From: Flavobacteriales bacterium
GTDB lineage: Bacteria; Bacteroidota; Bacteroidia; Flavobacteriales_E; Vicingaceae
Assembly (NCBI GenBank): GCA_905339165.1
Contig: CAJPFH010000004.1
Coordinates: 62,001-126,000 of the forward strand
Length of the DNA stretch: 64,000 nucleotides
Reading direction: 5' to 3'
Shown here: positions 1 through 64,000 of the stretch, in pieces
How the letters are laid out: each line of letters starts with the position of its first letter
Numbering within the stretch: the stretch's first letter is position 1
Position numbers and translations under genes: made by a program
Notes under the pieces: generated by a model
What the model was told of the DNA's origin: nothing
The model's input: only the letters and a program-made list of their open reading frames with translations
Database searches by the model: none

Positions 1-756
1 AATGCACTCAACGAAGAAAAAAAGAAAATAGCCCTCGAAGGAAAAGAAATCATTCAACGAAAATTTGAACACCTGAAATGGCCCTTTACAAACGCCAACC
101 ATACAGTAATTGCCAAATACTATTCATTAAAAGACCCCTTGGAACTATTTTACCGTGTTGCCATTAACAAAATAGAGGCTTCGCATTTCGGGCATCTTTT
201 TACACTAGAAAAAAATAAACTGATTCCCACCTCGCAAATCGTTTCAAAAACCACTTCACAGACAAATACTGAAACCTACGTTGATTTAAAATCGAGAAAA
301 GACGAAACGCTTGTAATTGGTGAAACCATGGACACTTTCGAATACAAACTTTCGCCTTGTTGCAATCCTATTCCGGGCGATGAAGTATTTGGTTTTATAA
401 CCATTTCCGATGGCATCAAAATTCATAAAACCAATTGCCCCAATGCCGTTCAGTTAATGTCAAACTATGCTTACCGTATTGTAAAAGCCCGCTGGACCAA
501 CCAGGAAAGCATTGCCTTTTTAGCCGGTATAAAAGTTACCGGTATAGATAAAGTGGGCATTGTAAATGAAATAACCCAAATCATATCCAGCGAACTGAAT
601 GTAAATATGCGATCTATAAGTTTCGACAGTATTGACGGTATTTTTGAAGGAAAAATAATGGTCTTTGTGCACGATACAAACCATCTTACACAACTCTGTA
701 CCAAACTAAAAATGGTTGATGGAGTAATCCATGTAACAAGGTTTGACTCTAATTAA
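1..756 (+). CDS. RelA/SpoT (p)ppGpp synthetase/hydrolase, C-terminal part (5' end outside window)
   Basis: The frame is open from base 1, so this is the last 251 residues of a longer gene; the TTG at 139 is internal. The fragment starts in the helical region after TGS, continues into a conserved-Cys module (SPCCNPIPGDE followed by IHKTNCPN, typical of RelA/SpoT proteins), and ends with an ACT domain of about 75 residues (AGIKVTGIDKVGIVNEITQII). Full-length enzymes of the family synthesise and/or hydrolyse (p)ppGpp in the stringent response; the catalytic domains lie outside the window, so which activities are present cannot be judged. It is followed 42 bases later by a Fur-type gene on the same strand. 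Confidence 0.93.
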   Translation, partial: NALNEEKKKIALEGKEIIQRKFEHLKWPFTNANHTVIAKYYSLKDPLELFYRVAINKIEASHFGHLFTLEKNKLIPTSQIVSKTTSQTNTETYVDLKSRKDETLVIGETMDTFEYKLSPCCNPIPGDEVFGFITISDGIKIHKTNCPNAVQLMSNYAYRIVKARWTNQESIAFLAGIKVTGIDKVGIVNEITQIISSELNVNMRSISFDSIDGIFEGKIMVFVHDTNHLTQLCTKLKMVDGVIHVTRFDSN

Positions 757-798
757 TCCTTATTGATTACCTTTACCCTGAATTTTGAATAGATACCA

Positions 799-1296
799 AT
801 GAATACCTCTTCTGAACTACAAGAGAAAGTAAAAGAAATTTTTTCCGTGTATTTAGAACAACACAAACACCGAAAAACTCCGGAACGATACGCTATACTT
901 AACGAAATATACGCACATGACGGACATTTCGATATTGAATCTCTCTACATTTCAATGAAAAACAAAAAATACGAAGTAAGCAGAGCTACCATTTACAATA
1001 CCATTGAACTTTTACAAACCTGTAATTTAATAAGAAAACATCAGTTCGGAAACGGCATTGCTCAGTTTGAACGCTCGTACGAATTTAAACAACACGACCA
1101 CTTAGTTTGTAACCACTGCCAAAAAATTATTGAGTTTTGCGATCCCAGGGTGCAACATATTAAAACATCTATTAGCGAAATGCTCGATTTTAAAGTAATA
1201 CATCACTCTCTAATCTTTTATGGAATTTGCAAAGAGTGTAAAAAAGAAATGGCAAAAAACAATTTAAAAAAAACAAAAAGTAGCCTTCGGGTTTAG
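799..1296 (+). CDS. Fur-family metal-responsive transcriptional regulator
   Basis: 165 residues. It has an N-terminal winged helix ([13 protein letters not shown], then [13 protein letters not shown] as recognition region) and a C-terminal metal/dimerisation domain with HDHLVCNHC and a second CxxC (CKEC) near residue 145, the usual structural zinc site. The family represses transcription when loaded with Fe, Zn or Mn, or responds to peroxide; the sequence does not decide which. The start is ATG at 799. The stop lies 3 bases before the next start at 1300, so it is probably co-transcribed with the STAS gene and purA. Confident at family level, not for the metal. Confidence 0.92.
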
Positions 1297-1299
1297 TGT

Positions 1300-1659
1300 A
1301 TGAATTTTTCTTTTACCCAAAATAAAAGTGCACACGTTACCGTTTTCTTTCTACAAGGGAGATTAATGGAAAAACACCACGCAACCGCATTAATCAATGA
1401 AATAGAAAACGCACTCGCAAACGGCTGTAATAAATTTATTTTAAACTTAGAAAAATTAGAATATTTAAACAGTACCGGACTAGGCGTGTTAATTTCATTG
1501 TACACTAAAATACGAAACCATTCGGGCGAACTTATTCTCAGCAACATTTCAGAACCTGTAAAAAAATTAATCCTTATTTCAAAATTAAACTCGGTGTTTA
1601 CCATAATAGAAAATACCGATGATGCAAAAAAATATTTTCAAACCAAACCAATAAGCTAA
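1300..1659 (+). CDS. STAS-domain protein (anti-sigma-factor antagonist-like)
   Basis: 119 residues forming a single STAS domain. The segment YLNSTGLGVLISLY matches the phosphorylatable loop of SpoIIAA/RsbV-type antagonists (usually DSSGLG); Asn replaces the usual Asp and the Ser is kept. Family members bind an anti-sigma kinase when unphosphorylated and are controlled by a kinase and a PP2C/SpoIIE-type phosphatase. No kinase is present here, but a SpoIIE-type phosphatase lies at 5014-7395. It sits 3 bases after fur and 3 bases before purA, suggesting a common transcript. The regulatory role is an inference from the family. Confidence 0.85.
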   Translation: MNFSFTQNKSAHVTVFFLQGRLMEKHHATALINEIENALANGCNKFILNLEKLEYLNSTGLGVLISLYTKIRNHSGELILSNISEPVKKLILISKLNSVFTIIENTDDAKKYFQTKPIS

Positions 1660-2943
<1,284 letters not shown>

Positions 2944-2957
2944 ACACTGTAAGGCCT

Positions 2958-4553
2958 ATGAATAAAGCCTTCTTAATTGCTTTGCTTTCGTTTGTGCCTC
3001 TGCTTTTAGCAAGCCAAAATAAGCCCGCAAAAATTGAAATAATCAATGCCGATGCACTAGAATTTGACGAAACACTAGGGAAAGGAGCCAAGCGTTTAAT
3101 CGGCAATGTACAACTTAAACACGATGATGCCACCATGTACTGCGATAGTGCTTATTTTTTTACCAACAACAGCATTGATGCGTTCGGAAACGTAAGAGTA
3201 GTACAAGGAGACTCACTTCAACTTTATGGCGATTCCTTAAAATACAACGGCAATACCAAAATAGCCAAACTACGCGGAAATATTAGACTTAACAGCCCCG
3301 AAATGAGTCTTAGCAGTAATTTTTTAGACTACGATCGTAAAAAAAACTTTGCCTATTACTACGGTGGAGGAACACTGATAAACAAAAAAGAAAACAATAC
3401 CCTTACTAGTAAGCAGGGATACTATTACCCGGGGTCTCGGTCTTTCTTTTTTAAAGACAATGTAAAACTTACCAATCCTGAATACGTGATGACCAGCGAT
3501 ACTCTCCAGTATAACGAGTTGAGTGAAATTGTTTTATTTCATGGACCTACCACTATTAAAGCACAAGATAATTTTATTTACTGCGAAAACGGTTGGTATA
3601 ATACCCGAAGAGACGAATCGAAATACTTTAAAAATGCCTATATTATAACCGGCACACAACGTATTGAAGGAGATACCCTTTTTTATAACAGGAAAAAAGG
3701 CATTGGTGAACTTACCTGCAATGTACTCATCAACGATACAGCCGAAAAACTTCAAATTTTTTCAGACAAAGCATATATCTATGAAAAAAATGACAGCGCA
3801 CTTATAACACAAAATGCATTATTAGTACAACTATTTTCAGAAGATTCGCTCTTTTTGCATGCCGATACGTTTATTATTCAAACTATTAAAGACACTACAC
3901 ACACGTTAGAAATAGAATCAGATTCTATTTCAATTATAGAGAATTCACAAAATGAAAAAGCAGATTCTACACAAACTAAAAAGGAAGATAAAAGAATTTT
4001 ATACGCTTTTCATTCCGTAAAATTTTACAAACAGGATATGCAAGGCAAATGCGATTCTCTGGTTTATTCCTTTTTAGACAGTGCTATCAGCATGTACAAA
4101 GAACCTATTATTTGGAATGAAGAAAACCAGCTTACAGCTGATTTTATTAAAATAAGAACCTATGATACCATTGTACATTCTTTATATATGGTAAATAATG
4201 CCTTTATTATTTCGGAAGTAGACTCCGCACGTTACAACCAAATAAAAGGCAAAGACATGAAAGGTTCTTTTGTAAATAATAAACTTCACCGCATTTTGGT
4301 AGAAGGAAACGGGCAAAGTATTTATTATGGTAAAGACGATAACAATAAATTTATTGGCGTAAATGTGGCCGAAAGCACTAATATACTTATAGCTGTGGGA
4401 GAAGAAAAAATAGAACACATTACTTACATTGGTTCTCCACAGGCTACCCTATACCCACTAAACGAACTGAACAGCGAAGAATTATTACTAAAAGATTTTA
4501 AGTGGTACGCCAATATTAGGCCTCGCAGTATGTTCGATTTGTTTGTGAAATAG
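2958..4553 (+). CDS. OstA-like protein (LptA/LptD N-domain family)
   Basis: 531 residues with an N-terminal signal peptide (MNKAFLIALLSFVPLLLASQ) and then repeated beta-jellyroll-type OstA segments: phrases such as YCDSAYFF, DAFGNVRVVQGDSLQLYGDSLKYNG and LRGNIRL recur to about residue 300. Proteins of this fold (LptA, LptC, LptD N-domain) carry lipopolysaccharide across the periplasm; this one is probably periplasmic and LPS-related. No C-terminal LptD barrel can be recognised. It ends 5 bases from the convergent msrB stop. Family assignment is firm, role inferred. Confidence 0.85.
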   Translation: MNKAFLIALLSFVPLLLASQNKPAKIEIINADALEFDETLGKGAKRLIGNVQLKHDDATMYCDSAYFFTNNSIDAFGNVRVVQGDSLQLYGDSLKYNGNTKIAKLRGNIRLNSPEMSLSSNFLDYDRKKNFAYYYGGGTLINKKENNTLTSKQGYYYPGSRSFFFKDNVKLTNPEYVMTSDTLQYNELSEIVLFHGPTTIKAQDNFIYCENGWYNTRRDESKYFKNAYIITGTQRIEGDTLFYNRKKGIGELTCNVLINDTAEKLQIFSDKAYIYEKNDSALITQNALLVQLFSEDSLFLHADTFIIQTIKDTTHTLEIESDSISIIENSQNEKADSTQTKKEDKRILYAFHSVKFYKQDMQGKCDSLVYSFLDSAISMYKEPIIWNEENQLTADFIKIRTYDTIVHSLYMVNNAFIISEVDSARYNQIKGKDMKGSFVNNKLHRILVEGNGQSIYYGKDDNNKFIGVNVAESTNILIAVGEEKIEHITYIGSPQATLYPLNELNSEELLLKDFKWYANIRPRSMFDLFVK

Positions 4554-4558
4554 AAAAC

Positions 4559-4933
4559 TTATTTCTTTTTAAAATTCAGGGAAACTGAATTAACACAATA
4601 CCTCAAGCCTGTAGGCTTAGGCCCATCTTCAAAAACATGCCCTAAATGACCTCCGCATACTGAACAACAAATTTCGGTACGGGCATACCCCAAATGGTAA
4701 TCAACAGACGTGGTTATGGCACCCTGAACGGCATCGTAAAAACTGGGCCAGCCACTGCCCGAATCATATTTTGTAACAGATAAGAAAAGTATCTGTCCAC
4801 AACCTGTACAGGTGTATTCTCCTTTTTCATTATATGTATAATATTTTCCTGTAAATGCAGGTTCGGTGCCTTTTAAACGCAGCACTCTGTACTGTTCGGC
4901 ACTTAGTTTTTTCTTCCAATTCTCTTCGCTCAT
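4559..4933 (-). CDS. msrB: Peptide-methionine (R)-S-oxide reductase MsrB
   Basis: 124 residues from the ATG at 4933. A longer frame to 5038 exists, but those 35 residues do not resemble MsrB and would overlap the upstream gene. It repairs methionine R-sulfoxide in proteins. Visible signatures: two zinc-binding CxxC pairs (CTGCG near residue 46, [10 protein letters not shown] near 86), [12 protein letters not shown], and the catalytic Cys113 in [11 protein letters not shown]. No signal peptide with this start, so cytoplasmic. It lies 80 bases downstream of the TPR/SpoIIE gene on the same strand and converges with the OstA-like gene. Confidence 0.95.
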
Positions 4934-5013
4934 AAATGTTGCAATTTTATTTACTTCTTTAAAGATGCTTACCCATTGAACGAATAAACAGAATAAAATT
5001 ATCAATTCTTTAT

Positions 5014-7395
5014 TTATACCCTTAATCCGGCAACACAAATATCATCTACCTGCTCGAGGTTTCCTTTCCATTTTTCAAAGGCATTTCTAATCATGTCATT
5101 CTGCTTATCCATGTCGTATTCTTGAATTGAAAGAATTAATTCTCTAAACTTATGTAGTTTGTATTTTTTTCCTTTCTCACCGCCAAATTGATCGGCAAAA
5201 CCATCAGAAAACAGATATAAAGAATCGCCTTCATATAACTCTGTTGTGTGGGTGGTAAATGGAATTGGATTCTCTTCCTTACAAATTGCCTGAATATGCG
5301 CCTTAAATTCAATAAACTCGAAATGATTATTTTTAAAATATTTGGTATTTTCAGATAACCTTTCTGATTCCCTCTGTAAATAATGCAAAGAATTATCCAC
5401 AGACAAGGGGCGAACAAGCCAAAGTGGATTATTTGCACCCGCCCATTTTAGATTTATTTTACCCGGTTCCAACACTTCTAAGTTACATAATGAAATATCC
5501 ATTCCATCTTTCACTTCCTCTTCACTTTTCTCAAATGTTTCTGCCACCAACTCTCTTACTTTATCCAAAATTTTTCCGGGATCATAAATATGAAACTCAT
5601 TAATTGCTCGTTTTAAAGCATTAGAACAAACTACACTTACAAGGGCTCCTGGCACACCATGTCCTGTGCAATCGGCTACCGCAAAGAAAATATTATTCCC
5701 TTTTTCCTGAGCCCAATAGAAATCACCGCTTACAATATCCTTAGGCTGGTAAAATATAAATCCTTTTTTTAAAACTGCATTTAAATATTGTGAGGAGGGA
5801 AATATTGCATCTTGAAGCCTTTTAGCATATAAAATAGAATCGAGTAATTCTCTATTTTTTTCTTCTACTATCGACTTTTGAAACTCTATTAATTTATTTT
5901 GTTCTTCTACTTTTTCTTTTTGAGATAAGATGATTTTATTCTTTTTACTCTTTACAAAGAAAGCATTTACTACAAAAATTAATAGAAATACAAATAACAA
6001 ACAAATGGCAGCAATAGAGTACGTAATTAAACGTTGCTGTTTTAATTGTAATAAATTTTGTTTTGATTGCTCTATTTTTATAATTCTGTCTTTATTTAGT
6101 AAAGAAATATTTTTTTGTTGATTATCGTTTAGCATATCTTTCTGTCGTATTTCAACAATTTTTTTCTGTAATTCAAGTTCATTGAATTTATTTTGTTGTT
6201 GCAGCAGGAGAATATCATGCTGGCTTTTATAAAGAGAATACTTTTGTCTCTCTCTTTCGGCCATTGCCATCATCTCTTTTTTTTCAATTTCATAGTTCAA
6301 CTGACTTTGAAAAAGTTTTATATTATTCTCCTTATTATAAATGCTATCCTTGTATGCTATAGCAATAGCATAATTACTAAATGCGCTTTCGAAATTGCCC
6401 TGAGCCGAATCTATTGTTGTAAGATACCGATAGCATTCTGATAATTCTTTTTTTAGGTCAAGTTCAATCCCAATTTTTATCGCTTTTTCAACAACTTCGC
6501 TCGCTGCATCGTATTCTTGCATCTCAATTTTTAGTCTTCCGATGGTTTTATATAAAGACGCCATACCGGACTTATCGGAAATAGCCTCTTTGATTTCTAA
6601 ACTTTTTAAATAGTATTCATTTGCCTTTTCTAATTGGTTGGTAGAAAAATAAATGGTACCTATATTTTGTAATGACATGGATACCCCTTGTTTATTCTCT
6701 TTATCCTCTCTAATACGTAATGCTGCTTCATGAAATTCCAATGCCTTATCGTAATTCTTATCAACAAAATAAATTATTCCTATATTGTTATAACAGGAAG
6801 CTATACCTAAGGCATCTCCTAATTCTTCTTTTATTTTAATGCTCTTGTTATAATAATCTAATGCCTCATTGTTTTTTCCCTGCAAACGAAAAATGTTTCC
6901 GATATTATTATATAAAGCCGATAAACCTTTTTTATAATTATTTTTTTCAAAATATTTCATTGCTTCAAAATACATACTCAATGCCTCGGGGTAATTGGCC
7001 TGAGTCTGATAAATGGTTCCAATATTATTATGTGTGGTGGCTAAGCCTTTTTCGTAATTAATTTGTTTGGCAATTTTAATATTCTCCTTATAGGTTTTAA
7101 TGGCATTAATATAATCACCATTTCTGGTGTATATATTGGCAATGATATTATACGAATTAAAGGTTCCAATTTTAAATTTATTTTTTTCTGATATTTCTAA
7201 CGCTTTATGAACGTAAACTTTAGCACTATCATAATCCCCATGTTTAATAAATAGGTTGGCTTTGTTTTGATATATGTTAATTTGCAACGTATCTGCTTTT
7301 CCATATTCATTCTTTACTATTTTAGTTTGAGAAAATAGTTGAGAAGAAAATAATACGAATATAAATAAATAGATACTGTATCTGATTCTGCACAT
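5014..7395 (-). CDS. TPR sensor protein with SpoIIE-type (PP2C) phosphatase domain
   Basis: 793 residues from the ATG at 7395; the TTG at 7413 is a less likely start. Order: signal peptide ([23 protein letters not shown]), about seven tetratricopeptide repeats to roughly residue 360 (phrases such as [17 protein letters not shown]), a charged coiled coil, one membrane segment near 455-478, a second coiled coil, and a C-terminal SpoIIE/PP2C-like serine phosphatase. Metal-binding acidic motifs are visible: [23 protein letters not shown] and [12 protein letters not shown]. The layout implies periplasmic TPR sensing coupled to a cytoplasmic phosphatase acting on a STAS-type partner. The STAS protein at 1300 is a possible substrate (inference). 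Confidence 0.9.
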
Positions 7396-7401
7396 GATGT
7401 G

Positions 7402-7432
7402 CGAAAATAACAATAGAATTCAGTTTAATCAA
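7402..7432 (-). promoter_or_regulatory. Possible Bacteroidota promoter of the TPR/SpoIIE gene
   Basis: On the minus strand a TTG (7430-7432) is followed after 20 bases by TATTTTCG (7402-7409), one mismatch from the TAnnTTTG -7 consensus. The element ends 6 bases before the ATG at 7395, so the leader would be very short or absent. Confidence 0.35.
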
Positions 7433-7462
7433 CCCCGATAACTACTTATATTATTAAACTGT

Positions 7463-8389
7463 TCATTTTATTTGATTGGCAACTAGTTCTATCGCCTCTT
7501 CAAATGAATGTGGTTTAAAGCCTAAGTAATCTATGGCTTTTTGAATATGGAAACCTGTTTTTGGAGGTCTTTTGGCGGGTTGCTTTAATCCTTCCGATGA
7601 AATTGGTTTTACGAGCGAAGCATCGTAATTAAAATAGTTGGCAATACGAATTACCATTTCGTAAATGCTCATAAAATCTTTTCCAGAAATATGAAAAATT
7701 CCACCGGCATTTTTATCGGCTATGCGAATACATGCATCGGCCAAATCTTCGGCTAAAGTGGGAGTTCTGTACTGGTCGTTTACGATATTTAATTCTTTGT
7801 TATTTTTTAAATTTTCTATGGCCCAAAGCACAATATTGGTTCTGCTTATTTTTTCGGCTGTACCAAAAACAATGATGGTTCGGGCTATAGCCCAGTTTAG
7901 TTTACTTTGCATAACAATTTTTTCCGATTGCAGTTTGGTATTTGCGTACCAACTTAAGGGGTTCGGGATATCTTCTTCTTTGTATGGCCCCGATTTTCCA
8001 TCGAAAATAAAATCGGTAGAGAGATGAATAAAATGAGGAGAATGCTCCTTAATCGATTCGGCTGATTTTATTAAATTCTCGGTGCCCTTTACATTGATTT
8101 CGAAACATTCCTTTTGGTTTATTTCACAAGCATCTACATTTGTCATTGCAGCAGTATGAATAATGGTATGTGGTAAATATTTGCTAATTACCCTATGTGT
8201 ATTATCTTCAGAGGTAATGTCTAATGCTTCGTAAATATATCCGCTGGTTTCAGATATTCTGTTTTCGCCTTTAGAACTGGCGATGAGAGTAATATCTTTT
8301 CTGTGTCTGAGCGCATGAATAAGTTTTTGCCCAAGCAAACCATTGCTTCCGGTAACTAGTATTGTTTTTTTATATGGCTCTAAAATCAA
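7463..8389 (-). CDS. RmlD-like NAD(P)-dependent sugar-nucleotide reductase (extended SDR)
   Basis: 308 residues. Rossmann motif near the N-terminus (ILVTGSNGLLGQKLI), an ASN-type core HTAAMTNVDACE, and the active-site YANTK with Lys in SDR spacing; overall it matches the dTDP-4-dehydrorhamnose reductase (RmlD) family. The substrate is uncertain because no rmlA, rmlB or rmlC is in the window. The only sensible start is TTG at 8389, giving MILEPYKKTILVTG; the start overlaps the end of the antiporter gene by 20 bases, which suggests translational coupling. Confidence 0.85.
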   Translation of the reverse strand: MILEPYKKTILVTGSNGLLGQKLIHALRHRKDITLIASSKGENRISETSGYIYEALDITSEDNTHRVISKYLPHTIIHTAAMTNVDACEINQKECFEINVKGTENLIKSAESIKEHSPHFIHLSTDFIFDGKSGPYKEEDIPNPLSWYANTKLQSEKIVMQSKLNWAIARTIIVFGTAEKISRTNIVLWAIENLKNNKELNIVNDQYRTPTLAEDLADACIRIADKNAGGIFHISGKDFMSIYEMVIRIANYFNYDASLVKPISSEGLKQPAKRPPKTGFHIQKAIDYLGFKPHSFEEAIELVANQIK

Positions 8390-10331
8390 GATTTTCTAAA
8401 TAAGAGATTGCGTTTTCTAATTCTTTTTGGGCACCAAATATAATAAGAGTATCCAAAGGTTCAATAATAAAATCAGCCGATAAGCCGGTAATGATATTCT
8501 TGTTTCGGATAACCCCTATAATCTCAATATTAATAATATCTGTAGTGTTATTAAAAATGCTACCGATGGTTTGTCCAGCTATTAAAGAACTTTTATGAAC
8601 AAAATACGTGTCGTTTAATTCATGAATGGCGGCCAAATCGGCAATTTTTAATCCATCACTCGTATTTGTTTCATTAAAAAATCCGTACCTTCTTTTACGA
8701 ATAATATCGGATTTAATTCGTACTAGAGGCTCGGCTACACCAAAGTATTTTAATACATGCGAAGTGATTTCTAATGATGCTTCAAACTCCTGCGATATAA
8801 CCACATTGGCTCCTTTCTGGTATAGTGGTTCTATTTGTGATATGTATTCGGAGCGAACAATGATATATAAATCGGGATTTAGCTTTCGGCTTATTTCTAA
8901 GGTTTTATAAGTGGCTTCGGAATCTGAAATGGCAATTACCATCATGTTGGCGTTTTTAATTCCTAAAGAAGTAAGATTTGCAATACTGGTGCTGTCTCCA
9001 AAATAGATAGCCTCCCCCTTTGCTTTGTAGTTCTTTACCGTTACCGGATTTATTTCAATGATTTTATATGATATTTTAAGCGACTTGAATATTCTGGATA
9101 GATTGATTCCATTGATACCAAAGCCTACTATTATTACTTCATTGTTTACATGGGTTGCTTCGGAATACCCATTGGCCTGAAACTTTTTTACCGTTGCTAG
9201 TTTTTCTCCGGCATAAAAAAGAAAGGGGGAAACCAACATACTAAAAACTGTAGCCGATAAAAAAAACTGGTAATTCTCTTCGCTAATTAAAAATGTTGGT
9301 TTAGCCATATTCAGCAGCATAAAAGAAAATTCTCCAATTTGCGAAATGGTAATTCCGGTTCTGAAAGCAATATTGGTTGGCTGTTTAAACACAAGCAATA
9401 TTGAAAAGACAATGATTGCTTTAAAAGCAATGATAGATAACGTAAGAACAGAAACAGACAAAATATTTTGTTTTACAAAATCTAGATTTAGTAACATTCC
9501 CACGGAAATAAAGAAAATGGATAAAAAAACATTTTTAAGAGGTTTAACATCTGATTCTATTTGGTAATGATAAATTGATTCGGCCAAAATGGTACCCGCA
9601 ATGAAAGAACCCATAGCTAATGAAAAGCCGGCTTTGTAGGTAAGTAAAGCCAATCCAAAGCAAAGTCCAAGACTAAATGTCATAAACAACTCGTTTACTC
9701 GGGCACTAAAAACTACATCAATAATTTTTGGAAGCACATACTTGGCAAGTGCAAAAACCAATACCATAAGCCCTATAGCGTACGAGAATTTAATCATAAT
9801 AGGTAACACCTCAAATTGTGAGGCTTTACCAAGCATAGGTATAATAATTAAAAAAGGAACTATACAAATATCCTGAAACAGTAATATTCCTATCATAATT
9901 TTACCCGATGGGCTTCTCAATTGCTGTTTATCCTGTAAGGTTTTTAAAACAATAGCCGTACTACTCATACTTATTACCGTAGCAAGTAAAAAAGCCTGTT
10001 GGGGAGTAAAAGATAAAAATATGGCCAGTAAAAAAATACCAGCCATTGTAATGAATATTTGAAGTGTTCCAAGTACTAATACTTCGAATTTCATTTGCTT
10101 TATACGTTCTATTGAAAACTCTAATCCAATGTTAAACATAAGCAGCATCACACCTACTTCGGCCATCAATTCCAATTCGTGCTCTAACTTTACTAAGGCA
10201 AAACCGGTTGGGCCAATTAACATGCCGGTAAATAAAAAACCTATTAAACTGGATAAACGGAAGCGGGCAAATAATAGCACCACTAAAGTTGCGACTAGAA
10301 TTATGGTAATAAAATCGTTGAAAATGCCCAT
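8370..10331 (-). CDS. KefB-type monovalent cation:proton antiporter (CPA2) with TrkA-N domain
   Basis: 653 residues. The first about 385 form a 12-helix Na+/H+-exchanger-type membrane domain (SLIGFLFTGMLIGPTG, MSSTAIVLKTL, GAFIAGT-like AMGSFIAGTILAES). A RCK/TrkA-N nucleotide-binding domain follows (VIIVGFGINGINLSRIF near residue 405, then FGDSTSIANLTSLGI) and a C-terminal TrkA-C domain (about 570-645). Such proteins export K+ or Na+ in exchange for protons across the inner membrane, gated by bound nucleotide. It follows a small PspC gene 46 bases upstream and overlaps the RmlD-like gene. The transported ion is not decidable. Confidence 0.92.
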   Translation of the reverse strand: MGIFNDFITIILVATLVVLLFARFRLSSLIGFLFTGMLIGPTGFALVKLEHELELMAEVGVMLLMFNIGLEFSIERIKQMKFEVLVLGTLQIFITMAGIFLLAIFLSFTPQQAFLLATVISMSSTAIVLKTLQDKQQLRSPSGKIMIGILLFQDICIVPFLIIIPMLGKASQFEVLPIMIKFSYAIGLMVLVFALAKYVLPKIIDVVFSARVNELFMTFSLGLCFGLALLTYKAGFSLAMGSFIAGTILAESIYHYQIESDVKPLKNVFLSIFFISVGMLLNLDFVKQNILSVSVLTLSIIAFKAIIVFSILLVFKQPTNIAFRTGITISQIGEFSFMLLNMAKPTFLISEENYQFFLSATVFSMLVSPFLFYAGEKLATVKKFQANGYSEATHVNNEVIIVGFGINGINLSRIFKSLKISYKIIEINPVTVKNYKAKGEAIYFGDSTSIANLTSLGIKNANMMVIAISDSEATYKTLEISRKLNPDLYIIVRSEYISQIEPLYQKGANVVISQEFEASLEITSHVLKYFGVAEPLVRIKSDIIRKRRYGFFNETNTSDGLKIADLAAIHELNDTYFVHKSSLIAGQTIGSIFNNTTDIINIEIIGVIRNKNIITGLSADFIIEPLDTLIIFGAQKELENAISYLENLDFRAI

Positions 10332-10377
10332 TCAAATAAGTTGATAGTGCAAAGTAACTAAAAAAGAAAAAGCCTTA

Positions 10378-10608
10378 TTAGAACTCCCAAATACTTGGCT
10401 TGCGAAAACGGAAACGACTACGTACCTGTAAAATAAAGGCCATAATGAGGTATAATACTATAGGAGAACCAAAAGTTAGAAAAGATAAATAGATAAAATA
10501 TATTCGAATACTTCCGGAATTAATACCCAATTTATTTCCCCACCAAGAGCATACTCCAAAGGCTTGCTTCTCAAAAAAGGATTGTATATTTTCTACCAGT
10601 TTCTTCAT
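10378..10608 (-). CDS. PspC-domain small membrane protein
   Basis: 76 residues. An N-terminal amphipathic stretch is followed by the PspC core (FGVCSWWGNKLGINSGSIRIYFIYLSF) and a hydrophobic helix pair, then a basic tail (VRSRFRFRKP). PspC proteins are inner-membrane proteins linked to envelope stress in other bacteria. No other psp gene is nearby. It lies upstream of the KefB-type antiporter with a short gap, so both may share the promoter at 10628-10658. Confidence 0.85.
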   Translation of the reverse strand: MKKLVENIQSFFEKQAFGVCSWWGNKLGINSGSIRIYFIYLSFLTFGSPIVLYLIMAFILQVRSRFRFRKPSIWEF

Positions 10609-10627
10609 TTTTAACCTACAAGATGTA

Positions 10628-10658
10628 CAAATTTATTCTTTTTAATTCTTTATTTCAA
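10628..10658 (-). promoter_or_regulatory. Predicted Bacteroidota-type promoter for pspC-antiporter-RmlD genes
   Basis: On the minus strand TTG (10656-10658), 20 bases, then TAAATTTG (10628-10635), matching the TAnnTTTG -7 consensus. It lies partly in the last codons of the DUF2851 gene and 20 bases before the pspC ATG. Confidence 0.5.
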
Positions 10659-11933
10659 CAACTCAAGTCCAATTCCACAGTTTATACACTTAAAATAATT
10701 GCAATATTCGTTTTTCAGTTGTATAAGAGCCTGTGTATCTGCAGCCGATTCTAGTTTGATTCCTTCTGTCTCCCACTTTATTATGATGGAGTTTTTTTCC
10801 GGATTAATTTCTTCTAACCATGTCAATGCCTTTTCTTCTATGCTCTTGTTGTTCTTATACCTTCCGTATGCAAATAAAAAGGGTATAACAGTGTTTATAA
10901 AAATAATTTGTACAGACGAAACTCCTAAACTTCCGGTATTCCTTTCAGATTGCTTTTCAAAGGTGTAATGCTTTTTCCAAAATTCTGAAGTGCTTACATT
11001 AAATAATTTTTGCAGTTGAGACGCATTCTCTTCCTCTATTATCTTTGAAAAAAGGAGGGAATGGGTATGGCATAATACAGCAAATTGTGCCAGTTTTAAT
11101 GTGGGAAAACTATTGGGCCGAATGCGTGCAAACTTCCATATACCCGGAGGTAATGAGTGCAAGTGGTATTTCTTTTTAAGATGTAAGTATTCTTTTTTAA
11201 GAGTATGTTGATACTCGTTTGTAGATTCACTACTTTCCAGTAATCCGGCCTGCCCGAAGAGTAAAGCCTCTATCTGTAATAAGTTGTTTTTGTGTTTAGA
11301 AATAATTTTTTGCGGAAGCGAAAGTGCCAGTATTTCAAAAGGTTCTGCATTTACTTTCATTCCAAAATATTTGGCTAATGATACATAAAAGGCTTCATTC
11401 CAATCGTTATTTAATTTCTTAACCAAGCCAAACACGTTGTTTATTTTATTTTCCAAACGTTCTATGGCTAATCGAGAAAGCCAGTTTTGTGTATATAAAG
11501 AAGGAATCGCAGCAATTTGTCCGCTACAGGGAATCCATTTTTTAGATTGTAATAAAGCGTGGTATTTTTTTAAAAGGATTGGCTGAATTAAATTTTTTAA
11601 TTCAAGAGTAGGAATTTTTGTTCCATTTTTTAAAATAATATCTTCGTTGTGCTCGTACACTACGTGTAAAACTACATTATTGTATGCCTCATCTTTACTG
11701 TGGTTGTGTAAATTCCAATCTGATGAACAAACATGAATTTCGATATTCCCTGCCCAAATGGTGTTATCTAGTTTAATACGAGCATTAAAAAAATCGGGGC
11801 CTGAATCTGTATTTTGTAAACCGCACGAAATAATTTCCAGTAATTGCTTATCAGCAGTGAGTAGTTTGTTGCTTTTAAACAAGCGGTATTTCCATATAAA
11901 ATGTAAAAAATCTTCGCTTATCTTTTGCTTCAT
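10650..11933 (-). CDS. DUF2851 family protein
   Basis: 427 residues, the usual length of this Bacteroidota family. The N-terminal part contains the family hallmark region (SEDFLHFIWKYRLF, then SGPDFFNARIKLDNTIWAGNIEIH and VVLHVVYEHN), which has been noted by others as resembling a nuclease-like fold; I cannot confirm activity. The C-terminus ends with CINCGIGLELLK, a Cys pair. No signal peptide. Its ATG overlaps the pyrF stop by 4 bases (ATGA), so it is translationally coupled within a pyrF-prfA-purM-type group. Function unknown. Confidence 0.88.
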   Translation of the reverse strand: MKQKISEDFLHFIWKYRLFKSNKLLTADKQLLEIISCGLQNTDSGPDFFNARIKLDNTIWAGNIEIHVCSSDWNLHNHSKDEAYNNVVLHVVYEHNEDIILKNGTKIPTLELKNLIQPILLKKYHALLQSKKWIPCSGQIAAIPSLYTQNWLSRLAIERLENKINNVFGLVKKLNNDWNEAFYVSLAKYFGMKVNAEPFEILALSLPQKIISKHKNNLLQIEALLFGQAGLLESSESTNEYQHTLKKEYLHLKKKYHLHSLPPGIWKFARIRPNSFPTLKLAQFAVLCHTHSLLFSKIIEEENASQLQKLFNVSTSEFWKKHYTFEKQSERNTGSLGVSSVQIIFINTVIPFLFAYGRYKNNKSIEEKALTWLEEINPEKNSIIIKWETEGIKLESAADTQALIQLKNEYCNYFKCINCGIGLELLK

Positions 11934-12757
11934 TCAATAAGGTGGTGTAACTTTAACATATTATTCATTTGTTGTTGCATACGATGGGCTTCACTTCCTG
12001 CATCGGCAGCAAAATTTTTGCTTGACGAGGCATAAATAATGCTTCTGGAGGCATTTACAATGAGGCCGCATTTAGGGTTCATTCCATACTTTGTAATTTC
12101 CTCTAAACTTCCGCCCTGAACACCAACTCCCGGCACAAGCAGGAAATGATTGGGAATTATTTCTCTTATCTCTTTTATTAATTCGGGGCGAGTAGCTCCA
12201 ACTACAAACATCATATTTTCTTCGGTACCCCAACGACTGGAACGAATGAGCACTTTTTCATAAAGTTTCTTATTATCAATAGCGGTAGGTAAAAACTGAA
12301 AATCCATTGCCCCTTGATTAGAAGTAATCGCCAAAATAATACTATATTTTCCACTATACTTCAAATATGGTTCTATGGCATCTCTTCCCATGTATGGTGA
12401 GATGGTAATGGCATCGAAACCCATTTTTTTAAAAAATGCTTCAGCATATTTTTCTGATGTATTTCCAATATCTCCTCTTTTGGCATCGGCAATGGTAAAA
12501 ACATTTTTAGGAATATACTCCATGGTTTTTTGCAAGGATTCCCAGCCTTTACTTCCTTCGCTTTCGTAAAATGCTAAATTAGGTTTATAAGCTATGGCAT
12601 ACGGTATGGTTGCATCTATTATGGCTTTGTTAAAAGTAAAAATGGGATCAGACCCATTTTTTAAATGCTCAGGGATTTTAGAAATATCCGTATCTAAACC
12701 CACGCACAAAAAAGATTTTTTTTCTTTTATAAGATTAAAAATTTCATCGGTTGTCAT
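11930..12757 (-). CDS. pyrF: Orotidine 5'-phosphate decarboxylase (PyrF type 2)
   Basis: 275 residues, matching the longer type 2 enzymes rather than the about 230-residue type 1. It decarboxylates OMP to UMP, the last step of de novo pyrimidine synthesis. Motifs: FLCVGLDTDISKIPEHL near the N-terminus, the catalytic DAKRGDIGNT near residue 93, and the phosphate-binding PGVGVQGG. ATG at 12757, 9 bases after the prfA stop. It overlaps the DUF2851 start by ATGA. Confidence 0.96.
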   Translation of the reverse strand: MTTDEIFNLIKEKKSFLCVGLDTDISKIPEHLKNGSDPIFTFNKAIIDATIPYAIAYKPNLAFYESEGSKGWESLQKTMEYIPKNVFTIADAKRGDIGNTSEKYAEAFFKKMGFDAITISPYMGRDAIEPYLKYSGKYSIILAITSNQGAMDFQFLPTAIDNKKLYEKVLIRSSRWGTEENMMFVVGATRPELIKEIREIIPNHFLLVPGVGVQGGSLEEITKYGMNPKCGLIVNASRSIIYASSSKNFAADAGSEAHRMQQQMNNMLKLHHLIE

Positions 12758-12766
12758 ATCTACATA

Positions 12767-13852
12767 TTAAATGGATTCGGTGCCTTCTTTTAATTTCTCT
12801 GCATTTTCGGCCATTCTTAGTGCTTCAATAATATTTCCAATATCTCCATTTATAATCGCTTCCAAATTATATAATGTTAGGCCTATTCTATGGTCTGTTA
12901 CTCTTCCCTGCGGATAGTTATAGGTTCTAATCTTAGCCGAACGGTCGCCCGAAGAAACCAACGTTTTTCTTTGCTGAGCTCTTTCTTGATGTGCTTTATT
13001 TAATTCCATTTCGTAGATGCGGGAACGCAAAACGGTAAGAGCTTTTTCAAAATTTTTGATTTGAGAACGTCCATCTTGACATTCTACAACGATACCGGTG
13101 GGTAAATGAGTTAAACGTACAGCCGACTCGGTTTTGTTTACGTGCTGCCCCCCTGCTCCGGAAGCACGGAAAACATCTTTTTTAATTTCATTCATATTGA
13201 GCTGCACATCTACCTCTTCGGCTTCGGGCAATACTACAACAGTGGCAGCCGAAGTATGAACTCTTCCCTGAGCTTCGGTGTCGGGTACACGCTGAACGCG
13301 GTGTACACCCGATTCGTATTTCAAAATTCCATATACATCGGCACCTGAAACTTGAATTTGAACTTCCTTGAACCCTCCGGCAGTACCTGCATTTGATTGT
13401 ATTACCTCCATGTTCCACCCTTGGGTTTCTATAAATTTACTATACATTCTAAACAAATCTCCGGCAAAAATACTGGCTTCATCTCCTCCTGTACCGGCTC
13501 GTATTTCCATTATTACATTCTTTGAGTCTTCAGGGTCTTTGGGAATTAATAAATAGCGTATTTCCTCTTCCATTTTTTCTTTCAGAGGTTCCAGTTCATC
13601 TAATTCGGCTTTTGCCATTTCTCGAAATGATTCGTCTTTCTCGGTTTTAAGTACTTCTTTAGAAGATTCTATGTCGTTTAATATCTTTTTATACTTTCTA
13701 AGAACTTGTAATATATCGTTTAGGTCTTTGTATTCTTTATTTAGTTTTACGTACCGTTGCATATCGGAAATAACAGCGGGATCAACAATGAGGTTACCCA
13801 CCTCTTCGAAACGATATTGCAGAGCGTCTAATTTTTTTAATATATCCAACAT
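12767..13852 (-). CDS. prfA: Peptide chain release factor 1
   Basis: 361 residues. It recognises UAA and UAG and triggers peptidyl-tRNA hydrolysis on the ribosome. The PxT anticodon-like motif is present as PDT within VQRVPDTEAQGRVHTS, which marks RF1 rather than RF2, and the catalytic loop GGQHVNKTESAVRLTHLP follows. The start codon at 13852 gives MLDILKKLDAL; 6 bases separate it from the purM stop. RF1 and pyrF/purM are in one run of minus-strand genes. Confidence 0.97.
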   Translation of the reverse strand: MLDILKKLDALQYRFEEVGNLIVDPAVISDMQRYVKLNKEYKDLNDILQVLRKYKKILNDIESSKEVLKTEKDESFREMAKAELDELEPLKEKMEEEIRYLLIPKDPEDSKNVIMEIRAGTGGDEASIFAGDLFRMYSKFIETQGWNMEVIQSNAGTAGGFKEVQIQVSGADVYGILKYESGVHRVQRVPDTEAQGRVHTSAATVVVLPEAEEVDVQLNMNEIKKDVFRASGAGGQHVNKTESAVRLTHLPTGIVVECQDGRSQIKNFEKALTVLRSRIYEMELNKAHQERAQQRKTLVSSGDRSAKIRTYNYPQGRVTDHRIGLTLYNLEAIINGDIGNIIEALRMAENAEKLKEGTESI

Positions 13853-13858
13853 AATTCT

Positions 13859-15031
13859 TTACTGATAAATAAATTCTCCGTGGGGTGTTTTTATGGTTAC
13901 TTTTTTATGGTCTGCATTTTCGCAATAGCCTATAATCTGTGCATCTACATGAAACGAGTTGGCAATATCAATAATAGACTGTGCGTATTTCTCGTTAATA
14001 TAAATTTCCATTCTATGCCCCATATTAAATACCTTATACATCTCTTTCCAATGGGTATTTGATTGTTGCTGAATCAAACTGAAAAGTGGAGGTATTTTGA
14101 ATAAATTGTTTTTTACTACATGTAGGTTTTCTATAAAATGCAGCACTTTCGTTTGAGCTCCTCCACTACAGTGTACAATTCCGCCAATTTCATTTCTAAA
14201 CTCTTTTAGAATATTTTTAATAATAGGAGCATAGGTGCGTGTGGGTGATAACACAAGTTCTCCAAGAGTTAGTTTAGTTTGAGAATGTATATCGGTAAGA
14301 AAGTAATCTCCTGAATAAACAAGATTTTGGGGTATGGTATTATCAAAAGTTTCGGGATATTTTTCGGCTACTTTTTTATTAAAAACATCGTGTCTTGCAG
14401 AGGTTAGACCATTACTACCTATACCACTGTTATACTTGCTTTCATAGGTAGATTTTCCAAAAGACGCGAATCCTACAATGACACTTCCTGCCGAAATTTT
14501 TTCGTTTGTTATCACCTCACTTCGTTTCATTCTGCAGGTTACTGTTGAATCAACAATAATGGTTCTTACTAAATCTCCTACATCGGCCGTTTCGCCTCCG
14601 GTGGAATAAATTCCTATTCCTAAATCCCTAAGTTGTTGTAATGCCTCTTCCGTTCCATTTATAATGGCAGCAATGACTTCTCCGGGAATTAAATTTTTAT
14701 TTCTGCCAATGGTAGAGGATAACAAGATATTATTTGTGGCGCCAACACATAATAAATCATCTAAATTCATTACAATAGCATCTTGAGCTATTCCTTTCCA
14801 AACCTCTATATCTCCGGTTTCTTTCCAGTGTGCATAAGCCAATGATGATTTAGTGCCAGCACCATCGGCATGCATTATCACACAATGTTCATCGCTTCCG
14901 CTTATGTAATCGGGAATAATTTTGCAGAATGCTTTTGGGTAAAGCCCTTTGTCAATGTTTCTGATGGCCTGATGAACGTCTTCTTTGGAGGCAGAAACAC
15001 CTCTGGAATGGTATCTTTCGTTAGAATTCAT
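13859..15031 (-). CDS. purM: Phosphoribosylformylglycinamidine cyclo-ligase (AIR synthetase)
   Basis: 390 residues, the longer Bacteroidota form (classical PurM is about 345). It closes the imidazole ring of FGAM to AIR, step five of purine synthesis. PurM-family features: the N-terminal ATP-binding region MHADGAGTKSSLAY, the DAIVMNLDDLLCVGA segment, STGGETADVGDLV, and a C-terminal domain ending with GHRMEIYINEKYAQSI. ATG at 15031. A strong terminator lies just upstream (15045-15081), so purM probably has its own promoter in or beyond that short gap; I saw no good consensus there. Confidence 0.93.
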   Translation of the reverse strand: MNSNERYHSRGVSASKEDVHQAIRNIDKGLYPKAFCKIIPDYISGSDEHCVIMHADGAGTKSSLAYAHWKETGDIEVWKGIAQDAIVMNLDDLLCVGATNNILLSSTIGRNKNLIPGEVIAAIINGTEEALQQLRDLGIGIYSTGGETADVGDLVRTIIVDSTVTCRMKRSEVITNEKISAGSVIVGFASFGKSTYESKYNSGIGSNGLTSARHDVFNKKVAEKYPETFDNTIPQNLVYSGDYFLTDIHSQTKLTLGELVLSPTRTYAPIIKNILKEFRNEIGGIVHCSGGAQTKVLHFIENLHVVKNNLFKIPPLFSLIQQQSNTHWKEMYKVFNMGHRMEIYINEKYAQSIIDIANSFHVDAQIIGYCENADHKKVTIKTPHGEFIYQ

Positions 15032-15044
15032 AACCTCTTTAAAT

Positions 15045-15081
15045 AAAAAAACATTCCGGCAAAAGCACGGAATGTTTTTTT
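15045..15081 (-). terminator. Intrinsic terminator after the PorE-like gene
   Basis: A perfect 14-bp inverted repeat: arms 15045-15058 and 15068-15081 around a 9-base loop, with the core ACATTCCG/CGGAATGT flanked by an A-run and a T-run. It lies 14 bases after the stop of the PorE-like gene on the minus strand and 13 bases before the purM start. Confidence 0.82.
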
Positions 15082-15095
15082 ATAATATAATGACG

Positions 15096-17120
15096 CTATT
15101 TCTGTTCGCCTTCTTGAGAAGGACGTGTAGAAACATAGTCTGTTCTTAAAATTGAAAACTCAGTACGTCTGTTCAACTGGTGTGCTTGTTCAAATAGTTC
15201 TTTGTTATTTTTAAATGAATTGATAAAAGCTTCTGTAAGAACTGTGCCTTTTTTAAGTTCCGGACCAAAATCTCGGTCTAGGGTTCTAGGTACTTGTTTT
15301 CCGTATCCTTTTGGCTTCATACGGTCGGCTTCAATTCCTCTTTCGATAAGATAATTAACCGCAGATTCTGCACGTTTTTGTGATAGTTTATTGTTGTATG
15401 CATCTTTACCTCTAGAGTCGGTATTGGCTCGTAATTCAATAACAATATTAGGATTGTCTATCATTACATTGTATAAAAAGTTTAACGAATCTTTAGCCTG
15501 ATCGGTTAGATAGAATTCGTTGTAAGGATAAACAATTTCGGGTAATACAATAGGTTTAATGATTGGCTGCAGTTCATATTCATGAACGAATATTTTTGAA
15601 TCGGTATGGCCTATTGTGGTTTCTTTTCCTTTTGCATTCAAATACTTATTTTTTGAAACCACTAAGGAATATGATGTATTTTCTTTGATGTAATCTTCAT
15701 TTCCATTTTTTTCGAATTCAAACTCACCATCGCTGTTCGTTTTCACTTCTGCACTGGTTCCGTCTGTTCCAACAAGTTTAATTACTGCATCTGCCAACGG
15801 TTTTTTAGTTTCAATATCTTTAACCGTTCCTTTTAAAGCGAAACGAAGAGGCCTGATGTAAAATTCCCAAATATCATCAGCACCTTTTCCTCCTTCACGA
15901 TTCGAGGTAAAGAATCCTTTATTTTCATTTCCTTCGAATATGATGGCAAAATCGTTTGCATTAGAATTTATTGGTGATTGTAGATTTTCTACTTCGCCCC
16001 ATTGGTTTTCGCCTAATTTTTTAGCAGAAAAAATATCTAACCCTCCCATTCCTGGGTGTCCATTAGAAGAAAAATAAAGTGTTCCGTCATCTTTTATAAA
16101 TGGGAACATTTCATCTCCGGGGGTATTTATTTTTGCTCCTAAGTTAATGGGTTGCGACCATCCTTTTGCTTTTTTATCTGCTACCACATACCATAAATCT
16201 TTACCACCAAACCCTCCGGGCATATCTGATGCAAAGACTAATGTATTATCATCAGGTGTAATTGTTGGATGCCCTACGGCAAAAGAATCAGCCGCAATAG
16301 GAATTAATTCGGCCTCGCTCCATTTTTGTCCGGCTCGTTTGGCTGTCATTATTTGGCAACCAAACTTTCCTACCTTGTCAAATTTACAGCGAGTAAAAAA
16401 TAATTGATTGGCTTTAGAGTTAATGGCAGAGGCTCCTTCCTCAAATTCTGAATTGATTTCAATTCCAAGTAAGGTAGGTTCGCTCCATTTTCCGTTTTTA
16501 TCGCGTTTGGTAACGTATAAATCAGCAAAACTTTGACCTGTTACATCGGATGGTGCTGCTCCTGTAGAACCAGGTCTTGTAGAGGTAAAATAAATTTCTT
16601 GACTTTTTTTATCGGAAAAAGCAGGAGAGAAATCATATTGTTCGGAATTGATAATTGGCATGTGAGTAACCTCGAATCGAGTGGGTTTGTCTTTCCATTG
16701 TTGAGCTTGTGTACAAGCCTTAACCCCTTCTTCACCTCTAGTATCGGAAGGATTCGCTGCTTTATATTTGTTAAAAAAGACAATGGCTTCATCGTATTTT
16801 CCTGCCAATTTTTTACAGTTTGCAATGTGTAATAATGCAACTGGATCGGGGTATTGTGCTTTGGTTGCTTTATCGTACCATACTTCAGCTTGTCCACATT
16901 GGTCGCTTAAACGATATGCCTCCGCAATTTTAAAAAGTATTTCGGCTTTGATAGCAGCCTTACGTTCTTTTGTATAGGCTTTTTTATACATATCTATGCA
17001 CTTAAAGTATTTTTCACCGACAAAAGCAACATCGGCTTCTTTTTTATAATTTTTTTGGGCTATTGTGATTCCAAAAGAAAAAATCAATACTGTTAGTGAA
17101 AAAGGCTTTAGTAATTTCAT
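15096..17120 (-). CDS. PorE-like OmpA-family protein (TPR, PD40/WD40, CarboxypepD-reg, OmpA)
   Basis: 674 residues: signal peptide (MKLLKPFSLTVLIFSFGITIAQ), TPR-like helices to about residue 150, a PD40 beta-propeller (about 155-420; repeated phrases such as DNTLVFASDMPGGFGGKDLW and DGTLYFSSNGHPGMGGLDIF), a carboxypeptidase-regulatory-like domain (about 425-515) and an OmpA peptidoglycan-binding domain (about 535-660). The OmpA domain keeps the diaminopimelate-binding residues in NTDSRGKDAYNNKLSQKRA. The same architecture belongs to PorE of the type IX secretion system and related gliding proteins. It likely anchors an outer-membrane or periplasmic machine to peptidoglycan. Identity with PorE is by architecture only. 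Confidence 0.82.
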   Translation of the reverse strand: MKLLKPFSLTVLIFSFGITIAQKNYKKEADVAFVGEKYFKCIDMYKKAYTKERKAAIKAEILFKIAEAYRLSDQCGQAEVWYDKATKAQYPDPVALLHIANCKKLAGKYDEAIVFFNKYKAANPSDTRGEEGVKACTQAQQWKDKPTRFEVTHMPIINSEQYDFSPAFSDKKSQEIYFTSTRPGSTGAAPSDVTGQSFADLYVTKRDKNGKWSEPTLLGIEINSEFEEGASAINSKANQLFFTRCKFDKVGKFGCQIMTAKRAGQKWSEAELIPIAADSFAVGHPTITPDDNTLVFASDMPGGFGGKDLWYVVADKKAKGWSQPINLGAKINTPGDEMFPFIKDDGTLYFSSNGHPGMGGLDIFSAKKLGENQWGEVENLQSPINSNANDFAIIFEGNENKGFFTSNREGGKGADDIWEFYIRPLRFALKGTVKDIETKKPLADAVIKLVGTDGTSAEVKTNSDGEFEFEKNGNEDYIKENTSYSLVVSKNKYLNAKGKETTIGHTDSKIFVHEYELQPIIKPIVLPEIVYPYNEFYLTDQAKDSLNFLYNVMIDNPNIVIELRANTDSRGKDAYNNKLSQKRAESAVNYLIERGIEADRMKPKGYGKQVPRTLDRDFGPELKKGTVLTEAFINSFKNNKELFEQAHQLNRRTEFSILRTDYVSTRPSQEGEQK

Positions 17121-17237
17121 AAATGGTGTTTTTAGAGAGGGTGCTAAAATAAATATTTAATTTGTATTTAACAAAAGCTATTTTGCTTCGATATTTTATT
17201 ATTTTTTGTAGACTAACTATTTAACTCTGCAAATAAA

Positions 17238-17245
17238 CAAAAATA
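17238..17245 (-). promoter_or_regulatory. Possible -7 element upstream of the PorE-like gene
   Basis: TATTTTTG on the minus strand matches TAnnTTTG; no TTG is found at the proper distance. It lies in the 159-base AT-rich gap between glnN and the PorE-like gene, where I saw no gene or RNA structure. Confidence 0.28.
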
Positions 17246-17279
17246 TTTTAAAAACACTTATAAAACTTTATTTAAATTT

Positions 17280-19469
17280 CTAGTTGGTAAAAAGCAGTTC
17301 TCTGAACTTTGGCAGGGGCCAATAGGCGTCATCTACAATGAGTTCTAACTTATCCACATGGTAACGTATGGTTTCAAAAAATGGAAAAACTTTATCTCGA
17401 TATGCCAAAGCCATCTCTTTTTGTGAACTTAATTTATTTGCTTTTTTTCGCTCTTCGGTCATTTGGTCTACACTTTTCTTAATTACTTCGATATGCACTG
17501 CTATCTTTTTAACCATATCTAACTGAATTACCGACATTTTATTAAAATCGGAGGGGCTTAATACCTCTTTTAATCCTTTTATGTTATTTACTATTTCTGA
17601 CTGATATTTTAAGGCTACGGGTAAAATATGGTTTAGCACTAAATCGCCCATAACGCGGGATTCTATTTGTATTTTCTTGGTATATCCTTCTAGCCGTATT
17701 TCGTGGCGGGCGTGCATTTCTCTTTCATTAAAAACATTCATTCTTTTAAATAACTCAATCGATTCTTTATGGATATAAACCTCAAGTGCTCTGGGAGTAT
17801 CTTTTATGTTAGATAATCCTCTTTTTTTGGCCTCAGCCACCCATTCTTCTCCATATCCATTTCCTTCGAATCGTATTTTTTTAGAATCAACGATGCATTT
17901 TCTGAGAATTTGAAAAATAGCCTCATCTTTATCGACTCCTTTACCTATGAGTTCATCTACTTGTTTCTTAAATTTGGCTAGTTGGTCTGCCATTGCTGTG
18001 TTTAGAGCAATCATGGGTGCAGCTGTATTGGCAGAAGAACCTACTGCCCTGAATTCAAATTTATTACCTGTAAAGGCAAAAGGAGAGGTGCGGTTGCGGT
18101 CTGTATTATCTAATAAAATTTCGGGTATACGCCCAATGCCTAGTTTTAATGCGGTTTTTTCATCGGGCGACATTTTTCCGGATTTTACTTTCTTTTCAAG
18201 TTCATCGAGCACGGCCGTGAGTTGCGAACCGATAAAAACCGACATGATAGCGGGAGGAGCTTCGTTGGCTCCCAAGCGGTGATCGTTACCGGCACTGGCT
18301 ATGGTAGCTCTCAGTAAATCGGCATTATTATGAAAGGCTACAATAGAGTTTACAAAGAAGGTTAAAAACTGTAGATTATTTTTAGGAGTTTTACCCGGAG
18401 CTAATAGATTTTTTCCGGTATTGGTACTTAAACTCCAATTGCAATGTTTACCGCTTCCATTTACTTTAGCAAAGGGCTTTTCGTGAAACAAAATTCTGAA
18501 ATTATGCTTTTTAGCCACCTTTTTCATCAATTCCATTAGAAGTTGGTTGTGGTCTACCGCTAAATTACATTCCTCAAATATCGGGGCACATTCGTATTGA
18601 TTAGGAGCTACCTCATTGTGCCTTGTTTTAACAGGAATACCCAACATGTGGGCTTCTATTTCGTACTCTCTCATAAAGGCTGCAACTCTGTCGGGTATAG
18701 AGCCAAAATAGTGGTCTTCCAATTGCTGACCCTTGGCGGGTGCGTGCCCAAAGAGGGCTCTTCCGGTAAGAGCTAAATCAGGACGTGCATTGTAAAGAGC
18801 ACTATCTACTAAAAAGTACTCTTGTTCCCATCCTAAGGTAGTGGTAACTTTTGTAACATTTTTATCGAAATATTGGCAAACCTCTGTAGCATTTTTATCT
18901 AATACGTGCAGTGCTTTTAAAAGAGGGGTTTTATAATCTAAGGCCTCGCCAGTATAGGATACAAATATGGTAGGAATACAAAGGGTTTTGCCCATTAAAA
19001 AAGCGGGAGAAGAAGGATCCCATGCGGTATATCCTCTGGCTTCGAATGTGTTTCTGATTCCTCCGCTTGGAAAGCTCGAAGCATCGGGCTCTTGCTGTAC
19101 TAAGCTGCCTCCTCCAAAGCGTTCAATAGCTCTTCCGCTTTCTGTGGGTTCAAAAAAGGCATCGTGCTTTTCGGCTGTTTCTCCTGTTAATGGTTGAAAC
19201 CAATGTGTGTAATGTGTGGCTCCCCTCTCGCTGGCCCATGCTTTCATGGAGGCAGCTACCTGATCGGCTATTTTTCGGTCGATGTTGGTACTTTTTTCAA
19301 TTGCTTCTATTACGCTGTTGTAAGCTTCTTCGCTCATGTACTCGCGCATAGCTTCTTTTCCAAATACATTGGATGCAAAATATCCAGAAACTCTACCTTC
19401 CGGAAATAAAACTTCTTTAGGCTGGCGGTTCATTACTTCTTCCAGCGCCTTAAAACGTATTGTTACCAT
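17280..19469 (-). CDS. glnN: Glutamine synthetase, class III
   Basis: 729 residues, the length of the GSIII class (GSI is about 470). It makes glutamine from glutamate, ammonia and ATP. GSIII hallmarks: an N-terminal FGKEAMREYMSEEAY region, ERGATHYTHWFQPLTGETAEKHDAF, GWEQEYFLVD, NEVAPNQYECAPIFEE, and GANEAPPAIMSVFIG. ATG at 19469 with a candidate -7 element 15 bases upstream. A run of nine G/C pairs lies about 90 bases upstream of the start. Confidence 0.97.
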   Translation of the reverse strand: MVTIRFKALEEVMNRQPKEVLFPEGRVSGYFASNVFGKEAMREYMSEEAYNSVIEAIEKSTNIDRKIADQVAASMKAWASERGATHYTHWFQPLTGETAEKHDAFFEPTESGRAIERFGGGSLVQQEPDASSFPSGGIRNTFEARGYTAWDPSSPAFLMGKTLCIPTIFVSYTGEALDYKTPLLKALHVLDKNATEVCQYFDKNVTKVTTTLGWEQEYFLVDSALYNARPDLALTGRALFGHAPAKGQQLEDHYFGSIPDRVAAFMREYEIEAHMLGIPVKTRHNEVAPNQYECAPIFEECNLAVDHNQLLMELMKKVAKKHNFRILFHEKPFAKVNGSGKHCNWSLSTNTGKNLLAPGKTPKNNLQFLTFFVNSIVAFHNNADLLRATIASAGNDHRLGANEAPPAIMSVFIGSQLTAVLDELEKKVKSGKMSPDEKTALKLGIGRIPEILLDNTDRNRTSPFAFTGNKFEFRAVGSSANTAAPMIALNTAMADQLAKFKKQVDELIGKGVDKDEAIFQILRKCIVDSKKIRFEGNGYGEEWVAEAKKRGLSNIKDTPRALEVYIHKESIELFKRMNVFNEREMHARHEIRLEGYTKKIQIESRVMGDLVLNHILPVALKYQSEIVNNIKGLKEVLSPSDFNKMSVIQLDMVKKIAVHIEVIKKSVDQMTEERKKANKLSSQKEMALAYRDKVFPFFETIRYHVDKLELIVDDAYWPLPKFRELLFTN

Positions 19470-19484
19470 ATTTTTATTTTTTTA

Positions 19485-19492
19485 CAAATGTA
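19485..19492 (-). promoter_or_regulatory. Candidate -7 element for glnN
   Basis: TACATTTG on the minus strand fits TAnnTTTG and ends 15 bases before the glnN ATG. No TTG at 19 bases upstream; the match is to the -7 part only. Confidence 0.4.
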
Positions 19493-19556
19493 TACCCAAA
19501 AAATAGGGGGGCATTATACTTTTTATTAAATTATTTCAACAATTCAATAAAAATAT

Positions 19557-19565
19557 GGGGGGGGG
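19557..19565 (+). repeat. Nine-base G homopolymer
   Basis: Nine consecutive G (C on the minus strand) 4 bases beyond the stop of the exchanger gene and about 90 bases upstream of glnN; a second run of six G lies at 19506-19511. Unusual in this AT-rich sequence. Confidence 0.9.
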
Positions 19566-19569
19566 CACT

Positions 19570-20514
19570 CTAAAAAAGTAAAAAAACATAGATTAAATAA
19601 TACAGAAACAGTATGGCTCCTTTTATGCGATTTAGCTTCAAGCCAAAAAACATAAGGGGAAAAAGTAGAAAAGATACGCCTAACATAAAATATATATCTG
19701 TGAAAAAAGAACTTTTTGAGATAGGAATGTCTTTGATTACCGCAGTAGTGCCTAATATAAAAAGGATGTTAAAAAGGTTTGAGCCAACTAAATTCCCTAT
19801 GGCAATATCGGATTGCTTTCTGAAAGCGGCTACGCAAGAAGTAATTAATTCGGGCACACTGGTACCAAAAGCTACAAGAGTAAGACCTATGATTCTTTCG
19901 CTTATTCCGTATCCTTTAGCAATGCCTACGGCTCCCTTGAGCAGAAACTCTGAACCAAACACCAACCCTACACAGCCTATAATTACAAAAAATATTGCTT
20001 TTAAAAAGGCTGTTCCTTTGGCCGATTCTATTATTTCTTCAGCCTCCTGATTACTTTCTGTTGCATTGTTTTTTTTCGATTGTACAATAATATAAACAGA
20101 AAAAGAGATTATGAAAAGAACAAAAACTACACCTTCCCAAAATTCTATTATTTCATTTAAAGAAAAAAGGTAGAGTAAAATGGATGCAATGAACATGGCT
20201 GGCCAGTCTAAACGCAGAGTAGCCAGTTGAATGCGAATAGGGAAAATTAAAGCGGTTAAACCAAGTATTATTGAGATATTAGCGATGTTAGACCCCACCA
20301 CATTGCCTACCGAAATTTCGGGATGCCCTTCTAATGCGGCTTTTATACTAACAAAGAGTTCGGGGGCAGAGGTGCCGGCAGATACAATGGTCATACCTAT
20401 CACTAAGGTAGAAACTTTGTATTTAATGGCTACTCCAACGGCACCTTTTACAAGAGCTTCGCCACTGAATATAAGCAAAACAAGACCTGCAACAAGCAGA
20501 AGCCAATCTAACAT
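19570..20514 (-). CDS. Calcium/sodium antiporter (YrbG/CaCA family)
   Basis: 314 residues with about 10 membrane helices and the two inverted alpha-repeats of the CaCA superfamily: VIGMTIVSAGTSAPELFVS with SVGNVVGSNIANI, and IIGLTLVAFGTSVPELITS with AIGNLVGSNLFNI. The Glu residues in the SAPEL/SVPEL motifs are the ion-binding acids. The family exchanges Ca2+ for Na+ across the inner membrane. It starts 1 base after the tatA stop, so both are very likely in one transcript. Confidence 0.95.
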   Translation of the reverse strand: MLDWLLLVAGLVLLIFSGEALVKGAVGVAIKYKVSTLVIGMTIVSAGTSAPELFVSIKAALEGHPEISVGNVVGSNIANISIILGLTALIFPIRIQLATLRLDWPAMFIASILLYLFSLNEIIEFWEGVVFVLFIISFSVYIIVQSKKNNATESNQEAEEIIESAKGTAFLKAIFFVIIGCVGLVFGSEFLLKGAVGIAKGYGISERIIGLTLVAFGTSVPELITSCVAAFRKQSDIAIGNLVGSNLFNILFILGTTAVIKDIPISKSSFFTDIYFMLGVSFLLFPLMFFGLKLNRIKGAILFLYYLIYVFLLF

Positions 20515-20515
20515 G

Positions 20516-20746
20516 TTAGTCTTTTAAATCTTTAGTAATATCAATATCATCGAGTGGATTAGATGTATTGTTTCTTATTTCTTTTTGAATATCGCTGGTA
20601 GCATTTTTAAATTCACGAATACCCTTACCCAGCCCACGTGCCAACTCCGGAATTTTTTTTGCTCCAAAAAAAATAATAATAAAAAGAAGTATTACAAAGA
20701 GTTCGCCTCCTCCAAGATTAAAGAAAAGTAATACGGTGTGATTCAT
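20516..20746 (-). CDS. tatA: Twin-arginine translocase subunit TatA/TatE
   Basis: 76 residues. One N-terminal membrane helix (ELFVILLFIIIFFGAKKIPELAR) with the FG dipeptide typical of TatA at its end, an amphipathic helix (GLGKGIREFKNATSDIQKEI) and an acidic tail. It forms the pore of the Tat system, which exports folded proteins. No tatC is in the window. It is followed by the exchanger gene 1 base later. Confidence 0.93.
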   Translation of the reverse strand: MNHTVLLFFNLGGGELFVILLFIIIFFGAKKIPELARGLGKGIREFKNATSDIQKEIRNNTSNPLDDIDITKDLKD

Positions 20747-20765
20747 ACTTTTTTTTGGGACAAAG

Positions 20766-21635
20766 CTAAGTAATTTTGTAGTTTTTGTATTCGCCTACTT
20801 TCCACCCTGTTTTCTTTTCTATCCAATGAAGAATTTTAAGTTTTAAGGGTAGTTTTATTTGAGTAGGGTCGAAACTAAACTTCCAATTTATTTTATTTAC
20901 TCTTTCCTGCATTACGTTGGGATGAGTTTCTTCAAATCTTTTTAAAATATCTATGGCCGTATAATCAAACTCATCGGCCATTTTAATGTTCTTTTTTACC
21001 CATTCATCATTATGCCACATTTTATGAAAGTGTTCTTGTTTGGCTTGCTGATATTTAGGATGTTTTACCCATCCATAATGATAAATGTATGCCTCTATGG
21101 GTTTTACTTTTAGCTTTTGGTTATTTTTTCTAAATCCTTGGGCATCTTTGTACGAGCGTATTTGCTTATTGTTTTTTATTATTCTTATTTCTTTTCTGTA
21201 CCACTTTCTGCTATCTCCCACATAATCGTACGAGCCGTAGAAATGCAGGTATTTAAACAGCAAACCCTCTACCTTGGAATGGTTTGCATATTTTTTCATT
21301 GCCGATTTTATGGTGTCAAAATATTTTTCATGAATCAGTTCATCGCTTTGAATGTAAATAGCCCAGGTATACTCATCAGGTATCGCATCTAATGCTTTAT
21401 TGGTTTCAATGGCAAGCACCTTTCCTCCTTCACGTAAGTTATCATCCCACACCGAATGAATAATTTGAATTTTATCGGAAGGAATAGATTGAATGAGTTC
21501 CAATGTGCCATCTGTGCAATTTCCGATAGAAACAATAAATTTATCGCACAGCGGAAGTACCGAAGTAATGGACTCTACCACCGGATAATCGAACTTTACT
21601 GCATTTCGTATAATGGTAAATCCGCAAACTTTCAT
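20766..21635 (-). CDS. Family 2 glycosyltransferase (GT-A)
   Basis: 289 residues. It begins with MKVCGFTIIRNAVKFDYPV, a GT2 N-terminus, followed by SIGNCTDGTLELI and, near residue 112, YIQSDELIHEKY with the acidic metal-binding site in the DXD position. No membrane helix. It probably transfers a sugar to a surface polysaccharide or glycolipid; donor and acceptor are unknown and no other polysaccharide genes are adjacent. It lies between purB (26 bases) and tatA (19 bases) on the same strand. Confidence 0.85.
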   Translation of the reverse strand: MKVCGFTIIRNAVKFDYPVVESITSVLPLCDKFIVSIGNCTDGTLELIQSIPSDKIQIIHSVWDDNLREGGKVLAIETNKALDAIPDEYTWAIYIQSDELIHEKYFDTIKSAMKKYANHSKVEGLLFKYLHFYGSYDYVGDSRKWYRKEIRIIKNNKQIRSYKDAQGFRKNNQKLKVKPIEAYIYHYGWVKHPKYQQAKQEHFHKMWHNDEWVKKNIKMADEFDYTAIDILKRFEETHPNVMQERVNKINWKFSFDPTQIKLPLKLKILHWIEKKTGWKVGEYKNYKIT

Positions 21636-21661
21636 TTTAGAAATCTTTTTTATTTTTTGTT

Positions 21662-23011
21662 TTAAAAAGAAATCGTACCGATATAATTATGCGGTGTTAT
21701 TTTTTTTAACTCTGTCTTGGTTGCATCGGGCACCTCTAGCGAATCTATAAATTCGTGTAACCGTTGAGCATTTATTTTTTCATTTTTTCTGGTAAGGTTC
21801 TTTAACAGTTCGTAAGGATTATCAAAACCGTCTCTGCGCAAAATAGTTTGAATTGCCTCGGCTACTACCGCCCAGTTATTTTCTAAATCCTCGTCTATTT
21901 TTTGCTTATTGAGCAACAGTTTGCTCAATCCTTTTTTTAAGGAGTGTAGAGCAATAAGGCTGTGCGATAAAGGGGTGCCCACTGCACGCAAAACAGTGGA
22001 GTCGGTTAAATCGCGTTGCAACCTAGAAACAGGTAGTTTGGCACTTAGGTGTTCGTACAATGCATTTGCAATTCCTATATTGCCTTCAGAATTTTCAAAA
22101 TCAATAGGATTTACCTTGTGTGGCATGGCAGAGGAACCCACTTCTCCTTCTTTTATTTTTTGTTTAAAATAATCCATAGAAATGTACGTCCACATATCGC
22201 GATTTAAATCGAGCAAAATGGTGTTTATTCTTTTTAAGGCATCGAACAAGGCCGCCATGTTATCGTAGTGTTCTATTTGAGTGGTGGTTTGCGAACGTTG
22301 AAGTTGAAGAGTTTGATTTACGAAATGGTTAGCTACATCTACCCAGTTTACCTGAGGGTATGCTACGGTATGAGCATTAAAATTTCCGGTGGCTCCTCCG
22401 AATTTTGCAGAGTACGGAATTGTGCTTATCAAATTAATCTGGGCTTCTATTCTTTCGGCAAAAACATACATTTCTTTTCCCATAGTAGTGGGAGATGCCG
22501 GCTGCCCGTGCGTGCGGGCAAGCATTGGTATATGTTTCCACTCGTACGAATATTGTTTTATCTGTTCTGTTATTTCTTTCAGCAATGGAAAATACACTTC
22601 GTTCATCGCTTCCTTTATGCTTAACGGAATGGCCGTATTATTAATATCCTGAGAGGTTAAGCCAAAATGCACAAACTCTGAATATTTTTTTAATCCAAGG
22701 TTTTCTAATTTCTGTTTTATATAATACTCTACTGCTTTTACATCATGATTGGTGGTTTTCTCAATTTCTTTTACCACCATCGCCTCTGCCGGTGTAAAAG
22801 AGGTGTATATTTCTTTAAGAGCCGCGTATTGGGTTTTATCAAAATCTTTTAATTGAGGCAAAGGTATTTCGCACAAGGTTATAACGTACTCTATTTCTAC
22901 TCTTATTCTGTATTTTATTAGGGCATATTCCGAAAAATACTTACCTAATTCTTTGGTTTGATTATGATATCGCCCATCTATCGGAGAAATGTTTAACAGT
23001 GCAAATTGCAT
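21662..23011 (-). CDS. purB: Adenylosuccinate lyase
   Basis: 449 residues. It cleaves SAICAR in purine synthesis and adenylosuccinate to AMP. It is of the E. coli-like type, starting with FALLNISPIDGRYHNQT; the fumarase-superfamily signature GSSAMPHKVNPIDFEN carries the catalytic flexible loop, and RTHGQPASPTTMGKE and HFGLTSQDINNTA are also present. The ATG is at 23011, divergent from the EI24 gene across 54 bases, which must hold both promoters; I could not pick a clear consensus there. Confidence 0.97.
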   Translation of the reverse strand: MQFALLNISPIDGRYHNQTKELGKYFSEYALIKYRIRVEIEYVITLCEIPLPQLKDFDKTQYAALKEIYTSFTPAEAMVVKEIEKTTNHDVKAVEYYIKQKLENLGLKKYSEFVHFGLTSQDINNTAIPLSIKEAMNEVYFPLLKEITEQIKQYSYEWKHIPMLARTHGQPASPTTMGKEMYVFAERIEAQINLISTIPYSAKFGGATGNFNAHTVAYPQVNWVDVANHFVNQTLQLQRSQTTTQIEHYDNMAALFDALKRINTILLDLNRDMWTYISMDYFKQKIKEGEVGSSAMPHKVNPIDFENSEGNIGIANALYEHLSAKLPVSRLQRDLTDSTVLRAVGTPLSHSLIALHSLKKGLSKLLLNKQKIDEDLENNWAVVAEAIQTILRRDGFDNPYELLKNLTRKNEKINAQRLHEFIDSLEVPDATKTELKKITPHNYIGTISF

Positions 23012-23065
23012 GATATTTTCTTTATTTTGTAAACTACAATAAAATACGAAATTACATAATTATTG

Positions 23066-23857
23066 ATGGAAGTAAACAGAATAAATTCTCAGTGGGATTA
23101 TTTTAAAATGGGTTTCCATTCTTATTTTAAAGCCATTGAACTAATATTTTCTACCCACTTATGGCTGTATTTTTTATTTCCTGTTTTTTTAAATGTACTG
23201 CTTTTTTTTGGAGGATATGCCTTTATAAGCGGCCTATCTGAAAACGTGTTTGAATATATTACCAATTGGATTGGCAAAGGAACCCATTCTGAAAATTCGT
23301 GGATTCCGGTCTTTTTATATTGGTTTGTTTGGATTGTTTTTAAAATACTTTATTTTTTAGTATTTGCCTACTTTGGAGGATATATTGTGCTGATTTTACT
23401 ATCACCGGTTTTGGCGTTCCTATCGGAAAAATGCGAAGAAAAAATAACAGGAAAAGTGTACCCCTTTAATACCGATGAATTCGTTCGAAATATTATTCGT
23501 GGTATTATCATTTCCCTTCGCAATATGCTTTTGCAAACGCTGTACTCTGTGGCTACTTTTATTCTAAGTTTTATTCCGGTAATTGGCTTTTTAATGCCTT
23601 TTGCCATGTTTTTTATTGCCTCTTATTTTTACGGATTTGCTTTTTTAGACTATAACCTCGAACGCAGGAAAATGAGTATTTCTAAAAGCGTTTTATTTAT
23701 GAAAAAAAGAAGAGGATTGGCCATTTCAAACGGATTTGTATTCTCTCTTTTTATGCTGATTCCTTTTTGTGGTATCAGTTTAGCCGGATTCGCAGCCATT
23801 GTATCGGTAGTAGCCGGAACCATTTCCGTTCAACAATCAGAAAACCAAAACGCATGA
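23066..23857 (+). CDS. EI24/CysZ-like integral membrane protein
   Basis: 263 residues from the ATG at 23066 (a TTG one codon earlier is also in frame). Several long membrane helices (LYFLFPVFLNVLLFFGGYAF, ILYFLVFAYFGGYIVLILLS, IPVIGFLMPFAMFFIASYFY) and the motif YGFAFLDYNLERRKMS, typical of the EI24/CysZ family. CysZ members are sulfate permeases, but others are uncharacterised; no sulfate genes are adjacent. The stop overlaps the mqnA ATG by 4 bases (ATGA), so the two are translationally coupled. Confidence 0.8.
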   Translation: MEVNRINSQWDYFKMGFHSYFKAIELIFSTHLWLYFLFPVFLNVLLFFGGYAFISGLSENVFEYITNWIGKGTHSENSWIPVFLYWFVWIVFKILYFLVFAYFGGYIVLILLSPVLAFLSEKCEEKITGKVYPFNTDEFVRNIIRGIIISLRNMLLQTLYSVATFILSFIPVIGFLMPFAMFFIASYFYGFAFLDYNLERRKMSISKSVLFMKKRRGLAISNGFVFSLFMLIPFCGISLAGFAAIVSVVAGTISVQQSENQNA

Positions 23858-24600
23858 AAGAAAACATTTCACTCGTTTCGTATTTAAACACATTGCCCTT
23901 TATATACGGACTAGAAAACAGCCCCTTAAAAGACAACATTAATATCATAAAAAATATTCCCTCACAATGTGCCGAAGTGTTGAAACAAGGCCAAGCAAAC
24001 ATTGGATTAGTGCCGGTGGCCGAATTAACCACATTATCGGGGTTTAATATAGTTACCGATTATTGTATAGGATCCGAAAATACTGTAAAAAGTGTACTAC
24101 TCCTATCCGATGTGCCACTCCATGAAATTGAATCTGTAGAACTCGATTATCAATCGAAAACATCTAACAACCTAATAAAAATTTTAGCCAAAGAACTTTG
24201 GAATAAAAATTTTACCTACATCAACACAAGTCCAGATTACACGAAGGTTTTCAAAGAAAATACCGCTTCTTTAATAATTGGCGACCGAGCCTTATTAATG
24301 GCTAAAAGATACCCGTACCAATACGATTTGGCCGAAGAATGGAAAAAGCTAACCGACTTACCCTTTGTGTTTGCCGTATGGGTTGCCAACAAAAATATTT
24401 CGGAACCCTTTTTAAACGATTTTACCAATGCCCTTCAATTTGGAATTCAGAACATAAGCAAAGCCGTAGCTTCCTGTCCATTTAACAATGAATTTAAAAA
24501 AATAACAGAATCCTATTTAAAAAATAACATCAGCTACCCTTTCAATGCACAAAAAAAACAAGCTTTGGAGCTTTTTATCGGCAAACTAACAGCTTTTTAA
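23854..24600 (+). CDS. mqnA: Chorismate dehydratase MqnA (futalosine menaquinone pathway)
   Basis: 248 residues from the ATG at 23854; a longer frame to 23767 lies inside the preceding gene and is not credible. Family features: ISLVSYLNTLPFIYGL, NIGLVPVAELTTL, LIIGDRALLMA and DLPFVFAVWVANK. The enzyme converts chorismate to 3-enolpyruvyl-benzoate, the first step of futalosine-dependent menaquinone synthesis. No other mqn gene is in the window. Confidence 0.9.
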   Translation: MKENISLVSYLNTLPFIYGLENSPLKDNINIIKNIPSQCAEVLKQGQANIGLVPVAELTTLSGFNIVTDYCIGSENTVKSVLLLSDVPLHEIESVELDYQSKTSNNLIKILAKELWNKNFTYINTSPDYTKVFKENTASLIIGDRALLMAKRYPYQYDLAEEWKKLTDLPFVFAVWVANKNISEPFLNDFTNALQFGIQNISKAVASCPFNNEFKKITESYLKNNISYPFNAQKKQALELFIGKLTAF

Positions 24601-24630
24601 TTATTCTCGGCTCGTAAATTCATAATTTAT

Positions 24631-24638
24631 TATATTTG
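24631..24638 (+). promoter_or_regulatory. Candidate -7 element before the TPR/PD40 gene at 24664
   Basis: TATATTTG fits TAnnTTTG and ends 25 bases before the ATG at 24664. No convincing TTG at the expected distance. Confidence 0.4.
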
Positions 24639-24663
24639 TAAGCAATCCTAAAAACTTAAATCA

Positions 24664-26298
24664 ATGAGAGGTTTCCTGATTATAATTACGTTTTTACTTT
24701 TTGTTGCTATTCCTTCGGCTTTTTCGCAAGCAGAAGAAACGGCTTCAAAAAAAATAAAAGGAAAACATAAAATAAAGATGTCGCAGGCCCGGCACGAATA
24801 TTTGAACGGAAATCCTCGCGTTGCACTAAATCTTTTCAGAGAAGTACACAGAGATATACCCAAAAACGCAACCGTTAACTATCGTATTGCCGAATGTCAT
24901 TACGCTATTAACAACAAAGAATTAGCGGTAGAGTACTTTAAAAATGCTCTTTCTCTAAATGAAAAAGTAGATAAACAAGCCTATTTTTGGTACGGAATGT
25001 CTTTGCACCGAAACGGGCAACTTGACGAGGCTTTCTCGGCATTTGAAAAATTTAAAGCTACGGCAAAACCTGCTCAATTGAAACAAACCCATGCAGACCA
25101 TTACATTGCACAGATAAACGAAGCCAAACTACAAATGTCCAAACCAATAAATGTTTCGCTTAAAAATTTGGGCGAAAATGTAAACTCTCGTTTTGACGAT
25201 TATTCCCCCTCCATTACAGCTGACGGAAAAACGATGATTTTTACCTCACGCAGGCCCGATACACAAGGCGGAAAAGTAGATGAAAAGAGCGACAATAAAT
25301 ATTTCGAAGATATTTACATTTCTCACTTCGATGAAAAAGAAAATACATGGTCGGAAGCTGAACCTATTCCAGGAAAAATTAATACAGTAGGACATGATGC
25401 CAGTTTGGGCATTTCGAAAGACGGCTCTATGATATTTGTTTACCGAAACGATGGAAATCTATACATTGGCGATATCTTTCTTTCAAAGATTTCTGTAAGT
25501 TCTAACAAATGGAGTACTCCCAAACCATTGAGCAAAACCGTTAATTCCAGTTATTTTGAAAGCTCTGCAAGCCTTAGTCCAGATGGAAAAACACTCTATT
25601 TTGTAAGCGAACGCCCAAAAGGCTCAGTAGGCCATGCCGATATTTATATGAGCAAACGCATTTCTAAATACAACTGGACTGAACCCAAAAACCTTGGCCC
25701 GGTTATTAATTCGAAAGAAGACGAAATTTCTGTTTTTATTCACCCCGATGGAAAAACCTTATTTTTTAGTTCTAAAGGAAATAAAAGCATGGGCGGATAC
25801 GATATTTTTATGTCTAGAATGAATGACGACAGCACATGGACAGAGCCTATGAACCTCGGATACCCCATTAATACCGTTGATGATGACTTACACTTTGTAC
25901 TTTCGGCCGATTATAAAACAGCCTATTACTCCTCTATTAGGCCTGAAGGAATGGGCGAAAGAGACCTTTATGAAATAGATTTCTCTCATTATGATATCAT
26001 GCAAGGAATGGGAGCAAAACTTTCTATCTTAAAAGGTAAGGTATTAATAAACGACACGTCTCTCACCAACATTCCAAAAATAGAAATTACCGATTCTGAA
26101 ACAGGCAAAACCATATTTGCTATAGAAACCGATGATGAAAGCAGGGAATATTTTATAACTCTAACCGGAGATAAAAAATATAAAGTTACTGCCTCAGCCT
26201 CCGGCCACAAATCGGTAACAGAAGAGATGTATATCCCCTACACTACCGAAAAGACTTTTGTAATGGAAAAAGTGTTTGATTTGCCTCCCACACCCTAA
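24664..26298 (+). CDS. TPR/PD40 envelope protein without OmpA domain
   Basis: 544 residues: signal peptide (MRGFLIIITFLLFVAIPSAFSQ), TPR-like helices (about 40-155), a PD40 propeller (about 165-440; repeats such as DGKTLYFVSERPKGSVGHADIYMS and DGKTLFFSSKGNKSMGGYDIF), and a C-terminal carboxypeptidase-regulatory-like domain (about 455-540). The OmpA peptidoglycan-binding tail of PorE-like relatives is absent. It is likely exported to the periplasm. It is closest in layout to the gene at 53702. Function unknown; an accessory of an envelope machine is an inference. Confidence 0.8.
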   Translation: MRGFLIIITFLLFVAIPSAFSQAEETASKKIKGKHKIKMSQARHEYLNGNPRVALNLFREVHRDIPKNATVNYRIAECHYAINNKELAVEYFKNALSLNEKVDKQAYFWYGMSLHRNGQLDEAFSAFEKFKATAKPAQLKQTHADHYIAQINEAKLQMSKPINVSLKNLGENVNSRFDDYSPSITADGKTMIFTSRRPDTQGGKVDEKSDNKYFEDIYISHFDEKENTWSEAEPIPGKINTVGHDASLGISKDGSMIFVYRNDGNLYIGDIFLSKISVSSNKWSTPKPLSKTVNSSYFESSASLSPDGKTLYFVSERPKGSVGHADIYMSKRISKYNWTEPKNLGPVINSKEDEISVFIHPDGKTLFFSSKGNKSMGGYDIFMSRMNDDSTWTEPMNLGYPINTVDDDLHFVLSADYKTAYYSSIRPEGMGERDLYEIDFSHYDIMQGMGAKLSILKGKVLINDTSLTNIPKIEITDSETGKTIFAIETDDESREYFITLTGDKKYKVTASASGHKSVTEEMYIPYTTEKTFVMEKVFDLPPTP

Positions 26299-26299
26299 G

Positions 26300-26767
26300 T
26301 TATTCTTTGCTCTTTTTCCAGGGTAATTCATTTATAATACTTTCTACAAAAAGCTCAAAATCCTTTAGTTCTTGAGGAGCTTGGTAACGGTTTTCTATTC
26401 TTTTGTTCTTTCCGTTAAAATAAAGTTCTGTAATAGTGGCCGGTATATCGGTTATTCCCGGGTGATTGTAACTATTCTCTAATGAAAAATAATTAATTTC
26501 TGTGGCTTTCTTTTTTATTAATTCCATTCTTCCGGCATCCATTACAGACTCATACTTACCTATTTTTTCTACAAAGTTTTTTCCTTCGTAAATACAATAT
26601 CCGTTGGAATAAATAATGAGTTTGTAATTTTCGCATGTTCCATAGCAAGGAGTTCTTTCGAGCGTAAAAAAAATATTTTCAGCAGAAACATCCGTTTGAT
26701 TTATGTTTCTTTTTGAATGGCAGGCTACAAAAATTAATGTGCCACATAGAATAATTAATGCTTTCAT
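26300..26767 (-). CDS. DUF6438 lipoprotein
   Basis: 155 residues. Signal with lipobox-like LIFVACHS (Cys16). The mature part has the DUF6438 hallmarks: IFFTLERTPCYGTCENYKLIIYSNGYCIYEG, and TELYFNGKNKRIENRY. Probably an envelope-anchored protein of unknown role. It ends 1 base from the convergent TPR/PD40 gene stop. The patatin-Omp85 gene is immediately downstream (30 bases) of nothing shared; the two face the same strand and could share a transcript. Confidence 0.78.
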   Translation of the reverse strand: MKALIILCGTLIFVACHSKRNINQTDVSAENIFFTLERTPCYGTCENYKLIIYSNGYCIYEGKNFVEKIGKYESVMDAGRMELIKKKATEINYFSLENSYNHPGITDIPATITELYFNGKNKRIENRYQAPQELKDFELFVESIINELPWKKSKE

Positions 26768-26797
26768 GAAAAATAAATTTCAAAAACCATACCCAAC

Positions 26798-29077
26798 TTA
26801 ATCGAAGGCACTTTTGTTAAATATTAAAAATCCAAAATGGAAGAGTAAACTCCAGTGATCTTCAAACTTATCGTAATAGTTTAAATTAAGAGCAATAGGA
26901 CCAAGCGGGGTGTGATACACTAAGGCAGACGATGCAATAAAATAACGCATAGAAATATCGGGGCCATACAGTGCTTTATTTAGCGTATTGCTCCATATTT
27001 CGTTATAGGGTTGAAAAACATAGCCCTCTAACCGCAGGTGAAACTTAGAAGTAAATGCAAAAATATTTTTTATACCAAAAGCCCCGTAGGCATGTGCTCT
27101 GAATTTTTCTTGAAACAATGTTTTGGCCTCCGGAATAGGCTGAAAAGCAGAAGCCGCAAGAACGGTGGCTGTGTAATTTTCAAAAAACGGCTGATTGGAA
27201 TATACCATTTCTGCAAGAATACCAAAGCGAACAGGACTTTTACGAATAAAATATTTTTCGTACTTCAGTTTTACAATGGCCCACTCGTGTGCCCAAAAAT
27301 AGTTTTTTCTCTCTACCGATGTAGAACCCGGCAATGTATATTCCTGCCCCTCAACAAAACGCAATTTTATGCCAAGGTAACTTCCAATGCTTGGGTATTG
27401 TATTCTGTCTAGCGAATTTCTTTCAAAACGGGCGAAAACAGAGTAACCGCTAAACGATGTTTTATCTGTGGTATCGGTTTGTAAGAATTGTTTCGTTTGA
27501 TAGTAATTGTATTTCAAATCGGCCCAAGTGACTCCAAAGGAAAACTTATTTTTATTTCCCACGGGGAGTGCTAATTCGTTTTCAAAATAGGTATCACCCA
27601 TAACCAAAAAAGAAGGTTTTACATCTTCAAAAAATGTATTGCTGCTTTTAAAAAAATCCCACTTATTAAGCGTAAATCGGGAATACAAATACATGGGTAT
27701 TCTGAAATTAAAATCTAACCGAACACCGGCCGAAGCAGAACTGTAGAACTTGCCAAAATACGAGTTGGCATTAAGTGTAAGTGCCACCCTGCCCAAATAA
27801 TTATACTGCAGGCCAACAAAACCTTGATTGATTGGACGAGATGAAAAATTGCCTCCAAAACTTACAAATAAATCTTTTTCTTTTTTTACGTCAATTTTTA
27901 GCTTGTAAAATCCGGTTATGGGGTTATAAAATGCCTGTGGGTAAATTTGTTTTATCTTGTCTTCAGAACTAAGCCTCATGTAGTAAGGTTCTAATTCGTT
28001 AACAGACATGTTTTCGTTTTTAAAACGGAGAGAGCGTATAATGTATTTAGATTGGGCACTATCTATGCCGGAAGCATAAATTTTTTCGAAGATAAGCGGG
28101 GGTTGTTTCTCTCTGAAAGCGGTTCTCTTTTTTTCTCTTTCTTCCGGATTGGCAATGGCAATAAAGCAACTTTTTATACTATCTATTTTTGCCAAGGTAT
28201 TTTTGTATCCGTTTGCAATCAGTTCCTTGTTCTTAGAAAAATCGAATACAGAAACATTATCGGTTTCCGGTTCAATCATAGTGCCGGCTTCACACTGTAA
28301 GGTATAATCGGTGTTATGAACCAAAATGGTTTTTATCTGAGAAAGCAAGTTATCTTCATCAGGCTCCGGATAGTTATATGATACATTGCTGCCTATTATA
28401 TAATCGGGCATAAAATCGTTGTACATTACGTTGGAAGGGAAATTATTATAAATACCTCCGTCAAAAAGTAATCTTCCGTTTATTTTTAATGGTTTAATAT
28501 AAAAAGGGTAAGTCATCGAAGCACGTACCAATGTAGGCAAATCGCCTTCGTTAAATACGACCGATTTACGACTCACTAAATCAGCTGCAACACAACGAAA
28601 AGGTATATACAAACTATCGAAATTATAGTTGGCAGCAGCCGCAGCGGGAGCCATTAACTTCATTAAGGCAAAATCGATGGGTACAGGAGAAATTAAATTG
28701 GTAGGAAGATTGGTTTCCCAAATAGAATCTAAACTAAACTTAAAGGTTACCCATCCGGCATCGTCTTCTTTTTTACGAAGAAAATAATCGTACTTGGTAT
28801 CTATTTCGCCTTTAGCCCACTGCTGAAATTTTTCGGAAAGAAATATTTCTTCAATTTCGGTAGGAGAATATCCCGATGCATACAGTCCGCCAATTAACGC
28901 TCCCATTGAGGTACCGGTAATGTAATCTATGGGAATATTATTTTCTTCCAATGCCTTAAGCACACCAATATGTGCTACTCCACTGGCTCCACCACCACTT
29001 AGTACTACCCCTACTTTTTGTGCATAAAATGACTTACAAACCGTTAATAAAACAGAAATCAATAACGGGCGAAGCAT
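26798..29077 (-). CDS. Patatin-like phospholipase with Omp85/BamA-type barrel (type Vd-like)
   Basis: 759 residues from the ATG at 29077 (a TTG seven codons earlier is possible). Signal peptide, then a patatin lipase domain (about 20-230): oxyanion-hole GGGASG, nucleophile motif GTSMG, and DGGIYNNFP with the catalytic Asp. A POTRA-like stretch (about 330-400) precedes a beta-barrel domain to the end (FVGLQYNYLGRVALTLNANSY through GPIALNLNYYDKF). This matches PlpD-like proteins, in which the lipase is carried by its own barrel to the outer membrane. A good promoter lies at 29120-29149. Confidence 0.92.
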   Translation of the reverse strand: MLRPLLISVLLTVCKSFYAQKVGVVLSGGGASGVAHIGVLKALEENNIPIDYITGTSMGALIGGLYASGYSPTEIEEIFLSEKFQQWAKGEIDTKYDYFLRKKEDDAGWVTFKFSLDSIWETNLPTNLISPVPIDFALMKLMAPAAAAANYNFDSLYIPFRCVAADLVSRKSVVFNEGDLPTLVRASMTYPFYIKPLKINGRLLFDGGIYNNFPSNVMYNDFMPDYIIGSNVSYNYPEPDEDNLLSQIKTILVHNTDYTLQCEAGTMIEPETDNVSVFDFSKNKELIANGYKNTLAKIDSIKSCFIAIANPEEREKKRTAFREKQPPLIFEKIYASGIDSAQSKYIIRSLRFKNENMSVNELEPYYMRLSSEDKIKQIYPQAFYNPITGFYKLKIDVKKEKDLFVSFGGNFSSRPINQGFVGLQYNYLGRVALTLNANSYFGKFYSSASAGVRLDFNFRIPMYLYSRFTLNKWDFFKSSNTFFEDVKPSFLVMGDTYFENELALPVGNKNKFSFGVTWADLKYNYYQTKQFLQTDTTDKTSFSGYSVFARFERNSLDRIQYPSIGSYLGIKLRFVEGQEYTLPGSTSVERKNYFWAHEWAIVKLKYEKYFIRKSPVRFGILAEMVYSNQPFFENYTATVLAASAFQPIPEAKTLFQEKFRAHAYGAFGIKNIFAFTSKFHLRLEGYVFQPYNEIWSNTLNKALYGPDISMRYFIASSALVYHTPLGPIALNLNYYDKFEDHWSLLFHFGFLIFNKSAFD

Positions 29078-29119
29078 TTTTATTATAGAGGGGTGCAAGA
29101 TTTATAAAATTACAATCTC

Positions 29120-29149
29120 CAAATATAATTACTTACACTTAATTGACAA
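29120..29149 (-). promoter_or_regulatory. Bacteroidota-type promoter for the patatin gene
   Basis: On the minus strand TTG (29147-29149), exactly 19 bases, then TATATTTG (29120-29127). It matches the TTG-N19-TAnnTTTG consensus in both parts and spacing, 42 bases before the ATG at 29077. Confidence 0.62.
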
Positions 29150-29162
29150 TAAGTAATAGTAC

Positions 29163-29948
29163 TTAGCCTTGTATTTCTCTTTTTAACTTATTTAAATATT
29201 TAGGAGTCTTTATTAATCTTGAGCCATACCATGAAAACATTTCTCCGTTTACCAAAATAATTTTAGCATGCGGCAATGCCTCTTGTAACTCTATTTTATG
29301 TTTTTCTTTAAACGGATAAGGCTCTGAAGATAAAAGCACAAATTGTGGCTTTTGGTCTTTTAGTATATCTATTGTTATTTGCGGGTATCTGTGCAAATCA
29401 GAGAACACATTATCAAAACCAAACAAGCTTAGTATGGAATGAATAAATGTATGGTTGGCTGCTACCATATATGGATTTTTCCAAATTAAATAGGCTGCGG
29501 AGCATTTATATTTTAATGGCTCCAATATAGCAAATTGGTAGTTAATTTTATCTATTATGTTGATTGCGTGTTGGCTCGAACCTGTTATTTTTCCTACAGA
29601 GAAAATCATTTGTGTGGCATCTTCTATGGTTGTAATATCGCTCACATAAACAGGAAAAAGCATTTGCAGTTTTTGAATATCTTCGAGAGAATTTTCTTCT
29701 TTATTTGCAATAACAAGGTCGGGAGAAAGTGAAATAATTTTATCGATATCAATGTTTTTGGTTCCTCCAACAATGGTTTTACTTTTTTGCCATGAAACCG
29801 GATGAATACAAAATTTGGTAATTCCAATTACTCTTTCGTTTAAGCCTAAGTGATAAAGTAACTCGGTTTGCGAGGGTACTAGAGAAATAATTCGCTGCGG
29901 AATTTTACGAAACCTTATTTTATGACCGACTTGATCTATATATTGCAT
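29163..29948 (-). CDS. BtuF-like helical-backbone metal receptor without signal peptide
   Basis: 261 residues. It has the fold elements of class III periplasmic binding proteins: IPQRIISLVPSQTELLYHLGL at the N-terminus, DIDKIISLSPDLVIANKEENS and a linking helix, then a C-terminal lobe. Relatives bind cobalamin or iron-siderophore for ABC uptake, but here the chain starts MQYIDQVGHKIRF with no signal peptide or lipobox, and no permease or ATPase is beside it, so it may be cytoplasmic. It starts 1 base from the stop of the CBS-domain gene, implying co-translation. The ligand is unknown. Confidence 0.82.
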   Translation of the reverse strand: MQYIDQVGHKIRFRKIPQRIISLVPSQTELLYHLGLNERVIGITKFCIHPVSWQKSKTIVGGTKNIDIDKIISLSPDLVIANKEENSLEDIQKLQMLFPVYVSDITTIEDATQMIFSVGKITGSSQHAINIIDKINYQFAILEPLKYKCSAAYLIWKNPYMVAANHTFIHSILSLFGFDNVFSDLHRYPQITIDILKDQKPQFVLLSSEPYPFKEKHKIELQEALPHAKIILVNGEMFSWYGSRLIKTPKYLNKLKREIQG

Positions 29949-29949
29949 C

Positions 29950-31314
29950 TTACTTTGACAACACTTTCATAATATCGTGTTTGGTGATAATATATAACTT
30001 ATCGGTTTTAAAATCTTTTACCAACACAGCAGGATTTTCGGCAGTAAGCATAGTTTTCAGAGAATCTAATGGTGTGGAAATATCTACAAACGGAAAGGCG
30101 GCTTCCATTATTTCGTTTACTGGTTTTGTTTTAATTTCGGCATCGGCAATTATTTTTTTAAAGAGAGTATGTTCGTTGATAGAACCTACAATACGTCCGT
30201 TTTGTAGCACGGGTAGTTGAGAAATATCATTGTCGAGCATTATTTTTACCGCCTTTTCTACTGTATCATTCTCCAATACGGTAATTAACTCCGCGCTTTT
30301 AGTTGTGTTTACAAGGTCTTTGGCCGTTATGCCCGATTTATCGAAAAAGCCTTTCTCTTTCATCCAAATATCGTTGAACATTTTGCCAACGTAACGCGAG
30401 CCATGATCGTGAAAAATAACCACTACCATATCTCCTTTTTTGAACCGATCTTTCATTTGCAGAATACCGGCTATTGCAGCTCCTGCCGAGTTTCCTACCC
30501 AAATTCCTTCTTGCTTTACAATTTCGGCTGTGTAAATTGCAGCCTCTTTATCGGTAACTTTTTCGAAGTGATCTATTACATTAAAATCTACATTTTGAGG
30601 AAGAAAATCTTCTCCTATTCCTTCCGTGATGTATGGATATATTTCGTTTTTATCGAATATGCCTGTTTCCTTGTATTTTTTAAAAACCGAACCGTACGTA
30701 TCTATTCCTAGTATTTGAATATTCGGATTTTTTTCTTTCAGGTATTTTCCGGTTCCGCAAATGGTACCTCCGGTTCCAACTCCTACCACCAAATGCGTAA
30801 TTTTTCCTTCGGTTTGTTCCCAAATTTCAGGACCGGTAGTTTCATAATGAGCCCTTGCATTGGAAGGATTATCGTACTGATTGGCTTTCCATGAATTGGG
30901 CACTTCGTTTACCAACCTAGATGATACTGAATAATAAGAGCGAGGGTCTTCCGGATCGACATCGGTAGGACAAACAATTACTTCGGCCCCAAAGGCTTTT
31001 AAGGCATCTACTTTTTCTTTCGATTGTTTATCGGTAGTGGTAAAAATACATTTGTACCCTTTAATAATTGCGGCAATGGCCAAGCCCATTCCGGTATTTC
31101 CGCTAGTACCTTCTATTATAGTACTGCCTGGCTTAAGTAATCCGGATTTTTCGGCATCTTCAATCATTTTAAGTGCCATACGATCTTTTATTGAATTTCC
31201 GGGATTAAAAGTTTCTACTTTTGCCAATACCGTTGCCGGAATTTCTTTTGTTAATTTATTAATCTTTACCATAGGCGTATTTCCTATAGTTTCTAAAATA
31301 GAATTATACCACAT
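29950..31314 (-). CDS. PLP-dependent cystathionine beta-synthase/cysteine synthase with C-terminal CBS pair
   Basis: 454 residues. The first about 320 form the fold-type II PLP enzyme: Lys in FNPGNSIKDRMALKM, the phosphate-binding TSGNTGMG, and VGVGTGGTICGTGKYL. The C-terminal about 330-454 is a pair of CBS domains (DISQLPVLQNGRIVGSINEH). In cystathionine beta-synthase such a pair regulates activity by a nucleotide or SAM. It may make cystathionine or cysteine; the CBS-containing architecture and DPEDPRSYYSV segment favour a cystathionine beta-synthase. A TACATTTG element lies at 31331-31338. Confidence 0.9.
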   Translation of the reverse strand: MWYNSILETIGNTPMVKINKLTKEIPATVLAKVETFNPGNSIKDRMALKMIEDAEKSGLLKPGSTIIEGTSGNTGMGLAIAAIIKGYKCIFTTTDKQSKEKVDALKAFGAEVIVCPTDVDPEDPRSYYSVSSRLVNEVPNSWKANQYDNPSNARAHYETTGPEIWEQTEGKITHLVVGVGTGGTICGTGKYLKEKNPNIQILGIDTYGSVFKKYKETGIFDKNEIYPYITEGIGEDFLPQNVDFNVIDHFEKVTDKEAAIYTAEIVKQEGIWVGNSAGAAIAGILQMKDRFKKGDMVVVIFHDHGSRYVGKMFNDIWMKEKGFFDKSGITAKDLVNTTKSAELITVLENDTVEKAVKIMLDNDISQLPVLQNGRIVGSINEHTLFKKIIADAEIKTKPVNEIMEAAFPFVDISTPLDSLKTMLTAENPAVLVKDFKTDKLYIITKHDIMKVLSK

Positions 31315-31330
31315 ATTTTATGAATTTAAA

Positions 31331-31338
31331 CAAATGTA
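31331..31338 (-). promoter_or_regulatory. Candidate -7 element for the CBS-domain gene
   Basis: TACATTTG on the minus strand ends 16 bases before the ATG at 31314. No TTG at the proper distance. Confidence 0.38.
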
Positions 31339-31349
31339 CCAATGATAAA

Positions 31350-31955
31350 TTATTCCTTAATAATGTTTTGGTTTGTTTGGTTTATAAATTTTATAATTTC
31401 GTTTTTGCCACTTTTTGATATTGCTGATGTTATGAAAAAAGTGGGCATTTCTTCCCAATAATTGAGCATTTCGGCAGTGTAATTTTTTAAATTTTTCTGT
31501 AATTCGTTTTTAGAAAGCTTATCGGTTTTGGTAAATGCAATTACAAAGGGCAACTGGTGTTTACCGAGCCACTGCATAAATTCTATATCTATTTTTTGGG
31601 GTGGAATTCTGGAATCGATAAGTAAAAAAGTACAAACCAAATTGATGCGTTTCAGCAGATAATTAGAAATCATGCTGCCCCATTTATCTCTGTTTGTTTT
31701 AGAAACACGGGCATATCCGTATCCGGGTAAATCTACCAAATACCAGCTTTTGTTAATTAAAAAATGGTTAATTAGTTGTGTTTTTCCTGGTTGTGCCGAG
31801 GTTTTGGCAAGTTTTTTATTGTTGCAAAGCAAGTTAATAAGAGAAGACTTTCCCACATTAGAACGACCGATGAATGCATATTCCGGAATATCCGGAGTGG
31901 GGCAACCACTGAGTTTAGTATTGCTAATAACAAATTCGGCCTGTAAATATTCCAT
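31350..31955 (-). CDS. engB: Ribosome biogenesis GTP-binding protein EngB/YsxC
   Basis: 201 residues from the ATG at 31955; the TTG at 31970 would overlap the regulator gene and is not needed. GTPase motifs: G1 GRSNVGKSSL near residue 30, G2/switch PGKTQLINHF, G3 LVDLPGYGYA, G4 FTKTDKL. It acts in assembly of the large ribosomal subunit. It starts 1 base after the stop of the sigma-54 regulator gene. Confidence 0.95.
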   Translation of the reverse strand: MEYLQAEFVISNTKLSGCPTPDIPEYAFIGRSNVGKSSLINLLCNNKKLAKTSAQPGKTQLINHFLINKSWYLVDLPGYGYARVSKTNRDKWGSMISNYLLKRINLVCTFLLIDSRIPPQKIDIEFMQWLGKHQLPFVIAFTKTDKLSKNELQKNLKNYTAEMLNYWEEMPTFFITSAISKSGKNEIIKFINQTNQNIIKE

Positions 31956-31956
31956 T

Positions 31957-33120
31957 TTATTTATTGGCAAAAAGTTTCACTTCTTTGCCTGTAATTTTTT
32001 TGTCTGAAAGGATTATCAATCGTTCTACCATATTTCGTAATTCGCGTATATTACCTGTCCAGTTAATTTGCTGAAGTTCTTTTAATGCATCGGTTGAAAA
32101 TTCTTTTTGCGGTATAGCATATTCTGCACAAATAAGCTGATTAAAATGATTTACGAGAAGAGGAACATCTTCCCTTCTTTCGTTTAGCGAGGGAACATGA
32201 AGGGTAATAACCGAAAGCCGGTGAAAGAGGTCTTCTCGAAAACTTCCGTCTTTTATCATTTGCTGTACATTTTTATTCGTTGCCGCAACTACCCGCACAT
32301 TTACGCTAATATCTTTTTCACCGCCCACTCGCATAATTCTGTTTTCTTGGAGAGCTCTTAATACTTTGGCTTGTGCGGAAAGGCTCATATCGCCAATTTC
32401 ATCTAAAAACAAGGTGCCTCCTTCGGCTTGTTCAAAACAACCTTTTCGTTGCTTTATGGCCGAGGTAAAAGCTCCTTTTTCGTGCCCGAAGAGTTCGCTT
32501 TCTATGAGTTCTGAAGGAATAGCGGCACAATTTACCTCAATAAAAGGGCCCGAGGCTCGGTGAGATTTTTCGTGTAGGCTGCGTGCCACCAGTTCTTTCC
32601 CTGTTCCGTTTTCTCCTGTAATAAATACACGGGCATCGGTGGGAGCCACCTTGTCAATCATGCTTTTTAATTCATGAATGGCCTTCGATTCGCCTATAAT
32701 AGGAGAATCTTTTCCTTTAGAAACTTTCTTTTTAAGCTGGGTATTTTCTTTAACTAGTTCTACTCTGTCTATAGCATTTCTGACAGATACCAGCAAACGG
32801 TTTAAATCGAGAGGTTTTGGAATAAAATCGTAGGCTCCTTTTTTTAACGCTTCTACGGCTGTTTCGATGGTGCCATGCCCGGATACCATTAGCACCGGGG
32901 TTTCCGGAGAAATCTGTTGTACATTTTCTAACACTTCTATACCATCCATCTTCGGCATTTTAATATCGCAAAGTATTAAATCGTATTTATTTTTTTTTAC
33001 TTTTTCCAAACCGGCAACGCCATCTTCTGCCTCATCTATTTTAAATTTTTCGTACTCTAATATTTCGCGTAAAGTGTTTCGTATGCTTTTTTCATCGTCT
33101 ATAATAAGTACCTGTACCAT
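31957..33120 (-). CDS. NtrC-like response regulator with AAA+ domain, no C-terminal HTH
   Basis: 387 residues. Receiver domain 1-118 with phospho-acceptor Asp52 (ILCDIKMP) and Lys102; AAA+ sigma-54-activator domain about 140-375: Walker A GENGTGKEL (169), the sigma-54-contact loop at 216-221 reads GAFTSA rather than GAFTGA, Walker B GGTLFLDEIGDM, and arginine region. The chain ends at KLFANK right after the AAA+ lid, so the usual Fis-type DNA-binding domain is missing. It may act without binding DNA, or on enhancers through a partner (inference). No histidine kinase is adjacent. Confidence 0.88.
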   Translation of the reverse strand: MVQVLIIDDEKSIRNTLREILEYEKFKIDEAEDGVAGLEKVKKNKYDLILCDIKMPKMDGIEVLENVQQISPETPVLMVSGHGTIETAVEALKKGAYDFIPKPLDLNRLLVSVRNAIDRVELVKENTQLKKKVSKGKDSPIIGESKAIHELKSMIDKVAPTDARVFITGENGTGKELVARSLHEKSHRASGPFIEVNCAAIPSELIESELFGHEKGAFTSAIKQRKGCFEQAEGGTLFLDEIGDMSLSAQAKVLRALQENRIMRVGGEKDISVNVRVVAATNKNVQQMIKDGSFREDLFHRLSVITLHVPSLNERREDVPLLVNHFNQLICAEYAIPQKEFSTDALKELQQINWTGNIRELRNMVERLIILSDKKITGKEVKLFANK

Positions 33121-33152
33121 GTATATTTTTTTTTGTTAATGTAAAATTATTA

Positions 33153-34082
33153 TTAAAATTCGTTATCAAGTATTGAAGCCAACACTCCTTCTTTAAGAGA
33201 GTATGCCGACATTTTTACTTTTTGTATGTTGCTTTGTTTTAATACTTCATTAATAAGAATAATTCCTACCACCATCATGTCGGCACGCATGGGCAACATA
33301 CCCGGTATTTTTAAACGTTGCTGAAGTGTAGTGGGTAATAAAAGCTGGTATAAAAAATTAAAGTCGTTTTCGGCAAAAAGGTATTCTTTAGTATCGCTTT
33401 GCAGTGGTTTACTAAAGAAATGAAGCGAGGTTATCTCGGCCAATGTATCGAATGAGCCCGATGAACCTACCAATTGAATACAAGGATATTTTTTTAATGC
33501 AGCAAAAAGCGGTTGCAATTCTGTACGCAGATAAGCTGTTAGTTCTAAAACATTTTCTTTACTGATGGGGTCGGACGGATTAAACATTTCTAGTAAACGA
33601 GATACTCCCAACTGGAAACTTTTTTTCCATAAAATTTCCTTTTGGGTGGCTATTATAAATTCGGTACTTCCTCCGCCAATATCCATAATTAAAAAGGGTT
33701 CTTTAGAAAACGAAATAGCTAGTTTTACTCCTTGGCAAATGAATTCGGCTTCGGTATTTCCGTCAATAATTTTTATTTCGAAACCGGTTTCGTTTTTTAT
33801 GTGTTTTGTGTATTCTGTGCCGTTTTCGGCATCTCTTACAGCCGAGGTAGCAAAGGCAATTGTTTTTTCAACTTCAAGTTCTTCTATTTTTTTTTTATGC
33901 ACTAAGAGAGCCTCTATGCCTCGCTGCATGGCAGAAAGGGTAATTGTTTTTTTTGTAATTCCACCTTCGCCAAGACGTACGGGCATTTTAGAAGAATGAA
34001 TAATAGAGTATTGCTTATTGTAAACATCGGCAATTAACAAATTGAATGTGTTGGTTCCTAAATCTAAAACGGCTACTCTCAT
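33153..34082 (-). CDS. Ppx/GppA-family phosphatase (exopolyphosphatase/pppGpp phosphohydrolase)
   Basis: 309 residues, the short form of the family consisting of the two ASKHA lobes. Motifs: DLGTNTFNLLIAD near the N-terminus, FATSAVRDAENG, and the phosphate-2 loop MDIGGGSTEFII near residue 130. The substrate can be polyphosphate or pppGpp; the sequence alone does not decide. It lies 3 bases after the ABC permease and 32 bases before the response-regulator gene, in one minus-strand run. Confidence 0.9.
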   Translation of the reverse strand: MRVAVLDLGTNTFNLLIADVYNKQYSIIHSSKMPVRLGEGGITKKTITLSAMQRGIEALLVHKKKIEELEVEKTIAFATSAVRDAENGTEYTKHIKNETGFEIKIIDGNTEAEFICQGVKLAISFSKEPFLIMDIGGGSTEFIIATQKEILWKKSFQLGVSRLLEMFNPSDPISKENVLELTAYLRTELQPLFAALKKYPCIQLVGSSGSFDTLAEITSLHFFSKPLQSDTKEYLFAENDFNFLYQLLLPTTLQQRLKIPGMLPMRADMMVVGIILINEVLKQSNIQKVKMSAYSLKEGVLASILDNEF

Positions 34083-34085
34083 TTG

Positions 34086-35423
34086 TTATGAATTAAAACG
34101 AAGCCATTTAAAAATTTCGGAGTATGTTATTTTTTTGCCATACATAAGTATGCCTGTACGATATATTTTACCTGCCAGCCAGGTGGTGGCAATAAATCCT
34201 GCAGCAAGTAATATCATAGAGGTAGCTAATTGCCAAACGGGAACTCCTAAGGGCAAACGCACCATCATTACTACCGGTGAGGTAAACGGAATAACAGAAA
34301 ACCAAAATGACAATGATCCTTCGGGGTTTTGCATAATGCTTTGTGCTACTACAAACGATAAAATAAGGGGTACGGTTACCGGGAGCATAAATTGTTGTGT
34401 ATCGGCTTCATTATCTACCGCAGAGCCAATAGCTGCAAATAAGGCTCCGTATAAGAGATATCCTGCAATAAAATAAAAAACAAAACACAAAAACAGAGCA
34501 ACAAAATCAATTTGTTTTAATCCTCTCATAATTTGGATTACTTCCGATGAGTCCATTTTCTTTATTTCTTCGGGAGCGTTAAAGGGGCCTTTTTCTAATT
34601 GGCTTTGCTTTATCTTTTCAATTTGCTCAATATTATTATCAATCTTTCCAAGAAATACGGTATATGTAACGGTATATATGGTAAAAGTTAGAATGGTCCA
34701 CAAAAGAAATTGTGTTAAACCCACCAAGGCAATACCCACAATTTTTCCCATCATTAACTGGAATGGCCTAACGGAAGAGATAATTACCTCAACAATTCGA
34801 TTTGTTTTTTCTTCTATCACACCTCGCATTACCTGCACTCCGTACAGAAAGATAAAAATATAGATTAGAATGGCACCCACAAAACCGATAAACATATTCA
34901 CGGCAGTGCTGGTTTGTGTACTTTTTCCGTCTTCTTCTATTTTGTTGGTGCTTAAATTTATTTTTGTTTTTGTTTTTTTAATGAGTTCAACATCTATTTT
35001 GTTTGCAAACAATTTCATGTCGGTTATGCGTTCTTCGAGTTGCGAACGAATAAACATTTCGGTACTTACTCCCGGTTGCTTTTTATAAAACAATTGCACA
35101 TTGTAATTTCCTTTAATAATGCTGGGCGGAATATAAAGTATTACATTGTAATCGGTGCTGTAGAAATTTTCTTTGGCGGTAAAAATGTTTATTGGGGTAA
35201 AATCAAATTGATTGTATTCGTCTGATTGAAGTAGGTTTTGAAACAGGCCGCTGTCATCAATAACTTGAATGCGTTGAACGGTTTTATCTTGCATAGCAAT
35301 CCAAAGCGGAACAATCATAATAGCTGCCATAAGCACAGGCCCCAGCACAGTCATTATAATAAACGACTTTTTCTTTACTCTTGAAAAATATTCGCGTTGA
35401 ATAATAATGCCTATTTTACCCAT
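34086..35423 (-). CDS. ABC-2 type transporter permease (NatB-like)
   Basis: 445 residues. One N-terminal membrane helix (FIIMTVLGPVLMAAIMIVPLWIA), a periplasmic domain (about 50-190), then about five C-terminal helices including the conserved IFLYGVQVMRGVIEEKTNRIVEVIISSVRPFQLMMGKI region of ABC-2 permeases. The partner ATPase overlaps its start by 8 bases. The pair resembles NatAB, a Na+ or drug exporter; the substrate is not known. Confidence 0.9.
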   Translation of the reverse strand: MGKIGIIIQREYFSRVKKKSFIIMTVLGPVLMAAIMIVPLWIAMQDKTVQRIQVIDDSGLFQNLLQSDEYNQFDFTPINIFTAKENFYSTDYNVILYIPPSIIKGNYNVQLFYKKQPGVSTEMFIRSQLEERITDMKLFANKIDVELIKKTKTKINLSTNKIEEDGKSTQTSTAVNMFIGFVGAILIYIFIFLYGVQVMRGVIEEKTNRIVEVIISSVRPFQLMMGKIVGIALVGLTQFLLWTILTFTIYTVTYTVFLGKIDNNIEQIEKIKQSQLEKGPFNAPEEIKKMDSSEVIQIMRGLKQIDFVALFLCFVFYFIAGYLLYGALFAAIGSAVDNEADTQQFMLPVTVPLILSFVVAQSIMQNPEGSLSFWFSVIPFTSPVVMMVRLPLGVPVWQLATSMILLAAGFIATTWLAGKIYRTGILMYGKKITYSEIFKWLRFNS

Positions 35424-36348
35424 GTTGCAAATGGTTCTGTTCTTTTATTTTGCTTATAAATATTTCGTTCATGCTGGGAAGAATTTCTTGTAAACCGTGC
35501 ACTTCCACTTCGGGCAACACCGATTTCAATAACTCATTGGGGTTATTACTGCTTAATGTTTTTACTTGTGCAATGGTATAATCTCCGTCCGACTTAGTGT
35601 TTAATAATTCATAACCTGTCCAAAGGGCATTGGTAAAGGCAATCAAATTTCCCTTAAAAGTTATTTCGAAAATATTTTTTTTGAAGGAGTTTCTAATTTC
35701 CCTTACATTTCCATCTAGTATTTTTTTCGATTGGTTGATAAGGGCAATATGATCACAAATGGCTTCTACCGATTCCATGTTATGCGTAGAAAAAATGATG
35801 GTGGTTCCCTCTTCTCGCAATTTCAAAATTTCTTCTTTCAGCAAATTGGTGTTTATGGGGTCGAAGCCACTAAAAGGTTCGTCTAATATAAGCAATTGGG
35901 GCTGGTGTAATACAGTGGTTATAAATTGTATTTTCTGAGCCATTCCTTTAGAAAGCTCCTCTACTTTTTTATCCCACCAGTTATAAATGTCGAACCTTTT
36001 AAACCAAATTTTTAGTTTTTCTCTGGCTTCGCTTTTCTTCATGCCTTTTAACTGGGCAAGGTAAAGGGCTTGTTCTCCCACTTTCATTTTTTTGTATAGC
36101 CCTCTTTCTTCGGGTAAATAGCCTATCTGCGATACGTGTTTTGCCTGAAGTTTTTCTCCGTTAAAAAATAGTTCTCCTTTATCGGGGGCTGTAATCTGAT
36201 TAATGATTCGGATTAGCGTAGTTTTGCCGGCTCCGTTTGGTCCCAAAAGCCCAAATACCGATTGTTTTTGCACGGCAATGCTTACATCATCTAATGCTTT
36301 GTGATGAGCGTATTGTTTTTCTATATGTTCGGCTAACAGTAAATTCAT
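35416..36348 (-). CDS. ABC transporter ATP-binding protein (NatA-like)
   Basis: 310 residues. Walker A GPNGAGKTT near residue 36, Q-loop region, ABC signature LSKGMAQK, Walker B LLILDEPFSGFDP, and the H-loop STHNMES. The C-terminal about 80 residues form the extension seen in NatA-like exporters. The stop overlaps the permease ATG by 8 bases, a typical pair of one operon. Confidence 0.95.
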   Translation of the reverse strand: MNLLLAEHIEKQYAHHKALDDVSIAVQKQSVFGLLGPNGAGKTTLIRIINQITAPDKGELFFNGEKLQAKHVSQIGYLPEERGLYKKMKVGEQALYLAQLKGMKKSEAREKLKIWFKRFDIYNWWDKKVEELSKGMAQKIQFITTVLHQPQLLILDEPFSGFDPINTNLLKEEILKLREEGTTIIFSTHNMESVEAICDHIALINQSKKILDGNVREIRNSFKKNIFEITFKGNLIAFTNALWTGYELLNTKSDGDYTIAQVKTLSSNNPNELLKSVLPEVEVHGLQEILPSMNEIFISKIKEQNHLQHG

Positions 36349-36420
36349 GATCGGGGTAAAAATACGAAAGAAAAAGCTGTTAAATACACGATTATCTTTT
36401 CTATAACCTAAGTGAGAAAA

Positions 36421-36447
36421 GGATAAAAAAAGGGTTTCTTTTTATCC
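36421..36447 (-). terminator. Weak possible terminator after dnaJ
   Basis: Inverted repeat with arms GGATAAAAA (36421-36429) and TTTTTATCC (36439-36447), overlapping the dnaJ stop codon, followed on the minus strand by TTTTCTC. The stem is mainly A-T, so the call is tentative. Confidence 0.38.
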
Positions 36448-37584
36448 GAAATACTCTTTCATTCTGTCAAAGAAACCTTTGTCTTTTTTGCTAGGGTGGG
36501 GTTTAAAGTTATCGGAGTGTCGTAATTTTTCGAGTAGTTCTTTTTCTTCTTTCGAAAGGTGCTGTGGGGTCCAAACATTTACATGGATAAGAAAATCTCC
36601 TCGTCCGTAGCTGTTTAGCTGTGGCACACCTTTTCCTTTTAATCGTAATACTTTCCCTGCATGTGTGCCGGGCTCTATTTTTATTTTCACTTTTCCTTCA
36701 ATAGTAGGCACCTCTACCGATGCCCCAAGTACGGCATCAATAAAACTGATATACAAATCGTGCATTAGATTAGAGCCATCGCGTTTAATAAATTCGTGCT
36801 CTTGTTCTTCTATTACTATAATTAAATCTCCTGCTATACCACCTCTGGGGGCAGCATTGCCTTTTCCACTCATAGAAAGTTGCATTCCGTCTTCTACTCC
36901 TGCGGGTAAATCAACCGAAATTATTTCTTCTCCTCTTACAATTCCATCACCATGACAGGAGGAGCATTTTTTGGTAATGGTTTGTCCTTCTCCTCCGCAT
37001 GCAGGGCAGGTAGAGGCCGTTTGCATCTGCCCTAATATGGTATTGGTAATGCGTGTAACTCTTCCACTTCCTCTGCAGGTATTACAGGTATTGTATGATG
37101 AGCCTTTTTCTGCTCCGGTTCCATGACACTCCTTGCAAGCAATAAACTTGTTTACTTTAATTTTTTTATTTACGCCTGATACTATTTCATCGAGTGTTAA
37201 TTTAACTTTTACTCTAAGGTTGGTTCCCCTGTTTACTCTTTTTCCTCCCCTTTGTCCTCCTCCAAAACCACCCCCAAAGCCTTCTCCAAAAATATTTCCA
37301 AATTGCTCAAAGATGTCCTCCATATTCATGCCGCCAAAACCGCCTGCTCCTCCGTTAGCTCCCATTCCGGCATGTCCAAATTGGTCGTACCGTTGTCTCT
37401 TTTCAGCATTACTTAACACTTCGTAGGCTTCGGCTGCTTCCTTAAATTTTTCTTCCGACTCTTTGTCATCGGGGTTTTTATCGGGGTGGTATTTAATAGC
37501 TAATTTTCGATACGCTTTTTTAATTTCATCTTCTGACGCATTTCTCGAAACGCCTAGTATTTCGTAATAATCTCTTTTTGCCAT
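36442..37584 (-). CDS. dnaJ: Chaperone DnaJ
   Basis: 380 residues, full length. J domain (1-70) with HPD in [11 protein letters not shown], a Gly/Phe-rich region (about 75-120), the zinc domain with four CxxCxGxG repeats ([32 protein letters not shown]) and a C-terminal substrate-binding domain. It stimulates DnaK ATPase and delivers unfolded clients. It lies 31 bases downstream of grpE on the minus strand; dnaK is not in the window. Confidence 0.98.
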
Positions 37585-37615
37585 TTTTTATCAATTAATA
37601 ATGTAAGGGGCTTTT

Positions 37616-38167
37616 TTATATGCCTGTTACCACCTTGGTGTAGCGTATTACTTTTCCGTTTAGTTTATAGCCCTTTTCCAATTCGTCTACTATTTTTCCT
37701 TTTAACTCATGGCTGGGTGCTTCAATTTGGGTAATAGCCTCGTGCATTTCTACGTTCAATTCTTTACCCCTAGAATCTTCTATATTTTCTAATCCTTTTG
37801 ATTTTAGAATGGATAAAAATTTATTGTGAATCAGTTCAATTCCTTCTTTGATGGAATTAAAATCGGCATTTTCGTTCATATTTTTTATGGCTCTGTCAAA
37901 ATCGTCAATTACAGGCAAAAGGGCGGAAATAATTTCTTCTCCGGCAAACTTTATGAGTTCTACTTTTTCTCGTTGGGTTCGTTTTCGGTAATTATCGAAA
38001 TCGGAATATAAGCGAAGATATTTATCGTTCAACTCTTCTGCTTTTTTCTGCAAGTCTTCTTTTTCATCTTTATTTTCAGCATTTTCGGCCGCACTAGTTT
38101 CTGCAGCACTGCTCTCATTTTTATCTAAATTATTCATCTCTTCTTTCTCTAATTTTTCGTTTTCCAT
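37616..38167 (-). CDS. grpE: Nucleotide exchange factor GrpE
   Basis: 183 residues. A long N-terminal coiled coil rich in Glu/Lys (about 5-55), then the GrpE core (YSDFDNYRKRTQREKVELIKF) and the C-terminal beta domain ending GYKLNGKVIRYTKVVTGI. It releases ADP from DnaK. Followed by dnaJ. The 104 bases upstream hold no gene; a small palindrome GACAAATTGTC (38229-38239) is the only structure I see there. Confidence 0.96.
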   Translation of the reverse strand: MENEKLEKEEMNNLDKNESSAAETSAAENAENKDEKEDLQKKAEELNDKYLRLYSDFDNYRKRTQREKVELIKFAGEEIISALLPVIDDFDRAIKNMNENADFNSIKEGIELIHNKFLSILKSKGLENIEDSRGKELNVEMHEAITQIEAPSHELKGKIVDELEKGYKLNGKVIRYTKVVTGI

Positions 38168-38270
38168 AGCTGTATTTTTATAAATCGGGAAACCTTACCC
38201 AATTTCTTTGCCACTGCGAAAATAAGGACAAATTGTCAGAATTTAAAAAAAGAAGAAGCCTGAAAATTCT

Positions 38271-38819
38271 CTATTTTAACTGGCTTTGTAGCGATTTTAC
38301 TAAATCTTCACCCCTAAGGTTTTTGGCCACAATGATTCCATTCCCATCAATTAAATAATTAGAAGGGATAGAGTAAACCTGATAGGTTTGGGCGGCTTTA
38401 GAATTCCAACCACCGAGGTCGCTAACATGGTATTCCCAAGTTAATTTATCTTGAACAATGGCGTTTTTCCATGCAGTTTCCTGCATATCTAACGATACGC
38501 TGTAAACGGTAAATGTTTTAGCATTTTTAAATTTTTTGTCTTTAAATTCGTTGTATGCTTTAACCACTGCAGGATTTTCTCTTCTGCAAGGTCCGCACCA
38601 AGATGCCCAAAAATCAATTAGTACCATTTTTCCTTTTAAAGAACTTAGTGCGAGTTCTTTTCCTTCTGGATTTTTATAATTTAACTCAGGGGCTTTGTTT
38701 CCAATGTTTAAGCCAACGGTTTCGGTTTTCGATTTTGAGTTTTGAACAACTTTTTGGGTAAATGCAAAAGCAAGAAAAACAATGGCAAAACCCATAGTGA
38801 AATAAGCTATTTTTTTCAT
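38271..38819 (-). CDS. TlpA-like thioredoxin-family protein
   Basis: 182 residues. An N-terminal hydrophobic signal or anchor (MKKIAYFTMGFAIVFLAFAF), then a thioredoxin fold of the AhpC/TSA-TlpA kind with the redox motif WASWCGPCRREN near residue 72 and the cis-Pro region VYSIPSNYLID near 148. It is probably a periplasmic disulfide reductase or thiol oxidoreductase; its partner is unknown. It lies 35 bases after murA on the same strand. Confidence 0.88.
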   Translation of the reverse strand: MKKIAYFTMGFAIVFLAFAFTQKVVQNSKSKTETVGLNIGNKAPELNYKNPEGKELALSSLKGKMVLIDFWASWCGPCRRENPAVVKAYNEFKDKKFKNAKTFTVYSVSLDMQETAWKNAIVQDKLTWEYHVSDLGGWNSKAAQTYQVYSIPSNYLIDGNGIIVAKNLRGEDLVKSLQSQLK

Positions 38820-38854
38820 GTCAAATTTTTATTTATGTGTGTAAAGGTAATCAT

Positions 38855-40159
38855 TTATAATCTTTTAATTTTTGCTCCGAGGGCATTTAATCTTGTGTCA
38901 ATATTCTGATATCCTCTGTCTATTTGTTCAATGTTATGTATGGTGCTTTTTCCCTGTGCCGAAAGTGCCGCAATAAGTAAAGAAACTCCGGCTCTAATAT
39001 CGGGTGATGACATTTCAATTCCTCGTAGGGCATTCTGTCTTCCCAGCCCAATTACTGTGGCACGGTGTGGGTCGCAAAGAATTATTTGTGCTCCCATATC
39101 AATCAATTTATCTACAAAGAACAGCCTGCTTTCAAACATTTTTTGATGAATTAATACGCTTCCTTTTGCTTGCGTAGCAACCACTAACACAATGCTTAAC
39201 AAGTCGGGGGTAAATCCGGGCCATGGAGCATCGGCAATAGTAAGAATAGAGCCATCAATAAATGTTTCTATTTCGTACACTTCTTGCGAGGGAACATAAA
39301 TATCGTCTTCTTTTCGTTCAAGTTGTATGCCAAGTTTTTTAAATACCGATGGAATCACACCTAAGTTATTCCAGGAAACATTTTTAATGGTAAGTTCCGA
39401 CTGAGTCATAGCGGCTAAGCCAATAAAACTTCCAATCTCAATCATGTCGGGCAAAATAGTGTGTTCGCAACCTTTTAGTTCTTTTACCCCTTCAATAGTA
39501 AGCAAATTAGAACCTACTCCCGAAATGTGGGCTCCCATAAGGTTAAGCATTTTACAGAGTTGCTGTAAATAAGGTTCGCAGGCGGCATTGTATATCGTAG
39601 TAATACCTTCGGCTAATACGGCTGCCATTACAATGTTTGCGGTACCGGTAACAGAAGCTTCATCGAGGAGCATGTAACAACCTTTCAGGTTTTTTCCTTC
39701 CATACGGTAAAAACTGCTGTTGGCATCGTAATGAAAGGTAGCTCCCAGTTTTTCGAATCCTAAAAAGTGAGTGTCGAGTCTTCTTCGGCCAATTTTATCG
39801 CCTCCGGGGCGTGGCATAAATCCTATGCCAAAGCGGGCTAAAAGCGGGCCTAATATCATTACAGAGCCTCGTAATGCCGATGCTTTTTTTCTAAATTCAT
39901 CGGATTGCAAGAAATCTATGTTTACTTCATCGGAGGTAAAGGCGTAATCGTTATTATTTATTTTTTCAACTTTAACTCCAATATCACCCAAAAGGGTAAT
40001 GAGTTTATTTACATCAATAATATCGGGCACATTTTTAATAATACACTTTTGAGGTGTAAGTAAAACGGCACATAAAATTTGCAATGCTTCGTTTTTGGCT
40101 CCCTGAGGTTGTATTTCGCCTTTTAGTTTATTAGGTCCATCGATTATAAAAGTTCCCAT
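38855..40159 (-). CDS. murA: UDP-N-acetylglucosamine 1-carboxyvinyltransferase MurA (Asp active-site variant)
   Basis: 434 residues. It transfers enolpyruvate from PEP to UDP-GlcNAc, the first step of peptidoglycan synthesis. The family is clear from PQGAKNEALQILCAV at the N-terminus and the repeated domain halves. The loop that carries the PEP-reactive Cys (Cys115 in E. coli, in PGGC) reads RPGGDKIGRRR here, with Asp121 (codon 39797-39799). Asp in this position leaves MurA active and fosfomycin-insensitive in several bacteria. The neighbours are tlpA-like downstream and DUF4290 upstream. Confidence 0.96.
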   Translation of the reverse strand: MGTFIIDGPNKLKGEIQPQGAKNEALQILCAVLLTPQKCIIKNVPDIIDVNKLITLLGDIGVKVEKINNNDYAFTSDEVNIDFLQSDEFRKKASALRGSVMILGPLLARFGIGFMPRPGGDKIGRRRLDTHFLGFEKLGATFHYDANSSFYRMEGKNLKGCYMLLDEASVTGTANIVMAAVLAEGITTIYNAACEPYLQQLCKMLNLMGAHISGVGSNLLTIEGVKELKGCEHTILPDMIEIGSFIGLAAMTQSELTIKNVSWNNLGVIPSVFKKLGIQLERKEDDIYVPSQEVYEIETFIDGSILTIADAPWPGFTPDLLSIVLVVATQAKGSVLIHQKMFESRLFFVDKLIDMGAQIILCDPHRATVIGLGRQNALRGIEMSSPDIRAGVSLLIAALSAQGKSTIHNIEQIDRGYQNIDTRLNALGAKIKRL

Positions 40160-40302
40160 ACTTTTTAATTTTTATGCGAAAATTAGACAAGTATCTACTA
40201 ACATTTCAAAAACATTTATATATGTTTTAACAGGTAGTTGGGGAAAACCTATACGGATCTATTTGTTGTGAAAAAGCAGATGATTTTAAGAGAAAAAAGT
40301 GA

Positions 40303-40941
40303 TTAATATTTTTTTCTCATTTTGTTTTTTTTCTGCCCGTTTTTTTTCTTTTTGTTGTTTTGGTGCGAAGGGGTGTTTAGGTTATTGCGGTAAATAATTT
40401 CGTTAGTAGAATCTAACTGAAAGGTTTCTTTTGTTTTTAATTTATTTTCGGAGAGCAATTTCAGTTCTTCGAGTATCACGTTATCATTCACTGAATCACG
40501 ATTCCATGTGAGATAAAATTTTTTCATTAAATTGGCTATGGCTTCTACAAACGCATTTCTTTCCTCTCCTTCTTCCATCTCCGAAGCCTTTTTTATAAGG
40601 GCTTCTACTGTTTTTCCATAATGCTTAAACTTTATACGTTTTTGCGGATAACTCATTGGTTCCGGTTTTTCGTGTATTTTTTCCGGATTGGGTTTTGGGT
40701 ATGGAGAATCTACATCGAGTTTAAAGCTTGAAATAATGAAAAGATGATCCCATAATTTATGAGTAAAATCGGCCACATCGCGAAGATGGGGGTTTAATTG
40801 CCCCATTACATCAATAATGGCTTTGGCACAGCGGTTGCGTTCCTCTCGGTCTTCTATGCTTATGCAGTGGTTTACCATAATGTGTATATGCCTCCCGTAT
40901 TCGGGAATAATTAATTTTTCTCGTTGTGTGTTGTAGTCCAT
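40303..40941 (-). CDS. DUF4290 protein
   Basis: 212 residues from the ATG at 40941, which gives the family's usual N-terminus MDYNTQREKLIIPEYGRHIH. A longer frame up to 41010 exists but adds residues not seen in the family. The body is helical and acidic, followed by a very Lys-rich tail (NNKKKKNGQKKNKMRKKY). No signal peptide. Function unknown; in Bacteroidota the gene is often near murA, as here (143 bases away). That gap has only a weak hairpin, AAAACAT/ATGTTTT, at 40209-40228. Confidence 0.85.
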   Translation of the reverse strand: MDYNTQREKLIIPEYGRHIHIMVNHCISIEDREERNRCAKAIIDVMGQLNPHLRDVADFTHKLWDHLFIISSFKLDVDSPYPKPNPEKIHEKPEPMSYPQKRIKFKHYGKTVEALIKKASEMEEGEERNAFVEAIANLMKKFYLTWNRDSVNDNVILEELKLLSENKLKTKETFQLDSTNEIIYRNNLNTPSHQNNKKKKNGQKKNKMRKKY

Positions 40942-41044
40942 CAGTTTGGGTTTGCTTATTATGTTTGGAATCGGATAGTAGGGTATGATGTGTAATTTCC
41001 GACCGACCACACAAAGTAAAGAAGAAAATTTCTTTTAGTCAATA

Positions 41045-43348
41045 TTAATTGAGGGAATCGGTTTCTACAATGGTTAATCGGGCAAATTTTAGAAGCAACT
41101 GTTTGTTTCCAACGGATTCAAATTCTATAGTAGCTTTTTGGTTAGGCGAGGCTCCTTCTATGTTTAGCACTTTGCCCTTACCAAATTTTTCGTGGTGTAC
41201 CTGCATTCCATGTCGAAGGTTTAAATCTTGTGCGGTAACAGTGCTTTTACTAATGGCACTATTTAGTTTCACGAGGTTGCTTTTACCGGTTCGAACAATT
41301 GGGTTTTGTGCAGGTGTAGGGGCTGTGTTAGTGGGGTGTTTAGTAAAAAAAGTTTCGTTATTTTTTTTATTGGCTTCCTGCTTAGGCAATATCTCTACAT
41401 AGGTAGAGTCTAACTCTTCTAAAAATCGGCTAGGTTCGCATTGTGTAAGCTGCCCCCAACGGTAACGGGTTAAAGCATAAGAAAGAGTTACCGATTTTTG
41501 TGCTCGTGTAAGGGCTACATAAAATAATCTTCTCTCTTCTTCTAAATCGGTTCTCGATTGAGTTGAAAGTTGTGAGGGAAAAAGACCTTCTTCCAATCCT
41601 ACAATATAAACATGCCCAAACTCAAGACCTTTTGACATGTGTATGGTCATTAATGAAACCGTATTTTTATCCTCTTCACTTTCTTTATCGGCATCTGTAA
41701 GTAGTGCAATTTCTTGCATGTATTCGTCTAGCGTAGGTATTATTTTCGGATTTTCCTTTTGGGCATCTTCTACAAATTCTTTTAGTCCGTTTAGGAGTTC
41801 CACAATGTTTTCATATCTGGAAACTCCTTCGGGCGAAGTATCGGAAAAAAGTTCTTTTAATATACCCGATGTTTGTGCAATTTGATTACCCAACTCGTAA
41901 GCATTTTGGGTAAAAAGCAGAGTGCTAAAACTTTTAATAGTGGTAATAAATTCGTTGATTTTTTGAATAAGGCCCGTATTAAAATCATTTCCGAAGTGAG
42001 ATGCTTTTGAAGCAATATCCCAAAGACTGACCTGATGTTGGTCGGCAAGAACCATTATTTTTTCAATGCTTGTTTTTCCTATTCCCCTTAATGGATAATT
42101 GATAATTCGTTTAAATGATTCCTCGTCATTAGGATTAATGACTAAACGAAAATAGGCCAAAAGATCTTTGATTTCTTTTCTTTGATAAAAAGAGATGCCG
42201 CCAAAAATACGGTACGGTATGTTTCTTTTGCGAAGAGCCTCTTCGAAAGAACGCGATTGAGCATTAGTGCGGTATAGAATTGCAAAATCGGAGAAAGGTG
42301 CGTGTTCTGAAAGGTGTCTGCTATATATACCTGATGCAATAGTTTCTCCCTCTTCTTTATCGGTTAGTGTTTGGAAAACTTTTATTTTTTCGCCATTTTC
42401 GTTGTCGGTCCATACTTCCTTAGGAAGTTGTTCTTTATTAAAAGTAATAATTCGATTAGCCGTATTTACGATGCTTTTGGTAGAACGATAATTTTGCTCT
42501 AACTTAAATGTTTGTGCATCGGAATAATCTTTTTGGAAATTAAGAATATTCTGAATGTTGGCACCTCTGAAGGCATAAATACTTTGTGCATCATCGCCCA
42601 CTACACAAATGTTTTGAAAGCGTGCTGCCAATTTCTTTACAATCAGGTATTGCGAATAATTGGTATCTTGGTACTCATCAACTAAAATATACTTGAATCG
42701 GCTTTGGTATTTGTATAATACTTCAGGAAAATCTCGTAGTAAAATATTGGTTTTAAAAAGCAAATCGTCAAAATCCATGGCCGATGCTTTAGAACATCTT
42801 TGCTCGTAGGCTAAATAAATTCGGCCTATTTCGGGCAAACGTCTTTGAGTATCTTCGGCTTGTATGTTTTTATCGTTTATGTATGCATTGGCCGAAATAA
42901 GGTTATTTTTAGCAGCCGATATCCGGCTAAACACCATGTTTGTTTTGTATTGTTTATCGTCAAGATTAAATCCTTTAATGATGTCTTTCAGTAAGTTTTT
43001 TGAGTCATCGGTATTATAAATAGAAAAATGAGAAGGGTAGCCAATTTTTTCTGCTTCTGATCGTAGAATACGTGAAAAAACAGAATGAAAAGTTCCCATC
43101 CATAAACTCTTTGCATCACTCTCGCTCGTAATACGCACAATGCGTTCTTTCATCTCTTTGGCAGCCTTGTTTGTAAAGGTAAGGGCTAATATCTGAAAAG
43201 GATCTACCCCTTTATTAATGAGGTGTGCTATTCTGTATGTGAGTACACGTGTTTTACCTGAACCTGCTCCTGCAATTACCATTACAGGGCCTTCTGTATT
43301 TTCAACTGCTTTGCGCTGCTCTTCGTTCAGTTCTTCTAAATAACTCAT
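41045..43348 (-). CDS. UvrD/PcrA-type ATP-dependent DNA helicase (SF1A)
   Basis: 767 residues. Motifs: Walker A AGAGSGKTRVL near residue 27, Walker B VDEYQDTN, VGDDAQSIYAFRGA (motif III), LEQNYRS (IV), and YVALTRAQ (VI). The C-terminal about 80 residues include GMQVHHEKFGKGKVLNIEG, the PcrA/UvrD tail. It unwinds DNA 3'-5' in repair and removes proteins from DNA. Name between UvrD and PcrA is a matter of subfamily. The ATG at 43348 is only 4 bases downstream of a -7-like element. Confidence 0.95.
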   Translation of the reverse strand: MSYLEELNEEQRKAVENTEGPVMVIAGAGSGKTRVLTYRIAHLINKGVDPFQILALTFTNKAAKEMKERIVRITSESDAKSLWMGTFHSVFSRILRSEAEKIGYPSHFSIYNTDDSKNLLKDIIKGFNLDDKQYKTNMVFSRISAAKNNLISANAYINDKNIQAEDTQRRLPEIGRIYLAYEQRCSKASAMDFDDLLFKTNILLRDFPEVLYKYQSRFKYILVDEYQDTNYSQYLIVKKLAARFQNICVVGDDAQSIYAFRGANIQNILNFQKDYSDAQTFKLEQNYRSTKSIVNTANRIITFNKEQLPKEVWTDNENGEKIKVFQTLTDKEEGETIASGIYSRHLSEHAPFSDFAILYRTNAQSRSFEEALRKRNIPYRIFGGISFYQRKEIKDLLAYFRLVINPNDEESFKRIINYPLRGIGKTSIEKIMVLADQHQVSLWDIASKASHFGNDFNTGLIQKINEFITTIKSFSTLLFTQNAYELGNQIAQTSGILKELFSDTSPEGVSRYENIVELLNGLKEFVEDAQKENPKIIPTLDEYMQEIALLTDADKESEEDKNTVSLMTIHMSKGLEFGHVYIVGLEEGLFPSQLSTQSRTDLEEERRLFYVALTRAQKSVTLSYALTRYRWGQLTQCEPSRFLEELDSTYVEILPKQEANKKNNETFFTKHPTNTAPTPAQNPIVRTGKSNLVKLNSAISKSTVTAQDLNLRHGMQVHHEKFGKGKVLNIEGASPNQKATIEFESVGNKQLLLKFARLTIVETDSLN

Positions 43349-43352
43349 TTCA

Positions 43353-43381
43353 CAAAAGTAAAATATTGCAGCTTGCCCAAA
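43353..43381 (-). promoter_or_regulatory. Predicted promoter of the UvrD/PcrA gene, almost leaderless
   Basis: On the minus strand TTTG (43378-43381), 17 bases, then TACTTTTG (43353-43360), with 4 bases (TGAA) before the ATG at 43348. Confidence 0.5.
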
Positions 43382-43403
43382 CCGTATGTGAATAAATTTT
43401 GGC

Positions 43404-44849
43404 TTACCTTTTTCGAATTATAAGTAAGCCCACAAAAGTTAAAATTCCGTTTAAAATAAGCAGTTCAAATCCAAATTTATATCCGCCAAACCACGTTTCG
43501 GAATAATAATTCAGCACATAACAAAAAAGAGGGGAAAGAATACAAACTATCGGCACCCATTTATCGTTTACCTGAAATTGGGTTAGTAAACCATATGCGT
43601 ACAAACCAAGCAAAGGCCCGTAGGTGTAGCCGGCAATGGTAAATAATTCTTTAATTACGCTATCGTTGCTTAGTGCATGAAAAAGTAAAATACATAAAAA
43701 CATAACCGCAGAAGTACCTATGTGTACCCGCTTCCGAATTTTTATCTGTTGATTTTCGGAAAAATGTTTTTCTATAGATAAAATATCAATACAAAATGAA
43801 GTGGTAAGAGCCGTAAGAGCAGAATCGGCACTGGAATAGGCTGCCGCAATTAAGCCTAAAATAAAAATTACTCCTACCACCTCTCCAAGGTATCCGCCCA
43901 TAGCCAGCATGGGGTATAGGTTATCGCTTTTTTCGGGCGGTACAATTTGCATTTTTTCGCAGTACAAATAAAGCAACGCTCCTAAACACAGAAAAAGTAG
44001 ATTTACAAACACCAATACCACGCTAAACCACAACATATTTTTTTGTGCTTCTTTAATATTTTTACAACTAAGGTTTTTTTGCATCATATCTTGGTCTAGC
44101 CCGGTCATAGAAATAGCAATAAAAGTTCCACCTAAAAAATGCTTCCAAAAAAAGTTGGGCGAATGACTATCGGTGAAGAAGAAAATTTGCGAATGCCTGC
44201 TTTCTTTTATTTGGGCAAACACTTCCGTAATTTCCCAATTCAACTGATTCCCTATTAGCAAAATAGTAAACACTACCGCAAGCAACATAAACAGTGTTTG
44301 CAAGGTATCCGTCCAAACAATAGTTTTTATTCCTCCTTTAAAAGTGTATAACCAGATAAAAAGAATGGTAGCTACCACCGTAAACCAAAAAGGAATTCCT
44401 AATTTGTCCAGTATAGTAAACTGTAAAACATTCGCCACTAAAAACATTCTAAAAGAAGCCCCTATGGTTCTTGATAAAAGAAAAAAAGAAGCTCCGGTTT
44501 TATAAGAAAAAAAACCAAAACGCTGTTCAAGATAAGTGTAAATAGATGTCAAATTTAAACGGTAATACAAAGGCATTAATACGGTGGCTATTACAACGTA
44601 GCCTAATAAGTAGCCTAAAACGGTTTGCATATACGCAAATTGCGTAGCCCCAACCCATCCGGGTATAGAAATAAAAGTTACCCCGGAAAGCGAAGCACCT
44701 ATCATACCAAAGGCTACCAAAAACCAGGGTGACTTTTTTGCCCCGATAAAAAAACTTTTATTATCGGCACCTTTTGCCGTAACAAACGAAATAATTACCA
44801 ACAAAAGAAAATACAACGCAATAATGAATAATATAAAAGAAGGCTGCAT
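43404..44849 (-). CDS. Sodium:solute symporter (SLC5/SSS family)
   Basis: 481 residues with about 13 membrane helices. The SSS core is visible: helix 1 (FILFIIALYFLLLVIISFVTA), the SLSGVTFISIPGWVG segment of unwound helix 2 region, FKGGIKTIVWTDTLQTLFML, and GLIAAAYSSADSALTAL. The substrate cannot be read from sequence. The ATG is at 44849 on the minus strand and overlaps the plus-strand recR ATG at 44848 by two bases (CATG). Confidence 0.9.
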   Translation of the reverse strand: MQPSFILFIIALYFLLLVIISFVTAKGADNKSFFIGAKKSPWFLVAFGMIGASLSGVTFISIPGWVGATQFAYMQTVLGYLLGYVVIATVLMPLYYRLNLTSIYTYLEQRFGFFSYKTGASFFLLSRTIGASFRMFLVANVLQFTILDKLGIPFWFTVVATILFIWLYTFKGGIKTIVWTDTLQTLFMLLAVVFTILLIGNQLNWEITEVFAQIKESRHSQIFFFTDSHSPNFFWKHFLGGTFIAISMTGLDQDMMQKNLSCKNIKEAQKNMLWFSVVLVFVNLLFLCLGALLYLYCEKMQIVPPEKSDNLYPMLAMGGYLGEVVGVIFILGLIAAAYSSADSALTALTTSFCIDILSIEKHFSENQQIKIRKRVHIGTSAVMFLCILLFHALSNDSVIKELFTIAGYTYGPLLGLYAYGLLTQFQVNDKWVPIVCILSPLFCYVLNYYSETWFGGYKFGFELLILNGILTFVGLLIIRKR

Positions 44850-45519
44850 GAAACCGAAATTACTTAATTTTGAAAGCGAAAGTACAGAAATCTACCCAGT
44901 GGAAAAATTCCCTTCAAAAACTCTAGAAAAAGCCGTTGAGGTATTTTCCTCGTTGCCCGGTGTAGGCAAAAAAACGGCCCTTCGCTATGTGCTCCATTTA
45001 TTAAAGGAAGATGCTGGCACGATAGAAAATTTCAGTGAAGTTTTACAAAACCTTTCGAATAACATACAACATTGCAAAAATTGCTTTAATATTAGCGACA
45101 ACCCTGTTTGCGAAGTTTGCTCAAATCCAAAACGAGAACAAGAAGTAATTTGTATAGTGCAAGATATCCGCGATGTACTGGCCATAGAATCTACCATGCA
45201 ATACAAAGGAGTGTACCATGTGCTGGGCGGCTTAATTTCACCTATTGATAGCGTTGGCCCCAACGATATTAAAATAAACGAACTGATACACCGCCTGCAA
45301 ACCTCCCGAATTAATGAAGTTATTATGGCACTCAGTACTACTATGGAAGGAGACACAACCAATTTTTACTTGTTTAAAAAAATAAAAGATTTTCCGGTAA
45401 AAATAACTACCCTTGCCAGAGGAGTAGCCTTTGGCGATGAGTTGGAGTATACCGATGAAATTACATTGGCACGTTCCATTACCAACCGCGTTCCGTACGA
45501 AAATACACTTGCCCGCTAA
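44848..45519 (+). CDS. recR: Recombination protein RecR
   Basis: 223 residues from the ATG at 44848 (a TTG/ATG eight codons upstream, 44824, lies in the symporter gene; a GTG at 44899 is another option). HhH-like N-terminus (SSLPGVGKKTALRYVLHLL), a Cys4 zinc finger (HCKNCFNISDNPVCEVC), then a TOPRIM domain (VLGGLISPIDSVGPNDIKI; EVIMALSTTMEGDTT). RecR acts with RecFO in loading RecA at gaps. The glycosyltransferase starts 7 bases after its stop. Confidence 0.96.
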   Translation: MKPKLLNFESESTEIYPVEKFPSKTLEKAVEVFSSLPGVGKKTALRYVLHLLKEDAGTIENFSEVLQNLSNNIQHCKNCFNISDNPVCEVCSNPKREQEVICIVQDIRDVLAIESTMQYKGVYHVLGGLISPIDSVGPNDIKINELIHRLQTSRINEVIMALSTTMEGDTTNFYLFKKIKDFPVKITTLARGVAFGDELEYTDEITLARSITNRVPYENTLAR

Positions 45520-45526
45520 ATCACAC

Positions 45527-47500
45527 ATGGATGTATCGGTTATCATAGTAAGCTACAACGTAAAATATTTTTTATTCAACTGCCTGCATTCGGTTCAAAA
45601 AGCCATGCAGCAGGTTCAAGCAGAGGTATGGGTTATTGATAACCACTCTGACGATGACAGTATGGAAATGGTAAAACAATATTTTCCGTTTGTAAATAGC
45701 ATACAGAACAAAAAGAATGTTGGTTTTTCTAAAGCCAATAACCAAGGTATAGAAAAAGCCAAAGGAAAATACGTTTTATTGCTGAACCCCGATACTATTA
45801 TACAAGAAAACACGCTGAAAAAATGTTTTGATTTTATGGAAACCCATCCCGAAGCGGGAGGACTGGGTGTAAAAATGATTGACGGAAAGGGGAATTTTTT
45901 ACCCGAATCGAAACGCGGATTACCCACACCCGATGTAGCTTTTTACAAAATTACCGGTTTAAGCAAACTGTTTCCATCATCAAAAAAGTTTAACCGTTAC
46001 CATTTAGGGAATTTAAACCCAAACGAAACACACGAAGTAGAAATTCTTTCCGGAGCATTTATGTTTTTAAGAATGGAAACTCTTCGAAAAACCGGATTAC
46101 TCGATGAAATATTTTTTATGTATGGGGAAGACATCGATTTATCTTACCGCATATTAAAAGAAGGGTATAAAAATTATTATTTCCCACACACCTCCATTAT
46201 ACATTATAAAGGCGAAAGCACAAAAAAAAGTAGCATAAACTATGTACTGGTTTTTTACCGTGCGATGGAAATATTTGCCAAAAAACATTTTACGCAAAAA
46301 ACAGCCGGATATTATTCCTTATTTATTCAATTAGCCATTTGGCTAAGAGCCGGACTATCTATTCTAAAACGCCTGATTGAAAAATTTTTTCTGCCTGTTA
46401 CAGATGGAGCATTGGTTTTTCTTTTTACAAAAAACCTAACTTATTACTACGAACATTGGGTGCGATTTACACAAGGAGGACACTTCCCTGCTGCAATTGT
46501 TAGCTATTCTCTGCTTTCTTTCACAGGCTTTGTTCTTCTTTTTTGTTTTTTTTCCGGAGCCTACGATAAGCCCTATTCATACAAAAAATTATTTACAGGA
46601 ATTTGCTTATCGGGTATTTTTACCCTTATTACCTATTCATTACTTCCTGAAAATTTAAGGTTTTCCAGAGCTGTCATCTTTTTTTCGGCCTTGGGAACTC
46701 TGCTGCTTATTCCGCTTTACAGATACCTTCTTAGCAAATTTCAACTAATGAATATGCACAGCACTGGCAAAAAAAGAATAGCCATGGTAGCTCCCGACAC
46801 AGAAGCTGAAAAAATTACCGATTTAATAAAACAAGCCTACTATCCAAAAGAAAACATTTGCTACGTAAAACCTCCCAATTACAATACTTCAGAAAATTCA
46901 AACATAGAATATTCCGGAAATTTCAATCATCTGTTTGATTTAATACAAATGTACCGTTTAAATGAAGTGGTGTTTTCGCCTGTAGAAACAAGTTATTCCG
47001 AAATTATAGCCACGCTGCAAAAATTACCCTCGTTAAGAAATATTCATTTAAAAATTGCCTCTGTAAACAACCGCTTTATGGTAGGAAGCAATAGCATTGT
47101 ATCATCCGATGAATACTTTTATTCCGATTTACAATCGGTACTTCACCCCGCAAAAATGCGAAGTAAAAGAATCCTAGATATTTTTCTTTCTTTTCTATTT
47201 ATTGTTTTTAGTCCTTTGCTATCAATAGCTACAGGTCATTTTAAAAATCTGTTAAAAAACATGTTCCAAATACTTAGCGGAAATTTTTCATTTGTGGGGC
47301 TATACCCATTAAAATCTGTTCCGTACAAGAGTAAAATTAAAACAGGAATTCTAACCCCCATAAAGAACGAAATGCTGCTCAACCTAAAAACCGAAGAAAT
47401 AAACGAAGCCAATATAGCTTATGCAAGAAACTATTCTATTTTAAAAGATTTTTTAATTATTCTTCAATCTATAAATCAATTAAGCAAAAAGGTAAATTAA
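45527..47500 (+). CDS. GT2 glycosyltransferase fused to degenerate polyprenyl sugar-transferase-like region
   Basis: 657 residues from the ATG at 45527. An N-terminal GT2 domain (about 1-270): DVSVIIVSYNVKYF, VIDNHSDDDS, LLNPDTII as the DXD-like site, and MYGEDIDLSYRIL. Then several membrane helices (about 340-430), a CoA-binding-like soluble domain (about 435-540; RIAMVAPDTEAEKI) and a C-terminal region (KRILDIFLSFLFIVFSPLL ... SGNFSFVGLYPL) that resembles the ends of Bac_transf (WcaJ-like) but lacks the catalytic core between them. Possibly a membrane glycosyltransferase of surface polysaccharide synthesis. Confidence 0.85.
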   Translation: MDVSVIIVSYNVKYFLFNCLHSVQKAMQQVQAEVWVIDNHSDDDSMEMVKQYFPFVNSIQNKKNVGFSKANNQGIEKAKGKYVLLLNPDTIIQENTLKKCFDFMETHPEAGGLGVKMIDGKGNFLPESKRGLPTPDVAFYKITGLSKLFPSSKKFNRYHLGNLNPNETHEVEILSGAFMFLRMETLRKTGLLDEIFFMYGEDIDLSYRILKEGYKNYYFPHTSIIHYKGESTKKSSINYVLVFYRAMEIFAKKHFTQKTAGYYSLFIQLAIWLRAGLSILKRLIEKFFLPVTDGALVFLFTKNLTYYYEHWVRFTQGGHFPAAIVSYSLLSFTGFVLLFCFFSGAYDKPYSYKKLFTGICLSGIFTLITYSLLPENLRFSRAVIFFSALGTLLLIPLYRYLLSKFQLMNMHSTGKKRIAMVAPDTEAEKITDLIKQAYYPKENICYVKPPNYNTSENSNIEYSGNFNHLFDLIQMYRLNEVVFSPVETSYSEIIATLQKLPSLRNIHLKIASVNNRFMVGSNSIVSSDEYFYSDLQSVLHPAKMRSKRILDIFLSFLFIVFSPLLSIATGHFKNLLKNMFQILSGNFSFVGLYPLKSVPYKSKIKTGILTPIKNEMLLNLKTEEINEANIAYARNYSILKDFLIILQSINQLSKKVN

Positions 47501-47541
47501 GCCCCTCTTCAATTTGCATTGATTAAAACACTTTTTTACCC

Positions 47542-47549
47542 TACTTTTG
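47542..47549 (+). promoter_or_regulatory. Candidate -7 element for the lipoyl E2 gene
   Basis: TACTTTTG fits TAnnTTTG and ends 22 bases before the ATG at 47572. A TTTG at 47513-47516 is 25 bases away, longer than usual. Confidence 0.42.
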
Positions 47550-47571
47550 TAACCCCACAATAAAAAAGAAA

Positions 47572-48912
47572 ATGGCACAAATAGAACTAATAATGCCCAA
47601 AATGGGCGAGAGTGTAGCCGAAGCCACTATTATTAAATGGCTAAAAAACGAAGGCGATACCATTGAACAAGAAGAATCGGTGTTAGAGATAGCTACCGAT
47701 AAGGTAGATTCCGAAATTCCTGCACCCGATGCCGGAATACTAATAAAAAAACTTTATAATGAAGGCGATGTGGTAAAAGTAGGTCAGGCTATTGCTATTA
47801 TTGGCTCCGAAGGAACAACTCCCTCCGTAAAAAGCACTCCTACTACCGAAATTACCCCTGCAAATGATAAAACAGCCGATACAGAAACCTCAAAACCTCT
47901 TACCGAAAGTGCCCACAAAAGCATAATAGCCTCCTCTGCAACCGGAAGGTTTTATTCCCCGTTAGTACGTAGTATTGCGGCAAAAGAAGGTATAGATACA
48001 GCCGAACTAGATACGATAGAAGGCTCAGGAAAAGAAGGAAGGGTTACTAAACAAGATCTTTTAGCCTATTTGCCAAACCGTGGTACAAACACCATTAAAA
48101 CCAACACAACTCAAAGACAAGAGCAAACCGAAAAACCCACCACCACCTCTACCCAATATGTTCAAGGAGCAATTATCAAAAAGCCCGATATTAGCATAAA
48201 CCCTGGTGATGAAATTATAGAAATGGATCGTATGCGTAAGCTCATTGCAGAACACATGGTAATGAGCAAACATGTATCTCCGCACGTAACCTCTTTTATT
48301 GAAGTAGATGTTACCAATATGGTAATATGGAGAGAAAAAGTGAAAAATGCATTTCAAAAAAGAGAAAACGAAAAAATAACATTTACTCCACTCTTTATTG
48401 AAGCCATTGTAAAAGCCATTAAAGACCTTCCTCTAATCAATATATCGGTTGACGGAGATAAAATAATAAAACGCAAAAGAATCAATATAGGTATGGCAAC
48501 TGCCTTGCCTTCCGGAAATTTAATTGTGCCAGTGGTAAAAGATGCCGACCAAAAAAATTTAATAGGACTTACAAAAGCGGTAAACGACCTATCTGCCCGT
48601 GCCAGGAATAATAAACTGCAACCCGATGAAATTCAAGGAGGCACTTTTACCCTTACCAATGTTGGAACTTTTGGAAACGTAATGGGTACCCCCATAATCA
48701 ATCAGCCTCAGGTAGCTATCATGGCCACCGGAGCCATTCGCAAAAAACCAGCTGTAATTGAAACTCCTTTCGGAGACACCATTGGAATCAGACATATGAT
48801 GTTTCTCTCCATGTCTTACGACCACCGCGTAGTTGACGGTTCTTTAGGAGGTTCTTTTATTAAAAAAGTAGCAGACTATATGGAAGCCTTTGATATAAAC
48901 CGCGATTTTTAA
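47572..48912 (+). CDS. Dihydrolipoamide acyltransferase (E2) of a 2-oxo acid dehydrogenase complex
   Basis: 446 residues. Lipoyl domain 1-77 with lipoyl Lys44 (EIATDKVDSEI), a Thr/Lys-rich linker, the E3/E1 peripheral-subunit-binding domain (about 125-165; SPLVRSIAAKEGI, GKEGRVTKQDLLAYL), and a catalytic acyltransferase domain ending with SYDHRVVDGSLGG containing the HxxxDG motif. The substrate could be pyruvate, branched-chain 2-oxo acids or 2-oxoglutarate; the E1 and E3 genes are not here. It has its own likely promoter. Confidence 0.93.
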   Translation: MAQIELIMPKMGESVAEATIIKWLKNEGDTIEQEESVLEIATDKVDSEIPAPDAGILIKKLYNEGDVVKVGQAIAIIGSEGTTPSVKSTPTTEITPANDKTADTETSKPLTESAHKSIIASSATGRFYSPLVRSIAAKEGIDTAELDTIEGSGKEGRVTKQDLLAYLPNRGTNTIKTNTTQRQEQTEKPTTTSTQYVQGAIIKKPDISINPGDEIIEMDRMRKLIAEHMVMSKHVSPHVTSFIEVDVTNMVIWREKVKNAFQKRENEKITFTPLFIEAIVKAIKDLPLINISVDGDKIIKRKRINIGMATALPSGNLIVPVVKDADQKNLIGLTKAVNDLSARARNNKLQPDEIQGGTFTLTNVGTFGNVMGTPIINQPQVAIMATGAIRKKPAVIETPFGDTIGIRHMMFLSMSYDHRVVDGSLGGSFIKKVADYMEAFDINRDF

Positions 48913-48950
48913 TACTCTATTTCAATCGCACTACGGTTTTTGAATTTTTA

Positions 48951-48981
48951 TTGAATAAATTGTTGAAAACAAATATATTTG
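48951..48981 (+). promoter_or_regulatory. Bacteroidota-type promoter with a palindromic -7 element
   Basis: TTG (48951-48953), 20 bases, then TATATTTG (48974-48981), 55 bases before the ATG at 49037. The -7 region is a perfect 12-base palindrome (CAAATATATTTG, 48970-48981), giving the motif on both strands. Confidence 0.55.
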
Positions 48982-49036
48982 CATCTTTATTAACAGGGTG
49001 GTTATATTTACTTTAGCCACTTAATTTTAGCACGCA

Positions 49037-51307
49037 ATGAAAAAGTATTTTTTATTCACATCGCTTCTCTTCTTAAAATTCTCTCTTTTCTCTCAAGATA
49101 AATTCAGAGAGCGATTCTACGAAGCCAACACTATGATGGAAGAACGATACTACGAAGCAGCTCTCCCTATTTGGCTTAATCTTCTTGAACAACAACCCGA
49201 TAACAATAACCTAAATTATAAAGTAGGCGTGTGCTACATAAACACCGGAAACCAAAAAAGAAAAGCACTGCAATACCTCGAAAAAGCGATACAAAACACA
49301 ACCTCTAATTATGACATTTTCTCGCATACCGAGAAAAAAGCACCCGTTGAAACGCATTACTACTACGCACGTGCGCTACATCTAAATATGGAATTTGATA
49401 AAGCTATTGAACATTATAAAAATTTTAAAACCTACATAACCAAAAAACACTATTTATGGGATGAAACCGATATGGAAGTGAAACGAACCGAATATGCTAA
49501 AATAGCAGTAGCCAATCCGGTAAATCTGAAAGTACAAAATTTAGGTTCGAAAATCAATACCAAATATCCCGAATACTCTCCGGTAATTTCTATTGATGAA
49601 TCGGCTATTTACTTTACATCAAGAAGAGTACGCCCCGATAGTTCAAACGCAAATATTATAGACGAAGAAGATGGTATGCCTTTCGAAGATATTTATGTTT
49701 CTTACTTCGAAAAAGGCGAATGGCAGGAGCCCGAACTTCTCACTCTTAACAGCATGGGGCACGAAGCCACCCTTAACATTACCATAGACGGAAATACCCT
49801 GCTTATTTATAAAGACGATAACGGGAACGGAGAACTATACAAAAGTTTTTTTGACGGTGAAATGTGGAATACTCCAGAAAAGTTGAGTGCCAATGTAAAC
49901 TCCTCCTCTTACGAAACCCATGCTGCCCTATCGCCCGATAATAGCATTCTTTACTTTGTTAGCGACCGCAAAGGTGGATTTGGAGGGAAAGATATTTATA
50001 TGTGCAAAAAACTTCCAAACGGAGAATGGGCCTTGGCTCAAAACTTAGGGCCCAACATCAATACTCTTTACGATGAAGATGGTATTTTTCTGCATCCCGA
50101 TGGAAAAACTCTCTATTTCAGCTCGCGCGGACATACCAGTATTGGTGGGTACGATATATTCTACTCGGAATTACAAGAAGATGGCTCATGGAGCACTCCT
50201 GCCAATATGGGCTACCCTGTAAACTCTACCGATGATGACATTTTTTTTGTTACCTCTGTTGACGGGAGAAGAGCTTATTATTCTTCCTTTCAAGATGGAG
50301 GATACGGAGAAAAGGATATTTACATGATTACATTAATGGATGCCCCCGAAAAAGCTCTTACACTGCTAACCGGTATTATTACAGTTATAGGTATGGATAA
50401 ACTACCCGAAGACGCACTTATAACCATTACAAACAACGAAACAGGAGAACTTGTTGGAAAATACAAACCCAGAGCCAGAGACGGCCGTTTTTCTATTATT
50501 TTACAACCCGGTAATGAATACCACATAAAGTACGAAGCAGCAGGTTTTAGCGAAGATGAGGATCTTTACATTCCTCCCGCATCAGCCTACCAGGAAATTG
50601 ATAAAGCCATTGGTTTAAAACCCGTTGTTTTTGGAAGTTTGCCAAATAAAGATAAAGATACGGGAAAAGATATTGCCTCTAAAGATAAGGATGCAGGAAA
50701 AGATGTTGCATCTAAAGATAAAGACACCTCTAAAGACAAGGATGCAGGAAAAGATGTTGCATCTAAAGATAAAGACACCTCCAAAGACAAGGATACAGGA
50801 AAAGATGTTGCATCTAAAGATAAAGACAGCTCTAAAGATAAGAATACAGGAAAAGACTTAGCCAAAGACAAAGACGTTGCTGTGAAAGACCAAAATGCAG
50901 GTAAGAACGCCACAGACAATAAAGAAGTAGATAAGTCTAAAGTGATTTTTCAAAAGTACTTTGGCTACAATGTAAAGGATATAAATAAAACCGATCAACT
51001 GTATGCCGATTTCATAAACAAGCTGACACAAGTTATTGAAAAGGAAGGTTCCGTTAAAATCAATATCGAATCCAGTGCTTCGAAAGTACCCACTAAAACA
51101 TTTGTAACCAACGAAAATTTAGCCGAAAAAAGAGCCTTGGAAGCGAAACTACTCCTCTTTATTAGTCTTAAAGAAAAAGGCTTAAAAAGCGATCAGGTTA
51201 TCATAAATAATATTGTTCATTTAGTACAAGGCCCTGAATACACCAACGATGCCGGAAATCAAAAGAAATATCAAAAATTTCAGTACGTTAAACTTACCTT
51301 AGAATAA
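49037..51307 (+). CDS. TPR/PD40 envelope protein with KDKD-repeat linker and OmpA-like tail
   Basis: 756 residues: signal peptide (MKKYFLFTSLLFLKFSLFSQ), TPR helices (about 25-150), PD40 propeller (about 165-430; DNSILYFVSDRKGGFGGKDIY), a carboxypeptidase-regulatory-like domain (about 440-530), a charged linker of Lys/Asp repeats (residues 538-630; units of KDKDTSKDKDAGKDVAS) and a C-terminal OmpA-like domain (about 640-756; NLAEKRALEAKLLL). The D of the usual DAP-binding site is missing (SSASK). Probably outer-membrane-associated or periplasmic. It is a paralogue of the next two genes and ends 4 bases before the TTG start of the next. Function unknown. Confidence 0.82.
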   Translation: MKKYFLFTSLLFLKFSLFSQDKFRERFYEANTMMEERYYEAALPIWLNLLEQQPDNNNLNYKVGVCYINTGNQKRKALQYLEKAIQNTTSNYDIFSHTEKKAPVETHYYYARALHLNMEFDKAIEHYKNFKTYITKKHYLWDETDMEVKRTEYAKIAVANPVNLKVQNLGSKINTKYPEYSPVISIDESAIYFTSRRVRPDSSNANIIDEEDGMPFEDIYVSYFEKGEWQEPELLTLNSMGHEATLNITIDGNTLLIYKDDNGNGELYKSFFDGEMWNTPEKLSANVNSSSYETHAALSPDNSILYFVSDRKGGFGGKDIYMCKKLPNGEWALAQNLGPNINTLYDEDGIFLHPDGKTLYFSSRGHTSIGGYDIFYSELQEDGSWSTPANMGYPVNSTDDDIFFVTSVDGRRAYYSSFQDGGYGEKDIYMITLMDAPEKALTLLTGIITVIGMDKLPEDALITITNNETGELVGKYKPRARDGRFSIILQPGNEYHIKYEAAGFSEDEDLYIPPASAYQEIDKAIGLKPVVFGSLPNKDKDTGKDIASKDKDAGKDVASKDKDTSKDKDAGKDVASKDKDTSKDKDTGKDVASKDKDSSKDKNTGKDLAKDKDVAVKDQNAGKNATDNKEVDKSKVIFQKYFGYNVKDINKTDQLYADFINKLTQVIEKEGSVKINIESSASKVPTKTFVTNENLAEKRALEAKLLLFISLKEKGLKSDQVIINNIVHLVQGPEYTNDAGNQKKYQKFQYVKLTLE
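50648..50920 (+). repeat. In-frame tandem repeat encoding KDKD(T/S)-rich linker (51-bp unit)
   Basis: Near-identical units of 51 bases (17 codons), with shorter 33-base first units, encode KDKDTSKDKDAGKDVAS. Two full-length copies are nearly identical and flanking copies diverge. The frame is kept throughout. It joins the regulatory-like domain to the OmpA-like domain. Confidence 0.85.
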
Positions 51308-51311
51308 CTTT

Positions 51312-53564
51312 TTGCTACAGCCCTTTACAATAAATATTTTTCTAAAAGACAAACGAGCATTAATAATGCTCGTTTGTCTTTTAACCCAATTTAATGTTGC
51401 AATCGCCCAACAAGAAAAAAAAATACTTCACAAGGCACAAAAATCATCCTATTACGGGGATTTCGAATTATCCAAAAAATACTATTCGGAATTACTCTCT
51501 TTTCAACCCGAAAATGCACAATACTTGCTTCAAACAGGAGTCGTTTACTGGGAATCGGATGTAAATAAAGACAGCTCTCTATATTTTTTGGAAAAAGCCT
51601 TAAAGTATTCTCAAAAAGACACTCAACCCGAACTTTTTTTATATCTGGCAAAGGTTCAACACTATTGTGAGAAATTTGATGAAGCCATTCAATCTGCAAA
51701 ACATTTTGAAACATTCATAAATCTAAATACCAACGATGGCAGGGAATTAGTATTGCAAATAAATCAACTTGTAAATTATGTAGAAAATGCGAAACAACTT
51801 TTAACCCTTTCTTCACTCAAACCCTTTTTGCTGAACAAAGAAATTAACAGCCTCTTTCACGACTATGCACCCGTGTATTTAAAAACCGATTCTGTCATTG
51901 TATTCACCTCCAGAAGACCTGCAAATAGTAAGAGGAAAGCTCCTGATGGACTTTTATATGAAAACATTTTAATAGCCAAAAAAAATACAAATACATGGAA
52001 TTTAATAACTTCTCCAAACGAAATAAAAAAATACTTACCCACTAATCTCAATACAAAAAAACACAGCTCAGCCTTAACTTATTTCAACCATAAAAAAACA
52101 TTTTATTTTTACAAAAAAGACCGAATATGGCTCTCTGAATTTGAAAATAATGAGTGGGGAAAACCCGTAAAACTGGCAAAAAACATTAATTCAAGTAAAT
52201 TTAATGTACCTAGTATTTGTTTCAGTGCCGATGGAAATACATTGTTCTTTGTGGCTAACAGAAAAAACGGAATAGGTGGTAAAGATATCTATACTTCTGC
52301 CAAAAGTACAGAAGGAAAATGGAGTGAACCTGTTTTACTCAATAATAACATCAACAGCCCACTAGACGAAGAATCCCCGTTTCTATCTGAAAATGGCAAA
52401 TGGCTCTATTTTTCATCTAAAGGGCACCATTCCATTGGAGGCTACGATATTTTTGTTGCTAAATTTGAAAACAACCAATGGCAGAAAGCTGAAAATTTGG
52501 GTAAACCCTTTAACTCGCCTGCCGATGATATTTACTTTTCAATAAATGAAAAGGAGCAAACAGGCTTCTTTTCTTCAAATCGAAAAGGAGGGTACGGAGG
52601 CATGGACAATTATGCCTTTGGTAAAGAATGTGAACATATAAATCAACTTCTTATATCGGGCATTGTTTTACCTAAAACTACTAATCCTCCTGCTATTTCA
52701 GCAGAACTGCATAACGATAACAATCTGTTTATCCAAAAAATAAACATCGACTCTACCGGCCGATTTTCTTTTCCGGTATACACCGAAAAAAAGTATACCC
52801 TAACTATTGCTACGGATAAAACCCAACACACCCAACTTGTAGTTATACCCAAACCATGTAATATATTCAACCCCTACCTTGAATTAGAAATTAATTATTC
52901 TCCTGTAAACGATAGTACTACAGAAGAAAACATTTCTTCGAGAATAGCATTAATTGATTTAAATTCCTTTACAGTACAAGAACAAGACAGTTTGCAGCTA
53001 AAGAATATTGCACAAACCAAATTCTCGGATTTCCCATTAATTGTTACCAAAACTCAATTTCACACTGAACTAAAAAACCATTTTATTTTAAATTTAATAG
53101 ATGCAGCAAACGCAAACCATCAAATAAGCAAAACCAAATCGTCTCAACTTTTAACTAACAAACCCAGCAAAACAGAAAACCACACCATTCCTTCGCAAAT
53201 AGAATTTATCCATTATTTCAGCTATAACGAAAAAAATTTAGAACAAACCCAAAAAGAGTACACGCTGTTTATTGAAAAAGTACTAAAACACATTGAAACA
53301 TATGGAAATATTAGTATTTCTATTGAAGCAAGTGCGTCAACAGTTCCAACCAAAACATTCATCAGTAACCATAACCTAGCCGAAAAAAGAGCCCTGGAAG
53401 CGAAACTCTTATTGTTTGAAACCCTTAAACAAAAAGGTATAAACAGCAGTGCTATAAAAATTAAAAGGATAACCCCTCTACTGCAAGGCCCAAGCTACGC
53501 CAATGATGCCGAAAACACAACAAAGTATAGAAATTTTCAATATGTTCGTCTAAAAATTGAGTAG
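51312..53564 (+). CDS. TPR/PD40 envelope protein with OmpA-like tail
   Basis: 750 residues if TTG at 51312 is used; the first ATG is at 51366 (732 residues). The TTG start gives a signal peptide with positive charges (KDKR) before the hydrophobic part ALIMLVCLLTQFNVAIA, so it is preferred. Then TPR-like helices, PD40 propeller (about 165-430; DGNTLFFVANRKNGIGGKDIYTS), a small beta domain and a C-terminal OmpA-like domain (about 630-750; NLAEKRALEAKLLL) with SAS in place of the DAP-binding Asp region. Its start region is overlapped by the terminator-like hairpin at 51343-51383. Paralogue of 49037; function unknown. Confidence 0.78.
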   Translation: MLQPFTINIFLKDKRALIMLVCLLTQFNVAIAQQEKKILHKAQKSSYYGDFELSKKYYSELLSFQPENAQYLLQTGVVYWESDVNKDSSLYFLEKALKYSQKDTQPELFLYLAKVQHYCEKFDEAIQSAKHFETFINLNTNDGRELVLQINQLVNYVENAKQLLTLSSLKPFLLNKEINSLFHDYAPVYLKTDSVIVFTSRRPANSKRKAPDGLLYENILIAKKNTNTWNLITSPNEIKKYLPTNLNTKKHSSALTYFNHKKTFYFYKKDRIWLSEFENNEWGKPVKLAKNINSSKFNVPSICFSADGNTLFFVANRKNGIGGKDIYTSAKSTEGKWSEPVLLNNNINSPLDEESPFLSENGKWLYFSSKGHHSIGGYDIFVAKFENNQWQKAENLGKPFNSPADDIYFSINEKEQTGFFSSNRKGGYGGMDNYAFGKECEHINQLLISGIVLPKTTNPPAISAELHNDNNLFIQKINIDSTGRFSFPVYTEKKYTLTIATDKTQHTQLVVIPKPCNIFNPYLELEINYSPVNDSTTEENISSRIALIDLNSFTVQEQDSLQLKNIAQTKFSDFPLIVTKTQFHTELKNHFILNLIDAANANHQISKTKSSQLLTNKPSKTENHTIPSQIEFIHYFSYNEKNLEQTQKEYTLFIEKVLKHIETYGNISISIEASASTVPTKTFISNHNLAEKRALEAKLLLFETLKQKGINSSAIKIKRITPLLQGPSYANDAENTTKYRNFQYVRLKIE
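51343..51383 (+). terminator. Perfect 18-bp hairpin, terminator-like, inside the next gene's signal-peptide codons
   Basis: Arms 51343-51360 and 51366-51383 (TAAAAGACAAACGAGCAT and its exact reverse complement) around a 5-base loop TAATA, with a U-rich 3' side (TGTCTTTTA). It lies 35 bases after the stop of the gene ending at 51307 and includes the ATG at 51366. It has the shape of Bacteroidota intrinsic terminators. Confidence 0.75.
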
Positions 53565-53639
53565 CAATTAGTTAGAAATTTTCTCTTTGTATTTTTAGCT
53601 CCATTTTACAAATAGTGAATCTAAATGCCGCAGATTTCT

Positions 53640-53647
53640 TACATTTG
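53640..53647 (+). promoter_or_regulatory. Candidate -7 element before the gene at 53702
   Basis: TACATTTG fits TAnnTTTG and lies 54 bases before the ATG in the 137-base gap. No TTG at 19 bases. The leader has two mutually exclusive short stems: TTGGTA (53653-53658) with TACCAA (53672-53677), and GGTACT (53655-53660) with AGTACC (53682-53687). Confidence 0.38.
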
Positions 53648-53701
53648 GAAGTTTGGTACTCGATTTGATTATACCAAGAACAGTACCTTCGAATTGACGA
53701 A

Positions 53702-55231
53702 ATGAAAAAACTTGCCTACATATTACTTTTTACTGTGCCTCTTTTTTCTATTGCACAAAAGTACGACCCCGAAAGTGCAAAAGAACATTTTAAACACAAC
53801 AACTTTAGTGCAGCTCTTACCGATTATATGAAATGCATAAAATTTGAGCCCGAAAACCCCGACTTTCATTTCAAAGCAGGGTACTGCGTTTTGCATTTAG
53901 CCGTTGACAAAAAACAGGCTCTCCCCTTTTTAGAAAAAGCCGTCTCCTTACCTAAGGTAGACCCTGAAGCACTTTACTATATGGGGTTAGCATATCATAT
54001 CAATCACGAATTCGATAAGGCCGCTGAATTTTACCTCAAATACAAAGCCTTAAACAAAGGAGAAAATCAAAAACAAGCAGAAAGGCAACTGATGATGCTG
54101 GAAAACGCCCGAAAATTAACAGCAGCTCCGGTAGATGTTAGTTTTCAAAATTTAGGTGCCACCATAAATTCCACCTTCCCCGACTACTACCCTTACATTA
54201 CCCCCAACGAATCATATATTATTTTTACATCACGCAGAAAAGGAAAAGGCAGCAAAGAATTTGATGGTTATTATCCTTCCGATATTTACGAATCGAAAGT
54301 TACAAACGGAGAATTTGAAAGTGCTAAATTACTAGGCACCATTAATGGCCCCTTCGATGAGCAAGCCGTGGGTCTCTCTTACGATGCCAATACCTTATTT
54401 CTTTATATTGACAATATTGAAGAGTATGGAGATATTTTCGAATCGAACAAAAAAAATAACAAATACAGCAAACCCCTCAAAATGGGTGAAAATGTAAACT
54501 CGAAAGACTTCGAAAGTTCTGCCTCTATTTCGGCCGAAGGAAACACCTTGTTCTTTTCAAGCAACCGCAAAGGCGGACAAGGGGGAAAAGACATTTGGAT
54601 GACACGTAAATTACCTACCGGAGAGTGGGCTCTGCCACAAAATTTAGGCCCCAATATCAACACCGAATATGATGAAGATTTTCCAAATCTTTTTTACGAT
54701 GGAAAAACTCTTTATTACTCATCAAACGGAAGAAACAGCATTGGAGGATACGATTTATTCAAAAGCGTATGGGATTCCGAAAACAACGAATGGTCTTTTC
54801 CGGAAAATATTGGTTACCCTATTAATACCTGCGATGATAACATGGTTATTGCTTTTACCGATGACCAACGCCATGCCTACGTTTCTATGTGGCGAGAAGA
54901 TACGCAAGGCGATTTAGACATTTACCGCGTTACCTTTAACGAATTAGACGAAAAACAAACCGTTTTTAAATCTAAACTCATCAATGCAACCTCTAAAGAA
55001 TTTATAAAAAATGCATTCATTACCGTTACCGATAATCGTACCATGAAAGAGGTAGGGCAATATATACCCAACCAAAAAAACGGATCGTTTGTAATGATTC
55101 TTAAGCCGGGAAGCTACCAGATAAATATAGATGCACCCGGATATTCCACTATTAAAAAAGATATTCTCATTAAAGGAAGGAGCGATTTTGAAGAAATGAT
55201 TAACGAAGATTTTGAACTCACCAAACAATGA
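53702..55231 (+). CDS. TPR/PD40 envelope protein without OmpA tail
   Basis: 509 residues: signal peptide (MKKLAYILLFTVPLFSIAQ), TPR helices (about 22-145), PD40 propeller (about 150-420; AEGNTLFFSSNRKGGQGGKDIW), and a C-terminal carboxypeptidase-regulatory-like beta domain (about 425-509). It lacks the OmpA-like domain seen in the two preceding genes and resembles the protein at 24664. Likely periplasmic. Its stop overlaps the exonuclease ATG (ATGA at 55228-55231), so the unrelated exonuclease is translationally coupled to it. Confidence 0.8.
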   Translation: MKKLAYILLFTVPLFSIAQKYDPESAKEHFKHNNFSAALTDYMKCIKFEPENPDFHFKAGYCVLHLAVDKKQALPFLEKAVSLPKVDPEALYYMGLAYHINHEFDKAAEFYLKYKALNKGENQKQAERQLMMLENARKLTAAPVDVSFQNLGATINSTFPDYYPYITPNESYIIFTSRRKGKGSKEFDGYYPSDIYESKVTNGEFESAKLLGTINGPFDEQAVGLSYDANTLFLYIDNIEEYGDIFESNKKNNKYSKPLKMGENVNSKDFESSASISAEGNTLFFSSNRKGGQGGKDIWMTRKLPTGEWALPQNLGPNINTEYDEDFPNLFYDGKTLYYSSNGRNSIGGYDLFKSVWDSENNEWSFPENIGYPINTCDDNMVIAFTDDQRHAYVSMWREDTQGDLDIYRVTFNELDEKQTVFKSKLINATSKEFIKNAFITVTDNRTMKEVGQYIPNQKNGSFVMILKPGSYQINIDAPGYSTIKKDILIKGRSDFEEMINEDFELTKQ

Positions 55232-56004
55232 AACTAAACCTAAATAAACCCATCTGTTTTTTCGATTTAGAAACTACAGGTGTTAATATTGGAACAGATC
55301 GGATAGTAGAAATTTCTATACTTAAAATAAATCCCAACCAAACCGAAGAAACATACACCCGAAGAATAAACCCCGAAATTCCCATACCCCATACCGCATC
55401 TATGGTTCATGGAATATATAACGATGATGTAAAAAATGAACCCACCTTTCAGCAATTAGCAAAAGAAATTTCAACCTTTATCGGAAATGCCGATTTAGCC
55501 GGATTCAACTCCAACAAATTTGATATACCCCTATTGGTTGAAGAAATGCTAAGAGTAGGAATTGATTTCGATTTAACCAACCGAAAGCTCATTGATATTC
55601 AAAATATTTTTCATAAAATGGAACAACGCAACTTAGCTGCGGCCTACAAATTTTATTGTGAAAAAGATTTGATAAACGCCCACAGTGCCGAAGCCGATAT
55701 TAAAGCCACGTACGAAATTTTACAGGCACAACTAGAACGGTACAACGAACTAAAAAACGATATTTCTTTTCTTCACGATTTTTGCGAAAGAAGTAAAAAT
55801 GTGGATTTAGCCGGAAGAATTATTTACAACGATTCGCAACAAGAAATTTTTAACTTCGGCAAACACAAAGGAAAATTAGTAGAAGAAGTGCTAAAAAAAG
55901 AACCCTCTTATTACAATTGGATGATGGACGGAGATTTTCCCCTTTACACCAAAAAAGTGCTAACTACTATTCGTTTACGATCATTAAATTCTAAAAGCAA
56001 CTGA
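55228..56004 (+). CDS. DEDD-family 3'-5' exonuclease (DnaQ-like)
   Basis: 258 residues. Exonuclease motifs: ExoI FDLETTGVNIGTDRIVEI, ExoII GFNSNKFDIPLL, ExoIII with HSAEADIKATYE; together DEDDh catalytic residues are visible. The C-terminal about 50 residues (NFGKHKGKLVEEVL, YYNWMMDGDFP) form the small module often found on such Bacteroidota exonucleases. Probably acts on DNA 3' ends in the cytoplasm. It overlaps the preceding envelope gene by ATGA; the FAH gene starts 1 base after its stop. Confidence 0.88.
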   Translation: MKLNLNKPICFFDLETTGVNIGTDRIVEISILKINPNQTEETYTRRINPEIPIPHTASMVHGIYNDDVKNEPTFQQLAKEISTFIGNADLAGFNSNKFDIPLLVEEMLRVGIDFDLTNRKLIDIQNIFHKMEQRNLAAAYKFYCEKDLINAHSAEADIKATYEILQAQLERYNELKNDISFLHDFCERSKNVDLAGRIIYNDSQQEIFNFGKHKGKLVEEVLKKEPSYYNWMMDGDFPLYTKKVLTTIRLRSLNSKSN

Positions 56005-56005
56005 T

Positions 56006-56617
56006 TTGAAAATAATTTGCATTGGCCGCAACTACATCGACCACGCCAAAGAACTCAATAACCCCATTCCGAAAGAACCTGTTTTTTTCCTAAAACCGGA
56101 AACCGCACTCTTACCCAAACGCACTCCTTTTTTTATTCCTGAATTCTCTCAGGAGATTCACCACGAAGTAGAACTGGTACTAAGAATACATAAACCCGGA
56201 AAAAATATTTCCGAAAAATTTGCATCACGCTACTACAATCAATTAGGAATTGGAATAGATTTTACCGCTCGCGATATTCAACAACAATGTAAAGAAAAAG
56301 GACTGCCTTGGGAAAAAGCAAAAGCATTCGACCACTCAGCCCCGGTAAGCCACTTTATACCCATTACTGAAATTGGAAATTTGAACAATATTCAGTTTTG
56401 GCTCGATATAAACGGAAAAACGGTTCAAACAGGAAATAGCTGCGATATGATTTTTAATTTCAATAAAATAGTTTCCTTCGTTTCACATTTTATTACTCTT
56501 AAAATTGGCGACTTAATTTTTACAGGAACCCCACAGGGAGTTGGCTCTGTTAAAGTTGGCGATAAATTAGAATGCTTTATGGAAGGAGTAAAAATGCTAT
56601 CTTTTAACGTAAAATAA
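56006..56617 (+). CDS. Fumarylacetoacetate hydrolase family protein
   Basis: 203 residues from a TTG at 56006 (MKIICIGRNYIDHAKELNN, a typical FAH N-terminus, so TTG is credible). Metal-binding Glu/Asp region HHEVELVLRI, IDFTARDIQ, and GTPQGVGSVKVGDKLE match the FAH/YcgM-type fold. Family members hydrolyse acylpyruvates or decarboxylate oxaloacetate; the substrate is not known. It converges with the glucosaminidase gene; 8 bases separate the stops. Confidence 0.88.
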   Translation: MKIICIGRNYIDHAKELNNPIPKEPVFFLKPETALLPKRTPFFIPEFSQEIHHEVELVLRIHKPGKNISEKFASRYYNQLGIGIDFTARDIQQQCKEKGLPWEKAKAFDHSAPVSHFIPITEIGNLNNIQFWLDINGKTVQTGNSCDMIFNFNKIVSFVSHFITLKIGDLIFTGTPQGVGSVKVGDKLECFMEGVKMLSFNVK

Positions 56618-56624
56618 CTTTTAC

Positions 56625-57563
56625 CTATTTTCTTTTTTGAAGTTTTAATACTTGGCCAACTTTAGGTTCTGTACCCCTAAGCATATCATTGTACTTGTAC
56701 AATTTTTTAAGTTTTATTCCATGTTTTTGTGAAATTTCCCACATATTTTCATTCTGTAACACCGTATGAGTATCTATTTCGGCTTTATTTCTTTTAGGTT
56801 GCAAATAAATTACCTGGCCGCTGGTTAACTGCTCTCCTCTATTGATATCATTGTACCTATATATTTGCCAAGGAGCCATATCAAACTCTTTAGCAATTTT
56901 TTCGGGAGTATCCGCACTTTTGCAAATGGTTGATTTTATTCTATTCCTAACACTTATATTATGTATACCAACAGTTGTAATGCTTTTCTCTTTCTGTTCT
57001 TTTTTATGTACAAACTCCTTATGCGGAGCCTTTCCAAACGTATCAAATTGATGTAAATTATAATCTTCTATTAGTTTTATAAGCAAATCGGCATACTTCG
57101 GATTGGTGGCATATCCTGCTTTTTTTAAACCATTGGCCCAACCTTTATAATCTGTAATTTTTAATTCGAAGAGCTCGGCATATCGCTGTCGGGAGGTTAA
57201 AAAATCTGAATGATCTTTGTAGGATTCGTAGGCCGATTCGTATTTTCGGAAACACTCATTTTTTTCATCATCGTCCATAAAAAAAGTTTCACCATTCCAG
57301 TTGTTATGGCACTTAATACCAAAATGATTGTTGGCATATTTCGCTAACACACTATTGCCATCACCCGATTCTAATATGCCCTGAGCCAACGTAATAGATG
57401 CCGGTATACCCACTCGGTGCATTTCTTTTATTGCCTCATCTTTAAATGTTTCGATGTAATCCTTACGTAATATACGAAATTCAGCAGGCTGAGCTTTTAT
57501 TAATAAAGGAGCCAAAAAAAGCAGTAACACATAAAAATTCGTATTTCTAAAAGTAATGAACAT
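56625..57563 (-). CDS. GH73 glucosaminidase with two LysM domains
   Basis: 312 residues from the ATG at 57563; a longer TTG-start frame to 57596 exists. Signal peptide (FYVLLLFLAPLLIKAQ), a FlgJ/GH73 endo-N-acetylglucosaminidase domain (about 35-185; ASITLAQGILESGDGNSV with catalytic Glu, NHFGIKCH), and two LysM-like modules (about 215-260 and 265-310; QIYRYNDINRGEQLTSGQVIYL and KLYKYNDMLRGTEPKVGQVLKL). It cleaves peptidoglycan glycan strands in the periplasm or outside. A -7-like TAAATTTG (57594-57601) lies 30 bases upstream. Confidence 0.92.
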   Translation of the reverse strand: MFITFRNTNFYVLLLFLAPLLIKAQPAEFRILRKDYIETFKDEAIKEMHRVGIPASITLAQGILESGDGNSVLAKYANNHFGIKCHNNWNGETFFMDDDEKNECFRKYESAYESYKDHSDFLTSRQRYAELFELKITDYKGWANGLKKAGYATNPKYADLLIKLIEDYNLHQFDTFGKAPHKEFVHKKEQKEKSITTVGIHNISVRNRIKSTICKSADTPEKIAKEFDMAPWQIYRYNDINRGEQLTSGQVIYLQPKRNKAEIDTHTVLQNENMWEISQKHGIKLKKLYKYNDMLRGTEPKVGQVLKLQKRK

Positions 57564-57593
57564 CTGTTTATATTTTTTTAAACAAGAATTATG

Positions 57594-57601
57594 CAAATTT
57601 A
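57594..57601 (-). promoter_or_regulatory. Candidate -7 element for the glucosaminidase gene
   Basis: TAAATTTG on the minus strand, 30 bases before the ATG at 57563. No TTG at the expected distance. Confidence 0.33.
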
Positions 57602-57651
57602 CAAAGACTTACAAGAGCTGTTTATTGGCCATACACATTTTATTAACAAGA

Positions 57652-58548
57652 TTATTTGAATTCTGAAGCGATGCGGTGTTCAAAACCTATATTCCCTTGT
57701 AAACCTCCGGTATGCACTGCCACAATCTCCGAAGCCGGAGGGAAATAATCTTTGCCTATTAAATCCATTACTCCATACAACATTTTTGAGGTATATACAT
57801 AGTCTAAAGGAACGGAATAGTTTTCTGAAAATTCTTTTGCAAATAAATAAAGTGGTTTAGGCAATTTAGCGTATCCTCCAAAATGATAATCGTAAGAAAA
57901 AAATATGCGTTCTTTCAGTATCTCATCAATACCATATTGCACCAGCATTTTTTCGAAATACCCCAAAGCCTTTAACGAAGAAATGCCTATTACCTTTTGT
58001 TTACCTCCACACCCTTTAAGTATTCCCGCTACCGTAGACCCTGTTCCGCAAGCACAACAAACATGTGTGGCAGACGCAGGAATATAAGCCGCTATTTCTT
58101 CGCAACCTTTCACACCCAATAAATTACTACCTCCTTCCGGAATAACATGTAATTCTTGTAAATTGAACTTCTTTTGTAAATACAAATTCAATTTATCTTT
58201 TTCACGAAACAAACTTCGAGAAACAAAGTGTAATTGCATACCCAATTCTTTTGCTCGTGTTAACGTTGGATTACTTACTTCTTCTCCGCGAATAATTCCA
58301 ATTGTATTTATATGGTACAATTTTCCGGCATAGGCTGTAGCTGCAATATGATTAGAATAGGCGCCACCAAAGGTTAAAAGTCCGCTCAATGTATGCTGCT
58401 TTATGTATGCTAAATTATATTTCATTTTAAACCATTTATTGCCCGAAATTTCAGGGTGAACCAAATCGATACGTAAAATTTTTAATGAAACCTTTTTTCT
58501 TTCGGTTAGTTCTGTTTCTATTTTTTGTATGGGTATTTTTTGAAGCAT
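57652..58548 (-). CDS. PLP-dependent D-cysteine desulfhydrase/ACC deaminase family protein
   Basis: 298 residues. Fold-type II PLP enzyme: PLP Lys in HPEISGNKWFKMKYN, GGAYSNHIAATAYAG (phosphate/cofactor binding), CACGTGSTVAGIL and a C-terminal YTSKMLYGVMDLI. It is a homologue of 1-aminocyclopropane-1-carboxylate deaminase and D-cysteine desulfhydrase; which reaction is not decided by these motifs. It is divergent from the DUF5522 gene across 44 bases. Confidence 0.87.
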   Translation of the reverse strand: MLQKIPIQKIETELTERKKVSLKILRIDLVHPEISGNKWFKMKYNLAYIKQHTLSGLLTFGGAYSNHIAATAYAGKLYHINTIGIIRGEEVSNPTLTRAKELGMQLHFVSRSLFREKDKLNLYLQKKFNLQELHVIPEGGSNLLGVKGCEEIAAYIPASATHVCCACGTGSTVAGILKGCGGKQKVIGISSLKALGYFEKMLVQYGIDEILKERIFFSYDYHFGGYAKLPKPLYLFAKEFSENYSVPLDYVYTSKMLYGVMDLIGKDYFPPASEIVAVHTGGLQGNIGFEHRIASEFK

Positions 58549-58592
58549 ATTTTATACAAAAGAACAGAATACATTTATGTAATTTTACACCA

Positions 58593-58778
58593 ATGGAAAA
58601 ACCACTCCCCTCTCCGCATCTCTTAAACTTAAGTAAAGAAGATTTCTATTATTCTGAGGAAGGGTATATTGTTTTTACCGAAATGTATTTACAAAAACGA
58701 GGGTACTGCTGTAAAAACAGTTGTAAACACTGCCCTTATGGATTTAATAACAAAAAAAATATTTCACAAAAAAAATAA
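58593..58778 (+). CDS. DUF5522 small Cys-rich protein
   Basis: 61 residues from the ATG at 58593 (a longer TTG/GTG-type frame upstream overlaps the divergent gene and is not likely). The core is FYYSEEGYIVFTEMYLQKRG followed by CCKNSCKHCPYGF, a four-Cys cluster that may bind zinc. This is a compact family in Bacteroidota with unknown function. It lies immediately upstream of hutU (20 bases). Confidence 0.8.
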   Translation: MEKPLPSPHLLNLSKEDFYYSEEGYIVFTEMYLQKRGYCCKNSCKHCPYGFNNKKNISQKK

Positions 58779-58797
58779 AAAAACATCTTGCTGCCCT

Positions 58798-60840
58798 ATG
58801 CCTAATTCGAAAAAAATAAAAAAACAACATCCGCTTTTTACAAATACTAATTTCCGAAAACTGATTTTACAAGGAATTCCCGATAAATTACCTCAACATA
58901 AACCGTACAATACGGAAATTAACCATGCTCCTAAACGAAAATCTATCTTAAATAAAGAGGAAAAAATATTAGCCCTAAAAAATGCCCTTCGGTATTTTCC
59001 AAAAAAATTTCATACTATATTGGCCAAAGAATTCTACGAAGAATTGCAAAAATACGGACGCATTTACATGTACCGTTTCCGCCCCGATTATAAAATATAT
59101 GCTCGCCCAATTAAGGAGTATCCGGGAAAAAGCCTGCAAGCAAAAGCTATTATGCACATGCTAAGTAATAACTTAGATTATTCGGTAGCCCAGCATCCGC
59201 ACGAATTAATTACATACGGGGGCAACGGAGCCGTATTTCAAAACTGGGCTCAGTACCTGCTTACCATGAAATATTTGGCAACCATGAGCGATGAACAAAC
59301 CTTGGTGTTGTACAGCGGACATCCTATGGGGCTCTTTCCATCGCACAAAGACGCTCCCCGCGTAGTAGTTACTAATGGAATGATGATTCCGAATTATAGT
59401 AAACCCGATGACTGGGAAAAATACAATGCCCTCGGAGTTACACAATACGGCCAAATGACAGCAGGTTCATTCATGTATATTGGGCCACAAGGAATTGTGC
59501 ACGGAACCACCATTACCATAATGAATGCGGTAAGAAAAAAATTTAATGGCAACATTCCTAAAGGAACCCTCTTTGTTACAGCCGGATTAGGCGGCATGAG
59601 CGGAGCACAGCCTAAAGCTGCACATATTGCAGGATTAGTAAGTATTACCGCAGAAATAAATTCAAAAGCCACCCAAAAACGCTACGAACAAGGTTGGGTA
59701 GATGAAGTACATTATGATTTAGATACACTGATTTCAAGTGTCGAAAATGCAAGAAAAGAAGGCCAAACCATTTCGTATGCTTACAACGGAAACGTAGTAG
59801 ATTTATGGGAAGCCTTAGTAAAAAGAAACATTAAAGTAGATTTGGGCAGCGATCAAACTTCCCTGCATAATCCATGGGCCGGAGGCTACTACCCTTCGGG
59901 CTTTAGTTACGAAGAAAGCAACCGAATGATGGCTGAAGAACCTGAAAGATTTAAAAAAGAAGTACAAAAAACTTTGCGAAAACATGCCAATGCCATTAAT
60001 ATACTAAGCAAAAAAGGCATGTATTTTTTCGACTACGGAAATGCTTTCTTATTAGAAGCTTCACGTGCCGGTGCCAACGTAAAAGGAACAAACAAAGAGT
60101 TCAAATACCCCTCTTATGTGCAAGACATTTTAGGACCTATGTGTTTCGACTATGGGTTTGGGCCATTCCGCTGGGTATGTACAAGTGCCCATCAAAGAGA
60201 TTTAGAAACTACCGACAAAATTGCCCTAAAAGTATTACAGGAAATAAACAAAAAAGCCCCTAAAGAAATAAAACAACAGTTACAAGATAACATTACCTGG
60301 ATTCGTAATGCACAAAAAAATAAATTAGTAGTAGGCTCACAAGCCCGCATTTTATATGCCGATTCCGAAGGAAGAATTAAAATTGCACTGGCATTTAACG
60401 AAGCCATTAAAAAAAGAAAAATTTCTGCACCGATAGTTTTAGGCAGAGACCATCATGACGTTTCGGGAACTGACTCTCCATATAGAGAAACCAGCAACAT
60501 CTACGATGGTTCTCGCTTTACGGCAGATATGGCAGTACAAAATTTTGTAGGCGATTCCTTTAGAGGTGCCACCTGGATTAGCCTGCATAATGGTGGGGGA
60601 GTTGGTTGGGGCGAAGTTATAAACGGAGGGTTTGGATTAGTGTTAGACGGAAGTAAGGCTGCCGAACAAAAACTTAAATCAATGCTTTTTTGGGATGTAA
60701 ACAACGGCATTGCTCGAAGAGCTTGGGCACGAAATAAAGAAGCCCTTTTTGCCATTGAAAGAGAAATGAAAAAAAGCAAATCGCTCAAAGTAACCATTCC
60801 AAACTTGGTTGACGACTTACTGCTGAAAAATTTAATTTGA
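58798..60840 (+). CDS. hutU: Urocanate hydratase
   Basis: 680 residues from the ATG at 58798 (a TTG-start frame from 58669 overlaps DUF5522). It adds water to urocanate to form imidazolonepropionate, the second step of histidine catabolism, with NAD+ as cofactor. Motifs: ITYGGNGAVFQNWAQY, TAGLGGMSGAQPKAA (NAD-binding), DLGSDQTSLHNPWAGGYYP, and GPMCFDYGFGPFRWV. The rest of the hut pathway is not in the window. Its stop overlaps a TTG start of the next gene (TTGA). Confidence 0.96.
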   Translation: MPNSKKIKKQHPLFTNTNFRKLILQGIPDKLPQHKPYNTEINHAPKRKSILNKEEKILALKNALRYFPKKFHTILAKEFYEELQKYGRIYMYRFRPDYKIYARPIKEYPGKSLQAKAIMHMLSNNLDYSVAQHPHELITYGGNGAVFQNWAQYLLTMKYLATMSDEQTLVLYSGHPMGLFPSHKDAPRVVVTNGMMIPNYSKPDDWEKYNALGVTQYGQMTAGSFMYIGPQGIVHGTTITIMNAVRKKFNGNIPKGTLFVTAGLGGMSGAQPKAAHIAGLVSITAEINSKATQKRYEQGWVDEVHYDLDTLISSVENARKEGQTISYAYNGNVVDLWEALVKRNIKVDLGSDQTSLHNPWAGGYYPSGFSYEESNRMMAEEPERFKKEVQKTLRKHANAINILSKKGMYFFDYGNAFLLEASRAGANVKGTNKEFKYPSYVQDILGPMCFDYGFGPFRWVCTSAHQRDLETTDKIALKVLQEINKKAPKEIKQQLQDNITWIRNAQKNKLVVGSQARILYADSEGRIKIALAFNEAIKKRKISAPIVLGRDHHDVSGTDSPYRETSNIYDGSRFTADMAVQNFVGDSFRGATWISLHNGGGVGWGEVINGGFGLVLDGSKAAEQKLKSMLFWDVNNGIARRAWARNKEALFAIEREMKKSKSLKVTIPNLVDDLLLKNLI

Positions 60841-61220
60841 AAAAAATAACTACCAAAACAGCCGAATTCTCTCTTGATAAAAGAGGTTTCCTAAAAATTG
60901 TATTTTTAAACAATGCCGAAGATATTGATGAATCGGAAGTAAGCGAACACATTAAAGCCGCAAACGAGATTTCGGGTTATTCTAAATTGGCTGTATTAGC
61001 CGATGTAAGATTAGGCTCTCACTCTATTGATAAAAAAGCAAAAGAAATGATTGCAGCCTATAATATGAAAAAAGCAGAAGCCATCATCATAAACTCATTA
61101 GCCCATAGAATAATTGGCAACTTTTATCTGAAATTATCGAAGAGAATGAACAAAAATTTTCCTGTAAAATTATTTTTAAATGAAAAAGAAGCCATTCAGT
61201 GGCTCTTAACTTATGTTTAA
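60837..61220 (+). CDS. Small STAS-like protein coupled to hutU
   Basis: 127 residues from TTG at 60837, which overlaps the hutU stop (TTGA). The chain has beta-alpha-type alternation (FLKIVFLNNAEDIDESEV, LAVLADVRLGS, EAIIINSLAHRIIGNFYLKLSK, FPVKLFLNEKEAIQWLL) resembling STAS or SpoIIAA-like folds of the kind found in DUF-type Bacteroidota proteins. No phosphorylation-site motif can be named with confidence. It ends in a TTAA shared with the convergent SDR stop. Function unknown. Confidence 0.65.
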   Translation: MKKITTKTAEFSLDKRGFLKIVFLNNAEDIDESEVSEHIKAANEISGYSKLAVLADVRLGSHSIDKKAKEMIAAYNMKKAEAIIINSLAHRIIGNFYLKLSKRMNKNFPVKLFLNEKEAIQWLLTYV

Positions 61221-62086
61221 GTTTTCTTTCTCAATTTATCTAATTCATTCCACATTTTCGGTGGCACATTTTCCAATGCACTAAACTGCCCCGCTCCTTT
61301 TAACCATTCACCGCCATCAATAACCACCACCTCTCCATTGATATATGCCGAATAATCGGAAATTAAATACGCTGCTAAGTTGGCTAATTCCTGATGTTCA
61401 CCTACCCGCCCCAATGGCACTCGCCTGGCAGGGTTAAATTGCTCGGTTAACTCTCCGGGTAATAATCTGCTCCACGCCCCTTCCGTTGGAAAAGGTCCGG
61501 GAGCTATTGCATTACTGCGAATGTTGTATTTTGCCCATTCTACCGCCAAGGAACGGGTTAATGCCAACACTCCGGCTTTTGCACATGCCGAAGGCACAAC
61601 ATAGCCCGAACCCGTGAAGGCGTATGTAGTAACAATATTTAATATAGTACCTCCTGTTTTCTGGGCTATCCAGTGCTTTCCGGCTGCCAACGTAAAATTG
61701 CTTGTTCCTTTTAGTACAATATCTAAAATTGAATTAAAAGCCTTGTAAGAAAGCTTTTCTGTTGGACTAGCAAAATTACCGGCTGCATTATTTACCAACA
61801 CATGAAATTCGCCAAATTTTTCTACCGTTTGTTTTAGTACATTTTCTATCTGAACCTCATCTCGCACATCGCAGGATAATGGTAAAATGCATCCTCCAAT
61901 TTCTTTCTCTAATTCTGAAGCCGTATTATTTAATACTTCCATATTGCGGCTGGTAATAACCACCGATGCTCCTAATTTTAAAAAATAGGCCGACATAGAT
62001 TTGCCTAAACCTGTTCCTCCTCCGGTTACAATAATCACTTTCCCTTTAAGTGCATTTTCCTTTAACATTCCTTCCGTATTTTTCAT
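61217..62086 (-). CDS. SDR oxidoreductase of the 2,4-dienoyl-CoA reductase type
   Basis: 289 residues. Rossmann motif TGGGTGLGKSMS, NNAAGNFASP (NNAG region), and the catalytic area TTYAFTGSGYVVPSACAKAG. The ordinary YxxxK Tyr is replaced by Ser166 with Lys170 kept; Tyr155 lies 15 residues before the Lys, which is the Tyr/Lys spacing of mitochondrial 2,4-dienoyl-CoA reductase (Tyr199/Lys214). This supports a reductase of unsaturated fatty acyl-CoA. It shares TTAA with the stop of the convergent small gene. Confidence 0.86.
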   Translation of the reverse strand: MKNTEGMLKENALKGKVIIVTGGGTGLGKSMSAYFLKLGASVVITSRNMEVLNNTASELEKEIGGCILPLSCDVRDEVQIENVLKQTVEKFGEFHVLVNNAAGNFASPTEKLSYKAFNSILDIVLKGTSNFTLAAGKHWIAQKTGGTILNIVTTYAFTGSGYVVPSACAKAGVLALTRSLAVEWAKYNIRSNAIAPGPFPTEGAWSRLLPGELTEQFNPARRVPLGRVGEHQELANLAAYLISDYSAYINGEVVVIDGGEWLKGAGQFSALENVPPKMWNELDKLRKKT

Positions 62087-62108
62087 AAGTTAAATCTTAT
62101 TTCTTCTA

Positions 62109-63398
62109 CTACTCTTTATTATACATCAAGTGAAAATTACGAATAAAAACCGGGTGGTTGTACGTGTGCAGAAGAGTTATGCTATTATAATTGTATGTTC
62201 TCAGCACATTTGATGACACCACATATACGTGGTTCGATAACTCGTCAAAACGAATTAAATTAGGGTTTATTGAATTTATATAAGGCAACAATGTGTTCGA
62301 AGGTAAGTGGTAACTACGAATATCATTTGCAATTCCTACCAAGTAATTTTCATTACCGGTAGCTGCAGCACATTTAATATTTTCGCCAATGAGCGTTTTT
62401 TGAGAATAGAGCTGATTATGCTCAATGTTATAAACCCAAATTTTACCGTTTGTTCCTTCATTGGCAAACACAAGAACTTCATTGCTATTTATTTCAAACA
62501 TCGCCACAATATCACCCTGCAAGGTTAATTGTTGCCGAAGAGCACTACTTGCATTATAGTATACTGCTATTTGAATTCCCTGCCCTATAATTTGTTTTTG
62601 TTCAGTAATTAAATGGTTGGTTGTATGCAAAATATTTCCGGGCTTATACCCTTGTGGTGAGGCGAAAGCGTATTCAATATTTCCATACTTATTATACGCC
62701 CTTACCACACCTTGCGTAAAACCCACGTATAAAGAGCGATTGGCATAATGCATTTCTTCAAAAAATAAATTTGGGAAAGAAGCCCCAAAGGGTACATGCC
62801 ATTGTTCGCTTGCATCGGTAACATTCAAAGCAAGTAAATTTCCTGTATTTTTACCCATTACATGAACAAACTGCCCATACAAATTTTCGGATGAAGCACC
62901 ATAATCAGAAACTATAGATTTAAATGCCGAAACCACATTCTGATTATCCATATAATCGATATTCACATTACTTCCGGAAGTAGAAATAATAAAAGCTCCC
63001 GTTCTAATTTTGCTTGCTTCTCCAATAGTAATATTAATATATTCTGAACTGCTTGAATTGCCATCGGAAGCAGTAATTCTGAAATAATAAGTTCCACTTT
63101 CCAAATACAAATCATTTAAATGATAAAGAGCATTTAGTTTATACTCCGATTGATTAGGGGTGAAGTTTAAAGAGTGAAGCACCTGTTTATTATTATCGTA
63201 CTTAAAAAGCGATACCTTAACCGATTTTACCAACATATTGTCAGATATCAGAGCACTTATCCGAACCGTATCAAAGGCATTAAAACTTTGATTTTCATAA
63301 GGACTTCCCACGGTAACGGACGGTGCAGGATCGATATACTTCTTTCTACAGCCAAACCATAAAAAAATTATGCACAAAAGAAGAATTACTTTTTTCAT
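62109..63398 (-). CDS. Lipoprotein with Ig-like and PQQ/beta-propeller-like repeats
   Basis: 429 residues. Lipobox in FLWFGCRKK (Cys17). After a short linker there is an Ig-like segment (about 25-125; DTVRISALISDNMLVKSVKVSLFK, GTYYFRITASD), then repeated blade-like segments (GKNTGNLLALNVTDASEQWHVPFG, GVVRAYNKYGNIEYA, NGKIWVYNIEHNQLYS, NVLRTYNYNS) suggesting a PQQ-like propeller. An envelope lipoprotein of unknown role. Divergent from dnaB across 146 bases. Confidence 0.75.
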   Translation of the reverse strand: MKKVILLLCIIFLWFGCRKKYIDPAPSVTVGSPYENQSFNAFDTVRISALISDNMLVKSVKVSLFKYDNNKQVLHSLNFTPNQSEYKLNALYHLNDLYLESGTYYFRITASDGNSSSSEYINITIGEASKIRTGAFIISTSGSNVNIDYMDNQNVVSAFKSIVSDYGASSENLYGQFVHVMGKNTGNLLALNVTDASEQWHVPFGASFPNLFFEEMHYANRSLYVGFTQGVVRAYNKYGNIEYAFASPQGYKPGNILHTTNHLITEQKQIIGQGIQIAVYYNASSALRQQLTLQGDIVAMFEINSNEVLVFANEGTNGKIWVYNIEHNQLYSQKTLIGENIKCAAATGNENYLVGIANDIRSYHLPSNTLLPYINSINPNLIRFDELSNHVYVVSSNVLRTYNYNSITLLHTYNHPVFIRNFHLMYNKE

Positions 63399-63532
63399 AT
63401 TCGTAAATTTACTAAATGAGAATTAAAAAACGAATACTTACAACATTTATACCACTTATTCGTTGTTAACTACGTGTTAATTGATGTGTATATAGATTAA
63501 TAAAAACACCGATTTAGCAATATTTTATACCT

Positions 63533-63540
63533 TACTTTTG
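63533..63540 (+). promoter_or_regulatory. -7 element immediately upstream of dnaB
   Basis: TACTTTTG fits TAnnTTTG and is separated from the ATG at 63545 by 4 bases (CAAG). No TTG at 17-23 bases. The gap 63399-63532 also has the inverted pair TTAAC (63466-63470) and GTTAA (63476-63480) but no gene. Confidence 0.45.
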
Positions 63541-63544
63541 CAAG

Positions 63545-64000
63545 ATGAATGAATTTAAAAATATAAGTAACAGAGAACGAAAAAGAGCAAAACCCCCTGT
63601 TACATTTGATATGCTGGAACACGGAAAACTTCCGCCACAAGCCGTAGATTTAGAGGAAGCGGTTCTTGGCTCAATACTATTGGAGCGGGAAGCTATGAAT
63701 GCTGTAGTAGATATACTCCAGTCTGAAAGTTTTTATAAAGATTCGCATAAAATCATTTACGAAGCAATTCATAACCTATTCAAGAGAAGCGAACCAATTG
63801 ATATTCTTACCGTAACTCAAGAACTAAAAAAAACAGGGTACTTAGAAGCTATTGGAGGAGCCTATTACATCACACAACTTACCAACCGAGTGGCTTCTTC
63901 TGCAAATGTTGAATTTCATGCCAGAATTATTTCACAAAAGTATATTCAACGAGAGTTAATAAAAATTTCATCGGAAATTATTAGAGATGCATACGATGAA
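63545..64000 (+). CDS. dnaB: Replicative DNA helicase DnaB, N-terminal part (runs past window end)
   Basis: The frame is open from the ATG at 63545 to the last base, giving 152 residues. DnaB N-terminal domain: GKLPPQAVDLEEAVLGSILL, VVDILQSESFYKDSHKIIYEAI, EPIDILTVTQELKK, and GGAYYITQLTNRVASSANVEFHARII. The RecA-like motor domain is outside the window. DnaB unwinds DNA at the replication fork. The start codon lies 4 bases after a -7 element, so the message may be leaderless; the next in-frame ATG is at 63611. Confidence 0.95.
   Translation, partial: MNEFKNISNRERKRAKPPVTFDMLEHGKLPPQAVDLEEAVLGSILLEREAMNAVVDILQSESFYKDSHKIIYEAIHNLFKRSEPIDILTVTQELKKTGYLEAIGGAYYITQLTNRVASSANVEFHARIISQKYIQRELIKISSEIIRDAYDE

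Follow-up and report, generated by a model that had tools for sequence, protein, structure and literature searches.

The window is a stretch of 64,000 nucleotides from a Flavobacteriales bacterium of the family Vicingaceae, and the features described here lie on its forward strand. Gene 1 (49037-51307) is an open reading frame for a 756-residue exported TPR / PD40 beta-propeller protein, which matches PD40 in Pfam (9.6e-23) and CHU_0125_OmpA (211.8 bits) and T9SS_PorE (172.9 bits) in NCBIfam, each of the latter two under its cut-off. The next open reading frame, gene 2 (51312-53564), is a paralogue of gene 1. It likely starts with the TTG at 51312, 4 nt past the gene-1 stop, and opens with the signal peptide MLQPFTINIFLKDKRALIMLVCLLTQFNVAIAQ. 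Judged by sequence similarity, both products are related to PD40/TPR proteins of the PorE / CHU_0125 OmpA-like kind, under the cut-offs of these named families. A PDB search gave short partial matches to designed helical-repeat proteins and nothing else. Gene 2 is 89% identical to its counterpart in the sister species (G001), with a dN of 0.052 and a dS of 0.273, and purifying selection acts on it. Gene 3 (53702-55231) encodes a third PD40 protein.

A motif scan places a putative promoter of gene 1 at 48951-48981, of the Bacteroidota type TTG-N20-TATATTTG with the -7 box at 48974-48981, and this site is identical in the sister species. The -7 box of the flavobacterial sigma-A is TAnnTTTG (PMC9723704). 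A possible -7 box of gene 3, TACATTTG at 53640-53647, is a motif match only. Within gene 1 there is a Lys/Asp-rich repeat linker (KDKD-GKDVASKD units, 50640-50930 of the window), where an antisense frame of 110 residues is open. This frame is a by-product of the linker and is not taken as evidence of a gene.

A perfect hairpin in the signal-peptide codons of gene 2

The hairpin occupies positions 51343-51383 (TAAAAGACAAACGAGCATTAATAATGCTCGTTTGTCTTTTA, read directly from the sequence). Its left arm, TAAAAGACAAACGAGCAT (51343-51360), and its right arm, ATGCTCGTTTGTCTTTTA (51366-51383), form 18 exact pairs around the 5-nt loop TAATA, and an extra T-A pair extends the stem to 19 bp, closing a 3-nt loop. 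An earlier note on this DNA had described the arms as exact reverse complements of 18 bp with a 5-base loop that double as signal-peptide codons and have the shape of a terminator. The pairing is confirmed, and the gene-2 frame continues through the hairpin, whose codons spell (L)KDKRALIMLVCLL; the one correction is that the ATG at 51366, within the right arm, is probably not the start codon. The terminator-like shape is borne out as well, with a GC-containing core, an A-rich 5' arm and a U-rich 3' arm. The U-rich segment of the latter, TTGTCTTTTA (51374-51383), is paired with the A-rich 5' arm and would serve as the tail of the terminator if the core worked by itself.

The hairpin is far beyond what is expected by chance, also when the same peptide is recoded synonymously. 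The predicted RNA fold of 51300-51420 has an energy of -29.4 kcal/mol (z -7.3), which none of 200 shuffles equalled, and none of 1000 synonymous recodings with the gene's own codon usage reached an equal stem length (p_syn 0.001). In a survey of about 766 kb of sequence from this genome, 33 perfect stems (11 bp or longer) were counted. The 28 intergenic ones mostly have A-rich and U-rich arms, i.e. they are ordinary terminators, and three of the 33 lie no more than 150 nt past the start of a called ORF, in one case because that start is over-extended. Rfam 15 gave nothing near threshold, the best matches being at about half the gathering score or below. A terminator scan made no call at the hairpin, probably because the scan needs T's after the stem and here they are in the arm.

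Recurrence and covariation in the Vicingaceae

Gene 2 was found in 25 genomes of the family Vicingaceae at E <= 1e-75, and a search at the level of the order returned the same 46 genomes. Outside the genus its identity is 35-43%, and it mostly adjoins a gene-1 paralogue. The 24 loci that include the N-terminus of gene 2 form the denominator of orthologous pairs. Nine of them, in five genera, have a perfect hairpin of 11-19 bp over the signal peptide, at the same place and in the same codon phase. The carriers are this genome (G000) and its sister species, both with the same sequence (genus g1), and G018 (CAAAAACCTCTTTTTAAGAGGTTTTTG), G024 (CAAAAAGTCTTTATCTAAAGACTTTTTG), G029 (CAAAAAGTCTTTTAACAAAGACTTTTTG), G031 (AAAGAACCTTAGTACTAAGGTTCTTT), G007 (AAAAAGCAATAATATTACATTATTGCTTTTT), G016 (AAAGGATAGCTTCAGAGCTATCCTTT) and G062 (CTAAAAGCCTTTTTTTAAAGGCTTTTAG). 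Lys is encoded by the A-rich arm and Leu/Phe by the U-rich arm in every carrier. A further locus, in G061, has a stem that includes a single G-U pair, and the remaining loci have at most 8 bp. The earlier note had taken relatives with both genes and no stem as speaking against its proposal. Such relatives exist, as 15 of the 24 pairs are without a perfect stem, while nine carry the hairpin, which is therefore widespread and not universal. In G029 (L020) the frame of gene 2 shifts about 500 nt past the start, which could be an error of the draft assembly or a broken gene.

On a protein tree the carriers are scattered: five of the six members of the g5/g7/g16 clade, both of g1, two of g13 (plus the G-U stem) and none of the five of g4, with the caveat that the two longest branches join at one fork, where the placement is unsure. 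By this distribution, a single ancestral element with losses and repeated gain would both fit.

Stems of this kind are rare at other gene starts. Across six genomes, with about 1.97 Mb and 1644 ORFs in total, 16 stems of 10 bp or more lie no further than 150 nt from an ORF start; four of these are gene 2, and most of the others result from over-extended starts. Among 482 signal-peptide-like ORFs, five have an 11-bp stem and three of the five are gene 2, leaving two in 479 outside it. Comparing 9/24 with 12/1640 ORFs, Fisher's test gives p ~1e-12, and with 2/479 signal-peptide-like ORFs ~1e-11; both values are optimistic, treating the loci as independent and ignoring phylogeny. Synonymous recoding rarely matches the stem in the eight carriers tested (p 0.001-0.014). 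Several other candidate cases were set aside: L077 and L060, where the true start lies downstream; L074 and L095, which are gene ends; and, by eye, L105, L127, L135, L138, L140, L133 and L083, which have over-extended starts or are not A/T-flanked signal-peptide cases.

For the analysis of covariation, 26-mers in codon register were aligned from G024, G029, G031, G062, G061 and G016, a gap-free set in one codon register (MAFFT on 29-mers displaced two rows). The earlier note had proposed comparing relatives for conserved stem pairing, and pairing is indeed kept through changes on both sides: 98.5% of the cells are paired and 9 of the 11 pairs show both-sided change, although the rows were mostly selected for possessing stems, so that this demonstrates different stems at the same place and is not an unbiased test of covariation. 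None of 500 shuffles reached this level of pairing, and it falls to 58-75% when the register is slid by one. The stems of G024 and G029 are the same, whereas none of the four loop bases is shared and the loop residues change from YL to LT. Their stem codons at conserved residues are identical in 6/6 cases, against 0.57 outside the stem, with a chance of about 0.035 when taken alone. We are confident that the pairing is under selection. Conservation in the sister species was discarded as evidence and given no weight, because a 56-nt stretch without differences, as seen over the hairpin, is nothing unusual: of 3495 windows of 58 nt in the region, 34 are also free of mismatches.

Terminator character and possible modes of action

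The complete terminator architecture, a GC-containing core and a U-rich tract with 4 or more U immediately following the core, is present in all nine hairpins, and their build is that of the intergenic terminators of these genomes. The U-richness after the stem is in part forced by the hydrophobic codons. In the eight hairpins scored the terminator score is higher for the sense than for the antisense strand, with a margin of only 0.2 in G000. The score, a proxy calibrated on E. coli, is about 0 in G000, at the bottom of the 25 A/T-flanked hairpins sampled. The gene-2 hairpin is also the lowest-scoring in G018 (n=22) and G024 (n=11), i.e. it falls short of the genomes' own terminators in the three genomes ranked. 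Such a low score could mean a weak terminator or none. Given its calibration, it weakens the claim of a full terminator and not that of a partial one, for which the lowest score is as expected, and we count it in favour of an attenuator.

The two genes are co-directional, and gene 2 starts between 13 nt before and 23 nt after the gene-1 stop. A search for TTG..TAnnTTTG sites in about 1.4 kb upstream of the hairpin returned none in ten genomes, including the genome with the G-U stem. With a putative promoter before gene 1 and no such site before the hairpin, the simplest view is that transcription passes through the hairpin to reach gene 2. This agrees with the view of the earlier note that every transcript able to make the gene-2 protein carries part or all of it.

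On balance, the hairpin is probably a weak intrinsic terminator (attenuator) inside a two-gene operon, embedded in the signal-peptide codons of gene 2 and lowering the dose of that gene. Transcription would begin upstream of gene 1, and at the U-rich 3' arm part of the polymerases would halt, giving an mRNA of gene 1 only, while the remaining ones would continue into gene 2, whose dose would be below that of gene 1. As gene 2 is under purifying selection, read-through must suffice to express it. Dose control by read-through, already raised in the earlier note, is a putative mechanism, and the best one that we can infer.

In the carriers the stem follows the start of gene 2 (ATG; TTG in g1 and G016) at a distance of 25-38 nt, and the start is upstream of it in seven of the seven hairpin genomes outside the genus. 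The distance from TTG 51312 to the stem, 31 nt, falls within the range of the orthologues. An initiating ribosome would then not be expected to reach the stem; one that advances into gene 2 would open it, and read-through may be favoured by translation. We suggest only tentatively, as a possible but rather doubtful extension, that a translation-sensitive attenuator is kept in the signal peptide of a secreted paralogue, where the ribosome making the signal peptide would decide on the transcription of its own gene, and that intrinsic terminators may be usable as signal-peptide codons. In the peptide-leader attenuators of trp and his, terminator formation is coupled to the translating ribosome. 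Formation of the terminator could be coupled in the same way here, with the difference that the ribosome would belong to the regulated gene itself. A non-exhaustive search for a leader peptide with control codons and for an alternative antiterminator helix found neither.

Among the alternatives to an attenuator, the one that survives best, unlikely as we consider it, is that the hairpin acts on translation without ending transcription, by slowing early elongation, as a checkpoint for signal-peptide targeting, or by lowering the initiation of gene 2. The ordinary terminators begin at a median of 17 nt past the stop (quartiles 13-20, 90th percentile 23, n=61), and the gene-2 hairpins 25-48 nt past the gene-1 stop. 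Being beyond the usual 13-20 nt, they would also fit an element that acts on gene-2 translation, and the spacing of 25-38 nt seems to be set from the gene-2 start. In addition, a hairpin in the signal-anchor codons of another gene (L121, in G007) is 29 nt past the ATG and is without an A-rich 5' arm. However, the terminator architecture is complete and A/U-flanked in 9/9 hairpins, the GC cores outside g1, at -3 to -10 kcal/mol (-10.6 to -14.1 for the entire stems), are weak and would do little to stop a ribosome, and with 2/479 such hairpins are not general among signal-peptide genes.

A clearly less probable role is that of protecting or defining the 3' end of the gene-1 mRNA after processing, which would raise gene 1 and not lower gene 2. 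It is generally known that long perfect stems can resist 3' exonucleases. For operon-internal terminators in Clostridia the folding energy is tied to the stability of the upstream transcript (PMC9045158). Such a stabiliser would, however, need neither a U-rich end nor a site within gene-2 codons, and the ordinary terminators of these genomes are nearer to the stop.

It is very improbable that the stem is a by-product of composition, i.e. that an A+T-rich genome coding for Lys-rich and then Phe/Leu-rich peptides yields complementary arms by chance. AAA/AAG and TTT/CTT are reverse complements, and terminators and signal peptides are alike in one frame, but this explanation is already largely refuted by the synonymous shuffles, which retain the peptide but seldom yield such a stem, by the covariation, in which paired bases change on both sides together, and by the survey of signal-peptide-like genes, only 2/479 others having a stem. 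The least credible idea, from the earlier note, is that the hairpin masks a gene-2 start at ATG 51366: this ATG is base-paired within the 3' arm, but masking it is unsupported because the hairpin follows the conserved start at a distance of 25-38 nt, and the ATG is not conserved in other genera and would give a signal peptide without the charged n-region.

Known systems and further cases

Like the ordinary bidirectional A/U-flanked terminators of these genomes, the gene-2 hairpin has an A-rich arm, a GC core, a U-rich arm and a perfect stem; the ordinary ones differ in being intergenic, 13-20 nt past the stop and higher in score. In Clostridial ABC-importer operons, internal intrinsic terminators set the ratio of upstream to downstream transcripts (PMC9045158). 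The likeness lies in a stem-loop after the first gene of the operon, a U-rich 3' arm that tends to pair upstream and a weak U-tract. However, the Clostridial stem-loops are intergenic and their function has been shown, whereas the hairpin described here is within the downstream coding sequence, also spells a signal peptide and has a putative function. In E. coli, according to Grundstrom and Jaurin 1982 as cited in PMC11838884, the frd terminator is also the ampC attenuator. It is reported to span +17 to +37 of the transcript that ampC makes from its own promoter, which is inside the frd operon. In that account, too, one hairpin ends the upstream unit and attenuates a downstream gene for an exported protein, unlike here, where no separate promoter is seen and the hairpin is in codons ~11-24 of gene 2.

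Operon-internal terminators are known in gaps and leaders; here a putative regulatory hairpin and an export signal share the same bases in five genera, and the pairing is kept while the sequence and some amino acids vary. This makes the locus a clean test case for one sequence serving protein targeting and, presumably, transcription control. What makes the overlap possible is that the A-rich and U-rich arms of a terminator, when the frame is right, encode a Lys-rich and then a Phe/Leu-rich peptide, i.e. the n- and h-regions. Of the 46 A/T-flanked hairpins in G000 and G018, 25 can be read like a signal peptide (open, with a basic left arm and hydrophobic after it) in at least one strand and frame, and 14% of the hairpin strand-frames are signal-peptide-like, compared with 1.4% of random stretches. 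The terminators of A+T-rich genomes may therefore be ready-made signal-peptide codons, and gene finders and terminator finders may miss each other's element. The literature searched, with partial coverage, gave no description of terminators used as signal-peptide codons.

A second case in the genus is a YiiX-like lipoprotein (L071 9990-10673, also in L101; L102 in G001) whose ATG lies within the last part of the upstream gene. A 12-bp terminator-like hairpin (L071:10022-10049) with a strong terminator score of 38.7 encodes its signal peptide, KQEKLFSCFF, and between G001 and this genome the loop differs while the stem is kept.

Two further hairpins were observed. In the L121 gene of G007, which starts 4 nt after the upstream gene, a 12-bp hairpin (L121:2592-2622) lies in the signal-anchor codons (MKNIPLYVKILVLSLILIAPAV), with a T5 a few bases past the stem. 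At L101:2666-2709, a 20-bp perfect hairpin is shared by the two species of the genus, and close to its foot the two sides have both changed (CCG..CGG to CAG..CTG).
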